Part shown: positions 1 through 64,000 of the stretch, in pieces
How the letters are laid out: every line of letters starts with the position of its first letter
How positions within the stretch are numbered: position 1 is the first letter of the stretch
Origin: Pseudomonadota bacterium
GTDB taxonomy: Bacteria; Bdellovibrionota; UBA1018; CAIMNF01
Assembly: GCA_027486675.1 (NCBI GenBank)
Contig: JAIXOQ010000004.1
Location: forward strand, 62,001 to 126,000
Reading direction: 5' to 3'
DNA length: 64,000 nucleotides
The notes under the pieces: model-generated
What the model was told of the DNA's origin: nothing
Seen by the model: only the letters and a program-made list of their open reading frames with translations
The model's database searches: none
Position numbers and translations under genes: made by a program

Positions 1-341
1 AGCCAGTATTCTTTCAGGTGTAGGAATGCTTCCAACTTTATGGCTGTTATCTGCGGGACCAACGTGCACAACTCGGCTATATTCTCGGGCTGCAAATGCA
101 CTCTGGTTACCTCCTCATAGTCCTGGAGAATAATCGGAAGTGAAGTACTGTCCGCTACACGACGATAATGTCTGATGAATTCCGGTCCGTAGATCCAACC
201 ATCAGGAGGAGCGACCATTACAGCACCGGCCCTTAAATCGAGAGCTGATGCCGTCATTCTTATTGCCTCTTCCGTACCGTTGGCTGACGCACCAACGACT
301 ACAGGGCAACGACCATCAACTATTTCAAAGATTCTTCTAGA
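1..341 (-). pseudogene. Truncated dihydrodipicolinate synthase/aldolase-family gene
   Basis: Read on the minus strand, this stretch gives an uninterrupted piece of a DapA/NAL-family TIM-barrel aldolase. It contains a CPVVVGASANGTEEA segment, the APPDGWIYG segment and an AIKLEA segment, where the family's Schiff-base lysine sits. The C-terminal part lies outside the window. The N-terminal part that normally holds the first barrel strands and the GTTGE-like loop is missing. Homology stops at about base 341, exactly where the repeat at 342-375 begins. I read it as a gene cut off by a rearrangement at the edge of the accessory island. Family assignment is fairly sure; substrate is unknown because this family includes many non-DapA enzymes. 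Confidence 0.7.
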
Positions 342-375
342 GAGTAACTGGGGGACGCCGTGAATGGTGCCGAAG
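342..375 (+). repeat. 34-bp direct repeat, copy 1 (island edge)
   Basis: This sequence (gagtaactgggggacgccgt onward) recurs at 3435-3468 in the same orientation with two differences. In copy 2 it is part of a small reading frame encoding SNWGTPWMVP. Here the Trp codon is TGA, so the frame is broken. The repeat abuts the truncated aldolase and, with copy 2, brackets about 3.1 kb of accessory genes. Confidence 0.75.
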
Positions 376-435
376 AACTGGCGGGTTAGACATGAATACT
401 CAGTGCTATACACCAAGCACCGAAATCGGTGTGGT

Positions 436-1266
436 CTATCTTATGTGCCGAACTTGGCCGGAAATGCGAATCGAGTCGCCAGCATCCTTAGGAATCTTGG
501 CATAAATACGAGACCGCATCCCGATATCTTCCCCTTGAATGATTTCAATCTCGCCGCTACAAGGCCACTGAATATGTCTGAGATACCCAGCAAAAGCAGC
601 TGCAGAGGATCCAGTGGCTGGGTCCTCATAAACTCCGCCTGCTGCAAATGCGTTCCGAGCATGAAAGAGTTGTTCGTTTTCTGCGTATACGACCATCACA
701 GTCACAACTCCTAAATCATTCATGAGATGGAGTCCTTGGTCGAAATCATATCTCATGGCGGAAAGCCGGGTCTTACTGTTTAGAGCCAACAATAGGTGCT
801 CGTTTCCGGCATTGATAAATGCCGATGGAATCTTCTGATCTAAGTCACCCCGGGTATATCCAAAGACTCGTAGTGCCCTCGTGATCACGTCATCATTCGT
901 CGCCTGACTTCGGGTAGGAAACGACTGAAGTGCAGCTGTCATTGTGTTCTTTTTGCTCTCGGCTTCGACGGTAATGGATCCGCTACTGAGTAGGAGCGGG
1001 AACACACCATTTCCATTTTTCAGTGCGAGTGCGGCTCCGAGCGCGAGCGTCGCATGACCGCAGAAAGGAACTTCAACTGTTGGAGAGAAGTAACGGACGG
1101 TCCAGGCGTCCGCAGAAGGCGTTGCAAATACAGTCTCTGAATAGCCGACTTCACACGCGATTGCTTGCATTTGTTCTGCATCTGGCAGTTCGTCCGCGAG
1201 GACCACACCCGCAGGATTGCCCCCAGTGTCGCGGTCCGAAAAAGCAGCAAATTTCTGTACTCTCAT
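436..1266 (-). CDS. PhzF family isomerase/epimerase-like protein
   Basis: A 276-residue PhzF-family protein of usual length with the diaminopimelate-epimerase-like double fold. Visible family marks are the N-terminal GGNPAGVV segment, the EVGYSET segment whose Glu (about residue 44) matches the catalytic acid of PhzF enzymes, the VPFCGHAT motif near residue 70 and the EDPATGSS loop near residue 215. Relatives are cytoplasmic isomerases acting on small molecules; the substrate cannot be told from sequence. It stands alone between the truncated aldolase and a recombinase remnant, as cargo of the island. The reading frame is intact, and the ATG opens directly on the conserved MRVQKF start. Confidence 0.9.
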   Translation of the reverse strand: MRVQKFAAFSDRDTGGNPAGVVLADELPDAEQMQAIACEVGYSETVFATPSADAWTVRYFSPTVEVPFCGHATLALGAALALKNGNGVFPLLLSSGSITVEAESKKNTMTAALQSFPTRSQATNDDVITRALRVFGYTRGDLDQKIPSAFINAGNEHLLLALNSKTRLSAMRYDFDQGLHLMNDLGVVTVMVVYAENEQLFHARNAFAAGGVYEDPATGSSAAAFAGYLRHIQWPCSGEIEIIQGEDIGMRSRIYAKIPKDAGDSIRISGQVRHIR

Positions 1267-1324
1267 CCCACATGTTTATACACGAGCCAAACTAGATGCG
1301 ATAGCAAGCGACGCCTTAAGGACC

Positions 1325-1426
1325 TACGGAAGCACCATCGCGGACATCACACGCCACATGAATGCCCCCAAGATCCCGCCCCGCCGGGGACACGAGTGGC
1401 ACTACATGACCATCAGAAGCATTTTA
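1325..1426 (+). pseudogene. Serine-recombinase tail fragment, copy 1
   Basis: The frame reads ITRHMNAPKIPPRRGHEWHY then MTIRSIL. This is the end of the recombinase domain of large serine recombinases (pattern: few residues, W, T-x-R-S/N-I-L). A near-identical stretch occurs at 3161-3262 with roughly 85% nucleotide identity by eye. Nothing upstream continues the domain because PhzF occupies that side. It is an orphan 3' fragment of a recombinase gene, not a functional gene. Confidence 0.65.
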
Positions 1427-1486
1427 ATTCAGCCGTGTGCCGGATGCTTGCAATTTCAGTGCTCCAGGCAGAACCCATAATTCTTC

Positions 1487-1515
1487 TCGACATAGTATGC
1501 CATATATGGCATAAT
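1487..1515 (+). promoter_or_regulatory. Promoter with embedded palindromic operator for the HigBA-type pair
   Basis: A sigma70-like promoter can be read as TCGACA (1487-1492), 17-bp spacer, CATAAT (1510-1515). The perfect 18-bp palindrome tatgccatatatggcata (1496-1513) fills the spacer and enters the -10 box, the expected place for autorepression by a toxin-antitoxin complex. Transcription would start near 1522 and the toxin ATG is at 1524, with no ribosome binding site before it. The mRNA is therefore probably leaderless. Confidence 0.6.
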
Positions 1516-1523
1516 CGTACATA

Positions 1524-1823
1524 ATGAGGGTGAAGCGCACTGACGAGTTTGATGCCTGGTTTGACGACCAGAATGTAAAAGACCAGGCTCAGGTGGATGC
1601 TCGCATCCAAAGAATTGAAGATCATGATCATTTCGGTGACGCAAAGGATTTGGGAGAAGGCTTAGCTGAACTTCGCTGGGCAAATGGTAGGCGAGTCTAC
1701 TTCACTCGAGTTTACGATACAGATGGTTCACTCGTTTTATTGATTTTAGGAGGAATGAAGAATGGCCAGAAAAAAGACATCAAAAAAGCAAGGCTTCTCG
1801 TTCGAAAATATGCCCATGCTTGA
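1524..1823 (+). CDS. RelE/HigB-superfamily toxin (HI1419-like)
   Basis: A 99-residue protein of the RelE/HigB superfamily, 'addiction module killer' (HI1419-like) subgroup. The recognisable pattern is FDAWFDD near the start, a GDAKDLGEGLAELRW segment in the middle and a GRRVYFTRVY strand, followed by a Lys-rich helix with KKDIKKA near the C terminus. Members cut mRNA at the ribosome and are neutralised by the partner antitoxin. The stop lies 62 nt inside the next gene, the usual toxin-first order for this subgroup. Chosen start is the first ATG after the palindromic promoter. Confidence 0.85.
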   Translation: MRVKRTDEFDAWFDDQNVKDQAQVDARIQRIEDHDHFGDAKDLGEGLAELRWANGRRVYFTRVYDTDGSLVLLILGGMKNGQKKDIKKARLLVRKYAHA

Positions 1824-2094
1824 GCTGAAGTCGAACGTTAAGTTTAAGGATGCCAAGGCGTCTGATCGTTTGAAGGATAGGCACTATGTTGCCGCTGCGC
1901 TCATTCAGTGCCTTCAAGATGGCGATGCGGATGCATTTAAGGAAATTCTTGGTAGTTATCTAGACGTAGTGAATAAGAGCAATTTTTCGAAGAAAACAGA
2001 CATTCCTGAGCGAACTCTCTACAGGATGGTTTCTGATGAAGGTAATCCAACACTAGATAACATTGCTCGTGTTGTACATGCGCTCTGTGCCTAA
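1762..2094 (+). CDS. HI1420-like HTH antitoxin
   Basis: A 110-residue DNA-binding antitoxin partner of the upstream toxin. The C-terminal half carries the family's helix-turn-helix region: LGSYLDVVNKSNFSKKTDIP, then ERTLYRMVSDEGNPTLDNIA, matching the 'alSresLYralsedGNPtl' pattern of HI1420-type 'putative addiction module antidote' proteins. The first 25 residues are Lys-rich and overlap the toxin gene by 62 nt. Translation is probably coupled. It likely binds the palindrome at 1496-1513 to repress the pair. Confidence 0.85.
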   Translation: MARKKTSKKQGFSFENMPMLELKSNVKFKDAKASDRLKDRHYVAAALIQCLQDGDADAFKEILGSYLDVVNKSNFSKKTDIPERTLYRMVSDEGNPTLDNIARVVHALCA

Positions 2095-2136
2095 GAAGGT
2101 GCGGTCTTCAAAAACGACAAATTAGGGGGACAATTG

Positions 2137-2505
2137 ATGCTTATCGAGTTTCCAAATGTAAATCGCTCATTGCTCGTCATCCAATTCAAGCAACCTTACC
2201 TAGACTGGGCGAACCAACTTCCTGATCCTCCCGAAAAGGGACTGCCTGATCCACAAGTATTTGAAAACTTTGACCAAGAACCGCGTGCATATCTAATCCC
2301 CGAAATCTTCGATGAAGACGAGTTAGAGGCTTTTTTTGAGAGAATGTGGATTTCACTATTCGAGAGTTTACTCGCCGATCGGGTATCCGACGAAAAACAC
2401 TGGCCAAAAAAGAGAACGATGAAAATGTTTGCTAACTGGTTTGAACTCTCATTTACTTCGACTGTGAGCGATCTTTGGAGCAAGGAACCGCTGGAGCACG
2501 TTTGA
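2137..2505 (+). CDS. Conserved hypothetical protein, VNRSLLVI family
   Basis: A 122-residue acidic protein starting MLIEFPNVNRSLLVI. It contains PYLDWANQLPDPPE, RAYLIPEIFDEDE, an aromatic FFERMWISLFESLLADRV segment and WPKKRTMKMFANWFELSF. I recognise this layout from a widespread family of unknown function that is often annotated as hypothetical protein. There is no signal peptide or membrane segment, so it is probably cytoplasmic. The ATG at 2137 is preferred over the TTG three bases earlier because aggggg lies 7 bases upstream of it. It follows the antitoxin by 42 bp. Its stop sits 5 bp before tRNA-tail copy A. Confidence 0.75.
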   Translation: MLIEFPNVNRSLLVIQFKQPYLDWANQLPDPPEKGLPDPQVFENFDQEPRAYLIPEIFDEDELEAFFERMWISLFESLLADRVSDEKHWPKKRTMKMFANWFELSFTSTVSDLWSKEPLEHV

Positions 2506-2510
2506 TAATT

Positions 2511-2783
2511 GCCCGCCGCGATTCATGGACGCCATCGTGGCGTCCACCCTTCGGGCGACACTCGTTACACTCGTGTCGTGCAAAAATGCCATCATGGCAT
2601 TTTTGTCATGTCGGCACATCCTGTGCCTCGCCCTTAGGGCGATGCTCATAAATTCGCATCGTGCGTTTTGGCCATCATGGCGGGTGCGGTGCTTTTGCTC
2701 GCTTCACGCTCGCAAAGTCCACATTCAGTGGACACGCATCCTCCCCATTTTTTCGCTTCCAGCTCAAAAATTGTCGAACACGG
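2511..2783. repeat. tRNA-tail plus hairpin-array unit, copy A (degenerate)
   Basis: It begins with gcccgccgcgattc (2511-2524), the last part of the tRNA-Arg(UCU) gene at 6225 in the same orientation. It continues as a chain of small inverted repeats: ggacgcca-tcg-tggcgtcc, a cgacac/gtgtcg hairpin, aaaaatgcca-tca-tggcattttt, and ggcac-atcct-gtgcc. A fourth CCATCATGG hairpin (near 2670) lacks its right half. After the array, tcgaacacgg (2774-2783) resumes the tRNA T-arm sequence. The following bases up to about 2856 match copy C (to 6094), but the long inverted repeat present there is absent here. Short reading frames across it are by-products. Confidence 0.75.
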
Positions 2784-2878
2784 CGCTTCGCTACGTCTTC
2801 TCACCGCTAGCAGGCAAGCGACAATTTTTCCGTCTCACTCAGAGATACCTATCCCCAATCGTGTATCTAGCGGATTTT

Positions 2879-3310
2879 ATTCCGTTTGCTGTAAGACGCA
2901 GAGTCTCTTTTTCTGAGGAAATCGCCGATTCTTACACTGAAGGTGCGTCTTTGCAGAAATTAGCGCGGCTACATCAGGTCTCAAAGAACACTGCACGTAG
3001 AACATTATAAGACCAAGGTATTGCCATTCGTCACAGTAAAGAATGGCAGGACGGATTCTTTCGCGGGACACCGCCCTATGGATTTGTAGCCATAGACGGG
3101 AAGCTCATGGAGTGTCCGCGTGAACAACAAAACCTAAAGATCATCCTGAAACTCTGGCATGCAGGCAGCACATTCGCGGACATCACGCGCCACATGAATG
3201 ACCACAAGATCCCGCCACGCCGGGCACGCGAGTGGCACTACATGACCATTAGATCGATCTTGAAATACCAAAGTGAGCAGAACCAAAAACCAAAGGAGAC
3301 TGAACTATGA
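2879..3310 (+). pseudogene. Decayed serine recombinase C-terminal region
   Basis: One reading frame runs through an HTH-like part (LQKLARLHQVSKNTARRTL), an in-frame TAA at 3008-3010, then TPPYGFVAIDGKLMECPREQ and ITRHMNDHKIPPRRAREWHY, ending SILKYQ and a Lys-rich tail. The second part matches the 'recombinase' domain that follows the catalytic domain in large serine recombinases. The catalytic N-terminal domain with its active serine is absent. Upstream sequence is the hairpin repeat. One nonsense codon and loss of the catalytic part make this a relic. A second copy of its tail lies at 1325-1426. Confidence 0.7.
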
Positions 3311-3540
3311 ACCTCGACAAACTTGTACCCGTGGCAATTGCATTTGCGTTGATGGCAGCGGCCAGCGGGAACCTACCCTAGGTCATCCATCAGATTCGGA
3401 TTGCTCAGGCGCACTTGATTCAAGAATCAAAAGCGAGTAACTGGGGGACGCCGTGGATGGTGCCGGAGTCAGTGCGCCGATACCATTGGGTTAGGCTGAA
3501 GCGCACGCGCTTAGGATTTCACTCGAAAACTACGAAATGA
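3307..3540 (+). pseudogene. Small reading frame with one internal stop, tail of the recombinase module
   Basis: It starts ATGA-overlapped with the recombinase remnant and reads MNLDKLVPVAIAFALMAAAS. A TAG follows at 3379-3381, and the same frame then continues for 52 codons (QIRIAQAHLIQESKASNWGT and onward) to TGA at 3540. The hydrophobic start suggests a membrane anchor or signal sequence. The 34-bp repeat lies in the second half. I do not recognise the family. The frame staying open on both sides of one stop suggests recent inactivation. Confidence 0.5.
3435..3468 (+). repeat. 34-bp direct repeat, copy 2
   Basis: Second copy of the repeat at 342-375, same orientation, with two mismatches over about 34 bp. 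It lies inside the frame encoding SNWGTPWMVPE. The pair brackets PhzF, the HigBA-type pair and the recombinase remnant. Confidence 0.75.
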
Positions 3541-3613
3541 GGGTCTGATCCCGCATGAACTTACAATGAATCAATCGAATTGATAGTGAGGCCGTTCGAC
3601 AAAGGTAGAGGAT

Positions 3614-3642
3614 TTGACATTCTCATACTAAAAAAGTAAGAC
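3614..3642 (+). promoter_or_regulatory. Possible promoter of the transglutaminase-like gene
   Basis: A perfect -35 box TTGACA (3614-3619) is followed after 17 bp by a weak -10 (TAAGAC, 3637-3642). Transcription would begin at about 3649, where the GTG start codon lies, so the gene would be leaderless. Confidence 0.35.
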
Positions 3643-3648
3643 TTTCGC

Positions 3649-4521
3649 GTGCCGCGCATAACTAAACTCCTACCATCATCCTTAGGCTTCTCGCTCATTT
3701 TGTTAAGTATTTCAGCGCACGCCGGGATCTGTCGGTGGCTTACGGAAAGGAATCTTTCTAACGGTCTCTCAAAAAAAGAGATTAAGTACGTTTCCACGCA
3801 AGTGGAGCTCGATACAAATCGGTCGAACTATTGGATCTGGGGAAAAGAACGCCTTGCAAGGGACGAACGGATCATCGTTCTTGTTGACGCAAAGCTCGAT
3901 AATCATTTGGCAAAATGGTTCGAGAAAGAAAGCCTTCATAAATACAAGGACATCGCTTCAATTGATGCATTGGCGGAGAGGGTAGAACTCACTTTCTTTG
4001 AGTCATTAAAAGAGGAACCGAACAAAAAACGTGTTGCCAGACATGAGAAACTCACTGGTATCGACATACTCTATGGCACGAATAGAATCACGAAGTTGGG
4101 AGACTACATCAAAAATGGCATCGGAGAATGCAGACACCAAAGTGTTTTGATGGCCGTGGCTCTTTTACGCTCATCCATTCATGCAAGTGTTCTTACGGGA
4201 TACCTTCGCGCAGTGACTTCTGCCGGAAAAGTATTGAACGGAGTCGGGCACGCGCTGGTTCAATATGAATTTGAGGGAAAATCTTACATCGTCGATCCTA
4301 TAAATCGAGTCGATTCGATACCTAAGCCTTCTGACGGCGACATTAAGCTATTTACGTATTTTGATGAGTCGCTTGAATCGGATGTCGACGTGATTTTTTC
4401 GCCGGATCAACATCAATTTACGCCCCCTCTATCTCGAGTGGACGCAACCAATCTCGAACTACTCTCTCCAGAAACGAAATCGACTTTTCGCGAAAGAAGA
4501 AAAAGTCGCTGGGATTTCTAG
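3649..4521 (+). CDS. Secreted transglutaminase-like cysteine protein (EDR1-like)
   Basis: A 290-residue protein with an N-terminal signal peptide (hydrophobic SLGFSLILLSISAHA, cleavage after AHA near residue 25). The core has the three spaced motifs of transglutaminase-like/EDR1-type folds: IGECRHQSVLM around residue 165 (catalytic Cys), GVGHALVQYEF around 205 (His) and KSYIVDPINR around 217 (Asp). Such proteins are papain-like hydrolases or transferases, and the export signal places this one in the periplasm or outside. Substrate is unknown. The GTG start is chosen because the signal peptide begins there. It is cargo between the recombinase relic and a toxin-antitoxin-like pair. Confidence 0.8.
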   Translation: MPRITKLLPSSLGFSLILLSISAHAGICRWLTERNLSNGLSKKEIKYVSTQVELDTNRSNYWIWGKERLARDERIIVLVDAKLDNHLAKWFEKESLHKYKDIASIDALAERVELTFFESLKEEPNKKRVARHEKLTGIDILYGTNRITKLGDYIKNGIGECRHQSVLMAVALLRSSIHASVLTGYLRAVTSAGKVLNGVGHALVQYEFEGKSYIVDPINRVDSIPKPSDGDIKLFTYFDESLESDVDVIFSPDQHQFTPPLSRVDATNLELLSPETKSTFRERRKSRWDF

Positions 4522-4813
4522 ATGGTGTATTTTCCCTAGACCGAAGCATTTCTCTAGATCTCGCTCCATAAATCAGGGCACATCGATCGGATGATTACCC
4601 ACGGCCTGCGCGACCTAAGTTCCTGAACGCTGAGGCTTATGACTTAGGAAAAAACTCTCAGCGCTGGACGAACCGGAATGATCACCAAGAACCTTCCCGC
4701 ATTTTACAATCACGTGCATGTCGGTTGGCCCAAGACTTAATGAGTGATCTTACTGACTGGCAATCTATGCAAGGCACAGGGCGTGGTCCACTTGAGTCCC
4801 TGGTGTGATGGCC
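4522..4813. other. Intergenic gap without recognised content
   Basis: 292 bases between two convergent gene ends. I see no convincing reading frame, RNA gene or strong terminator hairpin. It may contain decayed sequence. Confidence 0.5.
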
Positions 4814-5116
4814 TCAACTCACTTTTAACTCCAAATTCGGATTAATTTTTTCATACAGACTAATGAGCCTGTCTGTTGAAAATTCATCCAGTCGATTGCG
4901 CAGAATCTTACTCACTTTGGCTTCATCAATTCCAAGAATTTTTGACATCTCTCGCTGAGTAATTTTTTTTACCATGAGGTACACAACAAATTTTTGCTGT
5001 AGATCAAACCTAAGCTTCTCAAGCGGAGTTGGGTTCAATGGAGGTGCAAGCGTACCCTCCACTTTTTCGAGCTTCTTTAAGACCTTGTTAATTTCAGCAC
5101 GGCTAGGAAATCCCAT
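4814..5116 (-). CDS. XRE-family HTH antitoxin-like protein
   Basis: A 100-residue protein with an HTH of the HTH_37/XRE type in its C-terminal half: KKITQREMSKILGIDEAKVS, then KILRNRLDEFSTDRLISLYE. The LrnrLdeFStdrLisL pattern is typical of antitoxins encoded just after a RelE/HigB-like toxin. The N-terminal half is a charged helical region for partner binding. It begins two bases after the stop of the upstream toxin-like gene, so the two are one transcript. It probably represses from the inverted repeat at 5430-5445. Confidence 0.75.
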   Translation of the reverse strand: MGFPSRAEINKVLKKLEKVEGTLAPPLNPTPLEKLRFDLQQKFVVYLMVKKITQREMSKILGIDEAKVSKILRNRLDEFSTDRLISLYEKINPNLELKVS

Positions 5117-5118
5117 AA

Positions 5119-5409
5119 CTACCTCCGATAAGCGTTCACAACGCCAATATAAAACTGATCATCTTCAAGGAGCCAGATGAGCTTGTACCGCTTCCCATTC
5201 AATTCCATCTTGTCTTCGACAAAATAGGAGTAGCTCGTATCCACATCATCTGGAACCATCACCCGTCCATCGAGCTGCCTCACTAAAGCGAGGATGATTT
5301 CGTCCGAAACGCTGTCAGCATGCTTTTCTTCGTAATGCGGCGAAATAATCACTTTCTTGATCACCCGAAAATTAAAGCGAATGCTAATGTCATACTCGCG
5401 GAGCTGCAC
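5119..5409 (-). CDS. Putative type II toxin (DUF4258/RelE-like)
   Basis: A 96-residue protein. Its layout is IIKSPH-like [18 protein letters not shown], a central helix and a strand pair [20 protein letters not shown] followed by [17 protein letters not shown]. It resembles small RelE-fold or DUF4258-type toxins, and the tightly coupled HTH gene downstream fits a toxin-first type II pair. I am not certain of the family. It starts with GTG, with aagaag a few bases upstream and a taaaat -10-like box before that. It is part of the tRNA-Arg island cargo. Confidence 0.6.
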
Positions 5410-5429
5410 TCTTCTTATTTTAACCTAGT

Positions 5430-5445
5430 TTGCCATTTTTGGCAA
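5430..5445 (-). promoter_or_regulatory. Inverted repeat upstream of the second toxin-antitoxin-like pair
   Basis: ttgcca-tttt-tggcaa, 6-bp arms, 21 bp upstream of the toxin start. On the minus strand it lies just upstream of a TAAAAT-like -10 box, so it is well placed as an operator for the HTH partner. Confidence 0.5.
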
Positions 5446-5513
5446 GTAGGTCCTTTGTCTGGTTTTTTTCCCAAACATGCTAGGTCTTCATGGGTGTGGG
5501 GTTCAAATATTAG

Positions 5514-5708
5514 TGGCGCGCCCGCCGCGATTCATGTCGCCCATCCATGGGCGCCACCCTCCGGGCGACACTCGTTTCACTCGCGCCGTGCAAAAATGCC
5601 ATCATGGCATTTTTGTCATGTCGGCACATCCTGTGCCTCGCCCTTAGGGGCGATGCTCATGAATTCGCATCGTGCGATTCGGCCCTCATGGCCGAATCGT
5701 CGAACACG
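5514..5708. repeat. tRNA-tail plus hairpin-array unit, copy B
   Basis: It starts with tggcgcgcccgccgcgattc (5514-5533), an exact 20-bp copy of the 3' end of the tRNA-Arg at 6225, CCA included. The hairpin array follows: gcgcccat/atgggcgc variant, a degenerate cgacac hairpin, aaaaatgcca-tca-tggcattttt, ggcac-atcct-gtgcc and gattcggcc-ctcat-ggccgaatc. It ends with tcgaacacg (5700-5708), which resumes the tRNA T-arm. It is closely similar to copy A up to the last hairpin, which has a different stem. Confidence 0.85.
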
Positions 5709-5769
5709 TTAACTTCGACGTGTTCTCGTCGATGACAGGGCACGCCAAACAGTACCTACGCCTCAGAGG

Positions 5770-5887
5770 TACCCCTCTTATTTAATACTTCTTCCCAGTG
5801 AGGCTAAAAGAGCGGAGCAGGATGCGGAGCGATAGATCCCATGGATGGATCTGCCTCACTGGGAAGAAGTATTAAATAAGAGGGGTA
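5770..5887. repeat. Long inverted-repeat element 1 (35-bp perfect arms)
   Basis: The left arm 5770-5804 and right arm 5853-5887 are perfectly complementary over 35 bp, with a 48-base loop. The loop begins taaaagagcg, contains gcgatag, and ends in a small hairpin with the apex ccatggatgg. Loop landmarks are shared with element 2, whereas arm bases differ in a paired fashion. No reading frame of note. Confidence 0.95.
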
Positions 5888-5909
5888 TTTATGGGGCATG
5901 TTTTAGAAG

Positions 5910-6020
5910 TGGCGCGCCCGCCGCGATTCATGGACGCCATCGTGGCGTCCACCCTTCGGGCGACACTCGTTACACTCGCGTCGTGCGTTTTGGCCATCAT
6001 GGCCAAAACGTCGAACACGG
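5910..6020. repeat. tRNA-tail plus hairpin-array unit, copy C
   Basis: It starts with the same exact 20-bp tRNA-Arg tail (5910-5929). The array is shorter: ggacgcca-tcg-tggcgtcc, the cgacac hairpin, then gttttggcca-tca-tggccaaaac, followed by tcgaacacgg (6011-6020). Compared with copies A and B it looks like a deletion between two cgtgc motifs that removed the aaaaatg hairpin and its neighbours. The following bases to 6081 match copy A and lead into inverted-repeat element 2. Confidence 0.85.
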
Positions 6021-6081
6021 CGCTTCGCTACGTCTTCTCACCGCCAGCAGGCGAGCGACAATTTTTCCGTCTCACTCAGAG

Positions 6082-6201
6082 ATACCTATCCCCATACTTC
6101 TTTCCCCAAGTAAGGCTAAAAGAGCGTCGCACGATGCGACGCGATAGCACCCATGGATGGGTGGCCGCCTTACTTGGGGAAAGAAGTATGGGGATAGGTA
6201 T
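6082..6201. repeat. Long inverted-repeat element 2 (35-bp perfect arms)
   Basis: Arms 6082-6116 and 6167-6201 are perfectly complementary over 35 bp; the loop is 50 bases. The loop begins taaaagagcg, carries an 8-bp hairpin gcgtcgca-cga-tgcgacgc, then gatag and a second hairpin caccca-tgga-tgggtg. Single-stranded, it would form a Y-shaped three-way junction. It ends 23 bp from the 3' end of the tRNA-Arg gene. Confidence 0.95.
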
Positions 6202-6224
6202 TTAAGAGAAAAGAAGAAAAAAAT

Positions 6225-6301
6225 TGGCGCGCCCGCCGCGATTCGAACACGGGACCCCCTGATTAGAAATCAGGTGCTCTATCCAGCTGAGCTACGGGCG
6301 C
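6225..6301 (-). tRNA. tRNA-Arg (anticodon UCU)
   Basis: A full cloverleaf can be drawn: acceptor gcgcccg/cgggcgc, D arm gctc/gagc, anticodon stem cctga/tcagg around loop tttctaa (anticodon TCT), T stem ccgtg/cgcgg with ttcgaat loop, discriminator G and an encoded CCA. Total is 77 nt. Its last 20 nt are repeated exactly at 5910 and 5514 and partly at 2511, so it is the attachment-type anchor of the island. It is divergent from the lipoprotein gene at 6375. Confidence 0.97.
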
Positions 6302-6374
6302 ATTTTGATGGGAAGTGACCTCCCCTAGCCTAAACGAGAAATCGTCCCTCGGAAATGGTACCGTTAACCTTATC

Positions 6375-8111
6375 GTGAAAAGTCGACACCTTGCCCCGCT
6401 GGCCCTTCTGACCCTAATCACTGCCTGCTCTTCCGTGCCCGTAAAACGCAGGGTAACCCTACCTGGTCCCACCACTAGCGGGAACGCCTCCCCCAATCCA
6501 GGCTCGAAAAAGCCGGAGGAATATACGGGTACGAAGCAACCAACGAACTTTAAATTTGTTCAAAGCCAGTACCAGAAGGGTAATTTCCGGGAAGCCATCA
6601 AGGAAATCGAGGACACAACCCCGACCCCTCTGACCGAACGGGAAAAGACAGACCTCGCCAACATTCACGGACTCATCCTGCTTCGAATGAAACGATTTGA
6701 CGAAGCTGAACAATCATTCCTGCGCGCGATGGAACTCAATCCCGTCCCCCAGAACCGTCCCTACTTTCAATACAATCTGGCGTCCACTTACGTAGAGGCC
6801 AATCGCATCGACGATGCCCGCCGCATCATCGACTCCATCGCCCTCAGTAAGCTTGACCCAGATCATCAGGCCAAAGTCGCAGCACTCCAAAATCGCATTG
6901 ATGCGCGCGCCGGCACACCCAGCCAGTCAACACTCGCATCTTCAAGCCAAGCACCCGCGTTCGAACAGCCAACAGAAGTTTACAGAGGCAACACTCGTAG
7001 CCGCACCATTGGTGTCTTAGTACCGCTCTCTGGCCGCTACCAAACCTTTGGCGAGCGTGTCCTGCGCAGCGTTCAGTTCGCCCTCAAAGACAAACCTGAA
7101 TACGAAGTCGTCAGCGCCGACGCAGGTGAATCATTAACCTCTGCGATCAACGGCTTGCAGCAACTCATAGAAACAAAAGAAGCGGCAGTCGTCATTGGTC
7201 CCATATTAAGTACAGGTCTTGAGACCCTGACCGCAAAAGCTGCCTACTACCAAGTGCCATTATTATCCTTAGCGCCAGCCAGAGGGCCTGAAACGCCTGT
7301 GTATTTTGGCTGTGGGAATTCTCCGCAAGACCAAGTCAGCCGTATTTTAGAGTACGCAATTCAGGAAAAGGGTTGGAAGAAGTTTGCGATCTTGGCGCCA
7401 AAGAATAGAGCGGGCGAAGAATACGCACGCGAATTCTGGGATCAGGCTGAAACTGCCGGTGCGTCCATTCAAGGATTCGAACTTTACTCATCAACCGAAA
7501 CGGACTTCAGAAAAGCGATTGATCCGTTGGTTGGCCTATCCTTCGCAGACGACAGGAAATCTGAACTCGACGCATTGGAACGAATCCGTGAAAAAGAAGG
7601 TATCAAGAAACGAACACGCAAGACAGAGCGATACTTTGCGCTCCCACCCGTTGTAGATTTCGACGCCGTCTTTATCCCGGACGAAGCAAAGACCGTTGGC
7701 CAAATCCTTCCAACATTTGCTTACCGCGATGTGAACCAGATGAACTGGCTTGGGATTTCTTCTTGGAATTCAAAAGCCTTAATCGATCGTGCAGGGCCGC
7801 TTGCAGATTCGGCTGCGTTCCCTACGGCATTTTCAGCCTACAGAAAAACGCCGGAAACACGTGAGTTTATCCAAAAATTTGAGGCAACCTTTAAAGTTAC
7901 GCCCACAGAGCTTGAGGCCTATGCTTATGACGCAGCCCAGGTGGCGTTTAGCGCAATCGATGGCGGTGCGTCCACACGCGAAGATGTGACGCGCGCCTTC
8001 CGCCAAGGTGTACGCGGTGTGAAGGGCGCGACCGGGGACTTAGATCTTATGGCTGGCCGATGTCAGAGAAACCTGACCCTAGTCACCGTTCGCCGCGGGC
8101 AGTTTCAGTAA
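6375..8111 (+). CDS. LpoA/LppC-like lipoprotein with TPR and periplasmic-binding domain
   Basis: About 578 residues from the GTG at 6375. A lipoprotein signal (KSRHLAPLALLTLITAC) with lipobox ITAC puts the Cys near residue 18. The first third has TPR-like helices (KGNFREAIKEIEDT, then RMKRFDEAEQSFLRAMELNP). The rest is a type 1 periplasmic-binding (receptor ligand-binding) domain starting SRTIGVLVPLSGRYQTFGER. This architecture matches LpoA-type activators of class A penicillin-binding proteins, or branched-chain amino-acid-type receptors. An outer-membrane peptidoglycan role is likely but inferred. An upstream GTG at 6315 is possible but leaves only 13 bp to the tRNA and puts the signal sequence inside the protein. 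It overlaps the end of recN by 7 bp tail to tail. Confidence 0.85.
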   Translation: MKSRHLAPLALLTLITACSSVPVKRRVTLPGPTTSGNASPNPGSKKPEEYTGTKQPTNFKFVQSQYQKGNFREAIKEIEDTTPTPLTEREKTDLANIHGLILLRMKRFDEAEQSFLRAMELNPVPQNRPYFQYNLASTYVEANRIDDARRIIDSIALSKLDPDHQAKVAALQNRIDARAGTPSQSTLASSSQAPAFEQPTEVYRGNTRSRTIGVLVPLSGRYQTFGERVLRSVQFALKDKPEYEVVSADAGESLTSAINGLQQLIETKEAAVVIGPILSTGLETLTAKAAYYQVPLLSLAPARGPETPVYFGCGNSPQDQVSRILEYAIQEKGWKKFAILAPKNRAGEEYAREFWDQAETAGASIQGFELYSSTETDFRKAIDPLVGLSFADDRKSELDALERIREKEGIKKRTRKTERYFALPPVVDFDAVFIPDEAKTVGQILPTFAYRDVNQMNWLGISSWNSKALIDRAGPLADSAAFPTAFSAYRKTPETREFIQKFEATFKVTPTELEAYAYDAAQVAFSAIDGGASTREDVTRAFRQGVRGVKGATGDLDLMAGRCQRNLTLVTVRRGQFQ

Positions 8112-9796
8112 GCCATCCCGATCGCCCGATCCACAAGTTCCTTCGCATTCTTTCGTGCTGTAGCCGTTAGATCATCGGCCCCAAGCATACGGGCCAATTC
8201 ATCGATTCTTTCCGCCTTACCGAGCGGCTGAATCGTCGAGGTAGTCTTTCCAGAAACGACCTTCTTGGATACAGAAAGATGATGGTCGGCAAAACAAGCC
8301 ACCTGCGGGACGTGGGTGATGCAGATCACTTGATTGTGTTTGGAAACAGATCTTAATTTCCGGCCCACACTAAAGGCCGTCTGGCCGCCAATGCCTGCAT
8401 CAATTTCATCAAACAGATAAACTCCGATGCGGCCCCGATCTGACAGCACGCGCCTCGTGCTCAGCATGATGCGCGAGAGCTCACCGCCGGAGGCTATTTT
8501 TGCAAGTGGCTTTGCTTCTTCTCCTGCATTGGTACAAATCCGAAATTGCACCTTGGACCCAAGACCATACGTAGTCCAATCCTCAATCACTGTTTCACTG
8601 GCCACATCGACCGCGAACTTCGATTGCTCCATCTTCAGTTCGTGGAGCTCTTGAGTAACAGCATCAGAGAACTTCTTTGCTGCAGCACTCCGCTGCTTTC
8701 TAAGATCTGTTGCCTGCGCGCTGAGTTTGGGAGCCAATGCGCCTTGTTCTTTTAAAAGCGCTGCTCGACTTTCTTCCACGTTTTCCAAAGTGTAGATTTC
8801 AGAACGAATATTTTCCCAAGCCGTGATCACCGATGCCAAGTCATTCCCAAACTTGCGCTTCAGTGCATTCAGTCCGCTCAGACGCTCCTGAACACGATCG
8901 AGTTCCCCTGGGTCAGATTCAATCTGAGACGCGTAGTCAGAGCAAGCGCGGCAGGCTTCTTCCACTTCAAGCACTGCACGTTCGAGAGACTCACGAATGG
9001 AAGCCGCCGAAGCATCTAAAGATTCAATATTTCTTCCTTTAGATAATGCCATTTTTGCTCGATCAATGAGGCCTTCAGATTCGGTCTCTAAGATTTCAAG
9101 TAGCTCGTCAATACCGGTGCGCCGGCTGCCCTCGGTCTGCAAAAGTTTTTTTCGCTCCGAAAGCTCCTCATCTTCGCCAATAACCGGAGCCAGTGCCTGA
9201 ATCTCTTCGTCTTGAAACTTCAAGTAGTCGAGCCGCTGAGCTTTGCTCTCATCTTCTGTCTTCAGCTTCATGATTTGGCGTGAAAGCTCAGTAAACCGAA
9301 GGAAGTCTTGACGCAGCTGATCTGCATCTTCAATTGTTTTTGCGTATCGATCGATCCATTCGGTTTGTGCTTCGGGACGAAACAAACTTTGATGTTCATG
9401 CTGACTACACAGATCGATCACGTCCTGACATACATTCTGCAGAACCTGAACTGTCGTGGCTTGCGCATTCAACCACACACGGTTCTTCCCCGAACGCTGG
9501 ACCACCCTTTTGATGATTAATTGCGCTGATTCGGCTGCTTCAATCCCTGCTTCCTCAAGGCGCAACAAGAGATCTTTCCGATCCGAAATATCAAACACGG
9601 CCTCAACACTTGCTTCATCACAGCCCGTACGAATGAGGTCTCCGCTTGCGCGGCCACCTAAGACTAGGCCGATCGCTTCTAACGCAATCGATTTTCCCGC
9701 TCCGGTCTCACCGCTTAAGACATTGAGACCCGGACCAAAAGGAATCTCAGCACGCTCAATGAGTGCAAAGTTTCTAATCCGTAAAGATTCAAGCAT
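8105..9796 (-). CDS. recN: DNA repair protein RecN
   Basis: About 563 residues, an SMC-like ATPase that acts in double-strand-break repair. It starts MLESLRIRNFALIERAEIPF, has Walker A GETGAGKS near residue 35, the invariant QHEHQSL segment near 130, a central coiled coil, and the C-terminal signature SGGELSRIMLSTR followed by Walker B VYLFDEIDAGIGG. All ATPase motifs are intact and length is normal. The start at 9796 is preferred over an upstream ATG because RecN proteins begin MLxxLxIxNFAL. It overlaps nadK by 8 bp, and this nadK-recN pairing is common in bacteria. Confidence 0.95.
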   Translation of the reverse strand: MLESLRIRNFALIERAEIPFGPGLNVLSGETGAGKSIALEAIGLVLGGRASGDLIRTGCDEASVEAVFDISDRKDLLLRLEEAGIEAAESAQLIIKRVVQRSGKNRVWLNAQATTVQVLQNVCQDVIDLCSQHEHQSLFRPEAQTEWIDRYAKTIEDADQLRQDFLRFTELSRQIMKLKTEDESKAQRLDYLKFQDEEIQALAPVIGEDEELSERKKLLQTEGSRRTGIDELLEILETESEGLIDRAKMALSKGRNIESLDASAASIRESLERAVLEVEEACRACSDYASQIESDPGELDRVQERLSGLNALKRKFGNDLASVITAWENIRSEIYTLENVEESRAALLKEQGALAPKLSAQATDLRKQRSAAAKKFSDAVTQELHELKMEQSKFAVDVASETVIEDWTTYGLGSKVQFRICTNAGEEAKPLAKIASGGELSRIMLSTRRVLSDRGRIGVYLFDEIDAGIGGQTAFSVGRKLRSVSKHNQVICITHVPQVACFADHHLSVSKKVVSGKTTSTIQPLGKAERIDELARMLGADDLTATARKNAKELVDRAIGMAY

Positions 9797-10706
9797 TGGG
9801 TTTACCTCCAAAATTGAGTTTTTCACGCAGGAGAGAAAAATAGTCTCGTTCGGGCGAAGTCACGATCTGCAGTTTGTGCTTTGTAAAGCGTGTCACTTCG
9901 ATCGAGTCCCCATCCTTCAGGTCTAGTCCTTCCTGTCCATCGACCGTCAGATAGACGTGGCCAGGCATATTGTCCAACCGCACAGTGATCGCTTTTCGAT
10001 CAGGAATCACCATCGGACGTTGGGATAGACCATGCGGACAGATCGGAGCAAGAATCATGCACTCAAGGCCCGGATGCACCAGTGGACCGCCTGCAGCAAG
10101 CGAATATGCCGTTGATCCAGTAGGCGTAGAGACAATGAGGCCGTCTGCTCGGACCGTATTCGCCCATACCCCATCGATCTCGACGTGCAAATTGATAATC
10201 CGGGCGATCGCGCCTTTCGAAACCACAGCATCATTGACGGCCAACGCATCAAAAACAGTCTTCTTGTTTCTTTTCACGACTACGCGCAGAAGAGTGCGCT
10301 CAGAGATCTTCACTTCACCCCTGTGTAAGATCCCGTTTAAGACATCAAATACTTCCTCTTTTCGGACTTCAGTCAGAAATCCGAGCGTGCCCAAATTCAC
10401 CCCTAACACGGGTACACTGCGCGTCTTCATCAATCGGGCGACACTGAGGTATGTCCCATCGCCCCCCAAGACGACGATCAAATCGACTAAGCGGGGAAGA
10501 TCCTCTTTTGAAACGACCTCTGTGCATTTGCCTTTTGATCCGGAAAGCTTTCGACACAAAGATTTTGACTCATCACAAAAAAACAATCGATACCCACGGT
10601 CCATCAGCAACATTGCGACCTGAATCGCAAGTTCGTGTGCCTCGGGATGACGGTGTTTTACGACAAATCCAATATTCTTAACCTTAGACCAATGATTCGT
10701 TTTCAT
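9789..10706 (-). CDS. nadK: NAD kinase
   Basis: About 305 residues. It phosphorylates NAD to NADP. Family marks are the GGDGTYL loop near residue 75, NLGTLGFLTEV, VNDAVVSKG, and STPTGSTAYSLAAGGP, which binds nucleotide. The start MKTNHWSKVKNIGFVVKH is chosen because NadK proteins open a few residues before the first 'kkIgiv' strand; the reading frame itself extends 22 codons further into the tail of the upstream oxidase gene. It overlaps the recN start by 8 bp, so translation is likely coupled. Confidence 0.95.
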   Translation of the reverse strand: MKTNHWSKVKNIGFVVKHRHPEAHELAIQVAMLLMDRGYRLFFCDESKSLCRKLSGSKGKCTEVVSKEDLPRLVDLIVVLGGDGTYLSVARLMKTRSVPVLGVNLGTLGFLTEVRKEEVFDVLNGILHRGEVKISERTLLRVVVKRNKKTVFDALAVNDAVVSKGAIARIINLHVEIDGVWANTVRADGLIVSTPTGSTAYSLAAGGPLVHPGLECMILAPICPHGLSQRPMVIPDRKAITVRLDNMPGHVYLTVDGQEGLDLKDGDSIEVTRFTKHKLQIVTSPERDYFSLLREKLNFGGKPNA

Positions 10707-10722
10707 TCCCTTGCCCTTTGTT

Positions 10723-12132
10723 TCAATCAAAAATTTTCCCCGGATTGAGAAGATTTTTTGGGTCAAACACATTCTTTAAAGACCGCATCAACTGCATCTC
10801 GACCGGAGTCTTTGAAAACTCTAAAAGGTTCTTTTTTAACAAGCCAATGCCGTGTTCCGCTGACACAGATCCCTGATACTTCTTCAGAGTTGCAAACATC
10901 TCGGCGTCCATTCCTTCGGCAATTCTTTCAAACTCAGGGGAATTCATGCCTTTCGGCTGCAGAACATTCACGTGAAGATTTCCGTCCCCAATGTGACCAA
11001 AGATATAAGGTTCCATACCCTGATACTGAGTGCCTAGTGCACGGCCCCAATCCTTCAAAAACGCCTGAAGCTTAGAAAGCGGTAATGAAATATCGTGTTT
11101 ATGTACACGTCCACGGTGGCCCAAACTTTCCGCAACTCCCTCGCGAAGCGCCCAGATTTCCTGCACCTCTTTAGGGCTTTGGGCAAGGGTCGCGGATTCT
11201 GTAATTCCAGAGTCTAAACAATCCAAAAGCCATTGATCCAAAAGCTCGAGCTGATCTGCCGATTGCGGTTTTTCGATCTCCAGGAGCACATACTGTTCGG
11301 AGACGGATGGCAGTGGATCCCGAAGACCCTGTACTTCTAAAACCGCTTCCAAACATCCCCTGGAAAGACATTCAAATGCGGTCACTAAGAACGGACTTTT
11401 CCTAGCGCGCAAGAAAAGATCAAACACTCGGTCCAAATCTTTTAATCCAAAAAATGCGACTGTGCTCTCAGCCGGAAGTCGAGTCAGCTTCAGCGTCGCT
11501 TCCGTGATCACTCCAAGTGTTCCTTCGGTGCCGATGAAAGCCTGGCGTAAATCAAAGCCGGTGTTGTTTTTTTCTAAAGAACCATTGAGATCTAAAATTT
11601 CACCTGACATCAACACGACCTTTAGACCTAGGACCCAGTTGCGCGTAAGTCCATAGCGGATCACTCGCACACCACCTGCATTGGTAGCAATGTTTCCACC
11701 AATGTGACTGGATCCTTTGGATGCAAAATCAACCGGCCAAGTCAGGCCTTGAGCAGCAGTCTTCTGATGCACGGCTTCGGTAATCGCACCGGCTTCAACT
11801 GTTATGGTCTGGGCGATGGAATCGACATCCGCCATGTGATTCATGCGGGTGAGTGAGAGCACAATCTCCCCATTGGTCGCCATCGCACCACCGGCTAATC
11901 CTGTGCGTCCACCGGATGGGACCACCGCCACGCCTTGGGCAGAGCAAATTTTAAGCACCTGTGAAACTTCCTGCGTGCAACGCGGAAAGACAATCGCAGA
12001 GGGTTTCGGTGCGTACGCCTTCGTCCAGTCGCGTCCATATGTGATTAAGTCATCGGCATCAATACTCACACGGTCCCTACCGACAGAATTTTTTATCTCT
12101 TCCAAAACTTGATCTAAAACAGAGGAAGTCAC
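10723..12132 (-). CDS. FAD-linked D-lactate/D-2-hydroxyacid dehydrogenase
   Basis: A 469-residue FAD-binding oxidoreductase of the GlcD/DLD/D2HGDH family. The PCMH FAD domain shows VVPSGGRTGLAGGA near residue 72 and SSHIGGNIATNAGG near 143. The C-terminal domain has GHIGDGNLHVNV near 380, VSAEHGIG near 430 and the closing FDPKNLLNPGKIF. These enzymes oxidise D-2-hydroxyacids and pass electrons to the respiratory chain or a cytochrome. Divergence from a lactate permease gene points to D-lactate, though D-2-hydroxyglutarate or glycolate are alternatives. It is cytoplasmic or membrane-associated and is followed 17 bp later by nadK. Confidence 0.85.
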   Translation of the reverse strand: MTSSVLDQVLEEIKNSVGRDRVSIDADDLITYGRDWTKAYAPKPSAIVFPRCTQEVSQVLKICSAQGVAVVPSGGRTGLAGGAMATNGEIVLSLTRMNHMADVDSIAQTITVEAGAITEAVHQKTAAQGLTWPVDFASKGSSHIGGNIATNAGGVRVIRYGLTRNWVLGLKVVLMSGEILDLNGSLEKNNTGFDLRQAFIGTEGTLGVITEATLKLTRLPAESTVAFFGLKDLDRVFDLFLRARKSPFLVTAFECLSRGCLEAVLEVQGLRDPLPSVSEQYVLLEIEKPQSADQLELLDQWLLDCLDSGITESATLAQSPKEVQEIWALREGVAESLGHRGRVHKHDISLPLSKLQAFLKDWGRALGTQYQGMEPYIFGHIGDGNLHVNVLQPKGMNSPEFERIAEGMDAEMFATLKKYQGSVSAEHGIGLLKKNLLEFSKTPVEMQLMRSLKNVFDPKNLLNPGKIFD

Positions 12133-12221
12133 GCTCCCTAGATTACGCCAAAAACTTCCCCCTTGTCCGGTGGAAGTTCAGGTTTACTTTACCCCTAAGC
12201 CTCAGGATTATTAGAGCCACC

Positions 12222-13544
12222 GTGACCCTTGAAATTTGCGCGATCTTTGTGCCCTTTATAGTTCTTTTTCCTCTTCTATTTGCGGGTAAAACCACTCCTT
12301 TTGCAGGAAGTCTGCTGGGTGTCGGTCTTGGTATTCTTCTCGTGCTATTGATGGGTGCAATTGAACTACCCGAATTACTTATCATCAGCAACCAGGGCTA
12401 TGGTCTATGGATTCAAGTCGCTTCCGTCCTCTTAGGTGCCTTCTATTTCGTTACCTGCTCCGAAGACTCAAAGATCCTCGCAGGACTAATGGACTGGATT
12501 TCAAAGACGCTCACGCACCGAGGCCAGAGGCTTTTTTTGATTGGTTTCGCTGTCAGCCTCACCTTCGAAGGGGCGGGGGGCTTCGGAACTCCGCTCTTTT
12601 TAGTCATGCCGCTCCTCCTTCAAGACGGAGTGCCCGCACTCAAGGCGGCAGTAACTCCGCTCATGGCTGCTTGCCTTGGGGTACCCTTTGGGGCGCTCGG
12701 TGTGCCGGTCCTGGTGGGATTCTCAGGGTCGAATGCGCAGCTTGTTGCGCAGGATGTCGCTCCCTGGGTTGCACTCATTGCATTGCCCGGGGGAATTTTG
12801 ATCGCACGGAATTTAGCGCAAAGGTCTCTGTTCAGTCGTTCGATGTTGCCATGGCTGCTCCTTGTGATCGGGGCATTCAGCGGCGGCATACTCATCGGCA
12901 TCCGGTTTTCTGCAAGCATCCCCACACTTCTGGGAGGGATCTTGGCCTTGGCAGTAGGAATCGGGACTGCGCAAAAGACCCGTGTGCCGATGAGTCGCAC
13001 GGCGAAAACAGGTGCCTTTATTTACAGTGGTCTGCTCACCACATTACTGATGACACGGGCACTCAACCTGAATATTTCTCCCTTTTTCGTATTTTTTCTA
13101 TTTGGCAGCATCGCGGTGTTCACGCAGAAAAAAATACTGCCTTTTCAGCGTACTTTTTATCGCTCGTGGCGAACACTCAGCGTTGTTACTGCTTGGATTC
13201 TATGGATTTCAGTCGTAAAACACCTAGCCTGGATCGACGCGCTTGGACACGCACTGCCACTCGCGATGACGAAGGCATTGAGCCCTTGGACAGGGTTTAT
13301 TGCTTCAGTTCTCTTCGGGAGCTCAACTTTTTCTAATCTTTTGCTGAGCCCAATCACCGATCCCCGGTACCATGCCATGCTTGCGTTTGGTGCGGCCCTG
13401 GGAACCACACTGACGCTGCAATCTGCAATGGTGCTGCAGTCGCTCTCACCTACCCCGCTTCGATATTCAGAGATCGCGCGAAAGCTGGTGCCGCTTTTTA
13501 TTGCGGGTCTTGTGATCTGGTGCCTAGCGCTGCTTCTTCAGTAG
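12222..13544 (+). CDS. L-lactate permease family transporter
   Basis: A 440-residue membrane protein with about 12 hydrophobic segments, of the LctP/LldP lactate permease family. The conserved part SLTFEGAGGFGTPLFLVMPL near residue 110 and PVLVGFSGSNAQLV near 165 identify it. LctP proteins are usually over 500 residues, so this is a short version. It probably imports lactate or glycolate with protons, feeding the divergently encoded FAD dehydrogenase. The GTG start follows an 89-bp shared intergenic region. The last 47 bp overlap the end of clpA tail to tail. Confidence 0.85.
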   Translation: MTLEICAIFVPFIVLFPLLFAGKTTPFAGSLLGVGLGILLVLLMGAIELPELLIISNQGYGLWIQVASVLLGAFYFVTCSEDSKILAGLMDWISKTLTHRGQRLFLIGFAVSLTFEGAGGFGTPLFLVMPLLLQDGVPALKAAVTPLMAACLGVPFGALGVPVLVGFSGSNAQLVAQDVAPWVALIALPGGILIARNLAQRSLFSRSMLPWLLLVIGAFSGGILIGIRFSASIPTLLGGILALAVGIGTAQKTRVPMSRTAKTGAFIYSGLLTTLLMTRALNLNISPFFVFFLFGSIAVFTQKKILPFQRTFYRSWRTLSVVTAWILWISVVKHLAWIDALGHALPLAMTKALSPWTGFIASVLFGSSTFSNLLLSPITDPRYHAMLAFGAALGTTLTLQSAMVLQSLSPTPLRYSEIARKLVPLFIAGLVIWCLALLLQ

Positions 13545-15843
13545 CGCCTGCTCCTGTTTCCAGCACTTTGGACTCGATGACAAAGTATGGCTTGTCGTCC
13601 TTCACTATGACACGCACCAATCCGCCATGTTCCAGGCGCCCAAACAGAATTTCTTCTGAAAGCGGACGCTTCAGTTCATCTTGAATCAGACGGCCCAAAG
13701 GACGAGCGCCCATGCGTTTGTCATAGCCCTTCTTGCCCAGCCACTCACGAATATCGGATTCAAATTCGATATCGACACCTTTTTGTAGGAGCTGATTTTC
13801 CAGTTCCACCAATTGTTTCGACACCACTTGCTCCATCGTTCTTGGATCGAGCGGGTTGAAATAAACTACTGCATCTAACCGGTTACGGAATTCTGGAGAA
13901 AATGTACGTTCGACTTCTTTTTGAGCAACATCAGATGCGGAAGTTTCAGCAAACCCTAAAGATCTCCGCTCCATTTCCCGAGCACCGACGTTTGAGGTCA
14001 GAATCAGGATCACATTTCTAAAGTCCGCCTTTTTACCGCTGCTATCGGTCAGGAACCCGTGATCCATCACCTGAAGTAGAATATTCCACACGTCAGAGTG
14101 AGCCTTTTCTACTTCATCCAGCAGCACAACAGCATGCGGACTTTTTGTCACCGCATCCGTCAGCATGCCCGGCTGCTCAAAACCCACATACCCAGGAGGT
14201 GCGCCGATCAATCGGGAAACCGTGTGTTTTTCCATGTATTCGCTCATGTCAAAACGCAGAAATGGAATTCCAAGCTGCTGAGCCAGCTGTTTAGAAAGCT
14301 CCGTCTTTCCTACGCCTGTCGGGCCGCAGAACAGAAATGACCCCACCGGTTTTTCACCCGTCCTCAGACCAGAGCGCGCAAGTCGAATCGCAGATACGAT
14401 TTTATCAATCGCATGATCCTGGCCGTAAATAGTGAGCTTTAAACTCTGATCTAAGCCTTTGATCCGGTCCTTTTGATTCACCTGCAAAGTTTTTGAAGGG
14501 ATGCGCGCCATCTGAGCGACCATCTCTTCAATTTGTTCTTTATTGATATCGATGATATCGCCAGCCTTGTGGTCCGCTTTGCGCTTGAGTCGTGTCCTTG
14601 CACCCACCTCATCGATCACATCGATCGCTTTGTCAGGTAGAAATCGATCCGGCAAATGTTTCGCTGACAACTCAACTGCAGCGCGAATGGCCTCGAGTGA
14701 GTAGCGTACTTCATGGTGCGTCTCAAACTGAGGTTTTAGGCCATTTAAGATCAGGATTGCTTCTTCAAGTGATGGCTCTACGACATCGATCTTTTGGAAC
14801 CGCCGAGCAAGCGCCTGATCTTTTGAAAACACGCTTCGATATTCGGCAAATGTTGTGGACCCGATGCAGCGCAAGGCGCCGCGTGCAAGCAGCGGCTTCA
14901 GGAGATTTGCTGCATCCAGCGTTCCACCGTTCACCGCGCCCGCACCGATCATGTTGTGGATTTCATCGATAAACAGAATTGGAAATTCGCCCCGATCAGA
15001 CTTCGTTTCCAGCGATTGAAGAATTTTCTTCATGCGCTGCTCGAAGTCGCCCCGGAACTTTGTTCCTGCAAGTAAAGACCCGAGATCAAGCGAGTACACA
15101 ATAGCTCCTGCAAGCAGGTCAGGCACTTGCCCCGCATGGATGCGTTGCGCAAGTCCTTCGGCAATCGCAGTTTTCCCCACTCCTGCTTCGCCCACTAAGA
15201 GAGGATTATTTTTTCGGCGACGGCAAAGAGTCTGGATCACACGTTCGAGTTCGGTTTGGCGACCGACCATCGGGTCAAGTTTGCCGTTCTTGGCAAGCTC
15301 ATTTAGATTTTGGGTATAGAGCGAGAGCGCATCTTGGGATGCTTTTCTTTCTGTGCGTTCGGAGTTTTCGGCATCGCCCTCTTTGGTTTGCGATTCCGAT
15401 GCACTTTCCGTTTGGCCGTGACTGATTGCTTGAACGACTTCAAGGCGTTCCACATTGTGTTTGCGTAAAAGATGAACGGCCCAAGTTTCTTTGGCTTGGA
15501 ACATTGCGACCAGCAAATCTTCAGGCCGAATCTCTTGTTTGCCGGAGGACTGTACCTGAAAGAGCGCACGCTGAATGAGGCGCTGCACACCTAGTGTTGC
15601 AACAGGATTTTCATTTTCGCCCGCTTCATTGGCGGCGGCTTGAGGGACCTCTTTTTCTAAGTAGGCGTCTAGCTCTTGCAACATCGCATCGACGTCGGCT
15701 TTGCAGGATTCTAAAACTTGGCGAATCTCTGAGACATTGAGCAACGCGCGGAACACATGCTCAACTGTGAGGAATTCGTGTTTGCGTTCGACAGCGACGG
15801 ACAGGGCGCGATTAAGGACTTCCTCGGCTCTTTTTCCAATCAT
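13498..15843 (-). CDS. clpA: ATP-dependent Clp protease ATP-binding subunit ClpA
   Basis: 781 residues, the AAA+ unfoldase that feeds substrates to ClpP. Domains in order: Clp N-domain (1-150), an acidic linker, AAA1 with GEAGVGKT near residue 220 and FIDEIHNMIGAG, then AAA2 with GPTGVGKT near 510 and LLDEVEKAH. A SLGFAE segment just before FSPEFRNRLDAVV matches the ClpP-docking tripeptide loop. The absence of a long middle coiled coil separates it from ClpB and ClpC. It overlaps clpS by 4 nt. The clpP gene is not in this window. Confidence 0.95.
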   Translation of the reverse strand: MIGKRAEEVLNRALSVAVERKHEFLTVEHVFRALLNVSEIRQVLESCKADVDAMLQELDAYLEKEVPQAAANEAGENENPVATLGVQRLIQRALFQVQSSGKQEIRPEDLLVAMFQAKETWAVHLLRKHNVERLEVVQAISHGQTESASESQTKEGDAENSERTERKASQDALSLYTQNLNELAKNGKLDPMVGRQTELERVIQTLCRRRKNNPLLVGEAGVGKTAIAEGLAQRIHAGQVPDLLAGAIVYSLDLGSLLAGTKFRGDFEQRMKKILQSLETKSDRGEFPILFIDEIHNMIGAGAVNGGTLDAANLLKPLLARGALRCIGSTTFAEYRSVFSKDQALARRFQKIDVVEPSLEEAILILNGLKPQFETHHEVRYSLEAIRAAVELSAKHLPDRFLPDKAIDVIDEVGARTRLKRKADHKAGDIIDINKEQIEEMVAQMARIPSKTLQVNQKDRIKGLDQSLKLTIYGQDHAIDKIVSAIRLARSGLRTGEKPVGSFLFCGPTGVGKTELSKQLAQQLGIPFLRFDMSEYMEKHTVSRLIGAPPGYVGFEQPGMLTDAVTKSPHAVVLLDEVEKAHSDVWNILLQVMDHGFLTDSSGKKADFRNVILILTSNVGAREMERRSLGFAETSASDVAQKEVERTFSPEFRNRLDAVVYFNPLDPRTMEQVVSKQLVELENQLLQKGVDIEFESDIREWLGKKGYDKRMGARPLGRLIQDELKRPLSEEILFGRLEHGGLVRVIVKDDKPYFVIESKVLETGAGATEEAALGTRSQDPQ

Positions 15844-16160
15844 GCGATTACCTCCTCGATTTCAACTTTTAGCGGAAAATTTTTGCTGCGGGCGTACTCG
15901 GTCACCAGGTGTGCTTTTGTTTCTGCGACTTCATGAGAATAGATACCAGCGACTCCTCTTCCATCTCTATGGACCCGCATCATGATCTGTACAGCCTGGT
16001 CCTCCGATTTTCCAAAGAAGCGGTTTAAGACCTCCACTACGAACTCCATCGTAGTGTAATCGTCGTTATAAAGGATGCAGGCATAACGTGGGGGTTCTGA
16101 CACCTTGGGGCGGGCTTCGGCGACAGCGACGTCGCTGGATTCATGGGGCTTTTGGCTCAC
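15840..16160 (-). CDS. clpS: ClpA adaptor ClpS
   Basis: A 106-residue N-end-rule adaptor that delivers substrates with destabilising N-terminal residues to ClpAP. After a 25-residue flexible tail come the substrate pocket LYNDDYTTMEFVVEVL and the MRVHRDGRGVAGIYSHEVAE segment. It is directly upstream of clpA with an ATGA overlap, the usual order. The divergent 281-bp region before it carries one of the ccgtttccggaaacgg palindromes. Confidence 0.95.
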   Translation of the reverse strand: MSQKPHESSDVAVAEARPKVSEPPRYACILYNDDYTTMEFVVEVLNRFFGKSEDQAVQIMMRVHRDGRGVAGIYSHEVAETKAHLVTEYARSKNFPLKVEIEEVIA

Positions 16161-16279
16161 AGGGGGTAGTTTACCGGGTTGGCGGGGCCATGGGGCTAAA
16201 AGTGAATCCTGGGACTTGGTCTTGACTCATAGTGCGTCGAGCTAAAACCAGATCTTTTTGGTTTCACGTCCAGCCGTGG

Positions 16280-16295
16280 CCGTTTCCGGAAACGG
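16280..16295. promoter_or_regulatory. 16-bp palindrome ccgtttccggaaacgg, copy 1
   Basis: A perfect palindrome without a loop, 162 bp before the small secreted protein gene and 119 bp before clpS. The same word with trailing gggaat recurs at 17768. This is the shape of a dimeric repressor or activator site. Confidence 0.5.
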
Positions 16296-16327
16296 GAATT
16301 TCCTAGGCGTTTCATAAGCTTAGCTTA

Positions 16328-16388
16328 GGCAACTTTCGCCATTGACCTACCCCCTGCGCCCCCCCCCATTTAAATTGGAAAAGTTGCC
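16328..16388 (+). other. Possible leader stem-loop
   Basis: ggcaacttt (16328-16336) and aaagttgcc (16380-16388) are complementary over 9 bp around a pyrimidine-rich loop, 53 bp before the small secreted gene. It may fold in the leader mRNA, or it may be chance. Confidence 0.3.
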
Positions 16389-16441
16389 AAGGCGGGTGGT
16401 CCACCAAGGCACGAGATCACTTTTAGGGAGACAAGACTCAG

Positions 16442-16639
16442 ATGAAGAAGATTTTTGGATTAATGGTGTATGGGATGGTGCTGGTTGCGGGGACTGCGGA
16501 GGCGCGTCCAGTATGCAAAGGCACGCTAGGCACCTGTAATTCATCAAGTAGAACGTTCTGCTATACCAGTGGGTGTAAACTTGCTTCTTGCAGAGTTGGG
16601 ATACCAAAAAACCCCGTCAACACTTCCATTTTCAAATGA
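16442..16639 (+). CDS. Small secreted Cys-rich protein
   Basis: A 65-residue protein with a signal peptide (MKKIFGLMVYGMVLVAGTAEA, cleavage near residue 22). The mature part is about 43 residues with five cysteines (PVCKGTLGTC, TFCYTSGCKLASC). It belongs by layout with the proteins at 17910 and 18285; the first of these has a similar start (MKNFFGLML). agggag lies 10-15 bases before the ATG. A terminator follows at 16687. Function unknown; a disulfide-stabilised periplasmic or extracellular peptide is likely. Confidence 0.7.
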   Translation: MKKIFGLMVYGMVLVAGTAEARPVCKGTLGTCNSSSRTFCYTSGCKLASCRVGIPKNPVNTSIFK

Positions 16640-16686
16640 AAAGCAATAATAGACTGAGCCTCCCACGGCCCCGCATCAGCGGACCT

Positions 16687-16705
16687 AAGCCTTGGGGGGC
16701 TTTTT
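16687..16705 (+). terminator. Rho-independent terminator
   Basis: aagcc-ttggg-gggctt followed by a T run, about 50 bp after the small secreted gene and just before the convergent HEPN gene end. Confidence 0.6.
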
Positions 16706-16710
16706 CTTAT

Positions 16711-17124
16711 CTACCCCTCAGACCAGATCTCTCGCGACAGCCCCACCACAAACTGCGCCCAGCCGAGCGCTTCTTTTGCATCCGCCTCTTTATAAAAATG
16801 AGATGGAGTTAAGTCCTCGGATCCATAAAATGCAAGCTCGCGATCCCGCCTCAGAGACCTTGAGATCTTCATGATTTGCGAAAGTTCCGCCTGAACTCCG
16901 GCGGGCAATAGCTGCTGATGCGCTTCCAAAATATCACTCACATCATGCACTCGCGGTGGATCGATCCCGATGTGCCTAAGCACGGCTTTTAGCACAAGCT
17001 CCACGACTTCTTGCGACTCCCGCATGACATCGGCCCAGTTCTGATCTTGGTAAAGAACTTGGAGCGCACGAATTCTAGAATGGGATCTCTTCAAGTAATC
17101 AACCACAAGATCGCTGTTCTTCAT
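16711..17124 (-). CDS. HEPN domain protein
   Basis: A 137-residue all-helical HEPN protein: RIRALQVLYQDQNWADVMRE opening helices, then VVELVLKAVLRHIGIDPP, the LRRDRELAFYGSEDLTPSHF segment and DAKEALGWAQFVV at the end. The R-x4-6-H RNase motif of toxic HEPN proteins is not evident (the position reads RELAFYG), so it may not be a ribonuclease. It overlaps the upstream nucleotidyltransferase gene by 4 nt. The pair resembles MNT-HEPN toxin-antitoxin or nucleotidyl-transfer modules. Confidence 0.8.
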   Translation of the reverse strand: MKNSDLVVDYLKRSHSRIRALQVLYQDQNWADVMRESQEVVELVLKAVLRHIGIDPPRVHDVSDILEAHQQLLPAGVQAELSQIMKISRSLRRDRELAFYGSEDLTPSHFYKEADAKEALGWAQFVVGLSREIWSEG

Positions 17125-17711
17125 TCAGCCACCTTCCGCTGCTTACGCACCCAGTAGGGCTGGCCATTGATGGTCTTTCGAGTGACTTCGCCGCTTAATA
17201 GATAATCCCGAATTTCAGCAAGAAATTGCGCAATTGCCGATGGATTTTTGCCCCATAAAACTTTTCCATCCAGTGCCACCTCCCGCCAAAGTGATCCCAC
17301 CTCCGTCGGATCCTTGGGCAGTGCGACACATTGAATATTGATGGTGCGGCCAATTTTGCGCGCTATTGCTGGATACTCTCTCGCGTTTTCAAACTTTCGA
17401 TAAAGCGCACGATTCATTTCCACAGATGCTTCAAAAACAAGGAGGAGGTCATAGTCCGATTCCGCTGTTTCGGTTCCCCGCGCAACACTTCCAAAAAGGA
17501 TAATCGCGAGCAGACCTTCGGGAGCATAAAGCGACTGCAGATGATCGAGCAGCTCATGGTCCGGGGTAGGATTTTTTGCTTGGGCAAGCCCCTCAGTCAT
17601 CAGATCGACACAAGCCTGATTCAGAGACTGAGACCGGAAGTCAGCGTAACCCTTCAGGCCGCGGTGAAGTGCCTCAGGAAGCCTCAATAAAAAGCGTTTA
17701 GGATCCGTCAT
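17121..17711 (-). CDS. Ribbon-helix-helix plus MNT nucleotidyltransferase fusion
   Basis: 196 residues. The first about 45 (PKRFLLRLPEALHRGLKGYA, then SLNQACVDLMTEGL) look like a HicB/Arc-type ribbon-helix-helix DNA-binding domain. Residues about 68-150 form a minimal nucleotidyltransferase with FGSVARGTETAESDYDLLLV, which includes the G-S motif and two metal-binding Asp. It is followed by a C-terminal tail GQPYWVRKQRK. In MNT-HEPN pairs the MNT protein modifies or neutralises the HEPN partner; a fused DNA-binding domain would let it regulate its own operon. An inverted repeat overlaps the start codon. Confidence 0.8.
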   Translation of the reverse strand: MTDPKRFLLRLPEALHRGLKGYADFRSQSLNQACVDLMTEGLAQAKNPTPDHELLDHLQSLYAPEGLLAIILFGSVARGTETAESDYDLLLVFEASVEMNRALYRKFENAREYPAIARKIGRTINIQCVALPKDPTEVGSLWREVALDGKVLWGKNPSAIAQFLAEIRDYLLSGEVTRKTINGQPYWVRKQRKVAE

Positions 17712-17726
17712 GATATTATGATATCA
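17711..17726 (-). promoter_or_regulatory. Inverted repeat over the start of the RHH-MNT gene
   Basis: tgatat-tatg-atatca, 6-bp arms, beginning at the first base of the start codon on the minus strand. No ribosome binding site precedes the ATG. It is a likely operator for the encoded ribbon-helix-helix domain. Confidence 0.5.
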
Positions 17727-17767
17727 CAATATGGGGACAGGGGGTAAGCGCACCCAAAACTCCCAAG

Positions 17768-17783
17768 CCGTTTCCGGAAACGG
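17768..17783. promoter_or_regulatory. 16-bp palindrome ccgtttccggaaacgg, copy 2
   Basis: Second intergenic copy, 127 bp before the secreted protein at 17910, within the same longer word gccgtttccggaaacgggaa as at 16280. Confidence 0.5.
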
Positions 17784-17909
17784 GAATCTATGCCTTTGCG
17801 TGATGATCCTACCGGTAATATCATTGATTATGATGGATACCGGAGGTTGTAGCACCACACAGGGGTGACTCACCCACCTGGCATCTCTGGTTTGGACGGG
17901 GGATAGAGC

Positions 17910-18266
17910 ATGAAAAACTTTTTTGGTCTGATGTTGGTGAGCTGCTTCTTCTTTCTTGGTTGGGGCCGCCAGGCTTCTGCAACGCTAGAGCAATGCTTAA
18001 AATCTGAATGCCTCCCCGCTATGGATGGCAGCCGTGGAAGTCGTTGCTATACAAATTGGGCGACCTGTCCCGGCCCTGGGATGGAATGTCAGAGGTTCGC
18101 AGACTGCTTGGGTCCCCCTGAAAGGCGAGTAAAAATTAAGACCACCGATCCAACGGTCGTGGTCAATGGGCAAACCTACTATTACAACGCCGCCGTAAAG
18201 GGTTATCAGGCGAGACCGGCAGCGACACAACCCGCACCTGTGCAGCCGGCAATTAAGAACAAGTAA
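17910..18266 (+). CDS. Secreted Cys-rich protein with proline-rich tail
   Basis: 118 residues. The signal peptide MKNFFGLMLVSCFFFLGWGR leads to cleavage near ASA, residue 24. The mature part has six cysteines in about 50 residues (LEQCLKSECLP, SRCYTNWATCPGPGMECQRF, DCLG), then a TDPTVVVNGQTYYYN segment and a Pro/Ala-rich tail ending KNK. The Cys pattern CPG-x-(M/L)EC-x-DC is shared with the next gene, so the two are related. gggggat precedes the ATG. Function unknown; probably exported and disulfide-bonded. Confidence 0.75.
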   Translation: MKNFFGLMLVSCFFFLGWGRQASATLEQCLKSECLPAMDGSRGSRCYTNWATCPGPGMECQRFADCLGPPERRVKIKTTDPTVVVNGQTYYYNAAVKGYQARPAATQPAPVQPAIKNK

Positions 18267-18284
18267 TAAAACCTTGGAGCAAAC

Positions 18285-18527
18285 ATGAATCGCTTGAGAA
18301 CCTTCGCTTTTATGGGCCTTTTAGCCTTGAGTGGGCCCGTTCAAACAGCCCTTGCGGCAAGCAAAAACTGCCCTTCCCGTCTATGCGAATCTGGTTCTTG
18401 CGTCAGGCATGAGAACTACCCATGCCCTGGTGAGCTCGAGTGCAAGGAAAACACGGATTGCGTCAGGCTTGCGAAGCCGACAGTCATAAAAGAGCGAACG
18501 GTTCGTCCGCCAAGCAGTGTGCGCTGA
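18285..18527 (+). CDS. Small secreted Cys-rich protein
   Basis: 80 residues with signal peptide (FMGLLALSGPVQTALA, cleavage near residue 24). The mature part has six cysteines: NCPSRLCESGSCVRHENYPC, then PGELECKENTDCVR. The CPGELECKxNTDC part parallels CPGPGMECQRFADC in the protein encoded 18 bp upstream. It follows in the same transcript and ends before a terminator at 18558. Function unknown. Confidence 0.7.
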   Translation: MNRLRTFAFMGLLALSGPVQTALAASKNCPSRLCESGSCVRHENYPCPGELECKENTDCVRLAKPTVIKERTVRPPSSVR

Positions 18528-18557
18528 AAAAGTTAAAAAAACTGTATTCAGACCCGA

Positions 18558-18578
18558 GCTCCCGAAGGGGCCTTTTTT
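18558..18578 (+). terminator. Rho-independent terminator
   Basis: gctcc-cgaa-ggggc stem followed by six T, 30 bp after the small secreted gene. Confidence 0.5.
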
Positions 18579-18621
18579 CTTCCGCCACAAACGCCCCACT
18601 TCCCAGTTATCCTGATTACCA

Positions 18622-19770
18622 ATGGAAACTCTTTCAGCCCGCCACCTGGATGTCCTGCGCGCTTGGGTCAATCAGAACTCCCACACCGATAATCCTGATG
18701 GAGTCCGTAAAGTCCAAGCCAGCGCGCACGAAGAAGCATTCCGACTAGGTCTCACTCTTCAATGGGTTCCCTCCACTCTGCCGAATGCCCCGCACCAAGC
18801 GCTCTACGGCACGAGGGGCAACGGTCCCAAACACGTAGTCCTCGTGTGCCATGCCGACACGGTTTTCCCAAAAGACTCCGCATTCCAAAAATGCATTGAA
18901 AACCCAGACCACTGGATCGGACCAGGAGTCATTGACGACAAAGGCGGGATCTTAGTCAGTCTCCTTGCAATAGAAGAGTTAAACGCATCGTTTCCGGAAA
19001 CGGTGACCATCCACTGGATCTGCATGCCGACCGAGGAAACAGGCTCTCAGGGCTATCACTCATTCCTGGCAGACCTAGGCCGCAAAGCGGAACTTGTCCT
19101 TGGATTCGAACCAGCACTACCAGACGGATCCATCATTGCATCCCGCCGTGGGAATCAGTGGTTCCAGATCGACATTCGGGGACGCGGTGGCCACGCGGGT
19201 CGGGATGCCACCACTCTCTTAAATCCAGCCCTGGAGGCTGCACTCGTAGCCGGCCACGCAACTGAATTATCGGATGAGGCCAGCCGAACCTCGGTCACCG
19301 TGACTGGCCTGGAAACGAACAGCCCTACGTTCAACACCATCCCATCCACAGCCCGGGTCAAGATCGACGGCCGTTTCGAACATTCAGCCGAAGGAGAGCG
19401 AGTCCTGTCCCACATTCAAAACATCGGCACCGTACCTTTCCTTAAGCCGAAAACCGATGCCGTGCAGCCTTTGACTAAGACCCTAAAAATCCTGGAAAAC
19501 TGCCCCGCCTTTTCGCGAACGCCCAATGTCGATGCTTTGGCTCAATTCGCCCTAAACACGATTCAAAAGATCGAGGGCATAGAGGTCGAGGTCCGCACCT
19601 CTGGCGGATCAGCAGACTCGAACTACATCTCGCGTCCTGGACTCCCGATCTTAGATGGCCTCGGGCCACGGGGCAGCGGCATGCATACCGAACAGGAGCG
19701 TCTGGAACTCAGCAGTCTGAAAACCCGCGCCCAGGTGACAGCTTCACTTCTGAGACACTGGGGCAAGTGA
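18622..19770 (+). CDS. M20 family metallopeptidase (carboxypeptidase G2-like)
   Basis: 382 residues. Zinc-dependent M20/M25 hydrolase. Metal and catalytic motifs are present in order: VCHADTVFPKD (near residue 76), GPGVIDDKGG (near 100), CMPTEETGS (near 135), GFEPALPDG and the C-terminal GSGMHTEQE. A dimerisation insert with RGRGGHAGRDA lies in the middle. There is no signal peptide, so it is cytoplasmic. It probably removes an amino acid from a peptide or acyl conjugate; the exact substrate is unknown. One ccgtttccggaaac-type palindrome falls inside the gene at 18989-19002. Confidence 0.85.
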   Translation: METLSARHLDVLRAWVNQNSHTDNPDGVRKVQASAHEEAFRLGLTLQWVPSTLPNAPHQALYGTRGNGPKHVVLVCHADTVFPKDSAFQKCIENPDHWIGPGVIDDKGGILVSLLAIEELNASFPETVTIHWICMPTEETGSQGYHSFLADLGRKAELVLGFEPALPDGSIIASRRGNQWFQIDIRGRGGHAGRDATTLLNPALEAALVAGHATELSDEASRTSVTVTGLETNSPTFNTIPSTARVKIDGRFEHSAEGERVLSHIQNIGTVPFLKPKTDAVQPLTKTLKILENCPAFSRTPNVDALAQFALNTIQKIEGIEVEVRTSGGSADSNYISRPGLPILDGLGPRGSGMHTEQERLELSSLKTRAQVTASLLRHWGK

Positions 19771-19792
19771 TCGCCGAATAGGTGCCGAGAGG

Positions 19793-20959
19793 ATGAACAG
19801 CGCCGAGGGGTGTGTTAAAGTCCAAGGCTCGGTGAAACGTACGCAATTGATCACAAAATTATCGCTTAGCTCTGTCGTAGCCTCTCTGCGATGCGTTCTC
19901 CTATTCCTTCTGCTTACAACTGCCGAATCCGCGCTTTCGCGGGATGACCAAAATCTCATAAAGCTTTTAGAACCGGTAAACGCATACAAGCTCGAACGAG
20001 CGTTCAGGGCCCACGTCGAAGGGTTCTCCGACCAAATGGGTAGTTACTACTGTGAAGAGATCGTCCTTGGACCGTACGAACAGAAACAAAAAATCAAGGA
20101 AGTGCTCACTCACTTTCTTGATTATTTAGAAGGCACCGACGGCGAAACCATGATGGTCCGTGTACTCAGAGACTATGGGGCATTCATTCGGCACCAGACC
20201 TTAGGAAGCTGCAAGCAAATGAGGGAGGGCGAGTGCGATGTCGCGATGATCTTAGGAAAGATCCGTGATCATTCATTTCAACACCTTCAAAACTGGCTCT
20301 TCCAGAAAAAGATCGAGGCGGAGGGAGGCATACTCAGGAAATATCGCGCTGTAATGATGAGCGCATTTCTTGCGATAGAACTGCTCTATTTTGATACCCC
20401 CGGCCCAGGCACGTCGGCTTTGATGGCGGTAACCACAATCGCCACTCTGGCTTTGATTTGGACGGACCCTTTGGCCGAAAAATGGAAGCTTAGGTACAGT
20501 TTAAAAAAAATAAAAATGAGACGGTTCAGCGGAGAGAATAAATCCGAAAACGATAATCCTATTCACCATCAACCACTGAATCCACTTCAAGTCACAGAAC
20601 ACAGACAGTCTCTTGGTTTAGCTCCATATTTTAAAGGAGCCGAGCCTTCGCCGCACATCTGGATGAAGCCCTTATTAAAGATTGTCATGAAAAGTTATTT
20701 CCCAGCAGACCAAAAGAGAGAGACGGAAGAGCTCGCTAAAATGACTGCGCGACTGAAGAATGTGTTCAATTCGCTCAAAAACAAAAAACTAGCGAGCCAG
20801 TATGTACGCTCTGCATACTATGAATTCTCAACAGCAGACGATGACTACGATAGGCTGAGGGGTTCCATATTTAGATTGCTTAGTCCGCAATCAGATCCTA
20901 GCGCCCAGATTTTAACTGAAATCAAAGAACTCGATCAGCCATCTAACGCTGCACACTGA
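19793..20959 (+). CDS. Hypothetical exported/membrane protein
   Basis: About 388 residues. A hydrophobic segment near residues 30-47 (VLLFLLLTTAESALS) looks like a signal peptide, which suggests the true start may be one of the later in-frame codons. Two hydrophobic stretches near residue 190-220 (MMSAFLAIELLYF, LMAVTTIATLALIW) would form a membrane hairpin. The rest is charged and helical. I recognise no domain. It ends 17 bp inside the convergent gene at 20943. Confidence 0.55.
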   Translation: MNSAEGCVKVQGSVKRTQLITKLSLSSVVASLRCVLLFLLLTTAESALSRDDQNLIKLLEPVNAYKLERAFRAHVEGFSDQMGSYYCEEIVLGPYEQKQKIKEVLTHFLDYLEGTDGETMMVRVLRDYGAFIRHQTLGSCKQMREGECDVAMILGKIRDHSFQHLQNWLFQKKIEAEGGILRKYRAVMMSAFLAIELLYFDTPGPGTSALMAVTTIATLALIWTDPLAEKWKLRYSLKKIKMRRFSGENKSENDNPIHHQPLNPLQVTEHRQSLGLAPYFKGAEPSPHIWMKPLLKIVMKSYFPADQKRETEELAKMTARLKNVFNSLKNKKLASQYVRSAYYEFSTADDDYDRLRGSIFRLLSPQSDPSAQILTEIKELDQPSNAAH

Positions 20960-21797
20960 TCGCATTCAGATACCGATGGTACCGGTTCAGCGTCTCCCAC
21001 TTGATGCGATCATCTGAAGCTTTCATCGCCCAGGAAAAATGAAGATCTCCGTCTCCAAGATTGCGTTGCTTCAATCCAAAATCAATCTTCGATTGGGCCA
21101 TACTTGCCGCAAACTTGGAATACCATTGCGCCACTTCATCATGAGAACCGCCAAGCTCATCTAATCGACTGAGGGCTGCTTCACATAAAACTCTCTTTAA
21201 AGTAAATAACGACGCGCCGACAAAAGTCTTCGCTAAATTCGCTGCATCTTCTTCTATTCCAAGTCGCTTATCGGCCGCTGGCTTCAGAAGCGGAAAAGTC
21301 TTCACTTCGACACCCGAATCTGATTCGTCTGGATAGGAAACACTCGGTACCTGCACTGCATCTTGAGCGGAAAAATTCCTCAGCGTCACCATGCCTTCAC
21401 GCACCTCAGCCAATGAAACGGCGAATGCCTTAAGCAACGCCGGGGTCGCGGCACCGCTTTGACTTTCTAACGAACGGTAACGATTACTTGCAACGAGTCC
21501 TCGGTAAACACCCTCTAAAGAGGCGCCTTGCTTTAGGCTTTGGGATAGTCCGGTAAACTCTTGCACATCGCTTTCTTGAGGGGCGGAAAAATAGACAACC
21601 GTGAACATCTCGCCTAACAGCTCATCGGTGGCGCGGATCGGTTCGGCGACCTCAATGACCGGACTTTTTTTTGCTGGGAAAATTTTATTTAAGATCTGAT
21701 CCACACAAGCAAATTGGGACAATGAAAGTGCGGCTGTTAGAACCAAAAGCCCTCTCTGCAAACTTATACTCCGCCGCGCTCCGACACTTCGCTTCAT
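20943..21797 (-). CDS. Hypothetical exported protein, possible lipoprotein
   Basis: 284 residues with an N-terminal Arg-rich stretch and hydrophobic segment LLVLTAALSLSQFACVDQIL; the Cys could be lipidated but the box (QFAC) is atypical. The mature part is mostly helical, with no recognised domain. It is the last gene of the nucleoside ABC transporter transcript, overlapping the permease gene by 4 nt, so it may be a co-expressed accessory protein or simply a downstream passenger. Confidence 0.6.
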   Translation of the reverse strand: MKRSVGARRSISLQRGLLVLTAALSLSQFACVDQILNKIFPAKKSPVIEVAEPIRATDELLGEMFTVVYFSAPQESDVQEFTGLSQSLKQGASLEGVYRGLVASNRYRSLESQSGAATPALLKAFAVSLAEVREGMVTLRNFSAQDAVQVPSVSYPDESDSGVEVKTFPLLKPAADKRLGIEEDAANLAKTFVGASLFTLKRVLCEAALSRLDELGGSHDEVAQWYSKFAASMAQSKIDFGLKQRNLGDGDLHFSWAMKASDDRIKWETLNRYHRYLNAISVQR

Positions 21798-22657
21798 TCC
21801 ACTTGGCCCAAGAACTCAGGCGCGCGGGCACGCCCAACAAATCCTGCTAAGACAACGAGTGTGACTATGTAGGGCAGCATCTGTATGAACTGCACGGGTA
21901 CAGCTTCCGAGCCCCAAAGGATCACACCTTGCAGGCGAATCTGAGCAGCCTCCGCGACTCCGAACAACAAACATGCGAGTGCCGTTGGGACCGGACGCCA
22001 CTTTCCTAAAATCACTGCAGCGAGGGCAATGTATCCCCGGCCAGCAGACATGCCTCGGCTATAAGAGGAAGCTAAACACAACGAAAGCGCGGCCCCTGCT
22101 GCGGCGGCACACGCGCCAGAGATTAGTACCCCTTGCCAGCGTTTCAAAAGAACAGAGACGCCCGAGGTGGCCAGAGCTTTTGGATGTTCACCCGCAAAGC
22201 GCATACGCAGACCAAAACGGCTCTTGGAATAAAGCAGCGCTGAAACAACCACTACCGCTAGCGCAAAATAGATCGGAAACCATTCAAATCGAGCGGACTC
22301 TGGAAGCATCGGCGTCGATCCCCCTGATCCATACCAAAATGCCGACAGAACGGGTGGAATGCCCATCGCTAAAAAATTCATCGCCATCCCAGCAACAATT
22401 TGATTTGCGCGAGCGTGAAGCACCATGACTCCGTAAATCATCGAGAACAACATGCCCGCGGCGATGCCGCCTGCGAAACCAAGCCATGCACTTCCAGTCC
22501 CCAACGCGACCACTGCTCCAAAAAAGGCGCCGATCAGCATGAAGCCTTCGAGCGCAATTTGGGTTACACCAGAACGCTCACACCAAAGCCCACCCATAGC
22601 GGCCAACATCAAAGGAGTGGCGCTGCGGAACACTGGAAATAAAAATGCTTCAATCAT
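21794..22657 (-). CDS. Nucleoside-type ABC transporter permease 2
   Basis: 287 residues, a BPD_transp_2 (branched-chain amino acid/BMP type) inner-membrane permease with about eight hydrophobic segments. The sequence ERSGVTQIALEGFMLIGAFF near residue 27 and AGRGYIALAAVILGKWRPVP near 210 are typical of the second permease of BmpA/PnrA-linked nucleoside transporters. It overlaps both neighbouring genes by 4 nt and works with the other permease, the ATPase and the binding protein upstream. Confidence 0.9.
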   Translation of the reverse strand: MIEAFLFPVFRSATPLMLAAMGGLWCERSGVTQIALEGFMLIGAFFGAVVALGTGSAWLGFAGGIAAGMLFSMIYGVMVLHARANQIVAGMAMNFLAMGIPPVLSAFWYGSGGSTPMLPESARFEWFPIYFALAVVVVSALLYSKSRFGLRMRFAGEHPKALATSGVSVLLKRWQGVLISGACAAAAGAALSLCLASSYSRGMSAGRGYIALAAVILGKWRPVPTALACLLFGVAEAAQIRLQGVILWGSEAVPVQFIQMLPYIVTLVVLAGFVGRARAPEFLGQVE

Positions 22658-23709
22658 GTTGGGGCCTGCGCTTTCCTACGGCTACGCGCTCTGCGCCATT
22701 CAAAAATTCGGCTCCAAAGGACTTCAGCGGACACCCCCAAAATGATTAGGGCCTGAATCCAATACACGATGTCTCGATTGAGTTTTTCTGTTTCAAGATC
22801 AAGCGACGCCGCACCCTTTTGCAGAACAGCAAAGAGCAGTGCGCTCCAAAGGATGTGTACGATCTTTCCACGCGCGACCAGCGCTACGGCGATACCGACA
22901 AATCCATAGCCCGGACTAAACCCAAGCTTGAACTTATACGCGTTGCCTAAAACTTCGGGGAGAGCCACCAAACCCGCTAGAGCTCCGGCCAGCGCCATAG
23001 ATTCGATCCAAACGCGCTCCCTGGAAATTCCGTGGTACTGAGCTGCGTTTTCATTTTCGCCCACGGCCTTAAGACGAAAGCCAAAAACGGATCGTTCCAG
23101 TGCAAAGTGAAGTACGAAAGCCACGGCCAAACAGATAGGCAGTGCAAGTCCCATCGATGCGCCTTCAAAAATGCTCCAAGGAGCAACTTGATATGCAGAC
23201 GCAATGGTTAACGATTCTGCCGCGGCAGAGGTTGGGTCTTTGATCCAGTACAACACCACATAAGAAGCAAGAGCGGCCGCGATGAAGTTCATCATGATCG
23301 ACGTGATGACTTCGTGACTCCCGCGAGTTGCCTTAAGCCAGCCGACAAAACCACCCCACAGACCACCACCCAAAGCTCCAGCAAATATCGCAACAGTCAC
23401 CGCGAAGAAAGGGGATAGATCCGGCAACAAAATCGCTACCGAAGCTGCAGATATAGCCCCAATTGTGAGCTGTCCCTCAGCGCCAATATTAAAAAGCCCG
23501 GCACGAAAAGGGATCGCTACCGACATCCCCGTCAGGAGCAAGGGAACAGCATAAAGAAGGGTTGTTCCTAGGGAGTAGGCATCCCCAAAAGAGCTCCCCA
23601 TCAAAATCTTAAAAACCTTCCATGGGGATTCGCCCACATAGGCTGCAACCCCAAGACCCGCACCTAAACCAGCGCCGACACCTAAAAGAGTGCGCAAAAA
23701 AAGAATCAT
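22654..23709 (-). CDS. Nucleoside-type ABC transporter permease 1
   Basis: 351 residues with about nine hydrophobic segments. PFRAGLFNIGAEGQLTIGAI near residue 67 is the hallmark of the first permease of BMP-type transporters, and RATRGSHEVITSIMMN-like text follows. GFVGIAVALVARGKI lies near 275. It forms the membrane channel with the partner permease. Overlaps of 4 nt with both neighbours show one operon. Confidence 0.9.
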   Translation of the reverse strand: MILFLRTLLGVGAGLGAGLGVAAYVGESPWKVFKILMGSSFGDAYSLGTTLLYAVPLLLTGMSVAIPFRAGLFNIGAEGQLTIGAISAASVAILLPDLSPFFAVTVAIFAGALGGGLWGGFVGWLKATRGSHEVITSIMMNFIAAALASYVVLYWIKDPTSAAAESLTIASAYQVAPWSIFEGASMGLALPICLAVAFVLHFALERSVFGFRLKAVGENENAAQYHGISRERVWIESMALAGALAGLVALPEVLGNAYKFKLGFSPGYGFVGIAVALVARGKIVHILWSALLFAVLQKGAASLDLETEKLNRDIVYWIQALIILGVSAEVLWSRIFEWRRARSRRKAQAPT

Positions 23710-25295
23710 GCTTTTGAACCACCCATCGCCTTACCAATCTTCCATTCATCAAAAGCGTTCTTAGGAAACTCTTGCACCACTTGCCCACGGAAAAAGACGA
23801 GCATGCGATCCGACAGCGTGATCAGTTCATCGAGTTCGGTACTCAGCAATACAATCGCCGAGCCTTCATTGCGTGCCGCAAGAATCGCCTTGCGGATCCG
23901 CTCGATCGCACCGATATCCACACCACGCGTCGGTTGTGCGATTAAAAGAATTTTTGGTTTGTGATCCATGGCACGCGCAAGCATCGCCTTTTGCTGATTC
24001 CCACCTGACATGCGCCCTAAAACGGCGTTCGAATAGGAGGGCCGAATATCAAATGACTCAATCCCTTTGTCCACGCTTCGTGACAGAGCAAAACGCTGTA
24101 TCCACGGACCGGAGCGATATCTGCGATCGTTCTGCTGTCCTAAAAAATGATTCTCCACCAAACTTTGGCGAAGCATCAAACCCTCTAAGTGACGATCCTC
24201 TGGCACCACACCCACCCCAATCCGATGGAGCTCAAAAAAATCTGCGCGACTCGTGTCTTGTCCAAGCATCTCAATGCTGCCTTGACCGGTTTTTGCAGAA
24301 CGCAGAGGCGAAGCAAGCGCACGAAAAACGGCTGAGGTCCCATTCCCTTGAATTCCCGCTAAACCTAAGATTTCACCCGGCATCACTGTGAAGGATACGT
24401 CTTGATAGCCTTCTCCTTGTGAAGCCCCGGAAACCCCTTTTACACGAATGGCTGGGGCACGATCGGTATTTGCAAACATGGCTCTGTGGCCAAGATCCTT
24501 TAATTCTACCTTCCGCCCCACCATCAGCTCTGCGAGTTTCTCTTCGTCGCTTTCCTGCGTGGGAACAGAAGCGATGAGTTCGCCTCGGCGAATCACGGTA
24601 ATTTCATTCGAGTGTTCTAAAACTTCCTTCAATTTGTGTGAAATCAGGAGGATCGATTTGCCACGCTCTTTTAGTTTCGTGAGATTCACAAAGAGCCGTT
24701 CAGTCTCCTGTGGGGTCAACACGGCAGATGGTTCATCTAGGATGAAAACTTTCGCCTCACGGAATAAGAGTTTTAAAATTTCAAGACGCTGTCGCTCTCC
24801 TACTGTGAGCTCACAGACCAAACGGTCCCAGTCTTGAAATGGGATCTCGAACTCTTCGGCCAGACTATTCAACTTGGTTCGCGCAGCACTTCTTGAAACA
24901 ACGACGCAACCCCATTTCGTTGGCTCTGCCCCTACAATCACGTTATCTAAGGCTGTCATTTGTTCGGCCAACATGAAGTGCTGGTGAACCATGCCGATCC
25001 CGGCTGAGATTGCCTCGCTTGGAGAGCGAAACTGGACCAGTTTTCCGTCGATAAAGATTTCGCCTTCATCTGGCTCATAGAGCCCAAACAAAACATTCAT
25101 GAGGGTCGACTTGCCCGCGCCGTTTTCACCCACTAAAGCATGAAGGCTTCCAGGAGCAACCTTGAGACTAATGTCTTTGTTCGCCGTGAATGCGCCAAAA
25201 CGCTTTGTAATGCCCTTAAGCTCTACGGCAGATACCACCACAGGGTTATGAGTGCTACCACCCCCGCCCAGGGCTCGTTCCTTAAGACTTTCCAT
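23706..25295 (-). CDS. Nucleoside-type ABC transporter ATP-binding protein (double ATPase)
   Basis: 529 residues with two fused ABC ATPase domains, as in sugar/nucleoside importers. Domain 1 has Walker A GENGAGKST near residue 56, ELTVGERQRLEILK and FILDEPSAVL. Domain 2, from about 275, has the usual degenerate P-loop (GIQGNGTSAVF), MSGGNQQKAMLARA and LLIAQPTRGVD, the last with Ala-Gln in place of the common Asn-Glu/Asp-Glu. It energises import. It overlaps the binding-protein gene by 14 bp and the permease by 4 nt. Confidence 0.92.
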   Translation of the reverse strand: MESLKERALGGGGSTHNPVVVSAVELKGITKRFGAFTANKDISLKVAPGSLHALVGENGAGKSTLMNVLFGLYEPDEGEIFIDGKLVQFRSPSEAISAGIGMVHQHFMLAEQMTALDNVIVGAEPTKWGCVVVSRSAARTKLNSLAEEFEIPFQDWDRLVCELTVGERQRLEILKLLFREAKVFILDEPSAVLTPQETERLFVNLTKLKERGKSILLISHKLKEVLEHSNEITVIRRGELIASVPTQESDEEKLAELMVGRKVELKDLGHRAMFANTDRAPAIRVKGVSGASQGEGYQDVSFTVMPGEILGLAGIQGNGTSAVFRALASPLRSAKTGQGSIEMLGQDTSRADFFELHRIGVGVVPEDRHLEGLMLRQSLVENHFLGQQNDRRYRSGPWIQRFALSRSVDKGIESFDIRPSYSNAVLGRMSGGNQQKAMLARAMDHKPKILLIAQPTRGVDIGAIERIRKAILAARNEGSAIVLLSTELDELITLSDRMLVFFRGQVVQEFPKNAFDEWKIGKAMGGSKA

Positions 25296-26289
25296 TTTTC
25301 AGGTAATAATCAGGGACCTGACGTTTTCCGGAAATGATCTCAGCCTTGAAAGTCTCCGTTTGTTTCAGTGCCTCTTTGCTGAGGAGGCTTTTATTGAAGC
25401 TATCAACAGCGAAAGAAACACCATTATTCTTCAAACCAAAGCGGCTCGTACCACCTTGGAATGTGCCAGCCTTTAATGCCTGAGCCATTTCAAAAACGGC
25501 GTTATCCACGGACTTCACCATGCTGGTAAGAATCCTGCCTGGGCGAATCCAGTTCTGGTTACTGTCGACGCCGATCGCGAAAACTTTCTTCGCTTCCACT
25601 GCGTCAAAAACACCGATTCCGGAATTTCCAGCGGCGACGAAAATCACGTCTGCTTTGCGCTGGATCTGATCTAACGCGAGTTCTTTTGCTTTTGGCGGAT
25701 TGTTCCAAGCTTCAGGAGTGACTCCTAAGTAATTCGATAGGACTTGAACTTTTGGATTCGCCTGCTTTGCACCCGCCTCATATCCCATCTGAAATCTTCG
25801 GATGAGCGGCACATCCATGCCGCCGATAAAACCAACCACGCCTGTTTTCGAATGAAGCGCCGCAAGGGCACCTACGAGGTAGCTTCCTTCTTGCTCTTCA
25901 AAAAGTACCGACTTCACGTTCGGTAGGCCCGCATCTGCGTCAATGAGCGCGTACTTCTGATTTGGGAAGCGGGGCGCCACCTTACGAATCGCATCCCTCT
26001 GCAAGAACCCAATCGAGATGATGAGATCATACTTTTTCTCACTCAAGGACCGAAGCAAGGTTTCATAGGCATTATTGTCAGGAGCCTCGACCACTTTAAT
26101 TTCTGCGCCGAGCTCTTTTTCCACCCGGAGCAAGCCCCTATAGGCAGACTCATTAAATGACTTATCGTTCTTTCCAGCGGAGTCCGTGATCAAAGCAACT
26201 TTGATTCCGGTACCTTCACCCTGTGCCAAAAACGAAAACAAGAGCGTGAGCAGGCCCAAAGAGGCAGTCCTAAATCCGAGGATCGTCAT
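25282..26289 (-). CDS. BMP family nucleoside-binding protein (BmpA/PnrA-like)
   Basis: About 335 residues from the ATG at 26289, chosen because it opens a clean signal peptide (GFRTASLGLLTLLFSFLAQG). The mature protein begins KVALITDSAGKNDKSFNESA, the signature of the BMP/PnrA family, with GFIGGMDVPLIRRFQMGYEA near residue 160 and VIFVAAGNSGIGVFDAV near 210. Relatives bind purine nucleosides. No lipobox Cys is evident, so it may be a free periplasmic protein. It is first in the transporter operon and divergent from the Tad-like gene, 58 bp apart. Confidence 0.9.
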   Translation of the reverse strand: MTILGFRTASLGLLTLLFSFLAQGEGTGIKVALITDSAGKNDKSFNESAYRGLLRVEKELGAEIKVVEAPDNNAYETLLRSLSEKKYDLIISIGFLQRDAIRKVAPRFPNQKYALIDADAGLPNVKSVLFEEQEGSYLVGALAALHSKTGVVGFIGGMDVPLIRRFQMGYEAGAKQANPKVQVLSNYLGVTPEAWNNPPKAKELALDQIQRKADVIFVAAGNSGIGVFDAVEAKKVFAIGVDSNQNWIRPGRILTSMVKSVDNAVFEMAQALKAGTFQGGTSRFGLKNNGVSFAVDSFNKSLLSKEALKQTETFKAEIISGKRQVPDYYLKNGKS

Positions 26290-26347
26290 GCGCGGTAGGT
26301 TACCCGAAGAGACCCCACCCTGGTGTAAAATTGAGACAAGGGACAGA

Positions 26348-28600
26348 ATGAATTCAGTGGGAAGCATAAAAAAACAGTCGGAGTCGGGCCAGGGGCTAGT
26401 GATGGCGCTGGCTATGATCCTAAGCCTGCTGCTGTTCTTTCAGTTTGTGATCAACACTGGGGTCCTAGTAACCGCTAAAATTAGTCTACAAAATGCAGCC
26501 GACGCCGCCGCCTATGCCGGGGCCTCGGTTCAAGGGCGACAGATGAACGCGGTGTCGTATCTGAATTACGAAATGCTCAGGCAATATAAGAAATTTTTGG
26601 CCCGCTATGTGGTCGTTGGGAATTTAGGGAAGAACAATTTTCCCAATTTGCCGGGTCCGAATCCTGCATATTCACTGTTGCTGATTAATAATGCAGGAGG
26701 AACGTCCACCTTAGTGACTGGCGTCCCGAGCGTATGCATCCCGGTCAATATAGGAACTGCGACCGGGGGCGGCACGCCGAGTAAGGATGTTTCGTGCGGA
26801 ATCGCTGGGTCCCCATCGACGAGCAACATCATAGCCACTGTGTATCAAGCTGGAGCCAACCAAAGCATCAGTGATCTCGGGCAATCGATGATCAATAACG
26901 CGGCAACTTTAGACAAGTTTCAGCAGAAAAAATGCTTCTTCAACGGCCAGCTGAACGAATTCATCTTGCTCAATTGGCTTTTTAATACCGACGGTCCCAA
27001 CACTACTGGCGGAACTTTTAGCATCAACGCCATGGTGGATCAGTTCTTGGGCACGCTAACCACTCAGACTGGGATCACGGTTACGAATCAGGAGAAACAG
27101 ACATTAAAGGATAGCGTACGATTTCTTACGGCTGGCCTTGGCTTATTTCCGAGGAACATGCTGAATCTTCTTCGGATCCGCACGCTGACCGATGGGTATC
27201 TCAACCGACCGCCACGGAAAGATGTCAATGCGAGCGATGCGGAGTCTCTGGCCAAATCTCCCTCGGCCGATGTGCATGAGCGCACACTGCAAGCGTATTA
27301 CTCGGCTTTGTATAATTTGAACGAGACCGTGTTTGACCGCTCGACCTTTACCATGAGCGAAGTCATGGCCGCACCTTCCATCCGCATCGAGGAGCAGCTG
27401 GTGGACTTCGTGGTTTTTGTGCAAAGGATTTTACCAACTAGCCGTCCTTTGGCTGAAGTACAAAGCGCATGTGTCTCTTCCATCGATGCTCGTGAAGTGA
27501 AGGGCGCACCGGTCGGGATCAAACGGACCGATACCTCAACACTCGCCTATGCAGTTCATCTGAAGTCTGAGGCGAAATTATTATTTCTACCCGGAACGAT
27601 CGAACTCGAGGCGACCGCAGCGGCAAAGCCCTTTGGGAGCCGGATATCGCCCACGACGCTGAACGCCGAAGCTGAGTTCACCAAAAAAATCACGCCAGGG
27701 AATACCTTGATTCCAGATTCAGCCACCAATGCTCCAGTGCCAATCCTGTGCAAGACACGAACGCCCCTGACCGGGACCAATACACCGGCTGAAGCATGCA
27801 CTTTGCCGAATCTGAAGGTTGGCCGCGAGGGCTCCGATTTCCAGTCGACGTCTTTCTTGATTGGTCTACTCGGCGGGCCATCTCCGGCAGGACAGGGATA
27901 TTTGTTCAATCCTGCCCTCGTGAACCGGGTGATGAACCGTGCGATGCTCCCCTACCGCACCGAAGTTGGACGCTACAATATTCTGCCCAAGGCTTCCCAC
28001 GGGACGCGCGCTTGCGAACACATCAATTACGCATCCAAGTCCGATGCTGGCGTCTACCAGTTTTATGCGCCACTGACCACCCCGGATGCGGCAGCGAAGG
28101 TCTCAGACGAGATCAACAAGCTCGCCAGTTCGGTTTTTTCAGATTCTTTGGAAGCGAGCGCGAGCCCCGGGAATGCGGGATTCCTGATCCAGGATCTAAA
28201 GAATCGCCTGGTCACCGGGCTACAGGCTTATGTGCAGACCATGAAGTCCGGCGCCCCACAGGACGCAGAGGATGGAGAGAGCGAGACGACCGCGGCTGTG
28301 CAAATCCCTACGATGATGAGGAGCTTCCCGACGGGCGGCTCGACCTACTTTGTGCCTCAGGGGCAAAGCCCAGACTGGTCGGACCCTAAGTACGTGGCGA
28401 CGACAACGGATGAGGTTTTGACCTCTTGGGGGCCCTTTAACGAGCGCTTAGATACCAATCCTTACAACTGTTCCACCGGGTTGCGGGGGATGCGTGCACG
28501 GTTTGGTTACAGCGTGAAGATGGTTGGGTTTGACACACTTCGAAGTGGAGCATCCGCAATTCCGGGGACCGACCCAAATTATGAACGTATAACGCATTGA
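26348..28600 (+). CDS. TadE/TadG-like exported protein with pilin-type N terminus
   Basis: About 750 residues. The N terminus reads SGQGLVMALAMILSLLLFFQ, then NTGVLVTAKISLQNAADAAA and YAGA. This is the Tad-type membrane anchor pattern (Gly before a hydrophobic helix, later LQNAADAAAYAGA). The long C-terminal part is extracytoplasmic, Thr/Ser/Asn-rich, with scattered Cys. Relatives are minor pilins or assembly proteins of Flp/Tad pili, but no other tad genes are here. The ATG at 26348 is chosen because the anchor follows within 20 residues and aaggga lies upstream; the longer frame overlaps the divergent gene. Confidence 0.75.
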   Translation: MNSVGSIKKQSESGQGLVMALAMILSLLLFFQFVINTGVLVTAKISLQNAADAAAYAGASVQGRQMNAVSYLNYEMLRQYKKFLARYVVVGNLGKNNFPNLPGPNPAYSLLLINNAGGTSTLVTGVPSVCIPVNIGTATGGGTPSKDVSCGIAGSPSTSNIIATVYQAGANQSISDLGQSMINNAATLDKFQQKKCFFNGQLNEFILLNWLFNTDGPNTTGGTFSINAMVDQFLGTLTTQTGITVTNQEKQTLKDSVRFLTAGLGLFPRNMLNLLRIRTLTDGYLNRPPRKDVNASDAESLAKSPSADVHERTLQAYYSALYNLNETVFDRSTFTMSEVMAAPSIRIEEQLVDFVVFVQRILPTSRPLAEVQSACVSSIDAREVKGAPVGIKRTDTSTLAYAVHLKSEAKLLFLPGTIELEATAAAKPFGSRISPTTLNAEAEFTKKITPGNTLIPDSATNAPVPILCKTRTPLTGTNTPAEACTLPNLKVGREGSDFQSTSFLIGLLGGPSPAGQGYLFNPALVNRVMNRAMLPYRTEVGRYNILPKASHGTRACEHINYASKSDAGVYQFYAPLTTPDAAAKVSDEINKLASSVFSDSLEASASPGNAGFLIQDLKNRLVTGLQAYVQTMKSGAPQDAEDGESETTAAVQIPTMMRSFPTGGSTYFVPQGQSPDWSDPKYVATTTDEVLTSWGPFNERLDTNPYNCSTGLRGMRARFGYSVKMVGFDTLRSGASAIPGTDPNYERITH

Positions 28601-28683
28601 TGTTTGGGGGTGTGATTCATCGTTGCGCCGGTGTGTGCTGTCAGCTACGTTTTTAGACTAAACCTTTCGTGAGGAGTCACACC

Positions 28684-29211
28684 ATGGCCAAGAAGACCAA
28701 GAAAAAGTCCGCAAAAAAAGCAGCACCGAAGAAAAAGGTTGCCGCTAAGAAGAGCAAAAAGCCCGCTGCAAAGCCCGCAAAAAAGGCCGTAGCTGCGAAG
28801 AAGAAAAAGCCTGTAGCTCAGAAAAAAGCTGCGGCCAAGAAACCAGTGGCAGCAAAGAAGGCTGCTCCTAAGAAAGCTGCGGCACCAGCGGCGAACAAAG
28901 GTCCAGCAGCAAAGGCTAAGAAGGCCGTAGTTGCTGCGACAGTCCTCGCACCGGCGATCGCATCGGCTCTCACCGATTCCGATGACGAAGGCATGATGGA
29001 GGAGACCTTCATTGAAGATGAGGAGTCTCTGAAAGACGCTGCTGACGACGAAGAAGAAGAGGATTCCTACTATTCCCGCGCGGTCGACGACGATGTCGAA
29101 GACGAGGATGAAGAGGAAGAACTTGAGGAAGAAGAGTTAGATGACGACCTCGAAGAAGAAGAGGAAGATGACGCCGAAATGGACGACGTCATGGATGAAG
29201 ACGACGATTAG
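28684..29211 (+). CDS. Histone H1-like Lys/Ala-rich protein with acidic tail
   Basis: About 175 residues of extreme composition. Residues 1-85 are Lys/Ala/Pro repeats (AKKAAPKKKVAAKKSKKPAA style), as in histone H1 C-terminal tails and bacterial H1-like proteins. A short hydrophobic linker AVVAATVLAPAIASAL follows, then about 80 residues dominated by Asp and Glu. The basic half should bind DNA or RNA; the acidic half could mask it or bind a partner. The start is the second ATG, in the context gaggagtcacaccATG. A weak terminator overlaps its stop codon. Confidence 0.8.
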   Translation: MAKKTKKKSAKKAAPKKKVAAKKSKKPAAKPAKKAVAAKKKKPVAQKKAAAKKPVAAKKAAPKKAAAPAANKGPAAKAKKAVVAATVLAPAIASALTDSDDEGMMEETFIEDEESLKDAADDEEEEDSYYSRAVDDDVEDEDEEEELEEEELDDDLEEEEEDDAEMDDVMDEDDD

Positions 29212-29219
29212 TCGTTTTT
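29201..29219 (+). terminator. Weak terminator overlapping the stop of the H1-like gene
   Basis: acgac-gatta-gtcgt followed by tttt; the loop contains the first bases of the stop codon. Confidence 0.35.
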
Positions 29220-29249
29220 GAGACTGCAGAAACCTTTTAAGGGGGGCTC

Positions 29250-30563
29250 ATGGAGATCCGCGACGTTGTGCACGGTGTGATCACCGTTGAAAACCATGAG
29301 CTCCCTATTCTTGATTCAAGACCATTCCAAAGACTAAAGCAGATCAAGGCGACCGGCTTCGCTGAAAACTCCTACCCCGGTGCAACCCATACGCGGTTCA
29401 TCCATTCTCTTGGCGCGATGGAGACTGCCACGCATGCCTGGGATCGGATCGCGGGCCGTAGCGATGGCGTGGGGCGAATGAAGCATGAAGACTTTCTTCG
29501 CCTGCGAGCGGTGCTCCGAATTGCAGCTCTTCTGCATGACATTGGCCATGGGCCGTTTTCCCACACCATTGAGTTCGCGATGCCAGCGGCATCGCTGCTG
29601 AAGATCCCAGGGCTTTCTGCTGACGTTGCAGGCGAGAGGCAGGCGACCCACGAGGATTACACCATCAAGACCATCTTGGATTCGAGCCTGACCCCAATTT
29701 TGGAGCGGGCGGTCCGAGGATTTGGGTTCACGCCGCGGCATGTGGCGGCATTGGTGGATCCAGAGTACCTGCCGGACGATGATTTCTTTCAGGCGAGGCG
29801 GGATAGCGGTGATGTGGTGGACTGGTTTCCGCTGCTGCACCAACTGGTGTCGAGCGAGCTCGATTGTGATCGCATGGACTATCTGAGACGAGACAGCTTT
29901 CACGCGGGGGTCAGCTACGGTGTTTTTGATGCGGAGTGGCTGCTGTCCTGCTTGCGGCCCGTCATTCAAGGTGGGCGAGCGTACTTAGGGTTTGAACATA
30001 GGGCGATCTACGCGTTTGAGGATTTCTTGCTGTCGAGGTTTCACATGTTTCTGATGGTTTATACTCACCACAAAACGGTGATCTATGACGAAATGTTGAG
30101 GCTTTTTTTGACGAGTCCGGATTGTGACTACCGACTTCCCACTGATATCGAGGAATACTTCTTTAGAAATGACGCGGAGCTACTCTCCCATTTGGATCGT
30201 TCGAAGAACGAGTGGGCGCGGCGAATTGCTGACCGCGTGCCCTACGGGTTACTGCTTGAAACCCATTCGGGGATACCGACGGATGCGAGGGCTCAGACTG
30301 GGCAGGAGGCGCTTGTGAGCCAGGTTAGAGAGAGACTGAAGACCAAGGGTGTTGGGTTCATTGAGAGCACTTCGACCAGTCAATTGTCGAAGTACTACGG
30401 TCGCGAGGATTTTCCGATTTTTGTGCACTACGATAATCGGTTGTCGCCGGCGACAGACATCCCGCTTGAGGAGTGCACAGAGCTTTTTACCAGGTATTCG
30501 GGTCTGCGTTCGATCACCCGAATCTACGTCGCACCAGAAAGTTTGGCGGCGGCTCGGATCTAG
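29250..30563 (+). CDS. HD-domain phosphohydrolase (dNTPase-like)
   Basis: 437 residues of the SAMHD1/dGTPase-like HD superfamily. Metal-binding motifs are visible: THTRFIHSLG near residue 47 (first His), LLHDIGHGPFSHT near 97 (His-Asp and second His), and SELDCDRMDYLRRDS near 203 (final Asp plus substrate-side residues). The start MEIRDVVHGVITVENHE matches the family opening 'kiirDpvhG'. Homologues hydrolyse dNTPs or related nucleotides; activity here is inferred. Cytoplasmic. aagggggg lies just before the ATG. Confidence 0.88.
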   Translation: MEIRDVVHGVITVENHELPILDSRPFQRLKQIKATGFAENSYPGATHTRFIHSLGAMETATHAWDRIAGRSDGVGRMKHEDFLRLRAVLRIAALLHDIGHGPFSHTIEFAMPAASLLKIPGLSADVAGERQATHEDYTIKTILDSSLTPILERAVRGFGFTPRHVAALVDPEYLPDDDFFQARRDSGDVVDWFPLLHQLVSSELDCDRMDYLRRDSFHAGVSYGVFDAEWLLSCLRPVIQGGRAYLGFEHRAIYAFEDFLLSRFHMFLMVYTHHKTVIYDEMLRLFLTSPDCDYRLPTDIEEYFFRNDAELLSHLDRSKNEWARRIADRVPYGLLLETHSGIPTDARAQTGQEALVSQVRERLKTKGVGFIESTSTSQLSKYYGREDFPIFVHYDNRLSPATDIPLEECTELFTRYSGLRSITRIYVAPESLAAARI

Positions 30564-30604
30564 TGTTGACACAACATTCTTGGTTCGCTAATTTTCGTTG
30601 CTCG

Positions 30605-31531
30605 ATGAAAAAACTGGGGCTGCTGGTTTCGGCCCTTCTCTTTACCCTGACTTCTACGCACTCGGCGCATGCAAAGCGCGAGGCAGACTTAAGCCCAAAG
30701 TTTATTTGCTACGCGCTTTCTGAAGGATTGGCTCTCATTCGGGAAGAGTCAGAGCCGCAAACACGGCAAGAGAACAACGCACTGGTAATCGCATCGCTTG
30801 ATGCACTTGATCCGAGCGCTGGCCCAGAGGATGCGGCTAAAAGGATCAAAAAAACTTCAGCATTGATTAAGAACTGGCCTGAAAAGGTGGCGACTGCTCG
30901 CGTGTTGCGTGGCCAGGAGGATATAGCGCGATTCCAGGAGTTGGTGCTTTATGCGCAGAACGCAAAAGTACTGAAATCGAACTACAACAGCCTGTATGAT
31001 TCCTACGGACTGCCTAGGCTTGGTGTCATTAGAAATATATTCCTGAGGGGCCTTTATCAATCACTTGCTGTTGTCGCGGCAGGAGGGGTAAATACGCTTG
31101 TTTCTCTCTACGGTCTTTCGGATCTTAGGACCATTTACGAAGTCTTCTTGGTGCCACTCTTTGCGGTCGACGGCTACCTCCTTTGGCCTTCCCATTCTTC
31201 ATTTTCTCGGTCTTTACCTAACGCACTGAAGAATGAAACGTTAGCTCAAGAGGACCTTCCTGCTGGTGCTTGGAGTGCTACCTACGGCAAGCGACATCTT
31301 AGCGCTGAAAGTTTCGCGAAACAGAGAAACTACGAAAAAATTTCCCCATTGGCATTCTTGAATCGAGGCAACTCAGAAAAGTTCGACATCCTGGTTGTAA
31401 ATCATATGGGTAAAGACGGTGTTCCTGAAATGATCGTCACTTTCACTTATGCGTTAACGGGGGACTACGAGACCACTCCAGTCCCGCCCAAGAAACGTCC
31501 AGGCGATCCTGCATCCGCTACTGAGTTTTAA
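30605..31531 (+). CDS. Hypothetical exported protein
   Basis: 308 residues from the ATG at 30605, which opens a clean signal peptide (KKLGLLVSALLFTLTSTHSA, cleavage near AHA). The mature protein is helical, with a hydrophobic stretch near 155-175 (LYQSLAVVAAGGVNTLVSL). I see no known domain. The tail is Pro/Lys-rich. It overlaps the end of the convergent HNH gene by 14 bp. The layout (signal peptide, helical part, central hydrophobic hairpin) resembles the unknown protein at 19793, but I see no clear sequence match. Confidence 0.6.
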   Translation: MKKLGLLVSALLFTLTSTHSAHAKREADLSPKFICYALSEGLALIREESEPQTRQENNALVIASLDALDPSAGPEDAAKRIKKTSALIKNWPEKVATARVLRGQEDIARFQELVLYAQNAKVLKSNYNSLYDSYGLPRLGVIRNIFLRGLYQSLAVVAAGGVNTLVSLYGLSDLRTIYEVFLVPLFAVDGYLLWPSHSSFSRSLPNALKNETLAQEDLPAGAWSATYGKRHLSAESFAKQRNYEKISPLAFLNRGNSEKFDILVVNHMGKDGVPEMIVTFTYALTGDYETTPVPPKKRPGDPASATEF

Positions 31532-32606
31532 AGGCTTCAGGGGGTATTGATAGACCGGCATTCATTGCCACAAATCGGTTGTGCGCGGCACACAGATGCC
31601 TAAGATTGCTGAGTTCCGTCTTTCCACCCAATGCGAGTGGCTTCCGATGGTCGATCTGTAAATGCGACGTTGAACTACATCTACGCTTTGAAGCCGGATC
31701 TACATATTCACAGCGAGCACCGGACTTAAGTGCAATGGAAGCTTTAAATGCAGCGGGGATAATCCTCGAAAATGGATTGAATTGGCTAATCCGACGTCTT
31801 TGCTGAGCGGGTTGCTGCGCGGAAACCACTCGATCTCCATACAGAGGGACCTTACGAACGTCATCCGTGGTTGGCGGGAATTTATTCTCGGCTGCGCCGG
31901 CCGGCTGACTAGATGAGGATCCATTATTCCCAGGCCCACTCCCTTGGTCCCCATCGTTTCCGGCGACGACAATATACTTCCGTCTCTTCTCTTCTTTCTC
32001 GATCAATGCTTCAAGCGCGCGGTCAAACAAAGATCCTAAATCGACCACGGAAACAAGTTCTCGAGCCCTTCTAATTTTGGCCTCTGTCTCAACGTCGATT
32101 TCGAACTGAACGCCTGAACGAGTCGACGTACGATAGAAAATCTTTTCCTTGAGTGCAGCCTTAGCTATGGGGGTGGTCAACATTTTCTCCAGGCTGGATT
32201 GGAATTGCCGCTTGCTTGACCCAACGGCTGCCTCAACAAGTATGTCTTTAAAGTCGTTTGAGGTCTTTTCACCAGTTGTTTGCTCTTCAAGGTCGATCGC
32301 ACGCTTGAGTAATGCCGCATTCGATGGCGATATTGTCCCTGCATGGACCAGTTCTCGGACTTTAGGTACCGATTTCATAGCCCCCACCGCTCGCGCTCGC
32401 TCATAGCTCTGCGACTTCGTTAGCCCGAGTTCCCTCACACAGAACTCGAAAAGATTTGGATAAGCCATTTCCAAATGAAGCTTACGAATGTCTACTTCAT
32501 AGAGGTGTTCGAGGAAATCAGAGATGGTTTCGCGTTCGCGCACCACCATATTGCGGGCACCTTCTAACACTTGATCGTTCTCTAAGTCTGAATATTTGCG
32601 TTTCAT
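31518..32606 (-). CDS. HNH endonuclease with helical DUF222-like N terminus
   Basis: 362 residues. The N-terminal 200 residues are helical (FLEHLYEVDIRKLHLEMAYP, then LTKSQSYERARAVGAMKSVP). A low-complexity Gly/Ser/Gln linker follows, then a C-terminal HNH nuclease: CEYVDPASKRRC, HLQIDHRKPLALGGKTELSN and LRHLCAAHN, giving the Cys zinc pairs and the catalytic His. It is a paralogue of the protein at 55530. Such solitary HNH genes are repeated in some genomes; their role (mobile element, DNA processing in predation, or defence) is unsettled. A ccgtttccggaaacgg palindrome lies 86 bp before the start. Confidence 0.85.
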   Translation of the reverse strand: MKRKYSDLENDQVLEGARNMVVRERETISDFLEHLYEVDIRKLHLEMAYPNLFEFCVRELGLTKSQSYERARAVGAMKSVPKVRELVHAGTISPSNAALLKRAIDLEEQTTGEKTSNDFKDILVEAAVGSSKRQFQSSLEKMLTTPIAKAALKEKIFYRTSTRSGVQFEIDVETEAKIRRARELVSVVDLGSLFDRALEALIEKEEKRRKYIVVAGNDGDQGSGPGNNGSSSSQPAGAAENKFPPTTDDVRKVPLYGDRVVSAQQPAQQRRRISQFNPFSRIIPAAFKASIALKSGARCEYVDPASKRRCSSTSHLQIDHRKPLALGGKTELSNLRHLCAAHNRFVAMNAGLSIPPEAFKTQ

Positions 32607-32691
32607 TGTGACGCATACATCTGCAAATCGTAGACCACTCTACTACCTTTGGATTTGGCAGTCTGGAATCCGGATTCGTAAGAATCATTTC

Positions 32692-32709
32692 CCCGTTTCC
32701 GGAAACGGG
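32692..32709. promoter_or_regulatory. 18-bp palindrome cccgtttccggaaacggg, copy 4
   Basis: A perfect 18-bp palindrome between the HNH start (32606) and the end of the metallo-beta-lactamase gene (32724). It is on the upstream side of the HNH gene. Confidence 0.5.
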
Positions 32710-32723
32710 ATGGAAAAATTATT

Positions 32724-33656
32724 TCAGCTCACCCGCCCCGCCGCATACTTCAGTCCCTGCGCATTCACCCGTAAATCCAAGTCCAGAATCTCCCGTGCAT
32801 CCGCACTGAGCACATATCCAAAGCGCTCACTTGCACCCACAATTCCCTCCCACAGCAATGAAACACATTCCTGTTCCGTAAACGTCGGATCGCTTTGAAA
32901 GCGCTTCAGATCATAGGCTGCAAAACTTAGGAAAAACTTAAGTTGATCAGCAGCACCGGCAATCGCGTCCGCCCCTTCAATCCACCCCATGTGCGTTAAT
33001 CCAACCCGTGCCACTCCAAGTTCGCGCACAAATCGCACAGTCTTTTGCGCCTCCTCTGCATCAAAGTCGGTCGGCGATGTCGCTGGCACAAACACCCGGC
33101 CCGAAGTACAGGCGGCAGGATACGAAACTCCAAAGGAATCGCCCGTAAATAGGGTCTTAGAACCCAACTCAAAAATACACTGATGATGATTCGCATGCCC
33201 TCGGGTATGAAAGAACCGAAATTGAAGTCCGCGCCAATCAAGAACTGTGTCGTGCTCTGTCACGACCACACGCGCGGCAGCACAAGGCACAATATCCCCA
33301 TACAGCCGCTGAAACACCTCTGCACCATAAACAACAGTTGCACCCGCAACTAACTTCGCGGGATCGATCGCATGCCTCGCAGCACGAGGGTGAGCATACA
33401 CGCGCGCATCTGGCGCAAGCTGAAGCAAACGCCCTGCCCCACCTGCGTGGTCCAAATGCACGTGCGTCAGGATCAGACCCTCAACCGCGTCGCTTCCCAA
33501 CCCGGTCTTTTCCCGAAGTAACCTCAGCGCCCGGTCAATCCCAGCATTCGTCGAGCTCTCCACCAACATCACGCGCCCGTCGCGCACATACGCGTAGACC
33601 GCACAAAACTCGTCCCGCACATAACCTGAATCCAGCAATAAGCAATCGTCAGCCAT
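32724..33656 (-). CDS. Metallo-beta-lactamase fold hydrolase
   Basis: 310 residues with the MBL core: GLILTHVHLDHAGG near residue 65 (HxHxDH), a HTRGHANHHQCIFE His-bearing loop near 153, TLFTGDSFGVSYP near 170 and GLTHMGWIEG near 223. There is no signal peptide. The layout matches glyoxalase-II-like or phosphodiesterase-like MBL enzymes that use two metal ions. Substrate unknown. It is divergent from the EEP-family gene, 28 bp apart. Confidence 0.85.
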   Translation of the reverse strand: MADDCLLLDSGYVRDEFCAVYAYVRDGRVMLVESSTNAGIDRALRLLREKTGLGSDAVEGLILTHVHLDHAGGAGRLLQLAPDARVYAHPRAARHAIDPAKLVAGATVVYGAEVFQRLYGDIVPCAAARVVVTEHDTVLDWRGLQFRFFHTRGHANHHQCIFELGSKTLFTGDSFGVSYPAACTSGRVFVPATSPTDFDAEEAQKTVRFVRELGVARVGLTHMGWIEGADAIAGAADQLKFFLSFAAYDLKRFQSDPTFTEQECVSLLWEGIVGASERFGYVLSADAREILDLDLRVNAQGLKYAAGRVS

Positions 33657-33684
33657 AGTGCGAACAGGCTAACATGATCTAGAA

Positions 33685-34470
33685 ATGAACCTCCGACTCG
33701 TCACTTGGAACATCGCTTACTGCCACGGAGCCGGGTCTGACGGGACTCATTACGAACAGAAGAATCTGGCCTGGCATCAAAATGGCCTAAGAGAAATTGC
33801 AAACGCACTCAGTGATGCAAATGCAGACGTCGTTTGCCTTCAGGAAGTGGATTTCGATAGCGCCCGCTCACATCACTTTGATCAGGCACAAGTCATTGCC
33901 GAGCTCGCTCACTACCCACACATTCAGAAACTTGAACTCTGGAACCGCGCCTATGTCCCATTTCCCGGGGGGTTGAACCTCACAAAGCACTGGGGGAGAA
34001 TCCAGAGCGGTCTTGCCATTCTTTCCAAGTTCCCGATCACGCCCGCCAAGAACATCGTCTTCCCTAAGCCCAAGAAAAACTCCGCAGCCTACAATTACTT
34101 TTATATCAACCGTGGCGTCCAAATTTGTTCACTGACCCTCCCCGGCATCCATCAGCCCATCCAACTTGCCAACCTGCACCTGGAGGCGTTTGATCCTCTC
34201 AGCCGGGGCGAACAGCTCGTCGCGATCGAGCAAGAATGCGAAAAAGGAACGATCGACTGGGCCGTAGGAGACTGGAATGGGATCGAGCGACCTACCCCAT
34301 CGCTTTACCAATCGAGCCCATGCATTCCGACCTTTCCAGCACAGGACCCAAAAGATTTCTTCGATGGAGGGGTCTTTGCCCAAAGGACCGGCATCTTGAT
34401 GAAAACGAGTGCGCTACCACCAATCCCTTACTCCGATCATCGCGCCGTGTATTTCGACCTGACTTCCTGA
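33685..34470 (+). CDS. Endonuclease/exonuclease/phosphatase family protein
   Basis: 261 residues. The EEP fold is shown by RLVTWNIAYCHGAG at the start, VVCLQEVDFDSARS near residue 50 (metal-binding Glu), QLANLHLEAFDPLSRGEQL near 160, WAVGDWNG near 190 and the closing PYSDHRAVYFDL (Ser-Asp-His). All catalytic motifs are intact. It cleaves a phosphodiester or phosphomonoester in nucleic acid, lipid or inositol phosphate; which one is not decided by sequence. No signal peptide. Confidence 0.85.
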   Translation: MNLRLVTWNIAYCHGAGSDGTHYEQKNLAWHQNGLREIANALSDANADVVCLQEVDFDSARSHHFDQAQVIAELAHYPHIQKLELWNRAYVPFPGGLNLTKHWGRIQSGLAILSKFPITPAKNIVFPKPKKNSAAYNYFYINRGVQICSLTLPGIHQPIQLANLHLEAFDPLSRGEQLVAIEQECEKGTIDWAVGDWNGIERPTPSLYQSSPCIPTFPAQDPKDFFDGGVFAQRTGILMKTSALPPIPYSDHRAVYFDLTS

Positions 34471-34662
34471 AATGAAGCAGGCTAGGCATCAATCTCTCTG
34501 CGTCGGCTTATTCAGAAATTGAACTTTGACTTCCATTGGGTCTTTCCCGGTGCCGGCCGAAACTTCAATTTTGCCCAGCTCCCATCTCTGGATCTTGCGA
34601 TGATTATTGATCTGTATGGGAATTCCAGAGTTCCCTTTGTGATCGCCGATGAAAGCCGTTAC

Positions 34663-35787
34663 TTAAAAACCCATTGGAGATGTATCAACGATACTATCAG
34701 CAAAAATATGGACAATCCCTGGCGTCAACTCGTAGCACCTGACAAAGAAGCGCTGCCACTGACTTCCATCTGACGTATTGCGTTCGTCGGCAGAGGTAAT
34801 CGCTTTTTTGTCGGGGTGTTGAAACTCGACATCTAAGGTATGAGTAATTCGCTTTTTTGTGACCGACTCATATTCCACCTGGGCCGCAAATTGAAGATAA
34901 GGAATCGGATAACGAAGACGCCGAGCCTCATTCTGAATGTGCTGCGCAATCTTCTCGCGGCTTTCCGATACACGTAAATATGAAGGCGCCAAGCTATGCG
35001 CTCTGAGGTCTTGTGCACTTACGCCTGACGAATCAATATTGCCTGGAAGCAGATTCACAATTTTTCGAGACCAATTGAGGACCTGATCATCTTTGAAACT
35101 AATCCATGGCGAACTGCTCCATGTGTCCTGAACAGGAGGCGCGATAAACACTGCCCCAACCATCTCTTTCATGCTGGGATACAGTGGGTTCTCTTTATGC
35201 CGATTTTCAATAGAGGACTGCGAGGCGTCTGACATATAGGTCGGCAAGATTCTCAGAGCTGCGTTTGCGTAAAAGCTACCACTGGAGTGAGAAACAACGA
35301 CGATCCGATAACCATCCAGGATTGCTTTTGAGTACAAAGCTAGATGCTCATTTAATTGAGGTAACGCGGTTGCACTCAAGATCTTAGGATCAGTAAGTAG
35401 TTGCTGGAGTTTCTTCTCTAACCAGCTAGGCGCCTTTTCCAGTCCCGACAACCAAAGCCAATAGTGTTGAAAGTCATCCACCCCACGCTGCGCCAGTGCT
35501 TCTGCAAGTTGCAGAGGCGCCCATTGCTCTCCCTCTACCCAGGCGAGGTCGTATTTCAGGCCTGGGATCGAGGTGAGTGACTGTTCTGTGGCAGTTTGGA
35601 ATTCCTGTAGATTTTTATTGGCTTGATCAAAATTATTGAACAACCCGTTCACAAAGAAGATCTTTAGCCCTTTTCCTGTACATGGATTGATACGTGCGGT
35701 AGCACCGGAACCAACAAGTAGGGTCAGCGTCAGAATGACGATCAGGTTATTGATTGTCACAAGGAGACTCGACCAAAATGATGCCAC
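34663..35787 (-). CDS. Exported alpha/beta-hydrolase-like protein
   Basis: 374 residues with a signal peptide (NNLIVILTLTLLVGSGATA, near residues 12-30). Residues about 168-182 read YRIVVVSHSSGSFYANAAL, the strand-elbow-helix of an alpha/beta hydrolase with nucleophile box S-H-S-S-G instead of G-x-S-x-G. IFFVNGLFNNFDQA near 45 resembles the oxyanion side strand. It may be an esterase or lipase acting in the periplasm, or a non-catalytic relative. It overlaps the upstream gene by 41 bp, so both are probably co-translated. Confidence 0.65.
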   Translation of the reverse strand: MASFWSSLLVTINNLIVILTLTLLVGSGATARINPCTGKGLKIFFVNGLFNNFDQANKNLQEFQTATEQSLTSIPGLKYDLAWVEGEQWAPLQLAEALAQRGVDDFQHYWLWLSGLEKAPSWLEKKLQQLLTDPKILSATALPQLNEHLALYSKAILDGYRIVVVSHSSGSFYANAALRILPTYMSDASQSSIENRHKENPLYPSMKEMVGAVFIAPPVQDTWSSSPWISFKDDQVLNWSRKIVNLLPGNIDSSGVSAQDLRAHSLAPSYLRVSESREKIAQHIQNEARRLRYPIPYLQFAAQVEYESVTKKRITHTLDVEFQHPDKKAITSADERNTSDGSQWQRFFVRCYELTPGIVHIFADSIVDTSPMGF

Positions 35788-36331
35788 CCTGCACGTCTTT
35801 GGCTTTGATCGTGCTGTTATTGTCCCAGTACCGCTTGACGCGTACGAAAGTGTTTAAGACTTTTGCTTTGATATAGACCCCTTCGCTATACCCCCTGGCT
35901 TCATCCGTGAACACCTTGCTCATGCACTGGTTAGAACGGCTCACAACGCTCCATGCTTCGCGTGCTATTTCTGAATCAAAGCGATCACTGAGCATATACT
36001 TCTGAAAAAAACGTGCTTGTTGCCTGAGAGCAAACTGCTTTTTAGGCTCATTGGGCACAAAGGCGTAAATCCAGCGCTGCACATCATCCCGTACACCATC
36101 TCGGTCAGAATCAATACCCGCAATCGTCCTCTTACCATACTCCCCAGGGTCCGGCGGAAAGCCTGCGGGATACGATGTAAAGGTCTGATCAAGATTCAAG
36201 ATTTCACTCGGAACAGGTTGCGGTGAAGCACCGTAATTGCGGAGCCACCAAAGGTGTCCGCCGTAAACAAGCGCATAAAGAACGATGATACAAACCAGCA
36301 GAATCAATAAATACTTTTTTATGCGTCTCAT
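35747..36331 (-). CDS. Membrane-anchored protein with a thrombospondin type 3-like calcium motif
   Basis: 194 residues. One N-terminal transmembrane helix (LLILLVCIIVLYALVYGG) anchors an outside domain. The segment IDSDRDGVRDDVQRWIYAFV near residue 73 matches the D-x-D-x-D-G-x-x-D-D calcium-binding pattern of TSP3/EF-hand-like repeats. Two cysteines are in the second half. Function is unknown. It precedes the alpha/beta-hydrolase-like gene with a 41-bp overlap, suggesting a joint envelope function. Confidence 0.6.
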   Translation of the reverse strand: MRRIKKYLLILLVCIIVLYALVYGGHLWWLRNYGASPQPVPSEILNLDQTFTSYPAGFPPDPGEYGKRTIAGIDSDRDGVRDDVQRWIYAFVPNEPKKQFALRQQARFFQKYMLSDRFDSEIAREAWSVVSRSNQCMSKVFTDEARGYSEGVYIKAKVLNTFVRVKRYWDNNSTIKAKDVQGGIILVESPCDNQ

Positions 36332-36553
36332 TGGTTCCGCCCCATGGCTCTATTTTCTGACACCAAGCTGTGCTCGACTTCGCGTGAGTTGAGAAAACCG
36401 CTAAATTTTAGATGATGAAAACAACTTCTGCCACCTGAGAATCCAGTTGTGCCCCCGCTGTGGAGCGACGGTGGCCCCCTAGGATTCGGCACGCCAAGTA
36501 CCCGCAAGAAACAAGAATTGCTTTTTTTATTGTTTCTTTTGCCAAATAAGCGC
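36332..36553. other. Intergenic gap
   Basis: 222 bases between the membrane-protein start and the end of the HTH gene. A short frame exists on the minus strand but has no recognisable features. It presumably holds the promoter of the 36331 gene. Confidence 0.4.
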
Positions 36554-36922
36554 CTAAGCCACTCTAAATTCAAGCCGATCCACGATACTCACAGGCTTGA
36601 GCGCACGTGTTTTTGCGCCTTTTGGCTTTCGAAGATCGACCAGGCCAACTTCGACCAGAATGGCCACATCTTGGTGAACATCTTTGTAATCACGTTTCAC
36701 TAGCTGCGCGAGCGCTGTCATCGACGGTGGTTCCTGGTCCCGAATTGTCCGCCAGAGTTCTAATCGCTTTTCAGTCAGGAAATTCCTCACCGCCTCCAGC
36801 GATTCGAAAAATTCTCCTTTCCTGTTTTTAGGTTTTTCACCGCGATCTAATTGCCGCGCAAACTTCAATGAGTCTGAATCGAATTCTTCTCGCGACTTAA
36901 TCACGATTCGTTTTATTTTCAT
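36554..36922 (-). CDS. HTH antitoxin of the TumE/TumA type
   Basis: 122 residues. The second half is a winged-helix/MarR-like HTH: RLELWRTIRDQEPPSMTALA, then QLVKRDYKDVHQDVAILVEV and GLVDLRK. This is the HVO_A0114/TumA pattern in which the antitoxin follows a TumE toxin gene. The first 50 residues (SREEFDSDSLKFARQLDRGE) would contact the toxin. It overlaps the toxin gene by 26 nt. It is the probable repressor acting at the inverted repeat at 37229-37253. Confidence 0.8.
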   Translation of the reverse strand: MKIKRIVIKSREEFDSDSLKFARQLDRGEKPKNRKGEFFESLEAVRNFLTEKRLELWRTIRDQEPPSMTALAQLVKRDYKDVHQDVAILVEVGLVDLRKPKGAKTRALKPVSIVDRLEFRVA

Positions 36923-37196
36923 AACGTTTCTCCTCTACCGCTGATTCCTGAATAAAGTCTTTTAAGAGCCGTTCAAGACCTACAAATTGATAGCTCCGTT
37001 CATTTGAAACCCAATGAATATGGGGCCCTTTGGGCGCATGATTGCCGTAGAGCAGGACAACCTCATGAGTCATTGGATTCACAAGAACCAATCGGTACTT
37101 GAATCCAAACGGATAATCTTCGCACCGAGGAATCTGCCAAATCTTCCGTTCGCTAATGAGCCCGCTATCCAGACTCAGCTTTTCATGGAAGACCAA
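36897..37196 (-). CDS. TumE-family toxin (DUF6516)
   Basis: 99 residues. The family signature is FGFKYRLVLVNPMTHEVVLL, then YGNHAPKGPHIHW, that is, a beta sheet with His residues, followed by a C-terminal helix (LERLLKDFIQESAV). TumE proteins are growth-inhibiting toxins paired with an HTH antitoxin. The apparent start is TTG at 37196; no better start is in frame. It has a strong promoter with an embedded operator 27 nt upstream of the start. Confidence 0.8.
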   Translation of the reverse strand: MVFHEKLSLDSGLISERKIWQIPRCEDYPFGFKYRLVLVNPMTHEVVLLYGNHAPKGPHIHWVSNERSYQFVGLERLLKDFIQESAVEEKRYENKTNRD

Positions 37197-37228
37197 AGTG
37201 GCTTTCGGTCGCTTGCTGCTCCCACTGT

Positions 37229-37258
37229 TATTATGGGTCTACGTCCCATAATAGTCAA
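37229..37258 (-). promoter_or_regulatory. Promoter-operator of the TumE/TumA-type operon
   Basis: On the minus strand: TTGACT (37253-37258), exactly 17 bp, CATAAT (37230-37235). A 9-bp inverted repeat tattatggg-N7-cccataata (37229-37253) spans the spacer and the -10 box. Confidence 0.75.
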
Positions 37259-37386
37259 GTGGTCCACTTTTTCGGCTTACGGGATTTTTTGCGCCTTCTG
37301 TCACATGCGCCGAGCTCAGAACCCCGCAGTGACTGCCCGGCACCATGCCAGTCCCGACCCTTTCTCCCACCGATAACCTCAGGGTT

Positions 37387-37501
37387 CGCATCCAATCCTT
37401 AACCCATTACAAATGCGACTAAAAGCGTATGCCAGGAAGGCATGCGCCGCTTCACGGACGAGGGGCCCGGAGCATTTGTAATGGGTTAAGGATTGGATGC
37501 G
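37387..37501. repeat. Long inverted-repeat element 3 (30-bp perfect arms)
   Basis: Arms 37387-37416 and 37472-37501 are perfectly complementary over 30 bp around a 55-base loop. The loop begins gactaaaagcg, like the ggctaaaagagcg of elements 1 and 2, and contains a 9-bp hairpin gcgtatgcc/ggcatgcgc with one G-T pair. The arms have no sequence match to elements 1 and 2. It lies between the TumE promoter and the lipoprotein gene at 37632, with no tRNA nearby. The rest of 37259-37631 holds nothing else I recognise. Confidence 0.95.
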
Positions 37502-37631
37502 TATTTTGGAGAAATTGGGGATGGGAAAGGAGGGTAGTCAGACGTTACCCCAGCCCCCCCCCTCAGCCACCCCTAAACTTAGCTATTGCACAAATGCTAA
37601 GTTTTTAGTATATCTTTTCGGTTAACTATCC

Positions 37632-39086
37632 ATGCGCGCCACCCGCAAAACCCCACTCCGAAAAGCCCTTGTCCTCACGCTGATCCTCCTCAGCGCTGTC
37701 GCATGCTCAAAAAAGAAATCGACCAACGACAACAACGACGGCACCAATACCGTGCATCAGGCGGGTGTCAGCTCCACTCGTAACTTAGGCGCGCTTTTAG
37801 ACGGATTAGAATTCCTTGCTCTGGTCGAAAAAAATACTCCGACAGCACCCACCGATGAAAAAGAAAAAGCACACTTCAACTCTCTCAAGGAGCTTCTGAA
37901 GGATTTAGAAAAGAACAAAGCTGTCCGGACTCAGGCAATCGCGGAGCTAGAGCTTGAATGCATCCTTTTAAAATCGAACTTAGCGACCCTGTCGGAAAAG
38001 ACTTCCTTGCTAAAGAAGGACCTCGCTTCATTCTTGGGATCATTAGTGCCCATTTCTTTTGACGGAATAAAACTCGCCTATGAAGAGAAAATTATCGAAA
38101 AGCTCGGAACGGACATACTCTACAACAAAGACGCAACCGATCCTTTGGCCATTTATCTCACAGGAAAAATGCAATGCGCATCCGGTACTGAGTTCTTTAA
38201 CTTGGCTCGCCTCTACTCCCTTCCTTCCGAACTTCATGCAGTCTGGATTTATACTCCCGGGCATGTACTTCCAGGATTTATCAGAAAATCCGGCGAGGCA
38301 TTTGAACTCGATGGCATTGAAACAACGGCCCTCGGTGTGGCAAAGATCCGATATGGCACGCTCACTGCAATCGATGAACCTGTTCGTATCGTTCATGCTG
38401 ACCTCGCGACACTGTTAGATTTAGTGCAACCCTATGTGTCAAAAGAGGATCTGAAAGAGCTCTCATTTCAGGCCCTCAAAAATACGGCGACCTTCTATCA
38501 GCTGCCGCTCGGGCGCCTCAACCAAAGCATTGATCGCCAGATCGAAGCTTCCATGAATAGAAGAAGTGCTGGCAACGAGCCGCAGATCACCCTCGATGAG
38601 TCGGAGAACCCACTTGCTTTTGGTTCAACCGCGACAAAAGAGGGAGACCAGCCTCGATACAAAGTTCATCCTCATCGACCAGGCCCTCCACGACCTCTAA
38701 ATAGATATCGCGGTAGCCAAGGTGAACAACCCTCTTTGGAAGTTGCTTACCCCATCACCGCGCAAAACATTCCTAAAGAAGGAAAATGGGTCTTAGTGGG
38801 CAAAGAATCCTTTGACGACAAATTGAAGCAGCAGGGAATCACACCTCGGCAGAAGATTCTTGGCGACGGGCATGATTTAAAGAACACAAATCTTAAACTT
38901 CTCAGTATCGATGAAAATAAGGTCTGCTACACCGATGAACAGAGACTTCCAGAGGCCATCTTTCCAAAGAGCGTTACAGTGTGTGTTGAACTCAACCCAA
39001 CCACAAATCTCTTCGAACTTTACGTCGAAGGCGAGCCACCTCACACTGCGCTTGCGACTTATGTCCTTAGGGCTGCTGCAGAGTAA
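37632..39086 (+). CDS. Lipoprotein with transglutaminase-like motif
   Basis: 484 residues. The signal ALVLTLILLSAVAC gives lipid Cys near residue 25, followed by a charged/Asn-rich linker. The middle has LTGKMQCASGTEFFNLARLY (Cys-containing helix start), HAVWIYTPGHVLPGFIRKSG and AFELDGIETTALG. This Cys/His/Asp spacing recalls a transglutaminase-like core, as in the island protein at 3649, but the match is weaker. The C-terminal 150 residues are of unknown fold with two Cys. It is probably anchored to the outer or inner membrane facing the periplasm. Its end overlaps the convergent gene by 20 bp. Confidence 0.65.
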   Translation: MRATRKTPLRKALVLTLILLSAVACSKKKSTNDNNDGTNTVHQAGVSSTRNLGALLDGLEFLALVEKNTPTAPTDEKEKAHFNSLKELLKDLEKNKAVRTQAIAELELECILLKSNLATLSEKTSLLKKDLASFLGSLVPISFDGIKLAYEEKIIEKLGTDILYNKDATDPLAIYLTGKMQCASGTEFFNLARLYSLPSELHAVWIYTPGHVLPGFIRKSGEAFELDGIETTALGVAKIRYGTLTAIDEPVRIVHADLATLLDLVQPYVSKEDLKELSFQALKNTATFYQLPLGRLNQSIDRQIEASMNRRSAGNEPQITLDESENPLAFGSTATKEGDQPRYKVHPHRPGPPRPLNRYRGSQGEQPSLEVAYPITAQNIPKEGKWVLVGKESFDDKLKQQGITPRQKILGDGHDLKNTNLKLLSIDENKVCYTDEQRLPEAIFPKSVTVCVELNPTTNLFELYVEGEPPHTALATYVLRAAAE

Positions 39087-40116
39087 GCGTCTGCACCGTC
39101 GCCTGTAACATCAGACGAATCTGATCACAGGTCGCCGCCTCAAGGGTCTTTCTTGGACCGTCAGCGTCCGCATTTTGCGTGATCGCATAGTAATCAATAG
39201 AGTTAGGAGCCTTGACCAGATCAACGTCTAGTTCCTTTAGGGAAGCTCCAAATAAGTCGTAAACTGCTGGGCCCAAAGCCTTAGAGGTTCCGAGTGAGCG
39301 CTCGACCACGGCGTGTACGCGCTGTGTGGGATCACGCGGCAGATCACTGTCCTGATCAAAAAAACACGAATCGAGTTCCTGCAGCTCAGCCTGTTTCACT
39401 AACTCTAAAACATAGCTTTCGTAAGCCAAATGGTAGTTCGCCACTGCCTGCGTCGAAGCAGCAACAAAAGACCCGGAGAAAAGCTTTTTCCACGGAATCA
39501 TAGACAAAGACAACACTTGGCGCACATGAAAGGGCTGAGAAAGATCTTGGATCAAATGCGCTGCCCACAATGAAAGTCTGACCGCAAAGAATGCATTCTC
39601 CGATTTGAGACGGAGAGCCTCATCCATAAAAAGCGCATAACGCACAGGCGCCTGGCCTACTGCTTGGAGCGGAATTTGAAAGCTTCGCAAGGGATCTAAA
39701 AACCGAAAGCCCGCAAAATACATGTGGCGAAAGCCTTGGGAAGTCATCCCCGTCTTTCCACCCATCCAAGCGCGTTCCCCCAGTGGATCGACCGAATCAG
39801 GAAGATCCTGATCCATACCTAGGTCGGGCTCATCCACCATCCCAGACACCAGGAGTGAACGAAGCGGCTTTTCGACTTTTGCCGCGCAATCCTGATGCTT
39901 TGAAAAAAGTGGGACGCGGTCTGCGCTAAACGCAAGCTTCGCACCGAGCTCATTTAAAACCCGCTGTTCTTCTTTCTGACAAGGAATGCGGACCAAACCT
40001 GGGTAGCGGTCAGGATACTTCGACAACCACGCCTCCATCATCGACTGATGGTGATCCCAAGAGAATGCAGGGTACGCTCCGGCCAGGAAAAAGGCTGCGA
40101 CCCCAATCATGATCAT
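39067..40116 (-). CDS. Exported zinc phospholipase C/S1-P1 nuclease-like protein
   Basis: 349 residues. The signal peptide MIMIGVAAFFLAGAYPAFS is followed directly by WDHHQSM, so the mature chain would start with Trp. In zinc-dependent PLC and S1/P1 nucleases the N-terminal Trp and nearby His are zinc ligands. Further family marks are FRHMYFAGF near residue 130 and WAAHLIQDLSQPFHVRQVLS near 190 (H-x3-D-x3-P-x-H), then ANYHLAYESYV. It is likely a secreted phosphodiesterase cleaving phospholipid or nucleic acid. It overlaps the glutamate dehydrogenase gene by 4 nt. Confidence 0.75.
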   Translation of the reverse strand: MIMIGVAAFFLAGAYPAFSWDHHQSMMEAWLSKYPDRYPGLVRIPCQKEEQRVLNELGAKLAFSADRVPLFSKHQDCAAKVEKPLRSLLVSGMVDEPDLGMDQDLPDSVDPLGERAWMGGKTGMTSQGFRHMYFAGFRFLDPLRSFQIPLQAVGQAPVRYALFMDEALRLKSENAFFAVRLSLWAAHLIQDLSQPFHVRQVLSLSMIPWKKLFSGSFVAASTQAVANYHLAYESYVLELVKQAELQELDSCFFDQDSDLPRDPTQRVHAVVERSLGTSKALGPAVYDLFGASLKELDVDLVKAPNSIDYYAITQNADADGPRKTLEAATCDQIRLMLQATVQTLTLQQP

Positions 40117-41405
40117 GGGAATAAGCCGCGGTACAGCATCGCCTTAGACACGCGCTCGACTGATGAAATCAGCGCAGCCGTTTTCATCCCACATTTATAT
40201 TTTTCTTGAATGGCAGCCACACGATCAAAGGCATCCTTCATGACCGAGGCCAAGCGTTTATTCACTTCATCATCACTCCAGAAGAAGCTTTGCAAACCCT
40301 GCACCCATTCAAAGTAGGAAACAATCACGCCACCCGCATTTGCCAAAATGTCGGGCACGACGAATACGCCATGTTCTTCCAGATACTGTTGAGCATCGGA
40401 GGAAATGGGGCCGTTTGCACCCTCAGAGATCAATTTTGCTTTTACGTTTTTCACGTTGTCCATCGTGATAACGCCGTCGATTGCGGCCGGAACCAGAATG
40501 TCGCACTGCAATCCCAGCAGTTCCTCATTGGTCACAGCGTCAGCACCCGGGAAGCCTTCAAGCTTCCGGTTCTGATCCATATACTTTTGAACCGCGGCAA
40601 TATCTAATCCGTTCTTGTTATAGATCCCGCCGTAAAAGTCACTCACGGCTAAAACTTTACATCCACGGATATACAGTTCGTTTGCCGCAACTGCGCCAAC
40701 CTTTCCGAATCCATGAACGACCGCTGTTGCATCCTTAAGATCCTTCTTCCAAGTGCCTCGCTTTTTCATGAGCTCAATCGCGTGCTCGATGACAAAAACA
40801 ACACCACGACCGGTACTTTCACCACGCCCTAAAGAACCGCCGATCTCAATCGGCTTACCTGTGACCACGCCTGGAACCGAGTAGCCTTTGGCCATGGAAT
40901 AGGTGTCCATCATCCACGCCATGTGCTGACCATCTGTGCCGACGTCAGGCGCGGGAACATCTTTTTCTGGCCCAATCATGCTGATGATTTCCATCGTGTA
41001 GCGGCGAGTGATCGCTTGCTGTTCCGCTCGTGATAGCTGCCGAGGATCTACGCGTACCCCACCTTTACCGCCGCCTAAAGGCAACCCAACCAGAGCGCAC
41101 TTCATCGTCATGAGCATGGCGAGGGCAGAAACTTCAGAAAGGTTCACTTCCGGGTGAAACCGGATTCCGCCCTTCGCTGGCCCAAGAGTCATGTTGTGCT
41201 GGACCCTGTAGCCCTCAAAAACCCGTACGCTGCCGTCATCCATACGAATGGGCACAGCGACACACATAGCCCGTTTTGGGATCTTGAGCCGTTCCAGGAC
41301 GTTCGGGTCTATGCCCATGACCTTGCCGGCCATATCCAGATCTTTGACTGCGTTTTGATAAAGAGGACTCGTGCTCCAGATGCCTGAGTTCAATGAATGC
41401 GCCAT
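40113..41405 (-). CDS. Glu/Leu/Phe/Val dehydrogenase family protein, likely glutamate dehydrogenase
   Basis: About 430 residues. It interconverts glutamate and 2-oxoglutarate plus ammonia with NAD(P). The N-terminal domain has LGPAKGGIRFHPEVNLSEVS and LPLGGGKGGVRVDPRQLS (catalytic Lys), with PAPDVGTDGQHMAWMMDTY near residue 160. The Rossmann domain shows VVHGFGKVGAVAANEL near 235. LANAGGVIVSYFEWVQ is near 355. Glutamate is the most likely substrate from length and motifs. The start MAHSLNSGIW is preferred over a reading-frame start seven codons earlier. Confidence 0.9.
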   Translation of the reverse strand: MAHSLNSGIWSTSPLYQNAVKDLDMAGKVMGIDPNVLERLKIPKRAMCVAVPIRMDDGSVRVFEGYRVQHNMTLGPAKGGIRFHPEVNLSEVSALAMLMTMKCALVGLPLGGGKGGVRVDPRQLSRAEQQAITRRYTMEIISMIGPEKDVPAPDVGTDGQHMAWMMDTYSMAKGYSVPGVVTGKPIEIGGSLGRGESTGRGVVFVIEHAIELMKKRGTWKKDLKDATAVVHGFGKVGAVAANELYIRGCKVLAVSDFYGGIYNKNGLDIAAVQKYMDQNRKLEGFPGADAVTNEELLGLQCDILVPAAIDGVITMDNVKNVKAKLISEGANGPISSDAQQYLEEHGVFVVPDILANAGGVIVSYFEWVQGLQSFFWSDDEVNKRLASVMKDAFDRVAAIQEKYKCGMKTAALISSVERVSKAMLYRGLFP

Positions 41406-41500
41406 AGTGTCTTCACAACGTAGCATCCAGGCGATTTCCCGTGCAGCACAAAAAAGAGTTATTGACGTATGCCTCCGCCTTCGTCATCGCTTAGTGTGAC

Positions 41501-44074
41501 ATGGCAAAACAAACCCTTGTCGTAGTGGAGTCCCCCACTAAGGCAAAAACGATCCGAAAATTTCTTCCAAAGCACTACGTTGTAGAAGCAAGCATGGGAC
41601 ACGTACGCGACCTCCCCCAGTCGGCGGCAGATATACCAGAGAAGTTGAAAAAGGAGGAGTGGGCCAAGATTGGCATAAACGTCGAGCAAGACTTTGAGCC
41701 CATTTATGTCGTTCCCAAGGGAAAAAGTAAGATCATTCAGGACTTAAAAAAGAAGTTAGCCAATGCCGATGAGCTTTACCTCGCAACCGATGAAGACCGC
41801 GAAGGAGAATCGATTTCTTGGCATCTTTTGCAACTTTTAAAACCTAAAGTGCCGGTCAAACGCATGGTGTTCCATGAAATCACCAAAAGTGCGATCGAGC
41901 ACGCTCTCACCGATACTCGAGACGTTGACTTAAGACTGGTTCGCGCCCAGGAAACACGCCGAATTCTAGATCGTTTGGTGGGCTACACCGTGTCCCCCTT
42001 GATCTGGAAGAAGATCGCTTTTGGACTATCGGCTGGACGTGTGCAGTCCGCCGGCTTACGCATGATTGCACAGCGTGAGCGCGAGCGCATGGCCTTTAAA
42101 AAGGCATCTTACTGGGACTTGATTGCGGGCTTAGAGAAAGACAAAACTCCGTTTCAAGCTCGATCAATAGAGGTCAGTGGAAAACGGCTGGCTACGGGAA
42201 AAGATTTTGATGAGACGACCGGAAAACTTAAGGGCGATAAGGCACTTCTGATCTTGGATGAGAAGCGTGCCACACAGCTTAAGGACACCTTGAAATCAGC
42301 GCCTTTTAAGGTCTTGAGCGTTGAAGAAAAGGAATTTTCTTCTCGTCCGGCCATCCCATTCATCACCTCAACTCTGCAACAGGAAGCCAACCGGAAACTC
42401 GGCTGGGGCGCACGAGACGCAATGCGGGTTGCACAAAGCCTCTACGAACAAGGGTTCATCACCTACATGAGAACGGATTCGCCATCGCTGTCCCAAGAAG
42501 CGATCAAAGGAGCGCGCGCGGCAGTGATCGCGCTCTATGGAAAAGAATATTTGTCACACGAACCCCGCCAGTTCGCTTCCAAAAACAAGGGAGCACAAGA
42601 AGCTCACGAAGCGATTCGCCCTGCAGGCGGAGACTTTAAGACTCCCCAAGATACAGGACTCAGTGGCAGAGAATTCGCCCTTTATGACCTCATCTGGAAA
42701 CGCACAGTATCATGTCAAATGGTTGAGGCGAAAAAGCTAAGCGTTACGGCCAAAATTGAGGCAAAAGCAGGCGGGGACTCCATTCTCTTTAGCGCCAGCG
42801 GGAACCGGATTTTGTTCCCAGGTTTCTTACGGGCTTACGTGGAAGGCAGCGATGATCCCGATGCGGCTTTAGAGGATCAGGAAGTGGTTCTCCCGGCCAT
42901 GAAGATCGGCGACCTCTGCAATGTCAGAAAGCTTGAAGCGCAAGACCATGAAACAAAACCACCGGCGCGATTTACGGAAGCTTCTTTAGTGCAAGGACTA
43001 GAAAAAGAAGGCATCGGCAGGCCATCTACCTATGCGTCCATCATCGACACCATCTTGGATCGTGGATATGTGCGAAAAGTAGGCAATGCCTTAGTACCCA
43101 CCTTCACAGGAATGGCTGTGATTCAGCTCTTAGAGCGTCACTTTGAAAACTTAGTTGACTACAAGTTTACGAGCGGAATGGAAAAGAGCTTAGACGATAT
43201 TGCTGAAGGAAAGCAGGAGTCCATCCCTTATCTAAAACAATTCTTTTTAGGGAAAGAAGGCTTAAGCGAACAGGTCAAAGCCCAAGATAAAAAAATCAAA
43301 CCTGAAGAATCCCGCACCATCGATCTGCCATCGCTCAAAGGAATTGACGTCAAAATCGGGCGCTATGGCGCGTATTTAGTCAAAATGGGCGGCAAAGCGA
43401 ACGATGAAGTTCACGCCACCATTCCAGACGATATTGCGCCCGCTGATCTAACCGAAGCCCAGGCGGAAGACCTGTTAATCGCTAGTGAAAAAGGCCCAGA
43501 GCCGATCGGTACTGATCCTACAACCGGACAATCGATCTACTGCCTAACCGGCAGGTTTGGTCCATATGTGCAACTCGGTGAAGTGACCGACGAGGCCCCT
43601 AAACCCAGACGCGCTTCGCTCACGAAGGGGCTTGATCCCAAAAATGTTCCGCTCGACGTCGCATTGAAACTGCTCAGTCTTCCTCGCGTGCTTGGGAACC
43701 ACCCCGAAACAGGGAAACCCATCTCTGCAAACTTAGGCCGTTTTGGTCCGTATGTCGTGCACGAGAAGGATTTCCGGAGTCTGAAGAAAGATGACGACGT
43801 TTACACCGTGTCGCTTGAACGAGGACTCGAACTCTTAAAAGAGGAAAAGAAAGGCCGTCGGGGTGCGCTTGTCTTAAAAGAGATTGGGAAACACCCTGAC
43901 GATCAATCACCGGTTCAGGTGATGAGCGGAAAGTACGGAGCCTATGTCAACTGGGGCAAGGTGAACGCGACCTTACCTGAGGGTACGCAGATTGAAGCGA
44001 TGACGCTCGATCAGGCTGTGGCTTTACTGAAAGAGCGCGAGGGAAAACCCAAAGCAAAGAAGAGACGCTCTTAG
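41501..44074 (+). CDS. topA: DNA topoisomerase I
   Basis: 857 residues. Type IA topoisomerase relaxing negative supercoils. The Toprim domain begins LVVVESPTKAKTIRKFL and holds ATDEDREGESISWHL. The catalytic tyrosine is in GFITYMRTDSPSLS near residue 323. Instead of C-terminal four-Cys zinc fingers it carries about four Gly-rich repeats (IGRYGAYLVKMG, TGRFGPYVQLGE, LGRFGPYVVHEK, SGKYGAYVNWGK) and a Lys-rich tail, as in several non-gamma bacteria. Divergent from the dehydrogenase gene. Length and motifs are complete. Confidence 0.95.
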   Translation: MAKQTLVVVESPTKAKTIRKFLPKHYVVEASMGHVRDLPQSAADIPEKLKKEEWAKIGINVEQDFEPIYVVPKGKSKIIQDLKKKLANADELYLATDEDREGESISWHLLQLLKPKVPVKRMVFHEITKSAIEHALTDTRDVDLRLVRAQETRRILDRLVGYTVSPLIWKKIAFGLSAGRVQSAGLRMIAQRERERMAFKKASYWDLIAGLEKDKTPFQARSIEVSGKRLATGKDFDETTGKLKGDKALLILDEKRATQLKDTLKSAPFKVLSVEEKEFSSRPAIPFITSTLQQEANRKLGWGARDAMRVAQSLYEQGFITYMRTDSPSLSQEAIKGARAAVIALYGKEYLSHEPRQFASKNKGAQEAHEAIRPAGGDFKTPQDTGLSGREFALYDLIWKRTVSCQMVEAKKLSVTAKIEAKAGGDSILFSASGNRILFPGFLRAYVEGSDDPDAALEDQEVVLPAMKIGDLCNVRKLEAQDHETKPPARFTEASLVQGLEKEGIGRPSTYASIIDTILDRGYVRKVGNALVPTFTGMAVIQLLERHFENLVDYKFTSGMEKSLDDIAEGKQESIPYLKQFFLGKEGLSEQVKAQDKKIKPEESRTIDLPSLKGIDVKIGRYGAYLVKMGGKANDEVHATIPDDIAPADLTEAQAEDLLIASEKGPEPIGTDPTTGQSIYCLTGRFGPYVQLGEVTDEAPKPRRASLTKGLDPKNVPLDVALKLLSLPRVLGNHPETGKPISANLGRFGPYVVHEKDFRSLKKDDDVYTVSLERGLELLKEEKKGRRGALVLKEIGKHPDDQSPVQVMSGKYGAYVNWGKVNATLPEGTQIEAMTLDQAVALLKEREGKPKAKKRRS

Positions 44075-44115
44075 GCCGAAACAGCTCGCACGGTTCTTGA
44101 ATAGCTTTCTCAGCG

Positions 44116-45048
44116 ATGAAGACCCTGGTTCTAAAAGAAGATGAACTCACCGATTTGCTGAAGCTTGCGCCCGAAGATTTTCCGCGCCCAAAACAGCTGA
44201 CCATTCAGACGCAGAGCCCGGATCCTGATGCATTTTTAGAGCATCTATTTCTTAAGGGCCTTGCAATCGTTGGCACCCGAAATCCGCAGATCAAATCACT
44301 GCAACACCTGGAACGGACGGTTGCCAGCCTGCAAGGGACAAAAACTGTGATTGTATCCGGACTCGCCCGCGGCATTGACGCCGCAGCTCATGAAGCCGCC
44401 TTAAAAAATGGCCTTCCTACGATCGCATTTTTAGGTGCAGGGATCAGCGTAAACTACCCACAACAGAATGCGCGTCTGCGCCAAAGAATCTTGGATGAAG
44501 GTGGAATGATCATCAGTGAATTTCAAGACTTAGAGCCGCCGCGTCCTGCCCATTTTTTAGCTCGAAATCGTTGGCTCGCCTATTTCAGCAAAGCGACTTG
44601 GGTCGTGGAGGGCATGACGATTTCTGGGTCATTAAATACGGCGGCATGGGCGACTCAGCTCGGGCGAGACCTTTATTCGACCGCCTGCTTTCCCGGCGAT
44701 CCCGCACTCAGTGGAAACCAAAGATTGCTCGAGGAAAGTCACGCGACCGCCCTATTTTCAGCTCAGTCCCTAAAAGGCACTTGGCTTGATCTAGAAATAC
44801 AGGTCGAAAAAAGACAAAAAAATTCTGGCCCAAGAACCGCGATGGAGCGGGACATTCTGAAATTGATCAGGGCGGAAGTTTCGAGGAGCGGTGCAGTACA
44901 CAGTTTAAACTTAAGAGAAAAGTGCCTCGAACTCGGATGGGAAATGAGGGCATTTCAGACAGGGTTTCAGGCGCTGATCCTACGCCAGGAAATCGAAGAA
45001 AAGGCGGGATGGATCACGCTCCAACAACCGGCCCTACGGTCTCTTTGA
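44116..45048 (+). CDS. dprA: DNA-processing protein DprA
   Basis: 310 residues with the DprA/Smf Rossmann-like domain: GLAIVGTRNPQIKSLQHLER, VIVSGLARGIDAAAHEAALK, TIAFLGAGISVNYPQQN, GGMIISEF and the ATWVVEGMTISGSLNTAAWA segment. DprA binds single-stranded DNA and loads RecA during natural transformation. The N-terminal SAM-like part is short and the C terminus has a winged-helix-like tail. topA-dprA neighbouring is common. Its end overlaps the convergent response-regulator gene by 35 bp. Confidence 0.9.
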   Translation: MKTLVLKEDELTDLLKLAPEDFPRPKQLTIQTQSPDPDAFLEHLFLKGLAIVGTRNPQIKSLQHLERTVASLQGTKTVIVSGLARGIDAAAHEAALKNGLPTIAFLGAGISVNYPQQNARLRQRILDEGGMIISEFQDLEPPRPAHFLARNRWLAYFSKATWVVEGMTISGSLNTAAWATQLGRDLYSTACFPGDPALSGNQRLLEESHATALFSAQSLKGTWLDLEIQVEKRQKNSGPRTAMERDILKLIRAEVSRSGAVHSLNLREKCLELGWEMRAFQTGFQALILRQEIEEKAGWITLQQPALRSL

Positions 45049-46171
45049 CTTCCTTTAAGACCTCTTCACGCAGACTTTCCCATTGAAAGGGATAGGATTT
45101 TTTGGACATTTTACTCACCCACTCCGGGTGCACCTGTTTTTTGGGTAAAGCATATCGAGCACAAGCGCGATCCACCATCCGCGGCAGCCATTCAATGAAA
45201 TCCTGGGCCCGCTCTTCTAGGCGCGGGACCCTAATTTCTACCCCACCGGCCGCGCGCAACAGTCCTTGAAGCTCTGGATTGGGCACCCAAGACTCATCAC
45301 GGGTCACAGCGAGGATGAGTTGCGCAGAGAGCGCTTGCGGAAAAAATCCGCCAACTCGGGTGAACTGAGAATCTCGCACTGCACGTGTGAGTAAACCACG
45401 AGCCACTGGCTCTAATGTTTCTACATCCTCTAAGAACAAAACGCCTCCGGCTGAAAGCTCAAGCCGCCCGGGCCTTGAGAAAAAGGCAGCCGGTGTCGCG
45501 CCCTTTTCTAATCCAAAAACTTCCGTTCCATGAAACTCAGGCTCTAAAACAGAAAACCCGAGCTCTAAGAATATTTCCGCAGACCTTTCTGAGCGTGCAT
45601 GAATCTCTTGAGCAATTTCACGCAGAAGCGAACCTTGTGCTCCCATCAGCACCACAGGCAGGTTGGATTGTGTTGCGCGTAAAACTTCAGAGTTTAATTT
45701 CTTTGAAGCGTCTGAGGATCCAAGAAGTGGCAGACATTCAGACCGATTGGGAACTACAGAAACAGGTACAGGAGCATAACCTTCAAGTGCCGCTCGACTG
45801 CGTCGGCGCCTGGTCTCAATGGCGGAACGAACGATACGCAGAAGCTCTTCGGTATTGACCGGCTTCATCAAAAAGTCATAGGCACCTTGCTTCATCGCGC
45901 GTGTCGCTGATTCAACCGAACCGTAGGCGGTCATCAGGATCACCGGAATACCCATATGAAATCGCATCACGTGATCTAAAATCTGAAGGCCGTCATGCTC
46001 TGGCATCGAAAGATCGGTGATCAAGACATCGACAGGATCATTATTCAGAGCATCAATTGCCCATGAAAGCCCCGGGAAACAGGTGATTTCATACCCAGCA
46101 CGATGAAAGATCGCTTCCATCGTCTTTCTGATGTTGGGTTCGTCGTCGATAAAAATCACTCGATCCCTCAT
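45014..46171 (-). CDS. NtrC-like response regulator with degenerate AAA+ domain
   Basis: 385 residues. The receiver domain is intact (FIDDEPNIRKT, VLITDLSMPEHDG with phospho-Asp near 53, MTAYGS, DFLMKPVN). The following AAA+ region aligns along its length with sigma-54 activators, but the Walker A Gly-Lys is lost (GAQGSLLREIAQEI). The sigma-54-contact loop GAFTGA reads GATPAA. Walker B is altered (GGVLFLEDVETL). No Fis-type HTH follows; the chain ends shortly after the final helical part. It cannot act as a classical sigma-54 activator. It overlaps the kinase gene by 4 nt. Confidence 0.8.
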   Translation of the reverse strand: MRDRVIFIDDEPNIRKTMEAIFHRAGYEITCFPGLSWAIDALNNDPVDVLITDLSMPEHDGLQILDHVMRFHMGIPVILMTAYGSVESATRAMKQGAYDFLMKPVNTEELLRIVRSAIETRRRRSRAALEGYAPVPVSVVPNRSECLPLLGSSDASKKLNSEVLRATQSNLPVVLMGAQGSLLREIAQEIHARSERSAEIFLELGFSVLEPEFHGTEVFGLEKGATPAAFFSRPGRLELSAGGVLFLEDVETLEPVARGLLTRAVRDSQFTRVGGFFPQALSAQLILAVTRDESWVPNPELQGLLRAAGGVEIRVPRLEERAQDFIEWLPRMVDRACARYALPKKQVHPEWVSKMSKKSYPFQWESLREEVLKEVKETVGPVVGA

Positions 46172-48141
46172 GAAACCCCTCCGTGTCGCTTCAGCTCTAA
46201 AGTAAAGGTGGTACCTACCCCGACCGTACTCTCAAAACGAAGAGTCCCTCCGTGTTCGCGCACAATGCGCTCGCTGATGGAAAGCCCCAGCCCCGTTCCC
46301 TGATCAAAACCAGAAACAAAGGGTTCAAAGATTCGCGCAGTGAGGTCTTCGGGTACGCCACGGCCATTATCACGCACCTCAATGCGCAAAGGACCTGCAG
46401 GATCCTCCCGCCAAATAATTCTCACTTCCGATTTTCCCATGCCATCGGTAGCTTTCAGAGCATTTTCTATCAGATTCACAAGCACCTGATGTAAACGTCT
46501 GGGTTCTGCATCGACACGAAGTTCCGGATCGCCCTCGACTCGAATGCGATCCATCACACTAGGATTGCGAAGTGCGATGCTTTTTAACGAAGCATCGACC
46601 AAATCGCGTACCGAAATGATTGAACGTAACTCTGCGCCGGATCGTGCTAAATCAAGGACCTGTTCGACCAAATGATTGATGCGGTCGGACTCATCACGAA
46701 TCACACGGACCCATCCATCTTTAGGATCCAGAAGATCAAGCGCACCCCGGATAGCTCCTAAAGGATTTCGGATCTCATGCGCCATACCCGACGCAAGCTC
46801 GCCGATAACAGACAGTCGGCGTCGCTCCAGGTCGACCAGATGTGTACGAATACGCGATAGTTGTGCAGCAGCCTTATCGATCACTTCGATCAGTTCGCTC
46901 AAACTACTTAAACCGACCTCTCCTCCACCTTGCGAAAGTTCTTGCCCCTTAGCCAAGAGGAGGCCTACAAACTCGGATCGGTACTTCAGAACGATGACCC
47001 ATTCGGCTTGATGTTTCTGCAAAAATGCCTCGATCGATTTGACATCGAGGTCCCCATCCCGGCCCCACAACCAACCTCGATCTGCGTCAATCAACCTTCT
47101 ATGCACGAGAGGCAAAGACGCATCTTTCACAAATTCGACAAAACGGTCGGTGAGTTCTTGAGGAAGCTCTGGTCCCAAAAGTTCAACGCTTGAGATGCGA
47201 AACCACTTTCGAAATAGACTTTGGAAGATCGCCTCGATTTCAGCTTCAGTGCGAGCGAGCTCGACTCGCTCCATGAAAGCGACAATCTCTTCCTTACGTT
47301 TACTCCGAGCGGTACGAGAAAAGAAATCCCACGCGACTCGGAATAACTCTGTTAGAGGGCGCCAAAGCATTAAGACCAAGAGTGTGGCGAGAAAAGAATT
47401 CAATACGAGCAGCGGAACACTCGCACTAAAATGTCTCTGCAAAAATGCGTAAAACAGAGTCAAAACAAGGGCTAAAGTTGCGGTGGCTAAAAACCTGGAA
47501 ATGAGAAGTGGGAGGCGCAACCAGCGCTGCGGCGAAAGAGTAAGAGCCAGAAAGACCAGATAGATGGATGCAAGGATGTAACCGAAAGCGGGCAACACAT
47601 CCCCAAGACTTAAGAAGTTCGTGCGGGTGCACGTCAACAAAGAGACTGCGACCCCAAAGTAGATCCAAAAAGCCTGCGTATTGGTGACGACTGAGGTCTT
47701 GATCTGTTTTCCTCCGGGCCTACTATGGAGCGCGCGGTTTAAGAGTTCGACCAGGATGAGTGCCGGCCAAAACTGCATGAAGCGATCGGCCCACACGGGT
47801 CGTACTTCCATCGCGATGCGCATCGTACTTAAAATCGCCGCCCCCACTAAAGCCAACCTTGGAAGAAAAATGGAAAATTTATCCTGGCTTTGAGAGATCC
47901 AGTTCAAGAGAAGAAGAGCAGGGGGTGCAATCCAGACGTTTGCGATCCAGTGAAGGCCAAGCGCGACGTCATCCTGAAATGTCAACCAAGCCACAAGACT
48001 GAATGCATAAATGGAGACCGCAAGAGCAAGGAGTGAAAAAAGGATCCCGGGCCGGGTACGGAAGTTCCGGTAAGCCGAATAGGTCCCGACCCCGCTTGCC
48101 ACAATTCCCAAGATCAGGGCTGCCTGCCTGAGGAGCTCCAC
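46168..48141 (-). CDS. Membrane sensor histidine kinase (NtrB/AtoS-like)
   Basis: 657 residues. About eight hydrophobic segments in residues 1-270 form the sensor part, followed by a GAF-like region (300-430). The HisKA domain has the phospho-His in SGMAHEIRNPLGAI near 453. The HATPase domain follows, with NLIENALKATDG, VRDNGRGVPEDL and GTGLGLSISERIVREHGG. All catalytic boxes are intact. It should phosphorylate the receiver domain of the regulator encoded immediately after it with a 4-nt overlap. The signal is unknown. Confidence 0.9.
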   Translation of the reverse strand: MELLRQAALILGIVASGVGTYSAYRNFRTRPGILFSLLALAVSIYAFSLVAWLTFQDDVALGLHWIANVWIAPPALLLLNWISQSQDKFSIFLPRLALVGAAILSTMRIAMEVRPVWADRFMQFWPALILVELLNRALHSRPGGKQIKTSVVTNTQAFWIYFGVAVSLLTCTRTNFLSLGDVLPAFGYILASIYLVFLALTLSPQRWLRLPLLISRFLATATLALVLTLFYAFLQRHFSASVPLLVLNSFLATLLVLMLWRPLTELFRVAWDFFSRTARSKRKEEIVAFMERVELARTEAEIEAIFQSLFRKWFRISSVELLGPELPQELTDRFVEFVKDASLPLVHRRLIDADRGWLWGRDGDLDVKSIEAFLQKHQAEWVIVLKYRSEFVGLLLAKGQELSQGGGEVGLSSLSELIEVIDKAAAQLSRIRTHLVDLERRRLSVIGELASGMAHEIRNPLGAIRGALDLLDPKDGWVRVIRDESDRINHLVEQVLDLARSGAELRSIISVRDLVDASLKSIALRNPSVMDRIRVEGDPELRVDAEPRRLHQVLVNLIENALKATDGMGKSEVRIIWREDPAGPLRIEVRDNGRGVPEDLTARIFEPFVSGFDQGTGLGLSISERIVREHGGTLRFESTVGVGTTFTLELKRHGGVS

Positions 48142-48144
48142 GGA

Positions 48145-48789
48145 TCACCACCCAACAATCAGGTCAGTCACCCACATGGCAAGACCGCTGACTAAGGGGA
48201 TCGAAAAATTGTCGTCGATATCCAGCGGCACCATTTCCGAGCCGCCACCCGCAATTCCTCCAAAAAAAGCGATCAAGACCGCTGAAACCAGAGGCATGCC
48301 TTCGTGGAAGCGCAGAAACAGCAGCGCAACGATAAAACAGATTCCCATGCCTGAAGCCGTGCCGATCAACGACTTACCATTCTTAAACCGAATACTTCTG
48401 TCTCCGTAAAGGATTCCCATGACGCTACTGATTGGATCCCCGATCGCGAGGAATAGAATGGAAAGTATTGCGATACTTTTTGGGAAAACGATCACACAAA
48501 GGAGGACCGAGCCGACGTAGAAAGGAGTGCCAGATACGCGATCGACTTCGCTCCGTCGCAGGATGCTGCCAAAGAGGCGAAGTGCGGCCGTGTTCAGCGC
48601 TGGGCTCCGCAGCCTTAAAATCTCAAGCGACAGAAGTCCGACGAAAAATCCAAGGAGCAAAGACACCGCCAAAACTTTTGACAGCACAGTTGCATAGAGC
48701 GCGGCCATAAAGAGGCCCATTCCACAATGGAACACTTTTCTCGTTAAATGAAGGTCGCTGCGCAACCCGAGCCGCCAAGTGTCTGCCAT
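48145..48789 (-). CDS. Diacylglycerol/polyprenol kinase-like membrane protein
   Basis: About 214 residues from the ATG at 48789, which begins MADTWRLGLRSDLHLTRKVF. Six or so hydrophobic segments. The conserved cytosolic part LAIGDPISSVMGILYGDRSI, then KNGKSLIGTASGM, matches the CTP-dependent DGK1/SEC59-like lipid kinase and phosphatidate cytidylyltransferase-like family. The likely role is phosphorylation of a lipid alcohol in the inner membrane; substrate unknown. It precedes the histidine kinase by 3 bp. The reading frame extends 40 codons further upstream into the region before the MinD-like gene, which I regard as untranslated. Confidence 0.75.
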   Translation of the reverse strand: MADTWRLGLRSDLHLTRKVFHCGMGLFMAALYATVLSKVLAVSLLLGFFVGLLSLEILRLRSPALNTAALRLFGSILRRSEVDRVSGTPFYVGSVLLCVIVFPKSIAILSILFLAIGDPISSVMGILYGDRSIRFKNGKSLIGTASGMGICFIVALLFLRFHEGMPLVSAVLIAFFGGIAGGGSEMVPLDIDDNFSIPLVSGLAMWVTDLIVGW

Positions 48790-48893
48790 GACCCTGCAGT
48801 TTATACCGAGTCGAGTTCTTACCCGACGAAAAAGTGCATTGACGATGGGGTGTTGCGATGAGGACCCTAATAATTGAGAGTACTTAGGTATCC

Positions 48894-49865
48894 ATGGACG
48901 GAAGCCCAATCAACCCGATCTCGTATATAGGTTCTCAAACTGCCGCCCCAACGGTCTGGGCGGTCGGCGGTGGTAAGGGCGGGGTTGGAAAAAGTTTTTT
49001 AGCTTCGGCACTCGCTTACTCTGTTTCACGCCACGGCTACCGCATCGTCGCCATTGACTTAGATCTTGGAGGGTCCAACCTGCATACCGTCTTAGGGATC
49101 GATCCCCCAAAATTCGGTTTAGGCGACTTTGTTTCTAACCGCTGCGCGACTTTAGAAGAGTGCATGGTGCAAACACCATTTCCGAATTTAAGCATTATTT
49201 CAGGCGCAAACGATGCACTTGCCATCACACAAATGGCCGGATCCAAGCGTGACCTCGTGATTGCGGAACTTCGGCACTTGCCTGCAGACATCGTGATGGT
49301 GGACCTTGGCGCCGGAACCTCAACACACACTCTTGAGTTCTTTAACTCGGCCGATGTGCAGATGATCACGGCCCTGCCTGAACCCACCTCGATCGAAAAC
49401 GCCTACAGATTCATCAAAGCTTCCTATTACGACCGCTTGCAACGCTTCAGTCAGCTCGATCCTGTTCGATATCTGATTGAGGCAGCAACGCAGCCCAACA
49501 ATGCTTTTAGCATCCACTCCCCAACCGACCTGCTGAACGAAATCGCCAAGGTGGATCGGGATCTGGCCCTCTTTTTTAAACGTAAGGTCACAGAATACCG
49601 CCCTCGGCTAGTGATGAACCAGGTCCGCTCCCAGGCCGACATCGATGTGGGCTATTCGATGAAGGCGGTTTGTAAGAAATACTTCGGATTCGACCTCGAA
49701 TACTTAGGTTACCTTGATTACGACAGTTCGGTTTGGCAATCTGTCCGTAGGAAGAGACCAGTTTTGCTTGAGTTTCCAAACTCAAAGCTCTCGGTGACGA
49801 TCGAGCGCATGGCAAACTATCTCCTCAAGCAACGGAAGGCCACCGGCAATGCAACTGGGCGATGA
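48894..49865 (+). CDS. MinD/FlhG-like P-loop ATPase
   Basis: 323 residues. SIMIBI-class ATPase with deviant Walker A GGGKGGVGKSFLASALAYSV near residue 25, VAIDLDLGGSNLHTVLGI (Walker A' Asp), VMVDLGAGTSTHTLEF and LPEPTSIENAYRF. It resembles FlhG/MinD positioning ATPases, but has a long C-terminal extension (DLALFFKRKVTEYRPRLVMN and onward) and no obvious amphipathic membrane helix at its end. In delta-type bacteria this gene is often followed by a J/HTH protein, as here (17-bp overlap). Exact role unknown. Confidence 0.85.
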   Translation: MDGSPINPISYIGSQTAAPTVWAVGGGKGGVGKSFLASALAYSVSRHGYRIVAIDLDLGGSNLHTVLGIDPPKFGLGDFVSNRCATLEECMVQTPFPNLSIISGANDALAITQMAGSKRDLVIAELRHLPADIVMVDLGAGTSTHTLEFFNSADVQMITALPEPTSIENAYRFIKASYYDRLQRFSQLDPVRYLIEAATQPNNAFSIHSPTDLLNEIAKVDRDLALFFKRKVTEYRPRLVMNQVRSQADIDVGYSMKAVCKKYFGFDLEYLGYLDYDSSVWQSVRRKRPVLLEFPNSKLSVTIERMANYLLKQRKATGNATGR

Positions 49866-50484
49866 AAATCCAACTTACTACGACGTACTGGAGCTCGCCT
49901 CTGCTGCGACTCCTCAAGAAATCCGCTCAGCCTATTTGCGGCTCAAAAATGCTTATTCTAAAGATAGCTTGGCGCTTTATTCCCTGATCCCTGCGGGTGA
50001 AACGGAGGATCTAGTTAAACGCATTGAAGAAGCTTATCTGATCCTGTCGCACCCAGAGAAACGGCGCGCCTACGACGCCTCCCACGGTTTTATCCAGGAA
50101 CCTGTTTCAAGCGTGACCCCCTTGCCGGGCTTAGGCATGCAGATTCAACGCGCAACCCACAATGTGACGCCTGCACGCGTCACTACGACCAGTGAAAGCA
50201 CGCAGGCGATCGAAGAAGAGATCTTAAAAGAAACGGAATTCACCGGAGTCTTCTTAAGGAGAGTGCGTGAGGCACGGGGAATCTCTGTGGATGAACTTTC
50301 TGACTTCACACGGATCACTAAGATGTACGTCATCGCCATTGAGGATGAGGACTATGCACGCCTGCCGGCTTCGGTCTATCTCCGTGGGTTTTTGATTCAG
50401 ATCGCGAAACGCTTGAAGCTCCCTCAGGAGCCCCTGGTGAATGCCTTTATTCACCGTTTCAAACAAGCAAGACCGGATAAGTGA
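49849..50484 (+). CDS. J-domain-like plus RodZ-type HTH protein
   Basis: 211 residues. Residues 1-80 follow a DnaJ layout (NPTYYDVLELASAATPQEIR, then AYLRLKNAYSK and EDLVKRIEEAYLILSHPEKR), but the HPD tripeptide needed to stimulate DnaK is missing (AYSKDS at that position). Residues about 133-205 are a RodZ/HTH_25-type helix-turn-helix (GVFLRRVREARGISVDELSD, then FTRITKMYVIAIEDEDYARL and VYLRGFLIQIAKRL). No transmembrane helix follows, unlike RodZ. The stop overlaps the start of the pseudouridine synthase gene, so the three genes form one operon. Confidence 0.8.
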   Translation: MQLGDENPTYYDVLELASAATPQEIRSAYLRLKNAYSKDSLALYSLIPAGETEDLVKRIEEAYLILSHPEKRRAYDASHGFIQEPVSSVTPLPGLGMQIQRATHNVTPARVTTTSESTQAIEEEILKETEFTGVFLRRVREARGISVDELSDFTRITKMYVIAIEDEDYARLPASVYLRGFLIQIAKRLKLPQEPLVNAFIHRFKQARPDK

Positions 50485-51488
50485 TGCAAACCACTTCGCA
50501 ACTGGTGATTGAACCAGATGATCTCCTGCTGGTGCGTGCAGACCGGATTCTTGCGGCCTGCGCTAAAAGGGATCCAGAGTTAGCCACACTTTCACGGAGT
50601 CAAATTCAACGTTTAATGGATGAGGGCAAAGTTTTAGTCAACGGCGCTCCGATCCGTGCTCAGGATGCACTGCATCTTGGCGACACCATCACCATTCAGT
50701 GGGCGGAACCCGTTAAAATGGACGTTCTTCCAGAAAATATTCCCCTCGAAGTTCTCTATGAAGATGAACACCTCATCATCGTAAATAAGCCCGCCAATCA
50801 GTCGGTTCACCCTTCTCCTCAGGAAACCTCTGGCACCTTAGTGAATGCACTGCTTTTTCATATTCGCGACTTAAGTGGAATCGGCGGAGTGCTGCGCCCT
50901 GGCATCGTGCACCGCATCGACAAAAACACAACGGGTGCACTGGTCGTGGCAAAAAACGACGCGGCTCATCAGGGACTTGCAAAACTTTTCTCAAGCCACA
51001 CGATCGAACGGAGCTACTGGGCCTTTTGTTACGCGACACCCCTTTGGAAAAAAGAAAGTGTGCGAAACGAAATGGACCGAAACCCGAAAGACCGTAAAAA
51101 AATGGCGGTCGTGCGATCCGGCGGGCGCGTTGCGATCACTCACTTTCAGAAGCTTGAGAGTTATGGGCGCAGCACAGCTAAGCCATTTGCTTCTCTTATT
51201 GAGGCGACACTTGAGACTGGCCGCACGCACCAGGTGCGCGTCCACCTCACTCAGCTTGGCCACTCGTTGCTCGGGGATCCTATCTACGGCACCCCGACAG
51301 CGTCCCAAGGCAAGTGGGTGGCTCTTCCTAAGGTTGTTCAAGACTGCGTCGCTGCACTTCCCGGGCAAGCGCTCCACGCAAGGACGCTTGGGTTCGTACA
51401 TCCGGTGACCAAAGCCAAGATTTTCGTCGAAGCGCCTTTACCTGCCTCCCTTCAGATTTTGGCTAATACGCTAAAAACCTTCGCTTAA
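50484..51488 (+). CDS. RluA/RluD-family pseudouridine synthase
   Basis: About 334 residues. An N-terminal S4 RNA-binding domain (LSRSQIQRLMDEGKVLVNGA) is followed by the synthase domain: IIVNKPANQSVHPS, then RPGIVHRIDKNTTGALVVAK with the catalytic Asp near residue 145, RTHQVRVHLTQLGHSLLGDP, and ALHARTLGFVHPVT. It converts uridine to pseudouridine in rRNA; RluD-type large-subunit sites are the most likely targets. The ATG at 50484 shares one base with the previous stop. Confidence 0.92.
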   Translation: MQTTSQLVIEPDDLLLVRADRILAACAKRDPELATLSRSQIQRLMDEGKVLVNGAPIRAQDALHLGDTITIQWAEPVKMDVLPENIPLEVLYEDEHLIIVNKPANQSVHPSPQETSGTLVNALLFHIRDLSGIGGVLRPGIVHRIDKNTTGALVVAKNDAAHQGLAKLFSSHTIERSYWAFCYATPLWKKESVRNEMDRNPKDRKKMAVVRSGGRVAITHFQKLESYGRSTAKPFASLIEATLETGRTHQVRVHLTQLGHSLLGDPIYGTPTASQGKWVALPKVVQDCVAALPGQALHARTLGFVHPVTKAKIFVEAPLPASLQILANTLKTFA

Positions 51489-51639
51489 CTCACGCCGTCA
51501 TCCGTCATTTTTTTGGCGAAACATCACACTGTTAAAAGAGTGGCTCCAGAAGATGTCTATTCGAAGAACTTAATCCTCAAGAGAACCTGCTGTAGGTCCG
51601 AAGTGCTTAGTGAGGCGCAACGTGGAGGCACAAGGATAA

Positions 51640-54126
51640 ATGATGACGAACTACGACGGTGATCAGATTGAGATTCCAGGAACCCTGCCGATGTTACCCG
51701 TAAGGGACATTGTGGTTTTCCCTTACATGATCATTCCCCTCTTTGTTGGGCGGGATACTTCGATACGCAGTGTTGAGGAAGCCTTAGAAAAAACAGATCG
51801 CCTGATCTTTCTTTCGTCGCAAAAAAACATCGCAGACGAGCAACCGACGCCAGAAGGCATTTTTGAGGTCGGAACCATTGCGATGATCATGCGCATGCGT
51901 CCCCTGCCAGATGGCCGCGTAAAAATTCTGACGCAAGGTTTATGCCGTGCGCGAGTAAAAACTTACAAGAAGACGAATCCATTCTATGAAGTCGAAGTGG
52001 AACGCTTAGACGATTGCATTACGGATAAGAAAACTGAATCTGAAGCCTTGATGCGTACCATCCGCGAACAGATTGAACGTCTGATGAGCTTGGGTAAGTC
52101 CATGGCCCCAGACCTGATGATGGTTCTTGAGGATATCCAAGACCCTTCCCGTTACGCAGATCTTGTTACCTCAAATTTGAGTTTGAAAGTGAACCAAGCG
52201 CAAGCCGTTCTTGAGACTCAAGATGCATTTGAAAAATTAAAACGCGTGAGCGACTTTGTATCTAAAGAGCTTGAGGTCCTTTCCATTCAGGCCAAGATCC
52301 GAAGCCAAACCAAAGACGAAATCACGAAGACGCAGAAGGAATATTTTCTTCGTGAGCAGATCAAACAAATTAAAAACGAGCTGGGTGATGGACAGGATCC
52401 AAAGGGCGAAGAGCTAGCGGAACTGCGTGAAAAGATCGCGCGTTCGAACATGCCATCCCACGCCGAGACCGAAACCTTAAAACAATTGCATCGTTTAGAG
52501 CGTATGCATCCAGAGTCTTCGGAAGCATCCATGCTACGCACTTACGTCGAGTGGATGATTGATACCCCATGGGGCAAAACAAGTGTCGATAACTTAGACC
52601 TCGTTCATGCACAAAACATTTTAGACGACGACCACTACAAACTTGAAAAAGTGAAGGACAGGATCTTAGACTTCCTGGCGGTCCGAAAATTAAAGAGCGA
52701 CATGAAAGGTCCCATCCTTTGTTTGAGCGGCCCTCCTGGCGTGGGTAAAACGTCGCTTGGGAAATCCATTGCGCGCGCATTGGGTCGGGAATTTGTACGC
52801 ATCTCTTTAGGTGGCGTAAAAGATGAGGCTGAGATCCGTGGGCACCGCCGTACCTATGTGGGCGCTATGCCGGGCCGTATTGTTCAAGGCTTAAAGCAGG
52901 CCGGAACGAACAATCCAGTCTTTGTATTAGACGAACTCGATAAGTTGGGCAGCGATTTTAAAGGCGATCCTTCGGCAGCACTGCTTGAAGTTCTTGACCC
53001 AGAACAAAACTATGCATTTCGAGATCACTACTTAAACGTAGCGATCGATCTCAGAAACGTGATGTTCATCGCGACCTGTAACGTGCTTGAAAACATTCCT
53101 GCACCTCTACGGGACCGTATGGAGATCATTCAACTCTCTGGCTACACCCAGGAAGAGAAGTACTTTATCTCTAAGAAGTATTTGATTCCAAAACAAACCG
53201 AAGAGAACGGTCTTAAAGAAAAACATATTGAATTCACTCACGAAGCAGTTGAATCCATGATTCAGAACTACACACGTGAAGCTGGATTAAGAAACCTTGA
53301 ACGTATCGTCGGTACGGTTGCACGAAAGACCGCTCGCCGTGTCGCTGAGGGATTTGATGGGACGACATTGATCACGCCTGCTTTGGTGACCAAGTACCTT
53401 GGACCTGCAGTTTACATTCGTGAAGATGAACAGCAGAAAGATGAAGTTGGAGTGGCTACAGGCCTAGCCTGGACGTCTGTCGGTGGAGAAATTCTGTACG
53501 TCGAAACTGCGATGACTCGCGGTAAAGGCAATATGGTGCTCACTGGGCAACTCGGTGACGTTATGCGCGAATCCGGCCAAGCTGCGCTTGGGTTGATTCG
53601 ATCTAGATCTACGGACTTTGGGATCTCTTTAGATACCCTGTCTGAAACTGATCTTCATGTGCACTTCCCGCAAGGAGCTATCCCTAAAGATGGTCCTTCG
53701 GCTGGGATCACCATGGCGACTGCGATCATCTCAAGACTGACCGGAATTCCAATCCGCAAGGATGTCGCGATGACGGGGGAAATCACTCTGACGGGACGCG
53801 TGCTTCCGATCGGTGGACTCAAAGAGAAAGCTCTTGCTGCAATGAGGCATGGAATCAAAACGATCGTCATCCCTTACAACAACAAGAAGGATCTTGAAGA
53901 CATTCCTCAGGAGTTCCGCGACGAGCTTGAATTCGTGCCGGTGAAGACTCTAGACGAGGTGCTGAAGGTGGCCTTGGTTCAGAAGATTGTTCCGATCTCG
54001 CGTAAGGCGGGCTCTGGGGCAACGAGTGGTGCGAGTGCTGAGCAGAAGACGACCCAGAAAAAGGGGCGCAAACCGCTTGCTGCTTCTGAGCCTGCGGTTG
54101 CGAAATCTGCGCGTAAGGCGAGTTAA
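51640..54126 (+). CDS. lon: ATP-dependent Lon protease
   Basis: 828 residues. The N-terminal substrate-binding domain starts [20 protein letters not shown]. The AAA+ module has Walker [17 protein letters not shown] near residue 365 and [11 protein letters not shown]. The C-terminal Ser-Lys protease has [15 protein letters not shown] (Ser near 687) and [13 protein letters not shown] (Lys near 728). A Lys/Ala-rich tail is added. Cytosolic quality-control protease. A 151-bp leader separates it from the upstream gene; I see no clear heat-shock site there. A strong terminator follows. Confidence 0.96.
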
Positions 54127-54140
54127 ATTTCTAAATATGA

Positions 54141-54177
54141 GGGGGGGGGGGGAGGCTTTGGCCTTCCCCCTTTTTTT
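54141..54177 (+). terminator. Rho-independent terminator of lon
   Basis: A G-run and gggggaggc, loop tttg, gccttccccc, then seven T. It is a strong G/C stem and lies directly between lon and the convergent gene. Confidence 0.8.
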
Positions 54178-55099
54178 ATTCTGCGGTCCGAACTCCGCCG
54201 GCGGAGGAGCTGTCTGAGTCAGAAGTGCCTTTTGTGCCTGAGGCGGATCCACCTAAGCGAGATTCAAGTTTAGACAGAATATAAGCGTGTATTTGTTTGG
54301 GTTTCATCAGAGCGATGTCGTTGCTGGCAGGGGCATTTGCACGGCAGAAGTCGCTGCTATTGAATCCCTCCACCATGACCGCACGGACATCGTCGATCGA
54401 GGCAGGAGCTGAGGCTTTTCCACGTTTCTTGAGTGCTTTGTTAATTCGATCTAAAGCTCGCTCCCTGTACTTAAACTTTTCGAGTAACTTGAGTTGTTCT
54501 TCACTCAAAGTTGTATCTACTATTTCAGGAATATTGAAGCGAGAGGCAATCTTGTAACTTTTTCTATCCTTGGCATCACCAATCGTGGGTGCGAAAAGAA
54601 TAAGTTCCGCAACTAATCCTCCAGCAAGAGCACCGAGGATTGTACTCCCAGAACTACTAAGGTCTGCAGTTATAATAGCCCCGAGAACAGCCCCTCCATA
54701 AAATCCAACTAAGGTCCCAAACCAATTCATGCGAAACTTTCCGCCAGACTCTAGTGCCAACATATCAAAACAAGAAATCTGCGGGATAGGCTTCTCGAGA
54801 TCCTTCGATAGGGCCTCGATTTCTGAAAGCTCTTCTTTGAGTTGCTCTTTTGCTTGCGCGAGCCGGCTTCTATACCGTTTCCCCTGCTCGGCTTTCAGAC
54901 TCAGAGCCTCGATTCTCATTTTAGATTGCTCAGCTGATTCTTTCGTTGCATCGAGCTCGTCCATTTTGTCTTTATGCCGACTTGCCTCGTAAGGGTCCTC
55001 AAATCGGACATTTTCTTTCTTCGGCTGTACCCCGCCTTGCGCGAACGCTTGCATCGAAGGACCAAAAGCTAAAGTCAGACAGATCAGAATTTTTAACAT
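54176..55099 (-). CDS. Hypothetical exported coiled-coil protein
   Basis: About 307 residues from the ATG at 55099, which opens a signal peptide (LKILICLTLAFGPSMQAFA). Residues 30-110 are a strong coiled coil rich in Lys and Glu. A Gly-rich hydrophobic hairpin follows (GTLVGFYGGAVLGAIITADL, then ILGALAGGLVAELILF), like the glycine-zipper segments of pore or membrane-inserting proteins. The C-terminal part is helical with a Ser-rich low-complexity tail. Function unknown. Confidence 0.65.
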   Translation of the reverse strand: MLKILICLTLAFGPSMQAFAQGGVQPKKENVRFEDPYEASRHKDKMDELDATKESAEQSKMRIEALSLKAEQGKRYRSRLAQAKEQLKEELSEIEALSKDLEKPIPQISCFDMLALESGGKFRMNWFGTLVGFYGGAVLGAIITADLSSSGSTILGALAGGLVAELILFAPTIGDAKDRKSYKIASRFNIPEIVDTTLSEEQLKLLEKFKYRERALDRINKALKKRGKASAPASIDDVRAVMVEGFNSSDFCRANAPASNDIALMKPKQIHAYILSKLESRLGGSASGTKGTSDSDSSSAGGVRTAE

Positions 55100-55529
55100 A
55101 CGCAACCTACGCAACCTAGGCCTCCACGCCGTTTTTGGCCTCAAGGTGGGCCTGCACAAAATGCTAAAAAGCTTCACGGGGATGGGGCAAGAAAAATGCG
55201 ATTTAAGACGCAGTCATACAATTGGCAGTCCGGCCGGCCGCGGTGAAATAGCGGGGCATACTTTACTGAAGTCCTACTGCTGATGTCTAAGCGTTTATTC
55301 GCATCGCAGATTGCTGATAAAAAATTTTATAAAACTTTTTCTTGACCACTCTTACGGGGAAGGCTTTTTTGAGTTGCAAAAAAACGACTAGATAATGACC
55401 TGAAGCGCCTATGCGGCTTTGATGCGAACGATCTTTCGTAGATTGTCCTTTGAAATCAAAAATCTGATTTCGTGCGCTTATACGGGCCATGAGATGGCCG
55501 AAAAACATGGGGTTACACTGAAAGGCGTC
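55100..55529. other. Intergenic region before the second HNH gene
   Basis: 430 bases separating divergent genes. The only signal I can name is a sigma70-like promoter toward the HNH gene at 55369-55396. No RNA gene or convincing small protein is visible. Confidence 0.5.
55369..55396 (+). promoter_or_regulatory. Possible promoter of the HNH gene
   Basis: TTGAGT (55369-55374), 16-bp spacer, GATAAT (55391-55396). It would give a leader of about 125 nt. Confidence 0.4.
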
Positions 55530-56549
55530 ATGAACAAAAACGAACTTAGAAAGCTTTCGGATCTCGAACTCTTGGAATTCACAAGCAGGGCTGCAAAGAA
55601 TGAGAAGGCCGCAACACTGGTGTTACTTGAGCATCTGTTAGAAGTAGATGTGCGGCGGGCATTCGCGGCAGATGCCTATTCAAGTCTGTTTGATTATGTA
55701 GTGCGGGGCCTCAAGTATTCCGAGAGCCAAGCCGCAGAACGGGTATCAGCCGTGCGCCTTATGCGGGAAACGCCGGAGGTGAAGACCCATATTGAATCTG
55801 GCGCACTAACACTCACGTCAGCTGCCATGATTCAGCGCCACATCCGCGCTGAGATGTCAGCGCCAGGTGGATCAAAAGTGAAAGTGCCTAAGGAAACAAA
55901 GGCAGCTCTCATCACAGAGTGCCTGGGCCAATCCAAGCGTGAAGTGGAAAAGATCCTATTGTCACATGCATCAGAACCCGTGCGGCTAGCATCGCAAGAA
56001 CTGACCCGGCAGGTGACTGCAACGCATACAGAACTAAAAATATTGATTGATGAAGAGACACGCGAATTATTGAAACGCGCAAAAGAACTTTCCCAGACCA
56101 GTACGACTGCGGAACTCTTAAAGCAGACACTTCAGACCATTATCGAGAAGCGTGAAAGACAGTTGGGGAAAAGCGCGCCGGCCAATGAAGCGCAAGAACA
56201 TTCAAAACCCAGTCACTCCGCCACTTCAACTCCGCCGGAGGAGGAATCGAAGGAAGCCAGGAACCCTAATGCCCGGTACATCCCAACACAGTTCAGACGC
56301 GCAATCTTCACGCGTTCAAACGGCCAGTGCGAATATCGCGCCCCACACACAGATGCACGCTGCACTTCGAGCGCGCACTTGCACGTGGATCATGTTCTTC
56401 CGCTTGCACTCGGGGGTAAAACTGAACTTAAGAACCTGCGGCACCTCTGTTCGGCACACAATCAGAAGGCAGCTCAAATCGCAGGAATCGCCATTCCTGC
56501 CATTACCCCCACCCGCAACCCCAAAAATGCCCCAGCAAAGTATCGATAA
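55530..56549 (+). CDS. HNH endonuclease (paralogue of the 31518 gene)
   Basis: About 339 residues from the ATG at 55530, which is preceded by aaagg. Helical N terminus (LLEHLLEVDVRRAFAADAYS, then YSESQAAERVSAVRLMRETP), a Pro/Ser/Glu linker, and a C-terminal HNH domain: CEYRAPHTDARC, HLHVDHVLPLALGGKTELKN, LRHLCSAHN. Linker-flanked layout and HNH block match the protein encoded at 31518, while the linkers differ. Catalytic His and zinc Cys are all present. Neighbours are core genes, so it looks like an inserted selfish or accessory gene. Confidence 0.88.
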   Translation: MNKNELRKLSDLELLEFTSRAAKNEKAATLVLLEHLLEVDVRRAFAADAYSSLFDYVVRGLKYSESQAAERVSAVRLMRETPEVKTHIESGALTLTSAAMIQRHIRAEMSAPGGSKVKVPKETKAALITECLGQSKREVEKILLSHASEPVRLASQELTRQVTATHTELKILIDEETRELLKRAKELSQTSTTAELLKQTLQTIIEKRERQLGKSAPANEAQEHSKPSHSATSTPPEEESKEARNPNARYIPTQFRRAIFTRSNGQCEYRAPHTDARCTSSAHLHVDHVLPLALGGKTELKNLRHLCSAHNQKAAQIAGIAIPAITPTRNPKNAPAKYR

Positions 56550-56572
56550 TTCCCGTATCCTTTAAATCTCAA

Positions 56573-57598
56573 GTGACCTGGGAACTCTTTTTTAAAATCT
56601 TTGCGCTCATGACCATTTCGGGGATCTTTGCAGCCTCTGAGATCGCACTGTTCTCTCTGAATCGCGTGCATCTTAGGAAAATGAAGCAATCCAACCCAAC
56701 GCTCTTTCGTCGAGTGAAAACTCTGATTTTAGATCCCTTTGGGTTACTGATCACGATTCTACTTCTCAATGAGATCGTAAATATTACGATCGGTGTCCTA
56801 CTCACCGACGCAGTCCTGCAAGGGATAGCGGTTCCCATCTGGGCAATCAACTACGGCATCCCGGAATGGTTGTTTCACACCGTACTTGGGATCATCATAG
56901 TCACGCCGATTCTTCTTTTCTTTTGTGAACTGACACCCAAGATTATCGGCGCAAGAACCAATCAATTGGTCGTGTCCCTCTTTTCACGATTCGTCACTTT
57001 AGGTTATTGGATTGTATGGCCGGTAAGAACCGGCCTTCGTCTCTTTGCAAAGAAGAGCGTGCTCACCACAGAAAAACGCGCCTCTGTCGATCGCATCCAT
57101 GAAGAAGACCTCCTTTCGCTTGCGGAAGAACATGTGGATGGCGGACAGATTCATCAAACGGAACTTGAAATGATTCGCAGAGTCTTTGAATTAGACGACA
57201 TTCCAGTCGAGCGGATTGCGATTCCGATTCGAAAGGTCGCCTCCCTCCCCGAAAAAGCAACACTGCGCGATGCGTTTCATTTTATGCAACTTTATCCAAG
57301 CTTCACCCGAATTCCAGTTTACAGCGGCACAAAAGACAACATCGTCGGAATCTTAAATGTGAAGGCCTTGCTTAAGTTTCGGGACGACGCAGAAAGCCAC
57401 AGCCAAACCATTTCAGAGATGACGCGCCCTCCCCTCTTTGTCAGCACGTCGACTGACTTAGAAAGCCTTTTTAAACGCATGCGGTCTAGACGCACACACA
57501 TTGCTTTCTTAAGAGATACGGGGGGTGCAATCACGGGGCTAGTGCACCTAGAGGATATTTTAAATCTGATGCTGGAAGAGGTTTTTGAAAACGCTTGA
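56573..57598 (+). CDS. CNNM/CorC-family membrane protein (first of pair)
   Basis: 341 residues. A DUF21/CNNM transmembrane domain (GIFAASEIALFSLNRVHLRK, then ILLLNEIVNITIGVLLTDAV and ELTPKIIGARTNQLVV) with about four membrane helices is followed by a CBS-domain pair (DDIPVERIAIPIRKVASLPE and IPVYSGTKDNIVGILNVKAL). The C-terminal CorC_HlyC domain is missing. Such proteins are linked to magnesium or other cation efflux. It starts with GTG and overlaps the second paralogue by 4 nt (ATGA). Confidence 0.85.
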   Translation: MTWELFFKIFALMTISGIFAASEIALFSLNRVHLRKMKQSNPTLFRRVKTLILDPFGLLITILLLNEIVNITIGVLLTDAVLQGIAVPIWAINYGIPEWLFHTVLGIIIVTPILLFFCELTPKIIGARTNQLVVSLFSRFVTLGYWIVWPVRTGLRLFAKKSVLTTEKRASVDRIHEEDLLSLAEEHVDGGQIHQTELEMIRRVFELDDIPVERIAIPIRKVASLPEKATLRDAFHFMQLYPSFTRIPVYSGTKDNIVGILNVKALLKFRDDAESHSQTISEMTRPPLFVSTSTDLESLFKRMRSRRTHIAFLRDTGGAITGLVHLEDILNLMLEEVFENA

Positions 57599-58860
57599 TG
57601 GACCTTCACATACTCTTCATTCTCATCGCCTTACTGACCTTCGAGTCCTTTTTTTCAGGATCCGAACTTGCGCTCCTCACGGCTGACCGTACAAAACTTA
57701 AAAAACAAGCCAAAGCGGGATCTCACGGCTCAACTCTTGCGCTCAAGCTCATTGAGAAACCGGAAAAAGTTTTATCCACGACACTCCTCATGACCAGCTC
57801 CTGCATCATGGGTATCACGGTGCTTTGCACTATTCAGTGCCGTAGATGGTTTGGGGAGGACTCTGAGTTTGCAGCTGTTGCCATGGCTTCCACCCTGGTC
57901 ATTAGTTTAGGGGAACTCCTGCCAAAACTTCTTTTTCAGCGCTATGCAAATGCGTGGGCTCCTTGGATTGCAGGACCAGTATTTTACCTTCAAAGCCCAC
58001 TTGCGCCCTTTATTTCGATCGTTTCTTTGTACACCCGGCAGATCGAAAAGATCATGCGCCCTATCGACCGAGCGTGGATGGGAAAGAAAACCGGGCGCGA
58101 AGAATTGCAGACTTTGATTTCTCACGACTCCACCACTGAAGAGATCGGCCTCGATGAAAAGAAGATCATTAGACGCATCCTGAAGTTTCGTGAGGTCTCT
58201 GCCAAAGATGGTGCATTGCCGCTGACACAAGTCGACGCCATTGATCAGGACACCACAGTGCGGGAAGCGATCTTAGAATTTGACCGCAGCCGTCACACAC
58301 GTATGCCCGTATATGAAGGCAGGATCGACAATATCGTGGGAGTGATCGATATCTCAGCCGTTTTTGCTACAGAACAGGGAGACGCAAGCATTTCATCTCT
58401 CATGCGGATGGCACACTTTGTAGCTGAGACTCAGAAATTAGAAGCGGTTCTTTTGGAAATGAATACGAGCGGATCTAAGATGAGTATCGTGGTGAATGAA
58501 TACGGCGGCGCCGTAGGGATACTCACCCGCGAGGACATCGTGGAGCAGATTGTCGGGGATTTAAACGATGAGGACGACCTTACAAAGACCGCCATTCGCC
58601 CGGATGGTCCCGACAAATACACCGTCAGGGCCCACGTGCCCATTGCAGACCTCAATCAGGAACTCAAGCTTGGCATCCCCGAAGGCGACTACGACACGCT
58701 CGCAGGCTTTCTACTGCATGATATGAAGCACATTCCTAAGGTGGGCGAACGGCATACGATCTCAACGGAGCGGGGCTTGATTTTATTTCGTGTTTTACAT
58801 GCTTCACGCAAGAAATTGGAAAGCGTGCAAATCGAAATCCGGGAGCCGTCAAGGGATTGA
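57595..58860 (+). CDS. CNNM/CorC-family membrane protein (second of pair)
   Basis: 421 residues: DUF21 membrane domain (FESFFSGSELALLTADRTKL, then MASTLVISLGELLPKLLFQR), CBS pair (HTRMPVYEGRIDNIVGVIDI, then VVNEYGGAVGILTREDIVEQ) and the CorC_HlyC domain (DDLTKTAIRPDGPDKYTVRA, then GDYDTLAGFLLHDMKHIPKV). It is the full-length partner of the shorter first gene; the two probably form a heterodimeric transporter or regulator of cation flux in the inner membrane. Confidence 0.87.
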   Translation: MMDLHILFILIALLTFESFFSGSELALLTADRTKLKKQAKAGSHGSTLALKLIEKPEKVLSTTLLMTSSCIMGITVLCTIQCRRWFGEDSEFAAVAMASTLVISLGELLPKLLFQRYANAWAPWIAGPVFYLQSPLAPFISIVSLYTRQIEKIMRPIDRAWMGKKTGREELQTLISHDSTTEEIGLDEKKIIRRILKFREVSAKDGALPLTQVDAIDQDTTVREAILEFDRSRHTRMPVYEGRIDNIVGVIDISAVFATEQGDASISSLMRMAHFVAETQKLEAVLLEMNTSGSKMSIVVNEYGGAVGILTREDIVEQIVGDLNDEDDLTKTAIRPDGPDKYTVRAHVPIADLNQELKLGIPEGDYDTLAGFLLHDMKHIPKVGERHTISTERGLILFRVLHASRKKLESVQIEIREPSRD

Positions 58861-58914
58861 CTTTGTTGTTCGGAAGCGTCCGATATTAGCATAGAGGAAG
58901 TGGGGGGCCACACC

Positions 58915-59310
58915 ATGAGTAGTACTGTGCTTGTCGTCGATGATATTCCGTTCGTTAGAAAAACATTGATCCAGATTTTAAGTAACGCCGGCTACAAAGT
59001 TGTCGGTGAAGCCCAAAACGGTGAAGAGGCGGTGCAACAGTTTAAGCGCCTGAGGCCCGCACTCGTGACGATGGATCTTGTGATGCCAGTGATGAGCGGT
59101 ATCGAAGCGACCCGCCACATCATGAAGGAAGACAAAAGCGCCAGGGTTGTGGTCTTAAGTGCGATGGCGCAGGAACACCTGGTGACTGAAGCGATTCACG
59201 CAGGCGCGCGCGACTATATTCTGAAACCCTTTCAGAGCCAAGACGTCCTGAAAGTCATTGCCCATATTTTAGAGCCAGATGGGGAACCCAAGTCTAAGAC
59301 AGGGAGTTAG
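58915..59310 (+). CDS. CheY-like single-domain response regulator
   Basis: 131 residues, receiver domain only: VLVVDDIPFVRKTL (acidic pair), ALVTMDLVMPVMSG (phospho-Asp near 54), VVLSAMAQ and YILKPFQ (conserved Lys). No output domain, so it acts by protein contact, as in chemotaxis or phosphorelays. A long SD-like gaggaagtgggggg precedes the ATG at 58915. The next gene starts one base after its stop. Confidence 0.92.
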   Translation: MSSTVLVVDDIPFVRKTLIQILSNAGYKVVGEAQNGEEAVQQFKRLRPALVTMDLVMPVMSGIEATRHIMKEDKSARVVVLSAMAQEHLVTEAIHAGARDYILKPFQSQDVLKVIAHILEPDGEPKSKTGS

Positions 59311-59703
59311 ATGAAACGATTAGACGATCTCCCAGCATCGTTCTCTTTCTTTGATCATACGATCGCTTGCGTTCGTCGGGTTAAGCCACATAAGCCAAAC
59401 GGTAGCCCCTCTTTTTTAGTATCGGTTGGAGATTATGCCTTGGTCGTCAATGACGCGGGGGCATTAGCGCAGGAGACGCCCGAAGTGGCGAACCTCATTG
59501 CAGCCAGACTCTGTGTAGATAGCGATGATCTCCCCTCCTCGCCTGTTGAGGTCGCTGGCGATCTTTCAAAATTTTTACTGACCTCACGCACCGTATTCGA
59601 TTCTATTGATCTTGAGCTGACCCGGCCGGATCGTTCTGTATTACTGATTCACATCGACATCGTTGCCTGGCTTGAAACGAAAAAAGGCCCAAGCCTCCAG
59701 TAG
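59311..59703 (+). CDS. Hypothetical protein co-transcribed with the CheY-like gene
   Basis: 130 residues, no signal peptide or membrane segment. It has alternating strands and helices (FLVSVGDYALVVNDAGALAQ, then TPEVANLIAARLCVD and VLLIHIDIVAWLE). I do not recognise the family. Immediate coupling to the receiver gene suggests a partner or target of it. A terminator overlaps its end. Confidence 0.65.
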   Translation: MKRLDDLPASFSFFDHTIACVRRVKPHKPNGSPSFLVSVGDYALVVNDAGALAQETPEVANLIAARLCVDSDDLPSSPVEVAGDLSKFLLTSRTVFDSIDLELTRPDRSVLLIHIDIVAWLETKKGPSLQ

Positions 59704-59727
59704 TACCTAGAGACCCGGGCCCTTTTT
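59681..59727 (+). terminator. Terminator after the CheY-like operon
   Basis: aaaaaggccc (59681-59690) pairs with gggcccttttt (59717-59727) with one bulge and a 26-base loop; the left arm is inside the coding region. Confidence 0.5.
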
Positions 59728-59764
59728 GGGGGTTAGGGGGGACGAACAAAAATAATTTAAGAGG

Positions 59765-59950
59765 CTACGAAGCTTTTTCCGCTTGAACTTTGCCTTTTAG
59801 GTTAAATCCACTGATTACCTTCCCTGGTCCCTGCTTCATAAAATTGTAGTGTGCGCTACACTTCGTACCTGGGGTCGAACCGGAATTCATCGCTGCAAGC
59901 GCTGCTGGACTCACTAAGAAACTCACAACAACCAACATCAAAATTTTCAT
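59765..59950 (-). CDS. Small secreted protein
   Basis: 61 residues with a textbook signal peptide (MKILMLVVVSFLVSPAALAA) and a short mature part of about 40 residues with one Cys and a Lys-rich end. tagga/aggagc lies about 10 bases before the ATG, supporting translation. It lies alone between the CheY operon and the giant lipoprotein. Function unknown. Confidence 0.65.
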   Translation of the reverse strand: MKILMLVVVSFLVSPAALAAMNSGSTPGTKCSAHYNFMKQGPGKVISGFNLKGKVQAEKAS

Positions 59951-60060
59951 AAATGTTTCGCTCCTACAGGACTAATAAGCAGGGAGCATGCCAAGCCAAA
60001 CCTCCCTGAATTGCATCCCCACAGGCTTTGAGCGCGATCGCCCTGCACCAGGCCTAACAC

Positions 60061-60079
60061 CTGTCTAAAAGTTAGACAG
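60061..60079. promoter_or_regulatory. Perfect inverted repeat before the giant lipoprotein gene
   Basis: ctgtctaa-aag-ttagacag, 8-bp arms and 3-base loop, between divergent genes and 137 bp before the giant gene's start. No T run follows, so it is more likely an operator than a terminator. The rest of 59951-60215 shows nothing clear. Confidence 0.4.
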
Positions 60080-60215
60080 CCTCACCAATTTTCCCCTGAT
60101 TGTTAATAACACAAACGGGCTTATAGATAACTGGCTGAACTCCATCAGGATTTTGTAAGGACTGTGTCCCAGATGACATCTCCTGGATGCTCATAAAATA
60201 ACCGAAACTATAAGA

Positions 60216-63200
60216 GTGAGGATCTCTCTGATTCCCTATCGCGATGCCTGGCTCGCTTTGTCGCTGTTTGCAGCGTCTGGGTGCGGACTTGCTTTCAATA
60301 GTGGAGATGAGGTGGCTTCCGATGCCGGGACCTTAATCGCGTCAGCGGCTTCCGGACTCTCTTTTCAGGAAGGCACGACCTCCCAGGTGTTTATCGTCAC
60401 TGCCGAGTGGACGAAGCCAGAGACCTCCGGCTTAAGTTCCCAGATCATTCAATTCTACCAAGGGAACAGCTGCGCTACTGCACTTGGATCTTCGGTGAGC
60501 CTCTCTGAGCTTGCATCTTCAGCCAGTTTTGTAGCGCCATCAGAAGGTGTTTATAGCTTTAAGGTAACCAGTCTGTATGACACAGGCGACCCGATCGTTT
60601 CCGCCTGTTCGACCCCGATCATCGTCGATGCGACTCGGCCACTTGCTGCATGGGGATCCCCAAGCCGGACACAGATCAATGCAAGTCAGAGCGTTACTTT
60701 TCCTCTGACTTTTGTCGATGCAAACACGATCACGCTTTCCTTATCAAACAGCAACCTGACCCTCACTCAAACGGGATCGCTATCTTGTTCCTCTATGGTG
60801 TTAGGCGGATCTGGAAACTCACGGACCCTCACCATTGGAAGTTGTACGGGACTCGGAAATCTTAGCGTCTCGTTAGCGGCCGGTGTCGCGGTCGATATTG
60901 CAAACAATTCATCTCTTGCCCTTGGTGCATCCGCAACCGTCAGTGTCGATGCGGCTGCACCCTCGGCTCCGACGCTTGCGCTGCTCACCCCAGCGACTTC
61001 ACCTGGCAACAACAGCAGGCCAACCTTCCGTGTGAGCGGGCTCTCTGCACCTGACGTCATCACGCTGCACTCCAATTCCAGCTGCTCCTCGGCTTCTCTT
61101 TCTTCGGGCTCGGCATCAGGCGCAACTTTAGATCTTCAACTTTCGAGTGCCCTCACTGAAGGCAGCTTCACCGTTTATGCAAAAGCCACAGATGCATACG
61201 GCAATGAAAGCTCCTGTTCTGCTGCGGGTTCTTCCTATATTTACGACAACACCCGTCCTGTAGTAGCGATCAGCGCTCCAACTGTGACTGGGATGAATTC
61301 CACGGGGAGCAGCCTCTATACAGCGACGATCACAGAGGTAAATTCTTATTCGGTTTCACTTTCGAATGGGGACGTCGTTTTAAATAAGACCGGAAGCGCA
61401 GACTGTTCAAGCGTCGTCGTCGCAGGCTCAGGTGCGACGCGCACGATCACTCTGAGCTCTTGCACGGGCGATGGCACAGTTGGCATCACGATTCCTGCAA
61501 GTACTGTGACCGATGCGGCGGGCAATACGTCGCTCGTTGCGTCATCCACTACACAAATCACTGTGGATAATACTGCGCCAGGTGTACCGTCGGCGCTGAC
61601 CTTACAAAGCCCAAGCACGACACCCAGTACAGACTCAACACCTACCATCCGTGTCGCAGGCGTTGCTTCGGGTAACACAGTCAGTATCTATACGAGTGCA
61701 ACATGCGCTGTCGCCGCCTTAAAGGGGACCGCCACTTCAACAGGGGCAACAGTAGACATCACTTCAAACGGACTGACCGAAAATACTTTCACTTTTTACG
61801 CAGACTCTTCGGATAGTGTTGGCAACAAAAGCGCATGTTCTTCTGCAAACGTAGTCTATGAATACGACAACACTGCACCTGTACTTGCTTCAGTCACCGT
61901 GACGAATTCTACGCCGACCAACTCCACGACTTACAATTTGACCTATGGCTCAATTACTGGGGCCTATGCGGAGTATTGCATCTTAGAAAACCAAACCAGC
62001 GTCGGTTTTTGTTCCTGGGTTGTAGGCACATTGCCTGCAAGCTTCACTGTCAGTAGTACGAATAACAGCAAAGTCTTAAGCGTTTGGATCAGAGACGCCG
62101 CCGGCAATCGGTCCGCCCGCCAGGACTCTAATGCAGTGGTGTTAGATACCGTAGCACCCGTGCTTGCATCGGCAGTGATTACAAACAGTGATCCATCGAC
62201 GACAAGAACTTACAATCTTGCTTACGGGGCTGTCACCGGAACCTATGCCGACTACTGCATCAATGAGAACGATACTGCTGTTGGAAATTGCGCGTGGGTC
62301 GCGGGCACTCTCCCCGCTTCAACTTTAACGTCGGCTTCTGCAAACGCGAAGGTCTTAAGTCTCTGGCTCAGGGACGCCGCAACCAACGTCAGTGCCCGTG
62401 TCGATACCAACAGCGTGACTTATTCACCGGTGATCCCAACGATTACGATCGGGGCGGCTAGCTCCAGTATCGGGAATAGCACGACGAACTTTGCTTTTAC
62501 CGTAAGCTACTCTGATGCCACTGCGGTCACTCTTGCCAACGGTGATATCTCAACTTCTGTGGTAAGCGGCACACCCTCTTGTACTGTTGCGGTCACGGGC
62601 TCTGGCGTTCTGACCCGCACTGTCACCTTAAGCGCTTGTTCGGGTGACGGGACGATCAGATTTGATATCGCTTCCGGCACCGCAAGCAATGCCGCTGGAT
62701 CTGCAAACGGCGCAGGCCCAAGCGCTACAGTCACTGTGGATAACACTGCCCCAGGTATCCCTTCGGCTTTAGCGCGCGTGAGTCCGACTGCTGCTGTAGG
62801 AAGTGATTCCACTCCGACCATCCGTGTCAACGGGGTTATTTCGGGCGACATCGTCTCTCTTCACCGTGACTCAAGCTGCACGACGCCAACACTCTACGCA
62901 AGTGGGACCGCATCCGGGGTCACTATTGACCTGGAAGGGTCCGTCGGCCTTTCTGAAGGCGCATACACGTTATATGCAAAAAGTACGGATTTAGCTGGGA
63001 ATGCAAGCGCCTGTTCGTCTGCAAACGTCGCTTATCAGTACGACGCAACTGCGGCAACACTGGCTTCAGTCACAGTCACCAATTCCACTCCTACAAATTC
63101 TACGACCTATAATCTGACTTACGGCGCCATCACGGGCTCTTATGATGATTATTGTATTTTAGAGAATTCAACGACGGTGGGTTCGTGCTCATGGACAACA

Positions 63201-64000
63201 GGAACACTGCCTTCAAGCTTCACAGTCACTAGTACAAATAACAGTAAAGTCTTAAGCGTCTGGCTAAGAGACACCGCAGGAAACGTATCCACAAGGCAGG
63301 ATTCCAATGCCGTGGTCTTAGATACCGTGGCGCCATCTCTTGCATCTGCCGCGATCACAAATTCCACGCCCTCGACGACAAGAAACTACAACTTGGCCTA
63401 TGGCACCGTCACCGGAACCTATGCCGAATACTGCATCAATGAGAACGATACAGTCGTTGGAAATTGCGTTTGGGTCACGGGGTCGCTTCCGGCATCCACT
63501 TTGACGTCGGCTACTGCAAACGCGAAAGTTTTAAGCCTCTGGCTCAGGGATGCCGCCACCAACGTCAGCACGCGTGTCGATACCAACAGCGTGACGTATT
63601 CACCGGTCATTCCATCGATTTATGTCAGTGCGGCAAACCCATTGATCGGAAATAGCAGCACGAGCTTCAACATCACTGTGAACTATGTGGATGCTACCAG
63701 TGTGACTCTGGTCGCGGGTAATATTACGCAAGAAGTCTTAACTGGGAATCCTTCATGTTCAATAAGTGTCACTGGATCCGGTGTCTTAACCCGTACCATC
63801 ACACTCAGTGCATGTTCCGGAAATGGACTCATGAGGCTCCAGATCAATTCTGGAACTGCGAGCAATGCAGCTGGACTATCGCAATATAGCATTAGTCAAA
63901 GCTTTGAAATAGACAACACCCCGCCTTCAGCTCCGACTTCACTGATGAGCATAAGCCCAGCAGCCGCTATCGGGAATGACTCGACTCCAACTCTCAGGGT
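60216..64000 (+). CDS. Giant Ig-like-repeat surface lipoprotein (3' end outside window)
   Basis: At least 1261 residues, open at the window end. The GTG start leads into a lipoprotein signal (AWLALSLFAASGC, lipid Cys near residue 23). The rest is Ser/Thr/Ala/Asn-rich beta-sandwich repeats. Modules begin with DNTAPGVPSAL-, APVLASVTVTNSTPTNS- or VIPTITIGA-like words. Many carry paired cysteines (EYCILENQTSVGFCSW; DYCINENDTAVGNCAW) that could form disulfides. Two exact-length 391-residue super-repeats are seen. It is probably exposed at the cell surface as an adhesin or stalk-like protein. Only ORFs on the other strand are complete here, and they are spurious. Confidence 0.85.
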   Translation, partial: MRISLIPYRDAWLALSLFAASGCGLAFNSGDEVASDAGTLIASAASGLSFQEGTTSQVFIVTAEWTKPETSGLSSQIIQFYQGNSCATALGSSVSLSELASSASFVAPSEGVYSFKVTSLYDTGDPIVSACSTPIIVDATRPLAAWGSPSRTQINASQSVTFPLTFVDANTITLSLSNSNLTLTQTGSLSCSSMVLGGSGNSRTLTIGSCTGLGNLSVSLAAGVAVDIANNSSLALGASATVSVDAAAPSAPTLALLTPATSPGNNSRPTFRVSGLSAPDVITLHSNSSCSSASLSSGSASGATLDLQLSSALTEGSFTVYAKATDAYGNESSCSAAGSSYIYDNTRPVVAISAPTVTGMNSTGSSLYTATITEVNSYSVSLSNGDVVLNKTGSADCSSVVVAGSGATRTITLSSCTGDGTVGITIPASTVTDAAGNTSLVASSTTQITVDNTAPGVPSALTLQSPSTTPSTDSTPTIRVAGVASGNTVSIYTSATCAVAALKGTATSTGATVDITSNGLTENTFTFYADSSDSVGNKSACSSANVVYEYDNTAPVLASVTVTNSTPTNSTTYNLTYGSITGAYAEYCILENQTSVGFCSWVVGTLPASFTVSSTNNSKVLSVWIRDAAGNRSARQDSNAVVLDTVAPVLASAVITNSDPSTTRTYNLAYGAVTGTYADYCINENDTAVGNCAWVAGTLPASTLTSASANAKVLSLWLRDAATNVSARVDTNSVTYSPVIPTITIGAASSSIGNSTTNFAFTVSYSDATAVTLANGDISTSVVSGTPSCTVAVTGSGVLTRTVTLSACSGDGTIRFDIASGTASNAAGSANGAGPSATVTVDNTAPGIPSALARVSPTAAVGSDSTPTIRVNGVISGDIVSLHRDSSCTTPTLYASGTASGVTIDLEGSVGLSEGAYTLYAKSTDLAGNASACSSANVAYQYDATAATLASVTVTNSTPTNSTTYNLTYGAITGSYDDYCILENSTTVGSCSWTTGTLPSSFTVTSTNNSKVLSVWLRDTAGNVSTRQDSNAVVLDTVAPSLASAAITNSTPSTTRNYNLAYGTVTGTYAEYCINENDTVVGNCVWVTGSLPASTLTSATANAKVLSLWLRDAATNVSTRVDTNSVTYSPVIPSIYVSAANPLIGNSSTSFNITVNYVDATSVTLVAGNITQEVLTGNPSCSISVTGSGVLTRTITLSACSGNGLMRLQINSGTASNAAGLSQYSISQSFEIDNTPPSAPTSLMSISPAAAIGNDSTPTLR
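61563..64000 (+). repeat. 1173-bp tandem super-repeat inside the giant lipoprotein gene
   Basis: The block starting at gtggataa recurs at 61563, 62736 and, diverged, at 63909: spacings are 1173 bp each. A unit holds four Ig-like modules of two alternating styles. Long stretches, such as the AVVLDTVAPxLASA part, are almost identical in units 1 and 2. Confidence 0.85.

Follow-up and report, generated by a model that had tools for sequence, protein, structure and literature searches.

The window, the whole stretch of 64,000 nucleotides analysed here, which comes from a relative of predatory bacteria, carries on its minus strand a tRNA-Arg(UCU) gene whose last 20 nt (6225-6244; plus-strand letters TGGCGCGCCCGCCGCGATTC) recur as copied tails. 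The copies have lower coordinates than the gene, so all the units that they close lie 3' of the tRNA. The features of the locus are as follows.

6225-6301, minus strand: tRNA-Arg(UCU) gene with encoded CCA (ARAGORN; Rfam tRNA, E=4e-13).
5910-6224, minus strand: unit A, 315 bp, with trailer, long palindrome, degenerate inverted T-arm, folded array and tail copy.
6083-6200, no strand: long palindrome X of unit A, with a conserved three-way-junction apex.
5925-6015, minus strand: beta-type hairpin array of unit A, between the 5' half of a T-arm (GTGTTCGA) and the tail (alignment, covariation).
5910-5929, minus strand: tail copy closing unit A, 20/20 identical to tRNA-Arg(UCU).
5514-5909, minus strand: unit B, 396 bp, of the same plan as unit A with a longer hairpin array.
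5758-5899, no strand: long palindrome X of unit B.
5529-5622, minus strand: beta-type hairpin array of unit B (alignment, covariation).
5514-5533, minus strand: tail copy closing unit B, 20/20 identical to tRNA-Arg(UCU).
2511-5513, no strand: 3-kb interval from the partial tail to unit B, with a recombinase fragment, a transglutaminase-like ORF and a toxin-antitoxin-like pair.
2520-2860, minus strand: array of hairpins in the distal unit; parts of units A and B match it at 90-98% identity.
2671-2746, minus strand: alpha-type folded domain within the distal array (covariance model R2, 32.5 bits, E=1.6e-5).
2511-2524, minus strand: partial tail copy, 14 nt, of the most distal unit, which is read as the oldest.

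An earlier note on this DNA had reported exact repeats of the tail at 5514 and 5910, and 14 nt of it at 2511, all in the orientation of the tRNA. Every one was confirmed, and the tail followed by ATG occurs at three places only in the 2.70-Mb genome, all at this locus (a reversed-pattern control gave 0). Read on the tRNA strand, the compact units run from a trailer through palindrome X, a degenerate inverted T-arm (GTGAGAA.. or GACGAGAACACG) and the 5' half of a T-arm (CGTGTTCGA) to the array and the tail (GAATCGCGG..CCA). What the note called a hairpin array proved to be a defined structure, with homologues in the units beside other tRNA genes. The note had also described a 3-kb version of the unit with cargo; the tail remnant, the array and the genes are all present, but the interval 2511-5513 is probably the result of later insertions and not a single unit. 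Two fragments of the serine-recombinase 'Recombinase' domain (PF07508) lie at 1217-1480 and 3107-3310, with a repeated GAGTAACTGGGGGACGCCGTG.. stretch near each (about 341-371 and 3436-3466), and are probably decayed copies of one insertion. The region distal to the units also contains two toxin-antitoxin-like pairs (1524-2094 and 4814-5409), one a Gp49-like protein with an HI1420-type antidote, the other an HTH_37 protein beside a 96-aa ORF.

The long inverted repeat, which the note had taken as part of the unit, is present as described, but palindrome X is a separate, patchy and dispersed family that also stands behind protein genes. With model R1, 11 copies were located in the window's genome, 20 in the related genome G020 and none in most relatives, the majority directly behind a tRNA or protein gene in sense; the exact apex pattern had no match in the genome contig collection searched. 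On the gene strand the apex is a hairpin followed by TCTTTTA, resembling an intrinsic terminator, with a conserved three-way junction, and the arms of about 40-50 bp are different in every copy yet complementary. Palindromes with arms of at least 28 bp lie behind 14 of 35 tRNAs in G020, 10 of 39 in G000 and 10 of 40 in G002, and upstream of 1 of 228; in much of G020 the arms of X reach 10-14 nt into the tRNA. Mismatches in the arms of long palindromes (GT 54, AC 42) show no clear strand or G-U bias, and with the terminator-like U run at the apex this led us to reject the long stems as RNA structure; the 3' arm is therefore probably not transcribed.

Matches of the palindromes to miRNA and other Rfam families fell below gathering scores and were taken as chance. 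A role as CsrA sponge was likewise rejected: GGA loops are common, yet those of the long palindromes, in most X elements, point to the antisense strand, and those of the arrays are of mixed orientation. The antisense strand of the palindrome behind a tmRNA gene (L363, 1345-1469) weakly matches the TwoAYGGAY motif (34.7 bits, threshold 43). A RAYT-like ORF ends 14 bp before a tRNA-Arg(TCG) gene that is followed by a long palindrome (L110, G000:C33:44800-49000), and ahead of RAYT genes of G020 (L112, L114, L115) lies a further three-way-junction hairpin, whose stem is variable and whose layout resembles that of the X apex.

The tails were surveyed at 254 tRNA genes of seven related genomes, which are draft assemblies or MAGs, as exact copies of at least 12 nt within 1 kb of the gene. 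Direct copies of a gene's own tail were found downstream of 22 of the 254 tRNAs, inverted copies downstream of 20, and neither upstream of any; in a control with the tails of other tRNAs, 12 of 19,756 tests matched (0.06%). Direct copies mostly span T-loop position 56/57 to CCA (19-22 nt). They occur at 12 of 40 tRNAs in G002, while inverted copies occur at 13 of 35 in G020, and the same survey found no own-tail copies in G005. Units thus stand beside many tRNA genes, each with the local tail, and orthologous tRNA sites that are empty in relatives were found as well, a sign by which the earlier note had proposed that mobility might be recognised. The site behind tRNA-Val is empty in G001 and holds a unit in G003; that behind tRNA-Gln is empty in G001 and G003 and occupied in G002; that behind tRNA-Cys is empty in G002 and G005 and occupied in G001 and G003; and empty and occupied orthologous sites behind tRNA-Leu were found among G001, G002 and G003. 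At tRNA-Arg(UCU) itself, a unit remnant is present in G009 and absent from G001 and G003. The tRNA-Cys and tRNA-Leu units of G001 and G003 have tails that are exact over 21/21 nt and bodies that differ by 11-21%, which suggests constraint or conversion and not only recent insertion.

Of the 22 direct-copy units, 14 contain an inverted tail that is specific to their own tRNA (rank 3 or better of 165). This order of tail, inverted tail and tail would be expected if hairpins behind tRNAs provoked template switching, so that the repeats were local fold-back duplications with no mobile element involved. Inverted triplication has been modelled (PMC4689423), and those G020 palindromes whose arms of about 50 bp extend 10-14 nt into the tRNA, together with the lack of strand bias in the arm mismatches, fit such an origin. 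Yet the direct tail is nearly always nearer the tRNA than the inverted copy and was therefore not copied from it, and no local process can place homologous bodies at unrelated tRNAs or near-identical ones at separate sites. Pure fold-back was accordingly rejected as the sole cause, and we regard the fold-back account as improbable. The inverted copy is also less similar to the tRNA than the direct copy is. At tRNA-Gln of G002 the inverted copy reads CCTAGCG, as in the tRNA of G000, and the gene and its direct tail both read CCTTGCG. From this pattern and the closer likeness of the direct tail, the latter seems to have been copied from, or kept equal to, the tRNA itself.

Model R2, which represents one body type (alpha) and was built from bodies without any tail, matched 13 of 55 genomes of the order and 26 of 291 of the phylum, including distant families. 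A tRNA or tmRNA gene precedes about 35 of the 43 loci inspected, mostly by 17-320 nt, and about 24 of 43 abut an exact 14-21 nt copy of their own gene's tail; these counts rest partly on reading of the flanks by eye where ARAGORN missed a truncated tRNA. The own-tail loci involve tRNAs of Cys, Val, Ser, Gln, Asp, Arg, Met, Pro, Asn and Lys. Behind one tmRNA gene, the tmRNA tail is copied both inverted (17 nt) and direct (20 nt), and in G182 two tandem, near-identical units of about 200 bp follow a tRNA-Pro gene. Presence is patchy, and many genomes have none. Among named records, the alpha pattern matched Bdellovibrionales MAGs as well as two related MAG records; the pattern was absent from IMG/VR and from phage records, and the plasmid matches listed cover the tRNA end of the query only. 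A search for literature on tRNA-tail repeats in Bdellovibrio gave nothing relevant. The Rfam family sX4, a proteobacterial sRNA, gives weak scores that span a tRNA together with its 3' unit (L385, 1076-1241; L388, 1771-1875), and sX4 may be another locus of this kind.

Between the tails lies a folded body that is conserved. Two domains recur in all the alpha-type bodies, taken from seven loci, with compensatory changes at 14 of 31 pairs, a value reached by none of 500 shuffles. For the beta-type arrays, an alignment of eight units from behind four kinds of tRNA in three genomes, the window's units A and B among them, gave compensatory changes at 21 of 26 pairs. Alpha stems contain 11 G-U and 0 A-C cells, a hint that it is the tRNA-sense strand that folds, although a weak one, because 6 of the 11 G-U cells fall at one pair and the beta stems show no clear bias (4 to 2). 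Near-identical bodies (107/108) stand behind tRNA-Ser(CGA) and tRNA-Ser(GCT) of G042, each with its own tail, and two bodies that are 123/124 identical occupy unrelated sites of the window's genome.

Repeats of 178 bp, RtT, have long been known at a single E. coli tRNA locus, tyrT, and a regulatory role in the stringent response has been suggested for them; our search found no open paper on their function. In tyrTV, 19-nt tail copies occur three times behind tyrV and once behind tyrT, and the order of the parts is inverted tail (GGGGAAGGATGAGAAGCT), half-arm (AAGGTTCGA), hairpins and tail. The E. coli unit has in common with the units described here the tail, the inverted GATGAGAA stretch, the AAGGTTCGA half-arm and the hairpins. 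Position 3' of a tRNA in sense, with a repeat of its 3' end including CCA, is found on both sides, as is an inverted tail followed by the T-arm 5' half GGTTCGA; the inverted element reads GATGAGAA in locus L017, a relative's unit with the same loop change from TTCGAA to TGAGAA as in E. coli, and GATGAGAG in L018, and the window's own units have GTGAGAA and GACGAGAA, each followed by GTGTTCGA. The RF00391 model had no match at E<=1 in positions 1-8000 of the window and none in 23 related loci at E<=0.1 or 0.5, so the units are called RtT-like rather than members of RF00391. Copy number, the other sign of mobility, varies from 0 to 5 RtT units among E. coli strains (EC200461 none, CUVET21-37 one, K-12 four), with exact empty sites at which the sequence resumes right after the tail: behind tyrT, K-12 has one unit and a tail, and EC200461 and CUVET21-37 run straight from CCA to TCTCAAG.

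It could be argued that the element is a host RNA, co-transcribed with the tRNA, matured at its 3' end by means of the tail and regulatory in function, its mobility being incidental. The covarying structure, the 11 to 0 ratio in the alpha stems, the E. coli RttR small-RNA annotation, which ends at the copied CCA, and the exact tails of G001 and G003 beside diverged bodies all speak for such a conserved tRNA-linked small RNA. Set against them are the patchy distribution, bodies copied to sites without a tRNA, the beta stems with their 4 to 2 ratio, the 0-5 copies among E. coli strains and the intrinsic terminators between tRNA and unit at many loci. As many Bdellovibrionota units lie beyond such a terminator, a purely RNA-based account is weakened there, and overall we think this reading unlikely, if a serious contender.

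The earlier note had suggested small non-autonomous elements, a proposal that fits the homologous units, the empty sites, the variable copy number, the tandem accretion and the near-identical bodies. Its further suggestion, mobilisation by an integrase, found no support. On that reading the units would be satellites integrated by a tyrosine integrase encoded elsewhere and the tails duplications of an att core, which suits the block of identity from T-loop to CCA, the empty sites and the tandem accretion. Against it, no more than two tyrosine recombinases, most likely XerC and XerD, are present in each of G001, G003 and G009, all of them genomes with units or unit remnants, and there are 10 such recombinases in G005, which has no unit, and 18 in G016, which has one weak tail match. 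One body type carries the tails of many tRNAs in place of a single att core; each tail matches its own host gene at many tRNAs and at tmRNA, as no single attP would, and duplication of an att site does not predict the inverted tail inside most units. Integration of this kind is thus very improbable. RAYT genes, common in these genomes overall, gave no match in G001, G003, G009 and G011, all with units or unit remnants, and no reverse transcriptase was found in G000, G001 and G011, so the units were not assigned to retroelements. RAYT, reverse transcriptase and tyrosine integrase were each rejected as mobilisers, none of them correlating with the units.

The explanation we favour, and to which we give about an even chance, is that these are RtT-like repeats: structured, non-autonomous elements whose insertion behind a tRNA-like 3' end duplicates about 20 bp of it. 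Such a unit is non-coding, folds as a single strand of about 110-170 nt and often has an additional terminator or palindrome on its 5' side. Since the direct tail appears copied from, or kept equal to, the tRNA, entry beside the tRNA with duplication of positions 56-76 is preferred. A new unit would enter beside the tRNA, helped perhaps by pairing of an anti-T-arm stretch (GATTYGAA; in the beta type GATGAGAA) with the conserved T-loop, and a staggered cut or copying step from position 56 to 76 would leave the tRNA intact and about 20 bp duplicated. Repeated entry and recombination between tails would then build tandem arrays with the oldest units distal. Both the guide role of the anti-T-arm stretch and an enzyme for entry are postulated here. 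The E. coli unit is annotated as a small RNA whose last letters are the copied CCA; by analogy, a part in maturing the 3' end of an RNA may be a further reason why the tail is kept. Several points count against RtT-like insertion: the units show no correlation with any transposase, integrase or reverse transcriptase, the tails of G001 and G003 stay exact beside diverged bodies, deletion between short direct repeats is another possible source of precise empty sites, and an additional step is required to explain the inverted tail found in most units.

More tentatively, and with less than even probability, the units may belong to a class of non-coding mobile DNA whose anti-T-arm stretch pairs with the T-loop and which copies positions 56-76, E. 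coli RtT being the first-seen member; if so, one element family could colonise any tRNA or tmRNA gene harmlessly. What was for decades a curiosity of a single locus, the E. coli tyrT repeats, becomes a widespread, patchy family at many tRNA genes and tmRNA, with natural empty sites in a laboratory species. How a tail is duplicated without an integrase, and whether RtT is selfish, regulatory or both, are therefore directly testable questions.

Several known systems invite comparison. Integrative elements and satellites at tRNA genes likewise use the tRNA 3' end as their site, restore the tRNA and leave the tail as a direct repeat, whereas the present units measure 100-400 bp, have no link to an integrase, always carry the tail of the local tRNA and contain it inverted as well. 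REP and REPIN sequences mobilised by RAYT are also dispersed hairpin DNA, but the units are without a recognised GTAG-tagged short palindrome, and tRNA-tail anchoring is not among the REP features that are described in the relevant part of PMC3733652. Integron cassettes with attC are similar in having a folded single-strand site of about 130-150 nt, polar growth of arrays and, as in the window, cargo-like distal genes; they differ in their attC core consensus, which inspection by eye did not find in the units. The closest known thing to the window's units is the E. coli tyrTV RtT repeat, which has the same plan. The RtT-like units differ from it in standing at many tRNAs and tmRNA rather than at tRNA-Tyr only, in having several body types and in the terminators or long palindromes that often precede the body. 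They agree with it in their sense position 3' of the tRNA, in the exact tail from T-loop to CCA, in the tandem copies and in an inverted tail, with TTCGAA changed to TGAGAA, that is followed by the 5' half of the T-arm.

Follow-up and report, generated by a model that had tools for sequence, protein, structure and literature searches.

How can a single locus hold hairpins whose stems are unrelated in sequence and yet perfectly paired, inside a frame that stays the same from copy to copy? The question is raised by an array in the window (the whole stretch of 64,000 nucleotides analysed here), which the first-pass annotation took for a modular system that swaps or generates paired stems while keeping apex and borders. 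We found four intact frames, at 5587-5617 (stem aaaaatg), 5671-5701 (gattcgg), 5982-6012 (gttttgg) and 2577-2607 (aaaaatg again), and a fifth at 2660-2680 that is without its right arm. The central observation, a constant frame around different, perfectly paired stems, is borne out by these intact frames and by the covariation described below. The apex is constant overall, with a slight deviation in the gattcgg stem (CCCTCATGG). The borders too are constant, but they comprise more than the CGTGC and GTC motifs: a four-hairpin module is enclosed by the two halves of a copied tRNA T-arm, and these halves are the true borders. The genome-wide pattern search that had been suggested (CGTGC-N6-9-CCAT-N1-3-ATGG, 2.7-Mb genome) gave 4 forward and 0 reverse matches, all within the array, and the backward control of the same pattern gave 0.

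The array follows an intact tRNA-Arg(tct) gene (6225-6301, minus strand; called by ARAGORN, Rfam tRNA 66.3 bits) and is best read on the strand of that gene. It starts with two units, A and B, with copy-to-copy lengths of 315 and 396 bp, each terminated by a 20-base direct repeat of the tRNA-Arg 3' end including CCA. Unit A comprises a long T-shaped hairpin with 34-bp arms and a constant two-hairpin tip (6083-6201), module A at the T-loop position of a tRNA copy (5924-6020, minus; 86.7 bits with the model R1 introduced below) and the closing tail copy (5910-5929, minus; 15/15 bases). Unit B comprises a long T-shaped hairpin with 45-bp arms (5758-5899), modules B1 (5612-5709, minus; 80.9 bits) and B2 (5528-5625, minus; R1 82.2 bits), joined head to tail at the junction GACATGA, and its own tail copy (5514-5533, minus; 15/15). 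The span 5534-5699, to which the first-pass annotation was attached, corresponds to modules B2 and B1. A third segment of 3 kb carries two further modules, C2 (2602-2698, minus; R1 42.6 bits), in which the right arm of the first helix is lost, and C1 (2519-2615, minus; R1 84 bits), then at its end a truncated tRNA-Arg tail copy (2511-2524, minus). The window thus has five modules behind a single tRNA-Arg, one of them broken. Each module consists of four hairpins that occupy the T-loop of an incompletely copied tRNA 3' half, in the order TGTTCGA, hairpins, TGAATCGCGG. The hairpins first noticed are all the first helix of a module, H1, read on the tRNA-Arg strand (minus: 5986-6010 in module A, gttttgg; 5675-5699 in B1, gattcgg; 5591-5615 in B2 and 2581-2605 in C1, both aaaaatg). 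Folding of two window modules is better than that of dinucleotide shuffles (z -4.25 and -4.40). It had also been asked whether stems match other loci as targets; the H1 stems had no match in the rest of their own genome outside the array up to E 10, so that no targets are seen at that sensitivity.

The 315- and 396-bp units contain no credible gene. Two toxin-antitoxin-like gene pairs lie in or adjoin the array (4814-5409, minus, and 1524-2094, plus), as judged from HTH_37 and addiction-module antidote matches; relatives of the pair at 4814-5409 adjoin modules in genome G036 (L096/L139). A 90-base direct repeat (89%; 1328-1417 and 3164-3253) resembles recombinase gene fragments by eye.

The long elements at 5758-5899 and 6083-6201 form a separate hairpin family with a constant tip and variable arms. 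The tip reads TAAAAGAGCG, then a hairpin mostly with a GGA loop, a CGATAG-like link and a second such hairpin; members besides the two in the window are L008, L011, L012, L013 and L031. In the window's own genome, long hairpins stand behind tRNA-Arg, Lys and Thr and at two other intergenic places, and G048, of the same order, has at least five copies (L031, L036, L040, L042, L044). With TwoAYGGAY RNA (RF01731) this family shares two tip hairpins, many with GGA loops. The nearest matches to that model, L125 (40.6 bits) and L034 (34.7 bits), are below its cut-off of 43; L034 and L125 lie in a long trailer hairpin on the strand opposite to tmRNA and tRNA-Val, and the model had no match in the window.

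The modules are not confined to this array. When 97 genomes were searched at the DNA level, 10 gave a match, the window's own among them; in eight of the nine others the module stands after tRNA-Arg, Gln, Asn, Met, Gly or tmRNA and is usually followed by the neighbouring gene's own tail copy, and in the ninth, G048, the long hairpin alone was matched. Scanning 84,980 species genomes for the pattern produced 25 matches, six of them with paired arms, in five Oligoflexia/Bdellovibrionales MAG contigs (two from one MAG) and one Lysobacteraceae MAG, where the unit is behind tRNA-Ser (L059); the arms of the other 19 are unpaired and we take these matches as chance. From an alignment of 20 modules, A1, which excludes E. 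coli, we built the covariance model R1. In the phylum it had matches in 76 of 368 genomes (E 0.01; no more than 11 candidates per genome were scored), and in the proteobacterial family to which the Lysobacteraceae MAG belongs, in 29 of 150 (E 1e-4); 17 unrelated control genomes gave nothing below 1e-3 (best E 0.0016). Constant borders and apex with differing paired stems therefore occur in two phyla, and the array is not a case of a few recent local duplicates, the circumstance the first-pass annotation had named as fatal to its idea. Plasmid and phage records searched with blastn had no module, and two module patterns had no match in IMG/VR. Weaker R1 matches in some groups sit away from tRNAs. 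In three modules (L216, L223, L225) the start is exactly the TGA stop codon of a long sense ORF rather than a tRNA T-loop; the modules of L223 are in tandem.

The frame around the module is specific to the local tRNA. We counted this on 110 R1 hits in 95 sources, requiring that a tRNA or tmRNA lie upstream on the same strand at no more than 700 nt; 61 hits had one, and the remaining 49, some of them at contig ends, were excluded. At least 13 of 15 bases of the tail copy agree with the local tRNA or tmRNA gene in 32 of the 61 modules (a set in which L032 and L113, being the same place, are counted twice). Comparisons with other tRNA species reached this level in 1 of 1216 cases, and the local gene outscores every other tRNA species in 43 of 61; by the 13/15 measure, about half of the tail copies are thus degenerate. 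The 5' half of the T-stem also follows its own tRNA: at least 4 of 5 bases agree in 44 of the 51 modules that retain TTC, versus 119/1552 for other tRNAs. The hosts comprise 20 tRNA species of 13 amino acids, with tmRNA in two genomes. Loci L029 and L011 suggested a general zigzag tail copy (forward, inverted, forward), which we rejected given the rarity of the inverted copy: it reaches 14/19 or better at 5 of 57 loci (other tRNAs, 6 of 1133 comparisons), and the inverted T-arm 7-mer is found in 8 of 51 (other tRNAs, 9/1552).

Relatedness among modules is mixed. The nearest neighbour is at another locus of the same genome for 14 of 79 modules, where 3.5 are expected (maximum of 12 in 2000 shuffles), and in another genome, sometimes at the same tRNA, for the other 65; likeness triplets favour the same genome in 255 cases and the same tRNA in 99, with 48 ties. 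The elements have thus in part been passed on in place and in part been copied from one tRNA gene to another.

What keeps the stems perfect? In A1, 99.0% of H1 cells are paired, and all 10 of the H1 pairs show two-sided changes, with no one-sided cells; the covariation score of the whole structure is 0.549, compared with 0.126 when shuffled. The H1 helices of 99 distinct modules contain 1001 Watson-Crick pairs, 2 G-U pairs and 7 mismatches, counts to be read with the caution that the rows are related and the hits were picked by a model trained on such stems. The frequency of G-U, 2 in 1003 pairs, compares with 32 in 561 for tRNA acceptor and T stems and 66 in 762 for trailer hairpins, which were scored permissively. 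On the model alignment G-U occupies 4 of 1035 paired cells in H1 and 5 of 467 in H4; with H4 low as well, our initial notion of G-U scarcity as a trait of H1 only was too strong. Flips from A-U to U-A are common (one pair has 23 U-A against 1 C-G), and such a flip is not achievable by a single G-U step. Two-sided changes are found likewise in the proteobacterial modules, and the H1 stems group around a few related forms. The scarcity of G-U in H1 fits a joint rewriting of both arms, for which template switching offers a one-step origin, as put forward in PMC8794818. Compensatory change together with template-switch correction accounts for the stems, with no need of special machinery. Of the idea that stems are swapped or generated as pairs, the data thus support the paired change and lend no support to a dedicated system.

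We propose, at a probability of about 0.58, that the array consists of an RtT-type RNA element (RtT being the tyrT repeat RNA of E. coli, compared below) that is co-transcribed with tRNAs and whose stems are kept perfect partly by template switching. What we observe directly, and what the proposal starts from, is the anatomy and the fact that it recurs, together with flanks specific to the tRNA and stems that covary. An intact tRNA gene is followed by one or more units, each starting with a terminator or long hairpin and continuing through the T-arm 5' half, the four-hairpin module, and the T-arm 3' half with acceptor end, both T-arm halves being copies from the same upstream tRNA. By analogy with reports on E. 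coli RtT, the tRNA transcript may include the units, which would then be set free as a small structured RNA, in which the T-arm copy would close the fold and might attract tRNA-processing enzymes. The hairpins are probably kept perfect by selection, and by template switching: replication would copy one arm onto the other, changing both sides of a selected hairpin at once. Spread among tRNA genes may have occurred by copying or conversion. Several observations count against this proposal. The very low G-U content is unusual for an RNA helix. Some modules are away from tRNAs. The window has no RtT match, nor have 20 other loci, no match anywhere attains the Rfam cut-off, and R1 scores the E. coli repeats at only 14.1-15.7 bits. 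The long H1 with its ANGAN loop is also missing from E. coli.

A possible objection is that the module is a non-coding mobile DNA element, recognised as single-stranded DNA, which inserts after YGA; its targets would be the TTCGA of the T-loop, a TGA stop codon and the ATGA or GTGA at the end of another module, and at tRNA genes the tail would be duplicated so that the tRNA survives. We consider this rather unlikely. It would account for the excess of same-genome neighbours across different tRNAs, for head-to-tail modules joined at TGA (unit B of the window, L039, L223), for the three modules that have a stop codon precisely at their start and for an H1 nearly free of G-U. Against it, we found no enzyme, the window's own genome being without a Y1 transposase match; many copies are closest to those at the same tRNA in related species, most nearest neighbours being in other genomes; and a simple tail target duplication does not give the tRNA-specific 5' T-stem half. 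A bolder form, also unlikely, would make of the module a mobile DNA hairpin free of genes, able to enter almost any tRNA gene at its T-loop and rebuilding the tail at each entry, with stems rewritten as perfect pairs at the DNA level and E. coli RtT as one old branch.

The tail copies might instead be att sites of tRNA-targeting integrases, and the hairpins remnants of attP arms. Tandem tail copies, and a 3-kb segment of the array that bears genes, toxin-antitoxin genes among them, are in keeping with such scars of integrative elements, but the gene-less short units, the same module behind 20 tRNA species and the absence of the module from the phage and plasmid records searched make this explanation quite improbable.

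REP/BIME-type palindromes mobilised by a RAYT (Y1) transposase are likewise dispersed, palindromic and non-coding, some at gene 3' ends, and PMC2965389 ties rtT-like elements of enterobacteria to BIMEs and attenuation. The modules differ from them in their tRNA-specific flanks and in the distribution of the enzyme: Y1_Tnp (PF01797) has no match in the window's own genome (G000; 0 at E 1e-5) or in six family relatives that carry modules (G001, G002, G003, G008, G009, G011), and is present in all four family members without a module hit, so that we give this origin very little credence. That an active system swaps or generates stems within a fixed frame is just as hard to credit, for although stem changes are two-sided with intermediates almost absent, we found no donor stem, target, recombinase or transposase, the stems cluster around few related forms, and general template switching suffices (PMC8794818).

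The RtT-like plan ranges more widely than its one database entry would lead one to expect. That it recurs in a second phylum, after 20 tRNA species and tmRNA, provides a comparative data set on tail function, one that also lets one ask how tails reach new tRNA genes, and the H1 stems lend themselves to testing template switching as a keeper of hairpins.

To our knowledge RtT has been an orphan since 1991, known mainly from E. coli and its relatives. Its description by Bosl and Kersten in that year is cited in PMC4986893 and PMC2965389; the former also cites a role in the stringent response and states that Northern blots of A. pleuropneumoniae show RtT-family RNAs near tRNA genes. Other papers mention a tandem-GA motif in RtT (PMC7657543), a 175-bp tandem-repeat difference in rtT RNA among compared Salmonella genomes (PMC2658671) and, in an archaeon, a different palindrome behind tRNA genes (PMC5217627). 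The literature we searched had no description of such elements outside gamma-proteobacteria.

By Rfam's own measure the modules stay outside the family. The RtT model (RF00391, gathering cut-off 45 bits) found nothing in the window up to E 10, and 20 other loci, searched up to E 0.5, were equally without a match. (Among all Rfam matches to the window, whether at the gathering score or at E 10, tRNA was the only meaningful one, microRNA names being chance matches to palindromes.) None of 97 relatives scored above 45 bits, while the E. coli control did; seven genomes matched below the cut-off, with an ARAGORN tRNA at L071 alone of the seven loci. The model aligned over its full length, always below the cut-off, at L227 (42.0 bits), L212 (38.9 and 38.8), L219 (38.6), L209 (34.5), L228 (33.8), L059 (33.7, where Rfam first named RtT) and L071 (28.2). 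Conversely, R1 recovered the four E. coli repeats at a level that is suggestive in the 1.8 kb searched and weak at the scale of a genome (14.1-15.7 bits, E 2e-4 to 7e-4; unfiltered).

The anatomy is nevertheless shared. The E. coli tyrT repeats and rttR likewise stand behind a tRNA as tandem units, each ending in a copy of the tRNA 3' end; our modules lie 3' of their tRNA on the same strand, close with a copy of that tRNA's 3' end, and run, as RtT does, from a T-arm 5' half through hairpins that include CCCGAAGGG to a T-arm 3' half. They differ in having a long H1 with an ANGAN loop, which E. coli RtT lacks, in following other tRNAs and tmRNA, in occurring in another phylum, and in Rfam scores that are below the cut-off or absent. 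With anatomy shared and Rfam scores short of the cut-off, we class them as RtT-type by anatomy and not as RtT members by Rfam's rule. The array is best explained as a new variant, with a long H1, of the RtT plan, which is itself known and poorly understood.

Follow-up and report, generated by a model that had tools for sequence, protein, structure and literature searches.

A dispersed family of Y-shaped palindromes with a conserved two-hairpin fork and arms that can carry inverted copies of neighboring gene ends

The window, by which we mean the whole 64-kb stretch of DNA analyzed here, holds three Y-shaped palindromic elements, two of them close together beside a gene for tRNA-Arg(TCT). Each consists of long complementary arms enclosing a fork, and the parts of these elements and their nearest tRNA sequences are as follows.

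5770 to 5804, + strand, left arm of element 1 (35 bp, perfect)
5805 to 5811, + strand, conserved single-stranded TAAAAGA of element 1
5812 to 5830, + strand, hairpin A of element 1, apical CAGGATG (pentaloop type)
5835 to 5851, + strand, hairpin B of element 1, with CANGGANG at 5840-5847
5853 to 5887, + strand, right arm of element 1
5910 to 5929, - strand, att-like 20-nt stretch copied from the 3' end of tRNA-Arg, right of element 1
6082 to 6116, + strand, left arm of element 2 (35 bp, perfect)
6117 to 6123, + strand, conserved TAAAAGA of element 2
6124 to 6142, + strand, hairpin A of element 2, loop CGA
6148 to 6163, + strand, hairpin B of element 2, with CANGGANG at 6152-6159
6167 to 6201, + strand, right arm of element 2
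6225 to 6301, - strand, tRNA-Arg(TCT), 3' end towards element 2
37387 to 37501, + strand, third copy (E7), 30-bp perfect arms, core CTAAAAGCG

The initial annotation of this DNA described elements 1 and 2 as having perfectly paired 35-bp arms, and the arms are indeed complementary at every position (35/35 for 5770-5804 with 5853-5887, and 35/35 for 6082-6116 with 6167-6201). The two elements share the loop start that it had pointed out (GGCTAAAAGAGCG, exact at 5802 in element 1 and at 6114 in element 2), as well as the GATAG word and the CCATGGATGG apex. When folded, element 2 gives the three-way junction proposed for it, and element 1 folds into one too, with a weaker hairpin A. Outside the perfect arms of element 2, weaker complementarity extends the pairing to 70-nt arms (6047-6116 with 6167-6236) at 79%, and within the tRNA-Arg(TCT) gene the opposite arm matches 19 of 27 aligned positions. 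A diverged inverted piece of the tRNA-Arg 3' end (GGGCACGCCA) lies to the left of element 1.

Other pieces of this tRNA gene are found nearby. Each of three related stretches (2513-2860, 5512-5770, and 5908-6082) starts with a directly oriented fragment of the tRNA-Arg 3' end, after which come short palindromes rich in GC; these amount to 5, 6, and 2 hairpins (stem of at least 5), respectively, against a background of 1.48 per 360 nt. The stretches look like tandem att-bounded remnants at tRNA-Arg, and the tRNA-Arg copies in direct orientation at 5512 and 5908 are part of a feature other than the elements. At 2773-2857, 98% identity to the left flank of element 2 continues through the first 11 nt of the arm, beyond which the sequence is unrelated and has no fork, making this a half site. 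Decayed reading frames that resemble, by eye, the C-terminal part of a serine recombinase adjoin tRNA-Arg fragments at 1165-1524 and about 2860-3300.

The third copy, E7, was absent from the initial annotation; it has the same fork and the same two GGA hairpins, and its sequence otherwise differs. When the window was scanned blindly for inverted repeats, only three pairs with long perfect arms emerged, and because all three contain the core, the elements are not a product of chance. E7 was thus detected from its arms alone, yet its loops are the same, whereas the other motif counts given below depend on models that contain the loops. Across 307 kb of fetched sequence there were 82 long inverted repeats, 81 of which lay at an element, and 81 of the 95 elements catalogued below had one, counts in which most loci had been fetched because they hold an element, so that only the third copy in the window is free of that bias.

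BLAST and pattern searches of the genome from which the window comes found four further copies. The search of related genomes with a covariance model, which had been suggested as a check, was made with two models. The first, R1, built from six copies, had matches in 7 of 58 relatives. The second, R2, whose alignment includes two likely false rows (L066:1172 and window position 5519, minus strand), had matches in 10 of 55 genomes of the order and none in the other 45; three genomes had 34, 30, and 17 matches, another had 5, and six had 1 to 2 each. A search across the phylum gave matches at an E value of 1e-4 or better in 9 of 368 genomes. The resulting catalogue, from which two duplicate rows of locus L176 and one partial match in genome G048 were left out, comprises 95 distinct copies in ten genomes, most of which fall within three genomes of a single bacterial order: 34 in G020, 29 in G048, 17 in G000, 5 in G017, 4 in G253, 2 in G007, and one each in G002, G006, G015, and G038. 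We tentatively regard the low-scoring matches in G002, G006, G015, G038, and G253 as members of the family. One 5,035-nt contig, with the same element in the same place, occurs in two assemblies of different genera (G049:C158, locus L049, and G048:C64, locus L086). This is probably cross-binning of metagenome-assembled genomes, and the G049 copy was for that reason kept out of the 95.

An exact fork pattern searched against 84,980 species genomes retrieved 20 stretches, all but one assigned to G020, G048, or G049. A match in Hufsiella was set aside, as it lies inside a reading frame and has no palindrome. A phage or plasmid origin was also rejected: the fork pattern was unmatched in viral contigs, and plasmid and phage records returned chance-level pieces only. 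A search of the open-licence literature turned up no account of this family.

The part common to all copies is the fork, about 55 to 60 nt long and made of TAAAAG, hairpin A, and hairpin B. Measured on matches to models that themselves contain the loops, conservation of its unpaired bases is high. The T-A-A-A-A-G run is kept across aligned copies (70 to 84 of 94 to 95 at each A position); hairpin A presents NGA in 93/93 copies, as GGA in 83 and CGA in 10; and hairpin B has C in 94/95, A in 95/95, GGA in 95/95, and G in 94/95, along with two free positions, the full CANGGANG including both free positions being found in 88/95. At least two GGA triplets lie in the loop region of 94/95 copies. The claim of a structured family with conserved unpaired bases holds, and the fork with its two GGA loops is the likely target of selection.

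Loops of this kind are familiar from RNAs bound by CsrA and RsmE. For RsmE, an ANGGAX hexaloop on a stem is a high-affinity site, AGGAX lacking the N is a weaker one, and a dimer binds two sites (PMC4005645). Hairpin B, with its CANGGANG hexaloop, is of the high-affinity CsrA/RsmE type, and hairpin A, mostly a CAGGANG pentaloop, is of the weaker type, so that A(N)GGA(N) stands in a hairpin loop as it does in RNAs that bind these proteins. CsrB and RsmZ hairpins are described as having the same C-G-closed ANGGAN hexaloop, the same shorter AGGAN loop, and two sites close together (PMC4005645); unlike those RNAs, in which one small RNA gene carries many hairpins, the elements described here are dispersed in many copies and have a 30- to 70-bp stem. 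The Rfam models for CsrB, RsmY, and RsmZ matched nothing in the window at their gathering scores, and a sub-threshold RsmY match of 18 bits fell outside the element. By analogy, CsrA would be the natural candidate to bind the fork. Exactly one CsrA gene is present in 56 of 58 relatives, and the CsrA sequence is ordinary in the three genomes in which it was read. As genomes without the element have CsrA equally, its co-occurrence with the family cannot serve as a test of binding.

A promoter scan upstream of the fork strand showed no enrichment over other strands or shuffled sequence, and at most tRNA sites it runs antisense to the tRNA; both points count against the proposal that it is transcribed. 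Wobble mismatches in the arms (72 G.T versus 42 A.C) lean weakly toward the GGA strand as RNA, and those in hairpin B lean the opposite way (3 G.T versus 9 A.C).

The arms behave differently from the fork. Among copies within one genome, an arm matches its own partner at 0.96 to 1.00 identity in the two innermost windows, falling to 0.85 in the third window in G000, whereas arms of different copies match one another at 0.46 to 0.64 in those two windows and at 0.42 to 0.64 over all windows, compared to 0.37 to 0.47 for shuffled arms. Being this close to the shuffled level, the arms of different copies are different sequences rather than one conserved sequence with scattered paired changes; nor do they show the terminal inverted repeats conserved between copies by which MITEs are recognized. 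What is constrained is length, which is tight inside each genome and different between genomes. The inner stem has a median of 35 bp in G000 (range, 29 to 40; n = 17), 46 bp in G020 (quartiles, 43 to 49; range, 36 to 90; n = 34), and 62 bp in G048 (quartiles, 46 to 68), and it measures 27 to 28 bp in G017 and G253. A fixed stem length for each genome could possibly reflect an enzyme that measures or a structure selected for length.

Covariation is very strong. On six copies of the window's own genome, the described structure scored 0.479, compared to 0.177 for shuffles (none of 500 reached the observed score) and at most 0.181 for slid partners, and 68 matches scored 0.918, compared to 0.181 when shuffled. 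Only 21 of 1,702 cells in the main stem are G-U pairs. Drift via wobble intermediates is expected to leave far more G-U pairs, and their scarcity is what would be expected of copied DNA.

A source of the arm sequences is suggested where an element adjoins a gene. A tRNA gene adjoins 19 of the 95 elements, and in all 19 the 3' end of the tRNA faces the element; in 18 the tRNA is the right-hand neighbor of the fork and antisense to the fork strand, and in one (locus L164) it lies on the left. In 16 of the 18 right-side elements the arm extends by 7 to 34 nt into the tRNA, placing an inverted and truncated tRNA 3' end across the fork from the intact tRNA, as with tRNA-Met at L101 (15/15), tRNA-Val at L170 (33/34), and tRNA-Pro at L160 (20/21). 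L164 shows, by eye, the same inverted copy in mirror image. At these 16 sites and L164, one arm is thus a copy of the native sequence of the other flank, which is what a palindrome made by template switching would look like. Site-specific integration at a tRNA would be expected to repeat the tRNA 3' end directly at the far border; no such direct repeat was found, the copies in the arms being inverted. In G020, where 35 tRNA matches were counted, tRNAs adjoin 13 of the 34 elements.

Several protein genes follow this pattern. Their last codons appear inverted in the outer arm, as in ILKLSNLG* (L094), HFRFQF* (L055/L166), PVEAIGTDG* (L100), and others, and where genes converge, paired elements lie back to back, each at its own gene end. 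Outer inverted matches scoring at least 12 were found in 11/34 elements of G020, 4/17 of G000, 2/29 of G048, and 0/5 of G017, compared to 4 of 1,874 mismatched pairings in the control. The rule of gene 3' ends is not universal, as by crude reading-frame calls the right-hand neighbor points away in 11 of 24 G048 elements examined. Between the inner arm and the gene-end copy there is usually an unmatched block of 12 to 20 nt, similar in length on both sides. Simple decay does not account for this block, since it would not place a bad block between two good ones.

These findings change how the paired differences between elements 1 and 2 should be read. The initial annotation took paired change with conserved unpaired bases as the signature of selection on structure; the conserved unpaired bases and the structured family stand, but because the arms are inverted copies of the local neighbor at gene ends, paired change alone is no such signature and mostly reflects templated copying at each site. 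Such copying comes close to the palindromic duplication that the annotation itself had set against its reading.

The account that we favor, at somewhat short of an even chance, combines a stem templated at each site with a CsrA-type fork in a dispersed Y-shaped palindromic element. As RNA, the fork would hold two GGA loops side by side, an arrangement suited to one CsrA/RsmE dimer. DNA synthesis would fold back at the fork, and the flank on the gene side, that is, the 3' trailer and the 3' end of the tRNA or protein gene, would be copied inverted onto the other side. Copying would extend to a length specific to the genome, keeping the stem near perfect, and since events that overwrote the gene would themselves be eliminated, the intact gene would always appear as the donor. 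On this account the element may spread as a mobile or selfish unit. In yeast, template switches that extend arms were seen only under high transcription (PMC3820800), a dependence that would make tRNA genes favored sites. Fold-back copying leaves two features unaccounted for, the symmetric 12- to 20-nt block and the genome-specific stem length. No match to SbcD over the cut-off was found in any of the 58 genomes, so long palindromes may be tolerated in this order; as a cause specific to carriers, loss of SbcCD was rejected, because SbcD falls under the cut-off in all 58 and does not discriminate.

Two known phenomena resemble this process in part. In quasi-palindrome template switching, which is transcription dependent in yeast (PMC3820800), the arms of inverted repeats are likewise made more identical (PMC3820800, PMC7202029); it is known as a class of mutation acting on a small scale, whereas here one conserved core is joined to whole arms and gene ends of set length. 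The coding palindromes of nematomorph mitochondria are also long, perfect inverted repeats involving gene sequence, but they lie inside genes of organelle genomes, and the excerpt of that study states no common conserved loop (PMC6649704).

A mobile DNA or retroelement would explain the family in another way, with an enzyme recognizing the folded fork, a snap-back making the arms once, and the GGA loops serving as enzyme contacts rather than CsrA sites. Patchy, multicopy spread (34, 30, and 17 matches in three genomes and none in 45 of 55), the bias to gene 3' ends with an 18:1 orientation at tRNAs, and the inverted copying of the target flank are all what such an element might produce, but the arms look continuously perfected rather than made in one event, and the carriers offer no candidate enzyme. 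RVT_1, the domain expected of a retron, a group II intron, or another reverse transcriptase, is absent from G000 (95% complete), G048, G017, and G007, with 2 in G020. Target-primed insertion by reverse transcription with snap-back, attractive in its geometry, was rejected for this lack in most carriers. Of the 58 genomes, 41 have Y1 transposases; those among the matches listed for G000, G020, and G048 lie away from the elements. We consider a mobile element an unlikely, if serious, explanation. At one locus (L102:1749-2345), a reading frame judged by eye to resemble an HNH endonuclease gene lies between two inverted copies 1.4 kb apart; as a mobilizer it was rejected, being present at that locus only.

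Selection on RNA alone, with stems held paired while their arms change by compensatory mutation, would be in keeping with the very strong covariation, the conserved unpaired bases, and the stem length constrained in each genome. Under such selection, however, one would not expect arms almost completely different between copies, arms containing inverted pieces of tRNAs and coding ends, or G-U pairs in as few as 21 of 1,702 main-stem cells, and we hold a purely RNA-selected family to be improbable. Transcription terminators, or 3'-processing hairpins of tRNAs and mRNAs, would fit the position directly downstream of gene ends; still, a terminator requires neither a conserved antisense fork with GGA loops nor a copied tRNA end, and at 17 to 34 copies per genome most genes do without one, which makes this reading very doubtful indeed.

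A REP/RAYT-type repeat (REPIN or BIME) is scarcely credible, as it already fails on the features tested: the elements are, like REP, BIME, and REPIN sequences (PMC3733652), small dispersed intergenic palindromes, single or in back-to-back pairs, many at convergent gene ends, and their carriers have Y1 transposase genes, but REP repeats have stems of 5 to 13 bp and a terminal GTAG or CGTC tag (PMC3733652), whereas here the stem is specific to its site and several times longer (29 to 90 bp in G000 and G020), no such tag was noticed, the conserved part is the loop and not the ends, and among the Y1 matches listed for G000, G020, and G048 none adjoins an element as a RAYT flanked by its repeat would, the nearest Y1_Tnp in G000 being about 21 kb away.

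The account of a site-templated stem beneath a CsrA-type fork can be taken further. The family may represent a new class of element, in which the fork alone is inherited, the stem is written anew at every site, with the host gene as template and the host measuring out its length, and a CsrA-trapping Y-shaped RNA or DNA spreads along the most transcribed gene ends, a proposal that we put forward as rather unlikely in its full form.

The family is larger and stranger than elements 1 and 2 show. In it, nature links a conserved hairpin tip to the repeated, site-templated building of long palindromes, which has been known chiefly from mutation assays. As there are many replicate events in which the donor, an intact tRNA, and its copy are both known, the length, direction, and fidelity of fold-back become measurable in a wild genome. 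The elements also carry a warning for comparative RNA work, in that strong covariation, even when none of 500 shuffles reaches it, can come from DNA copying and need not imply that an RNA is under selection. Should the fork bind CsrA, a global regulator, its many copies per genome would together act as a scattered sink for it.
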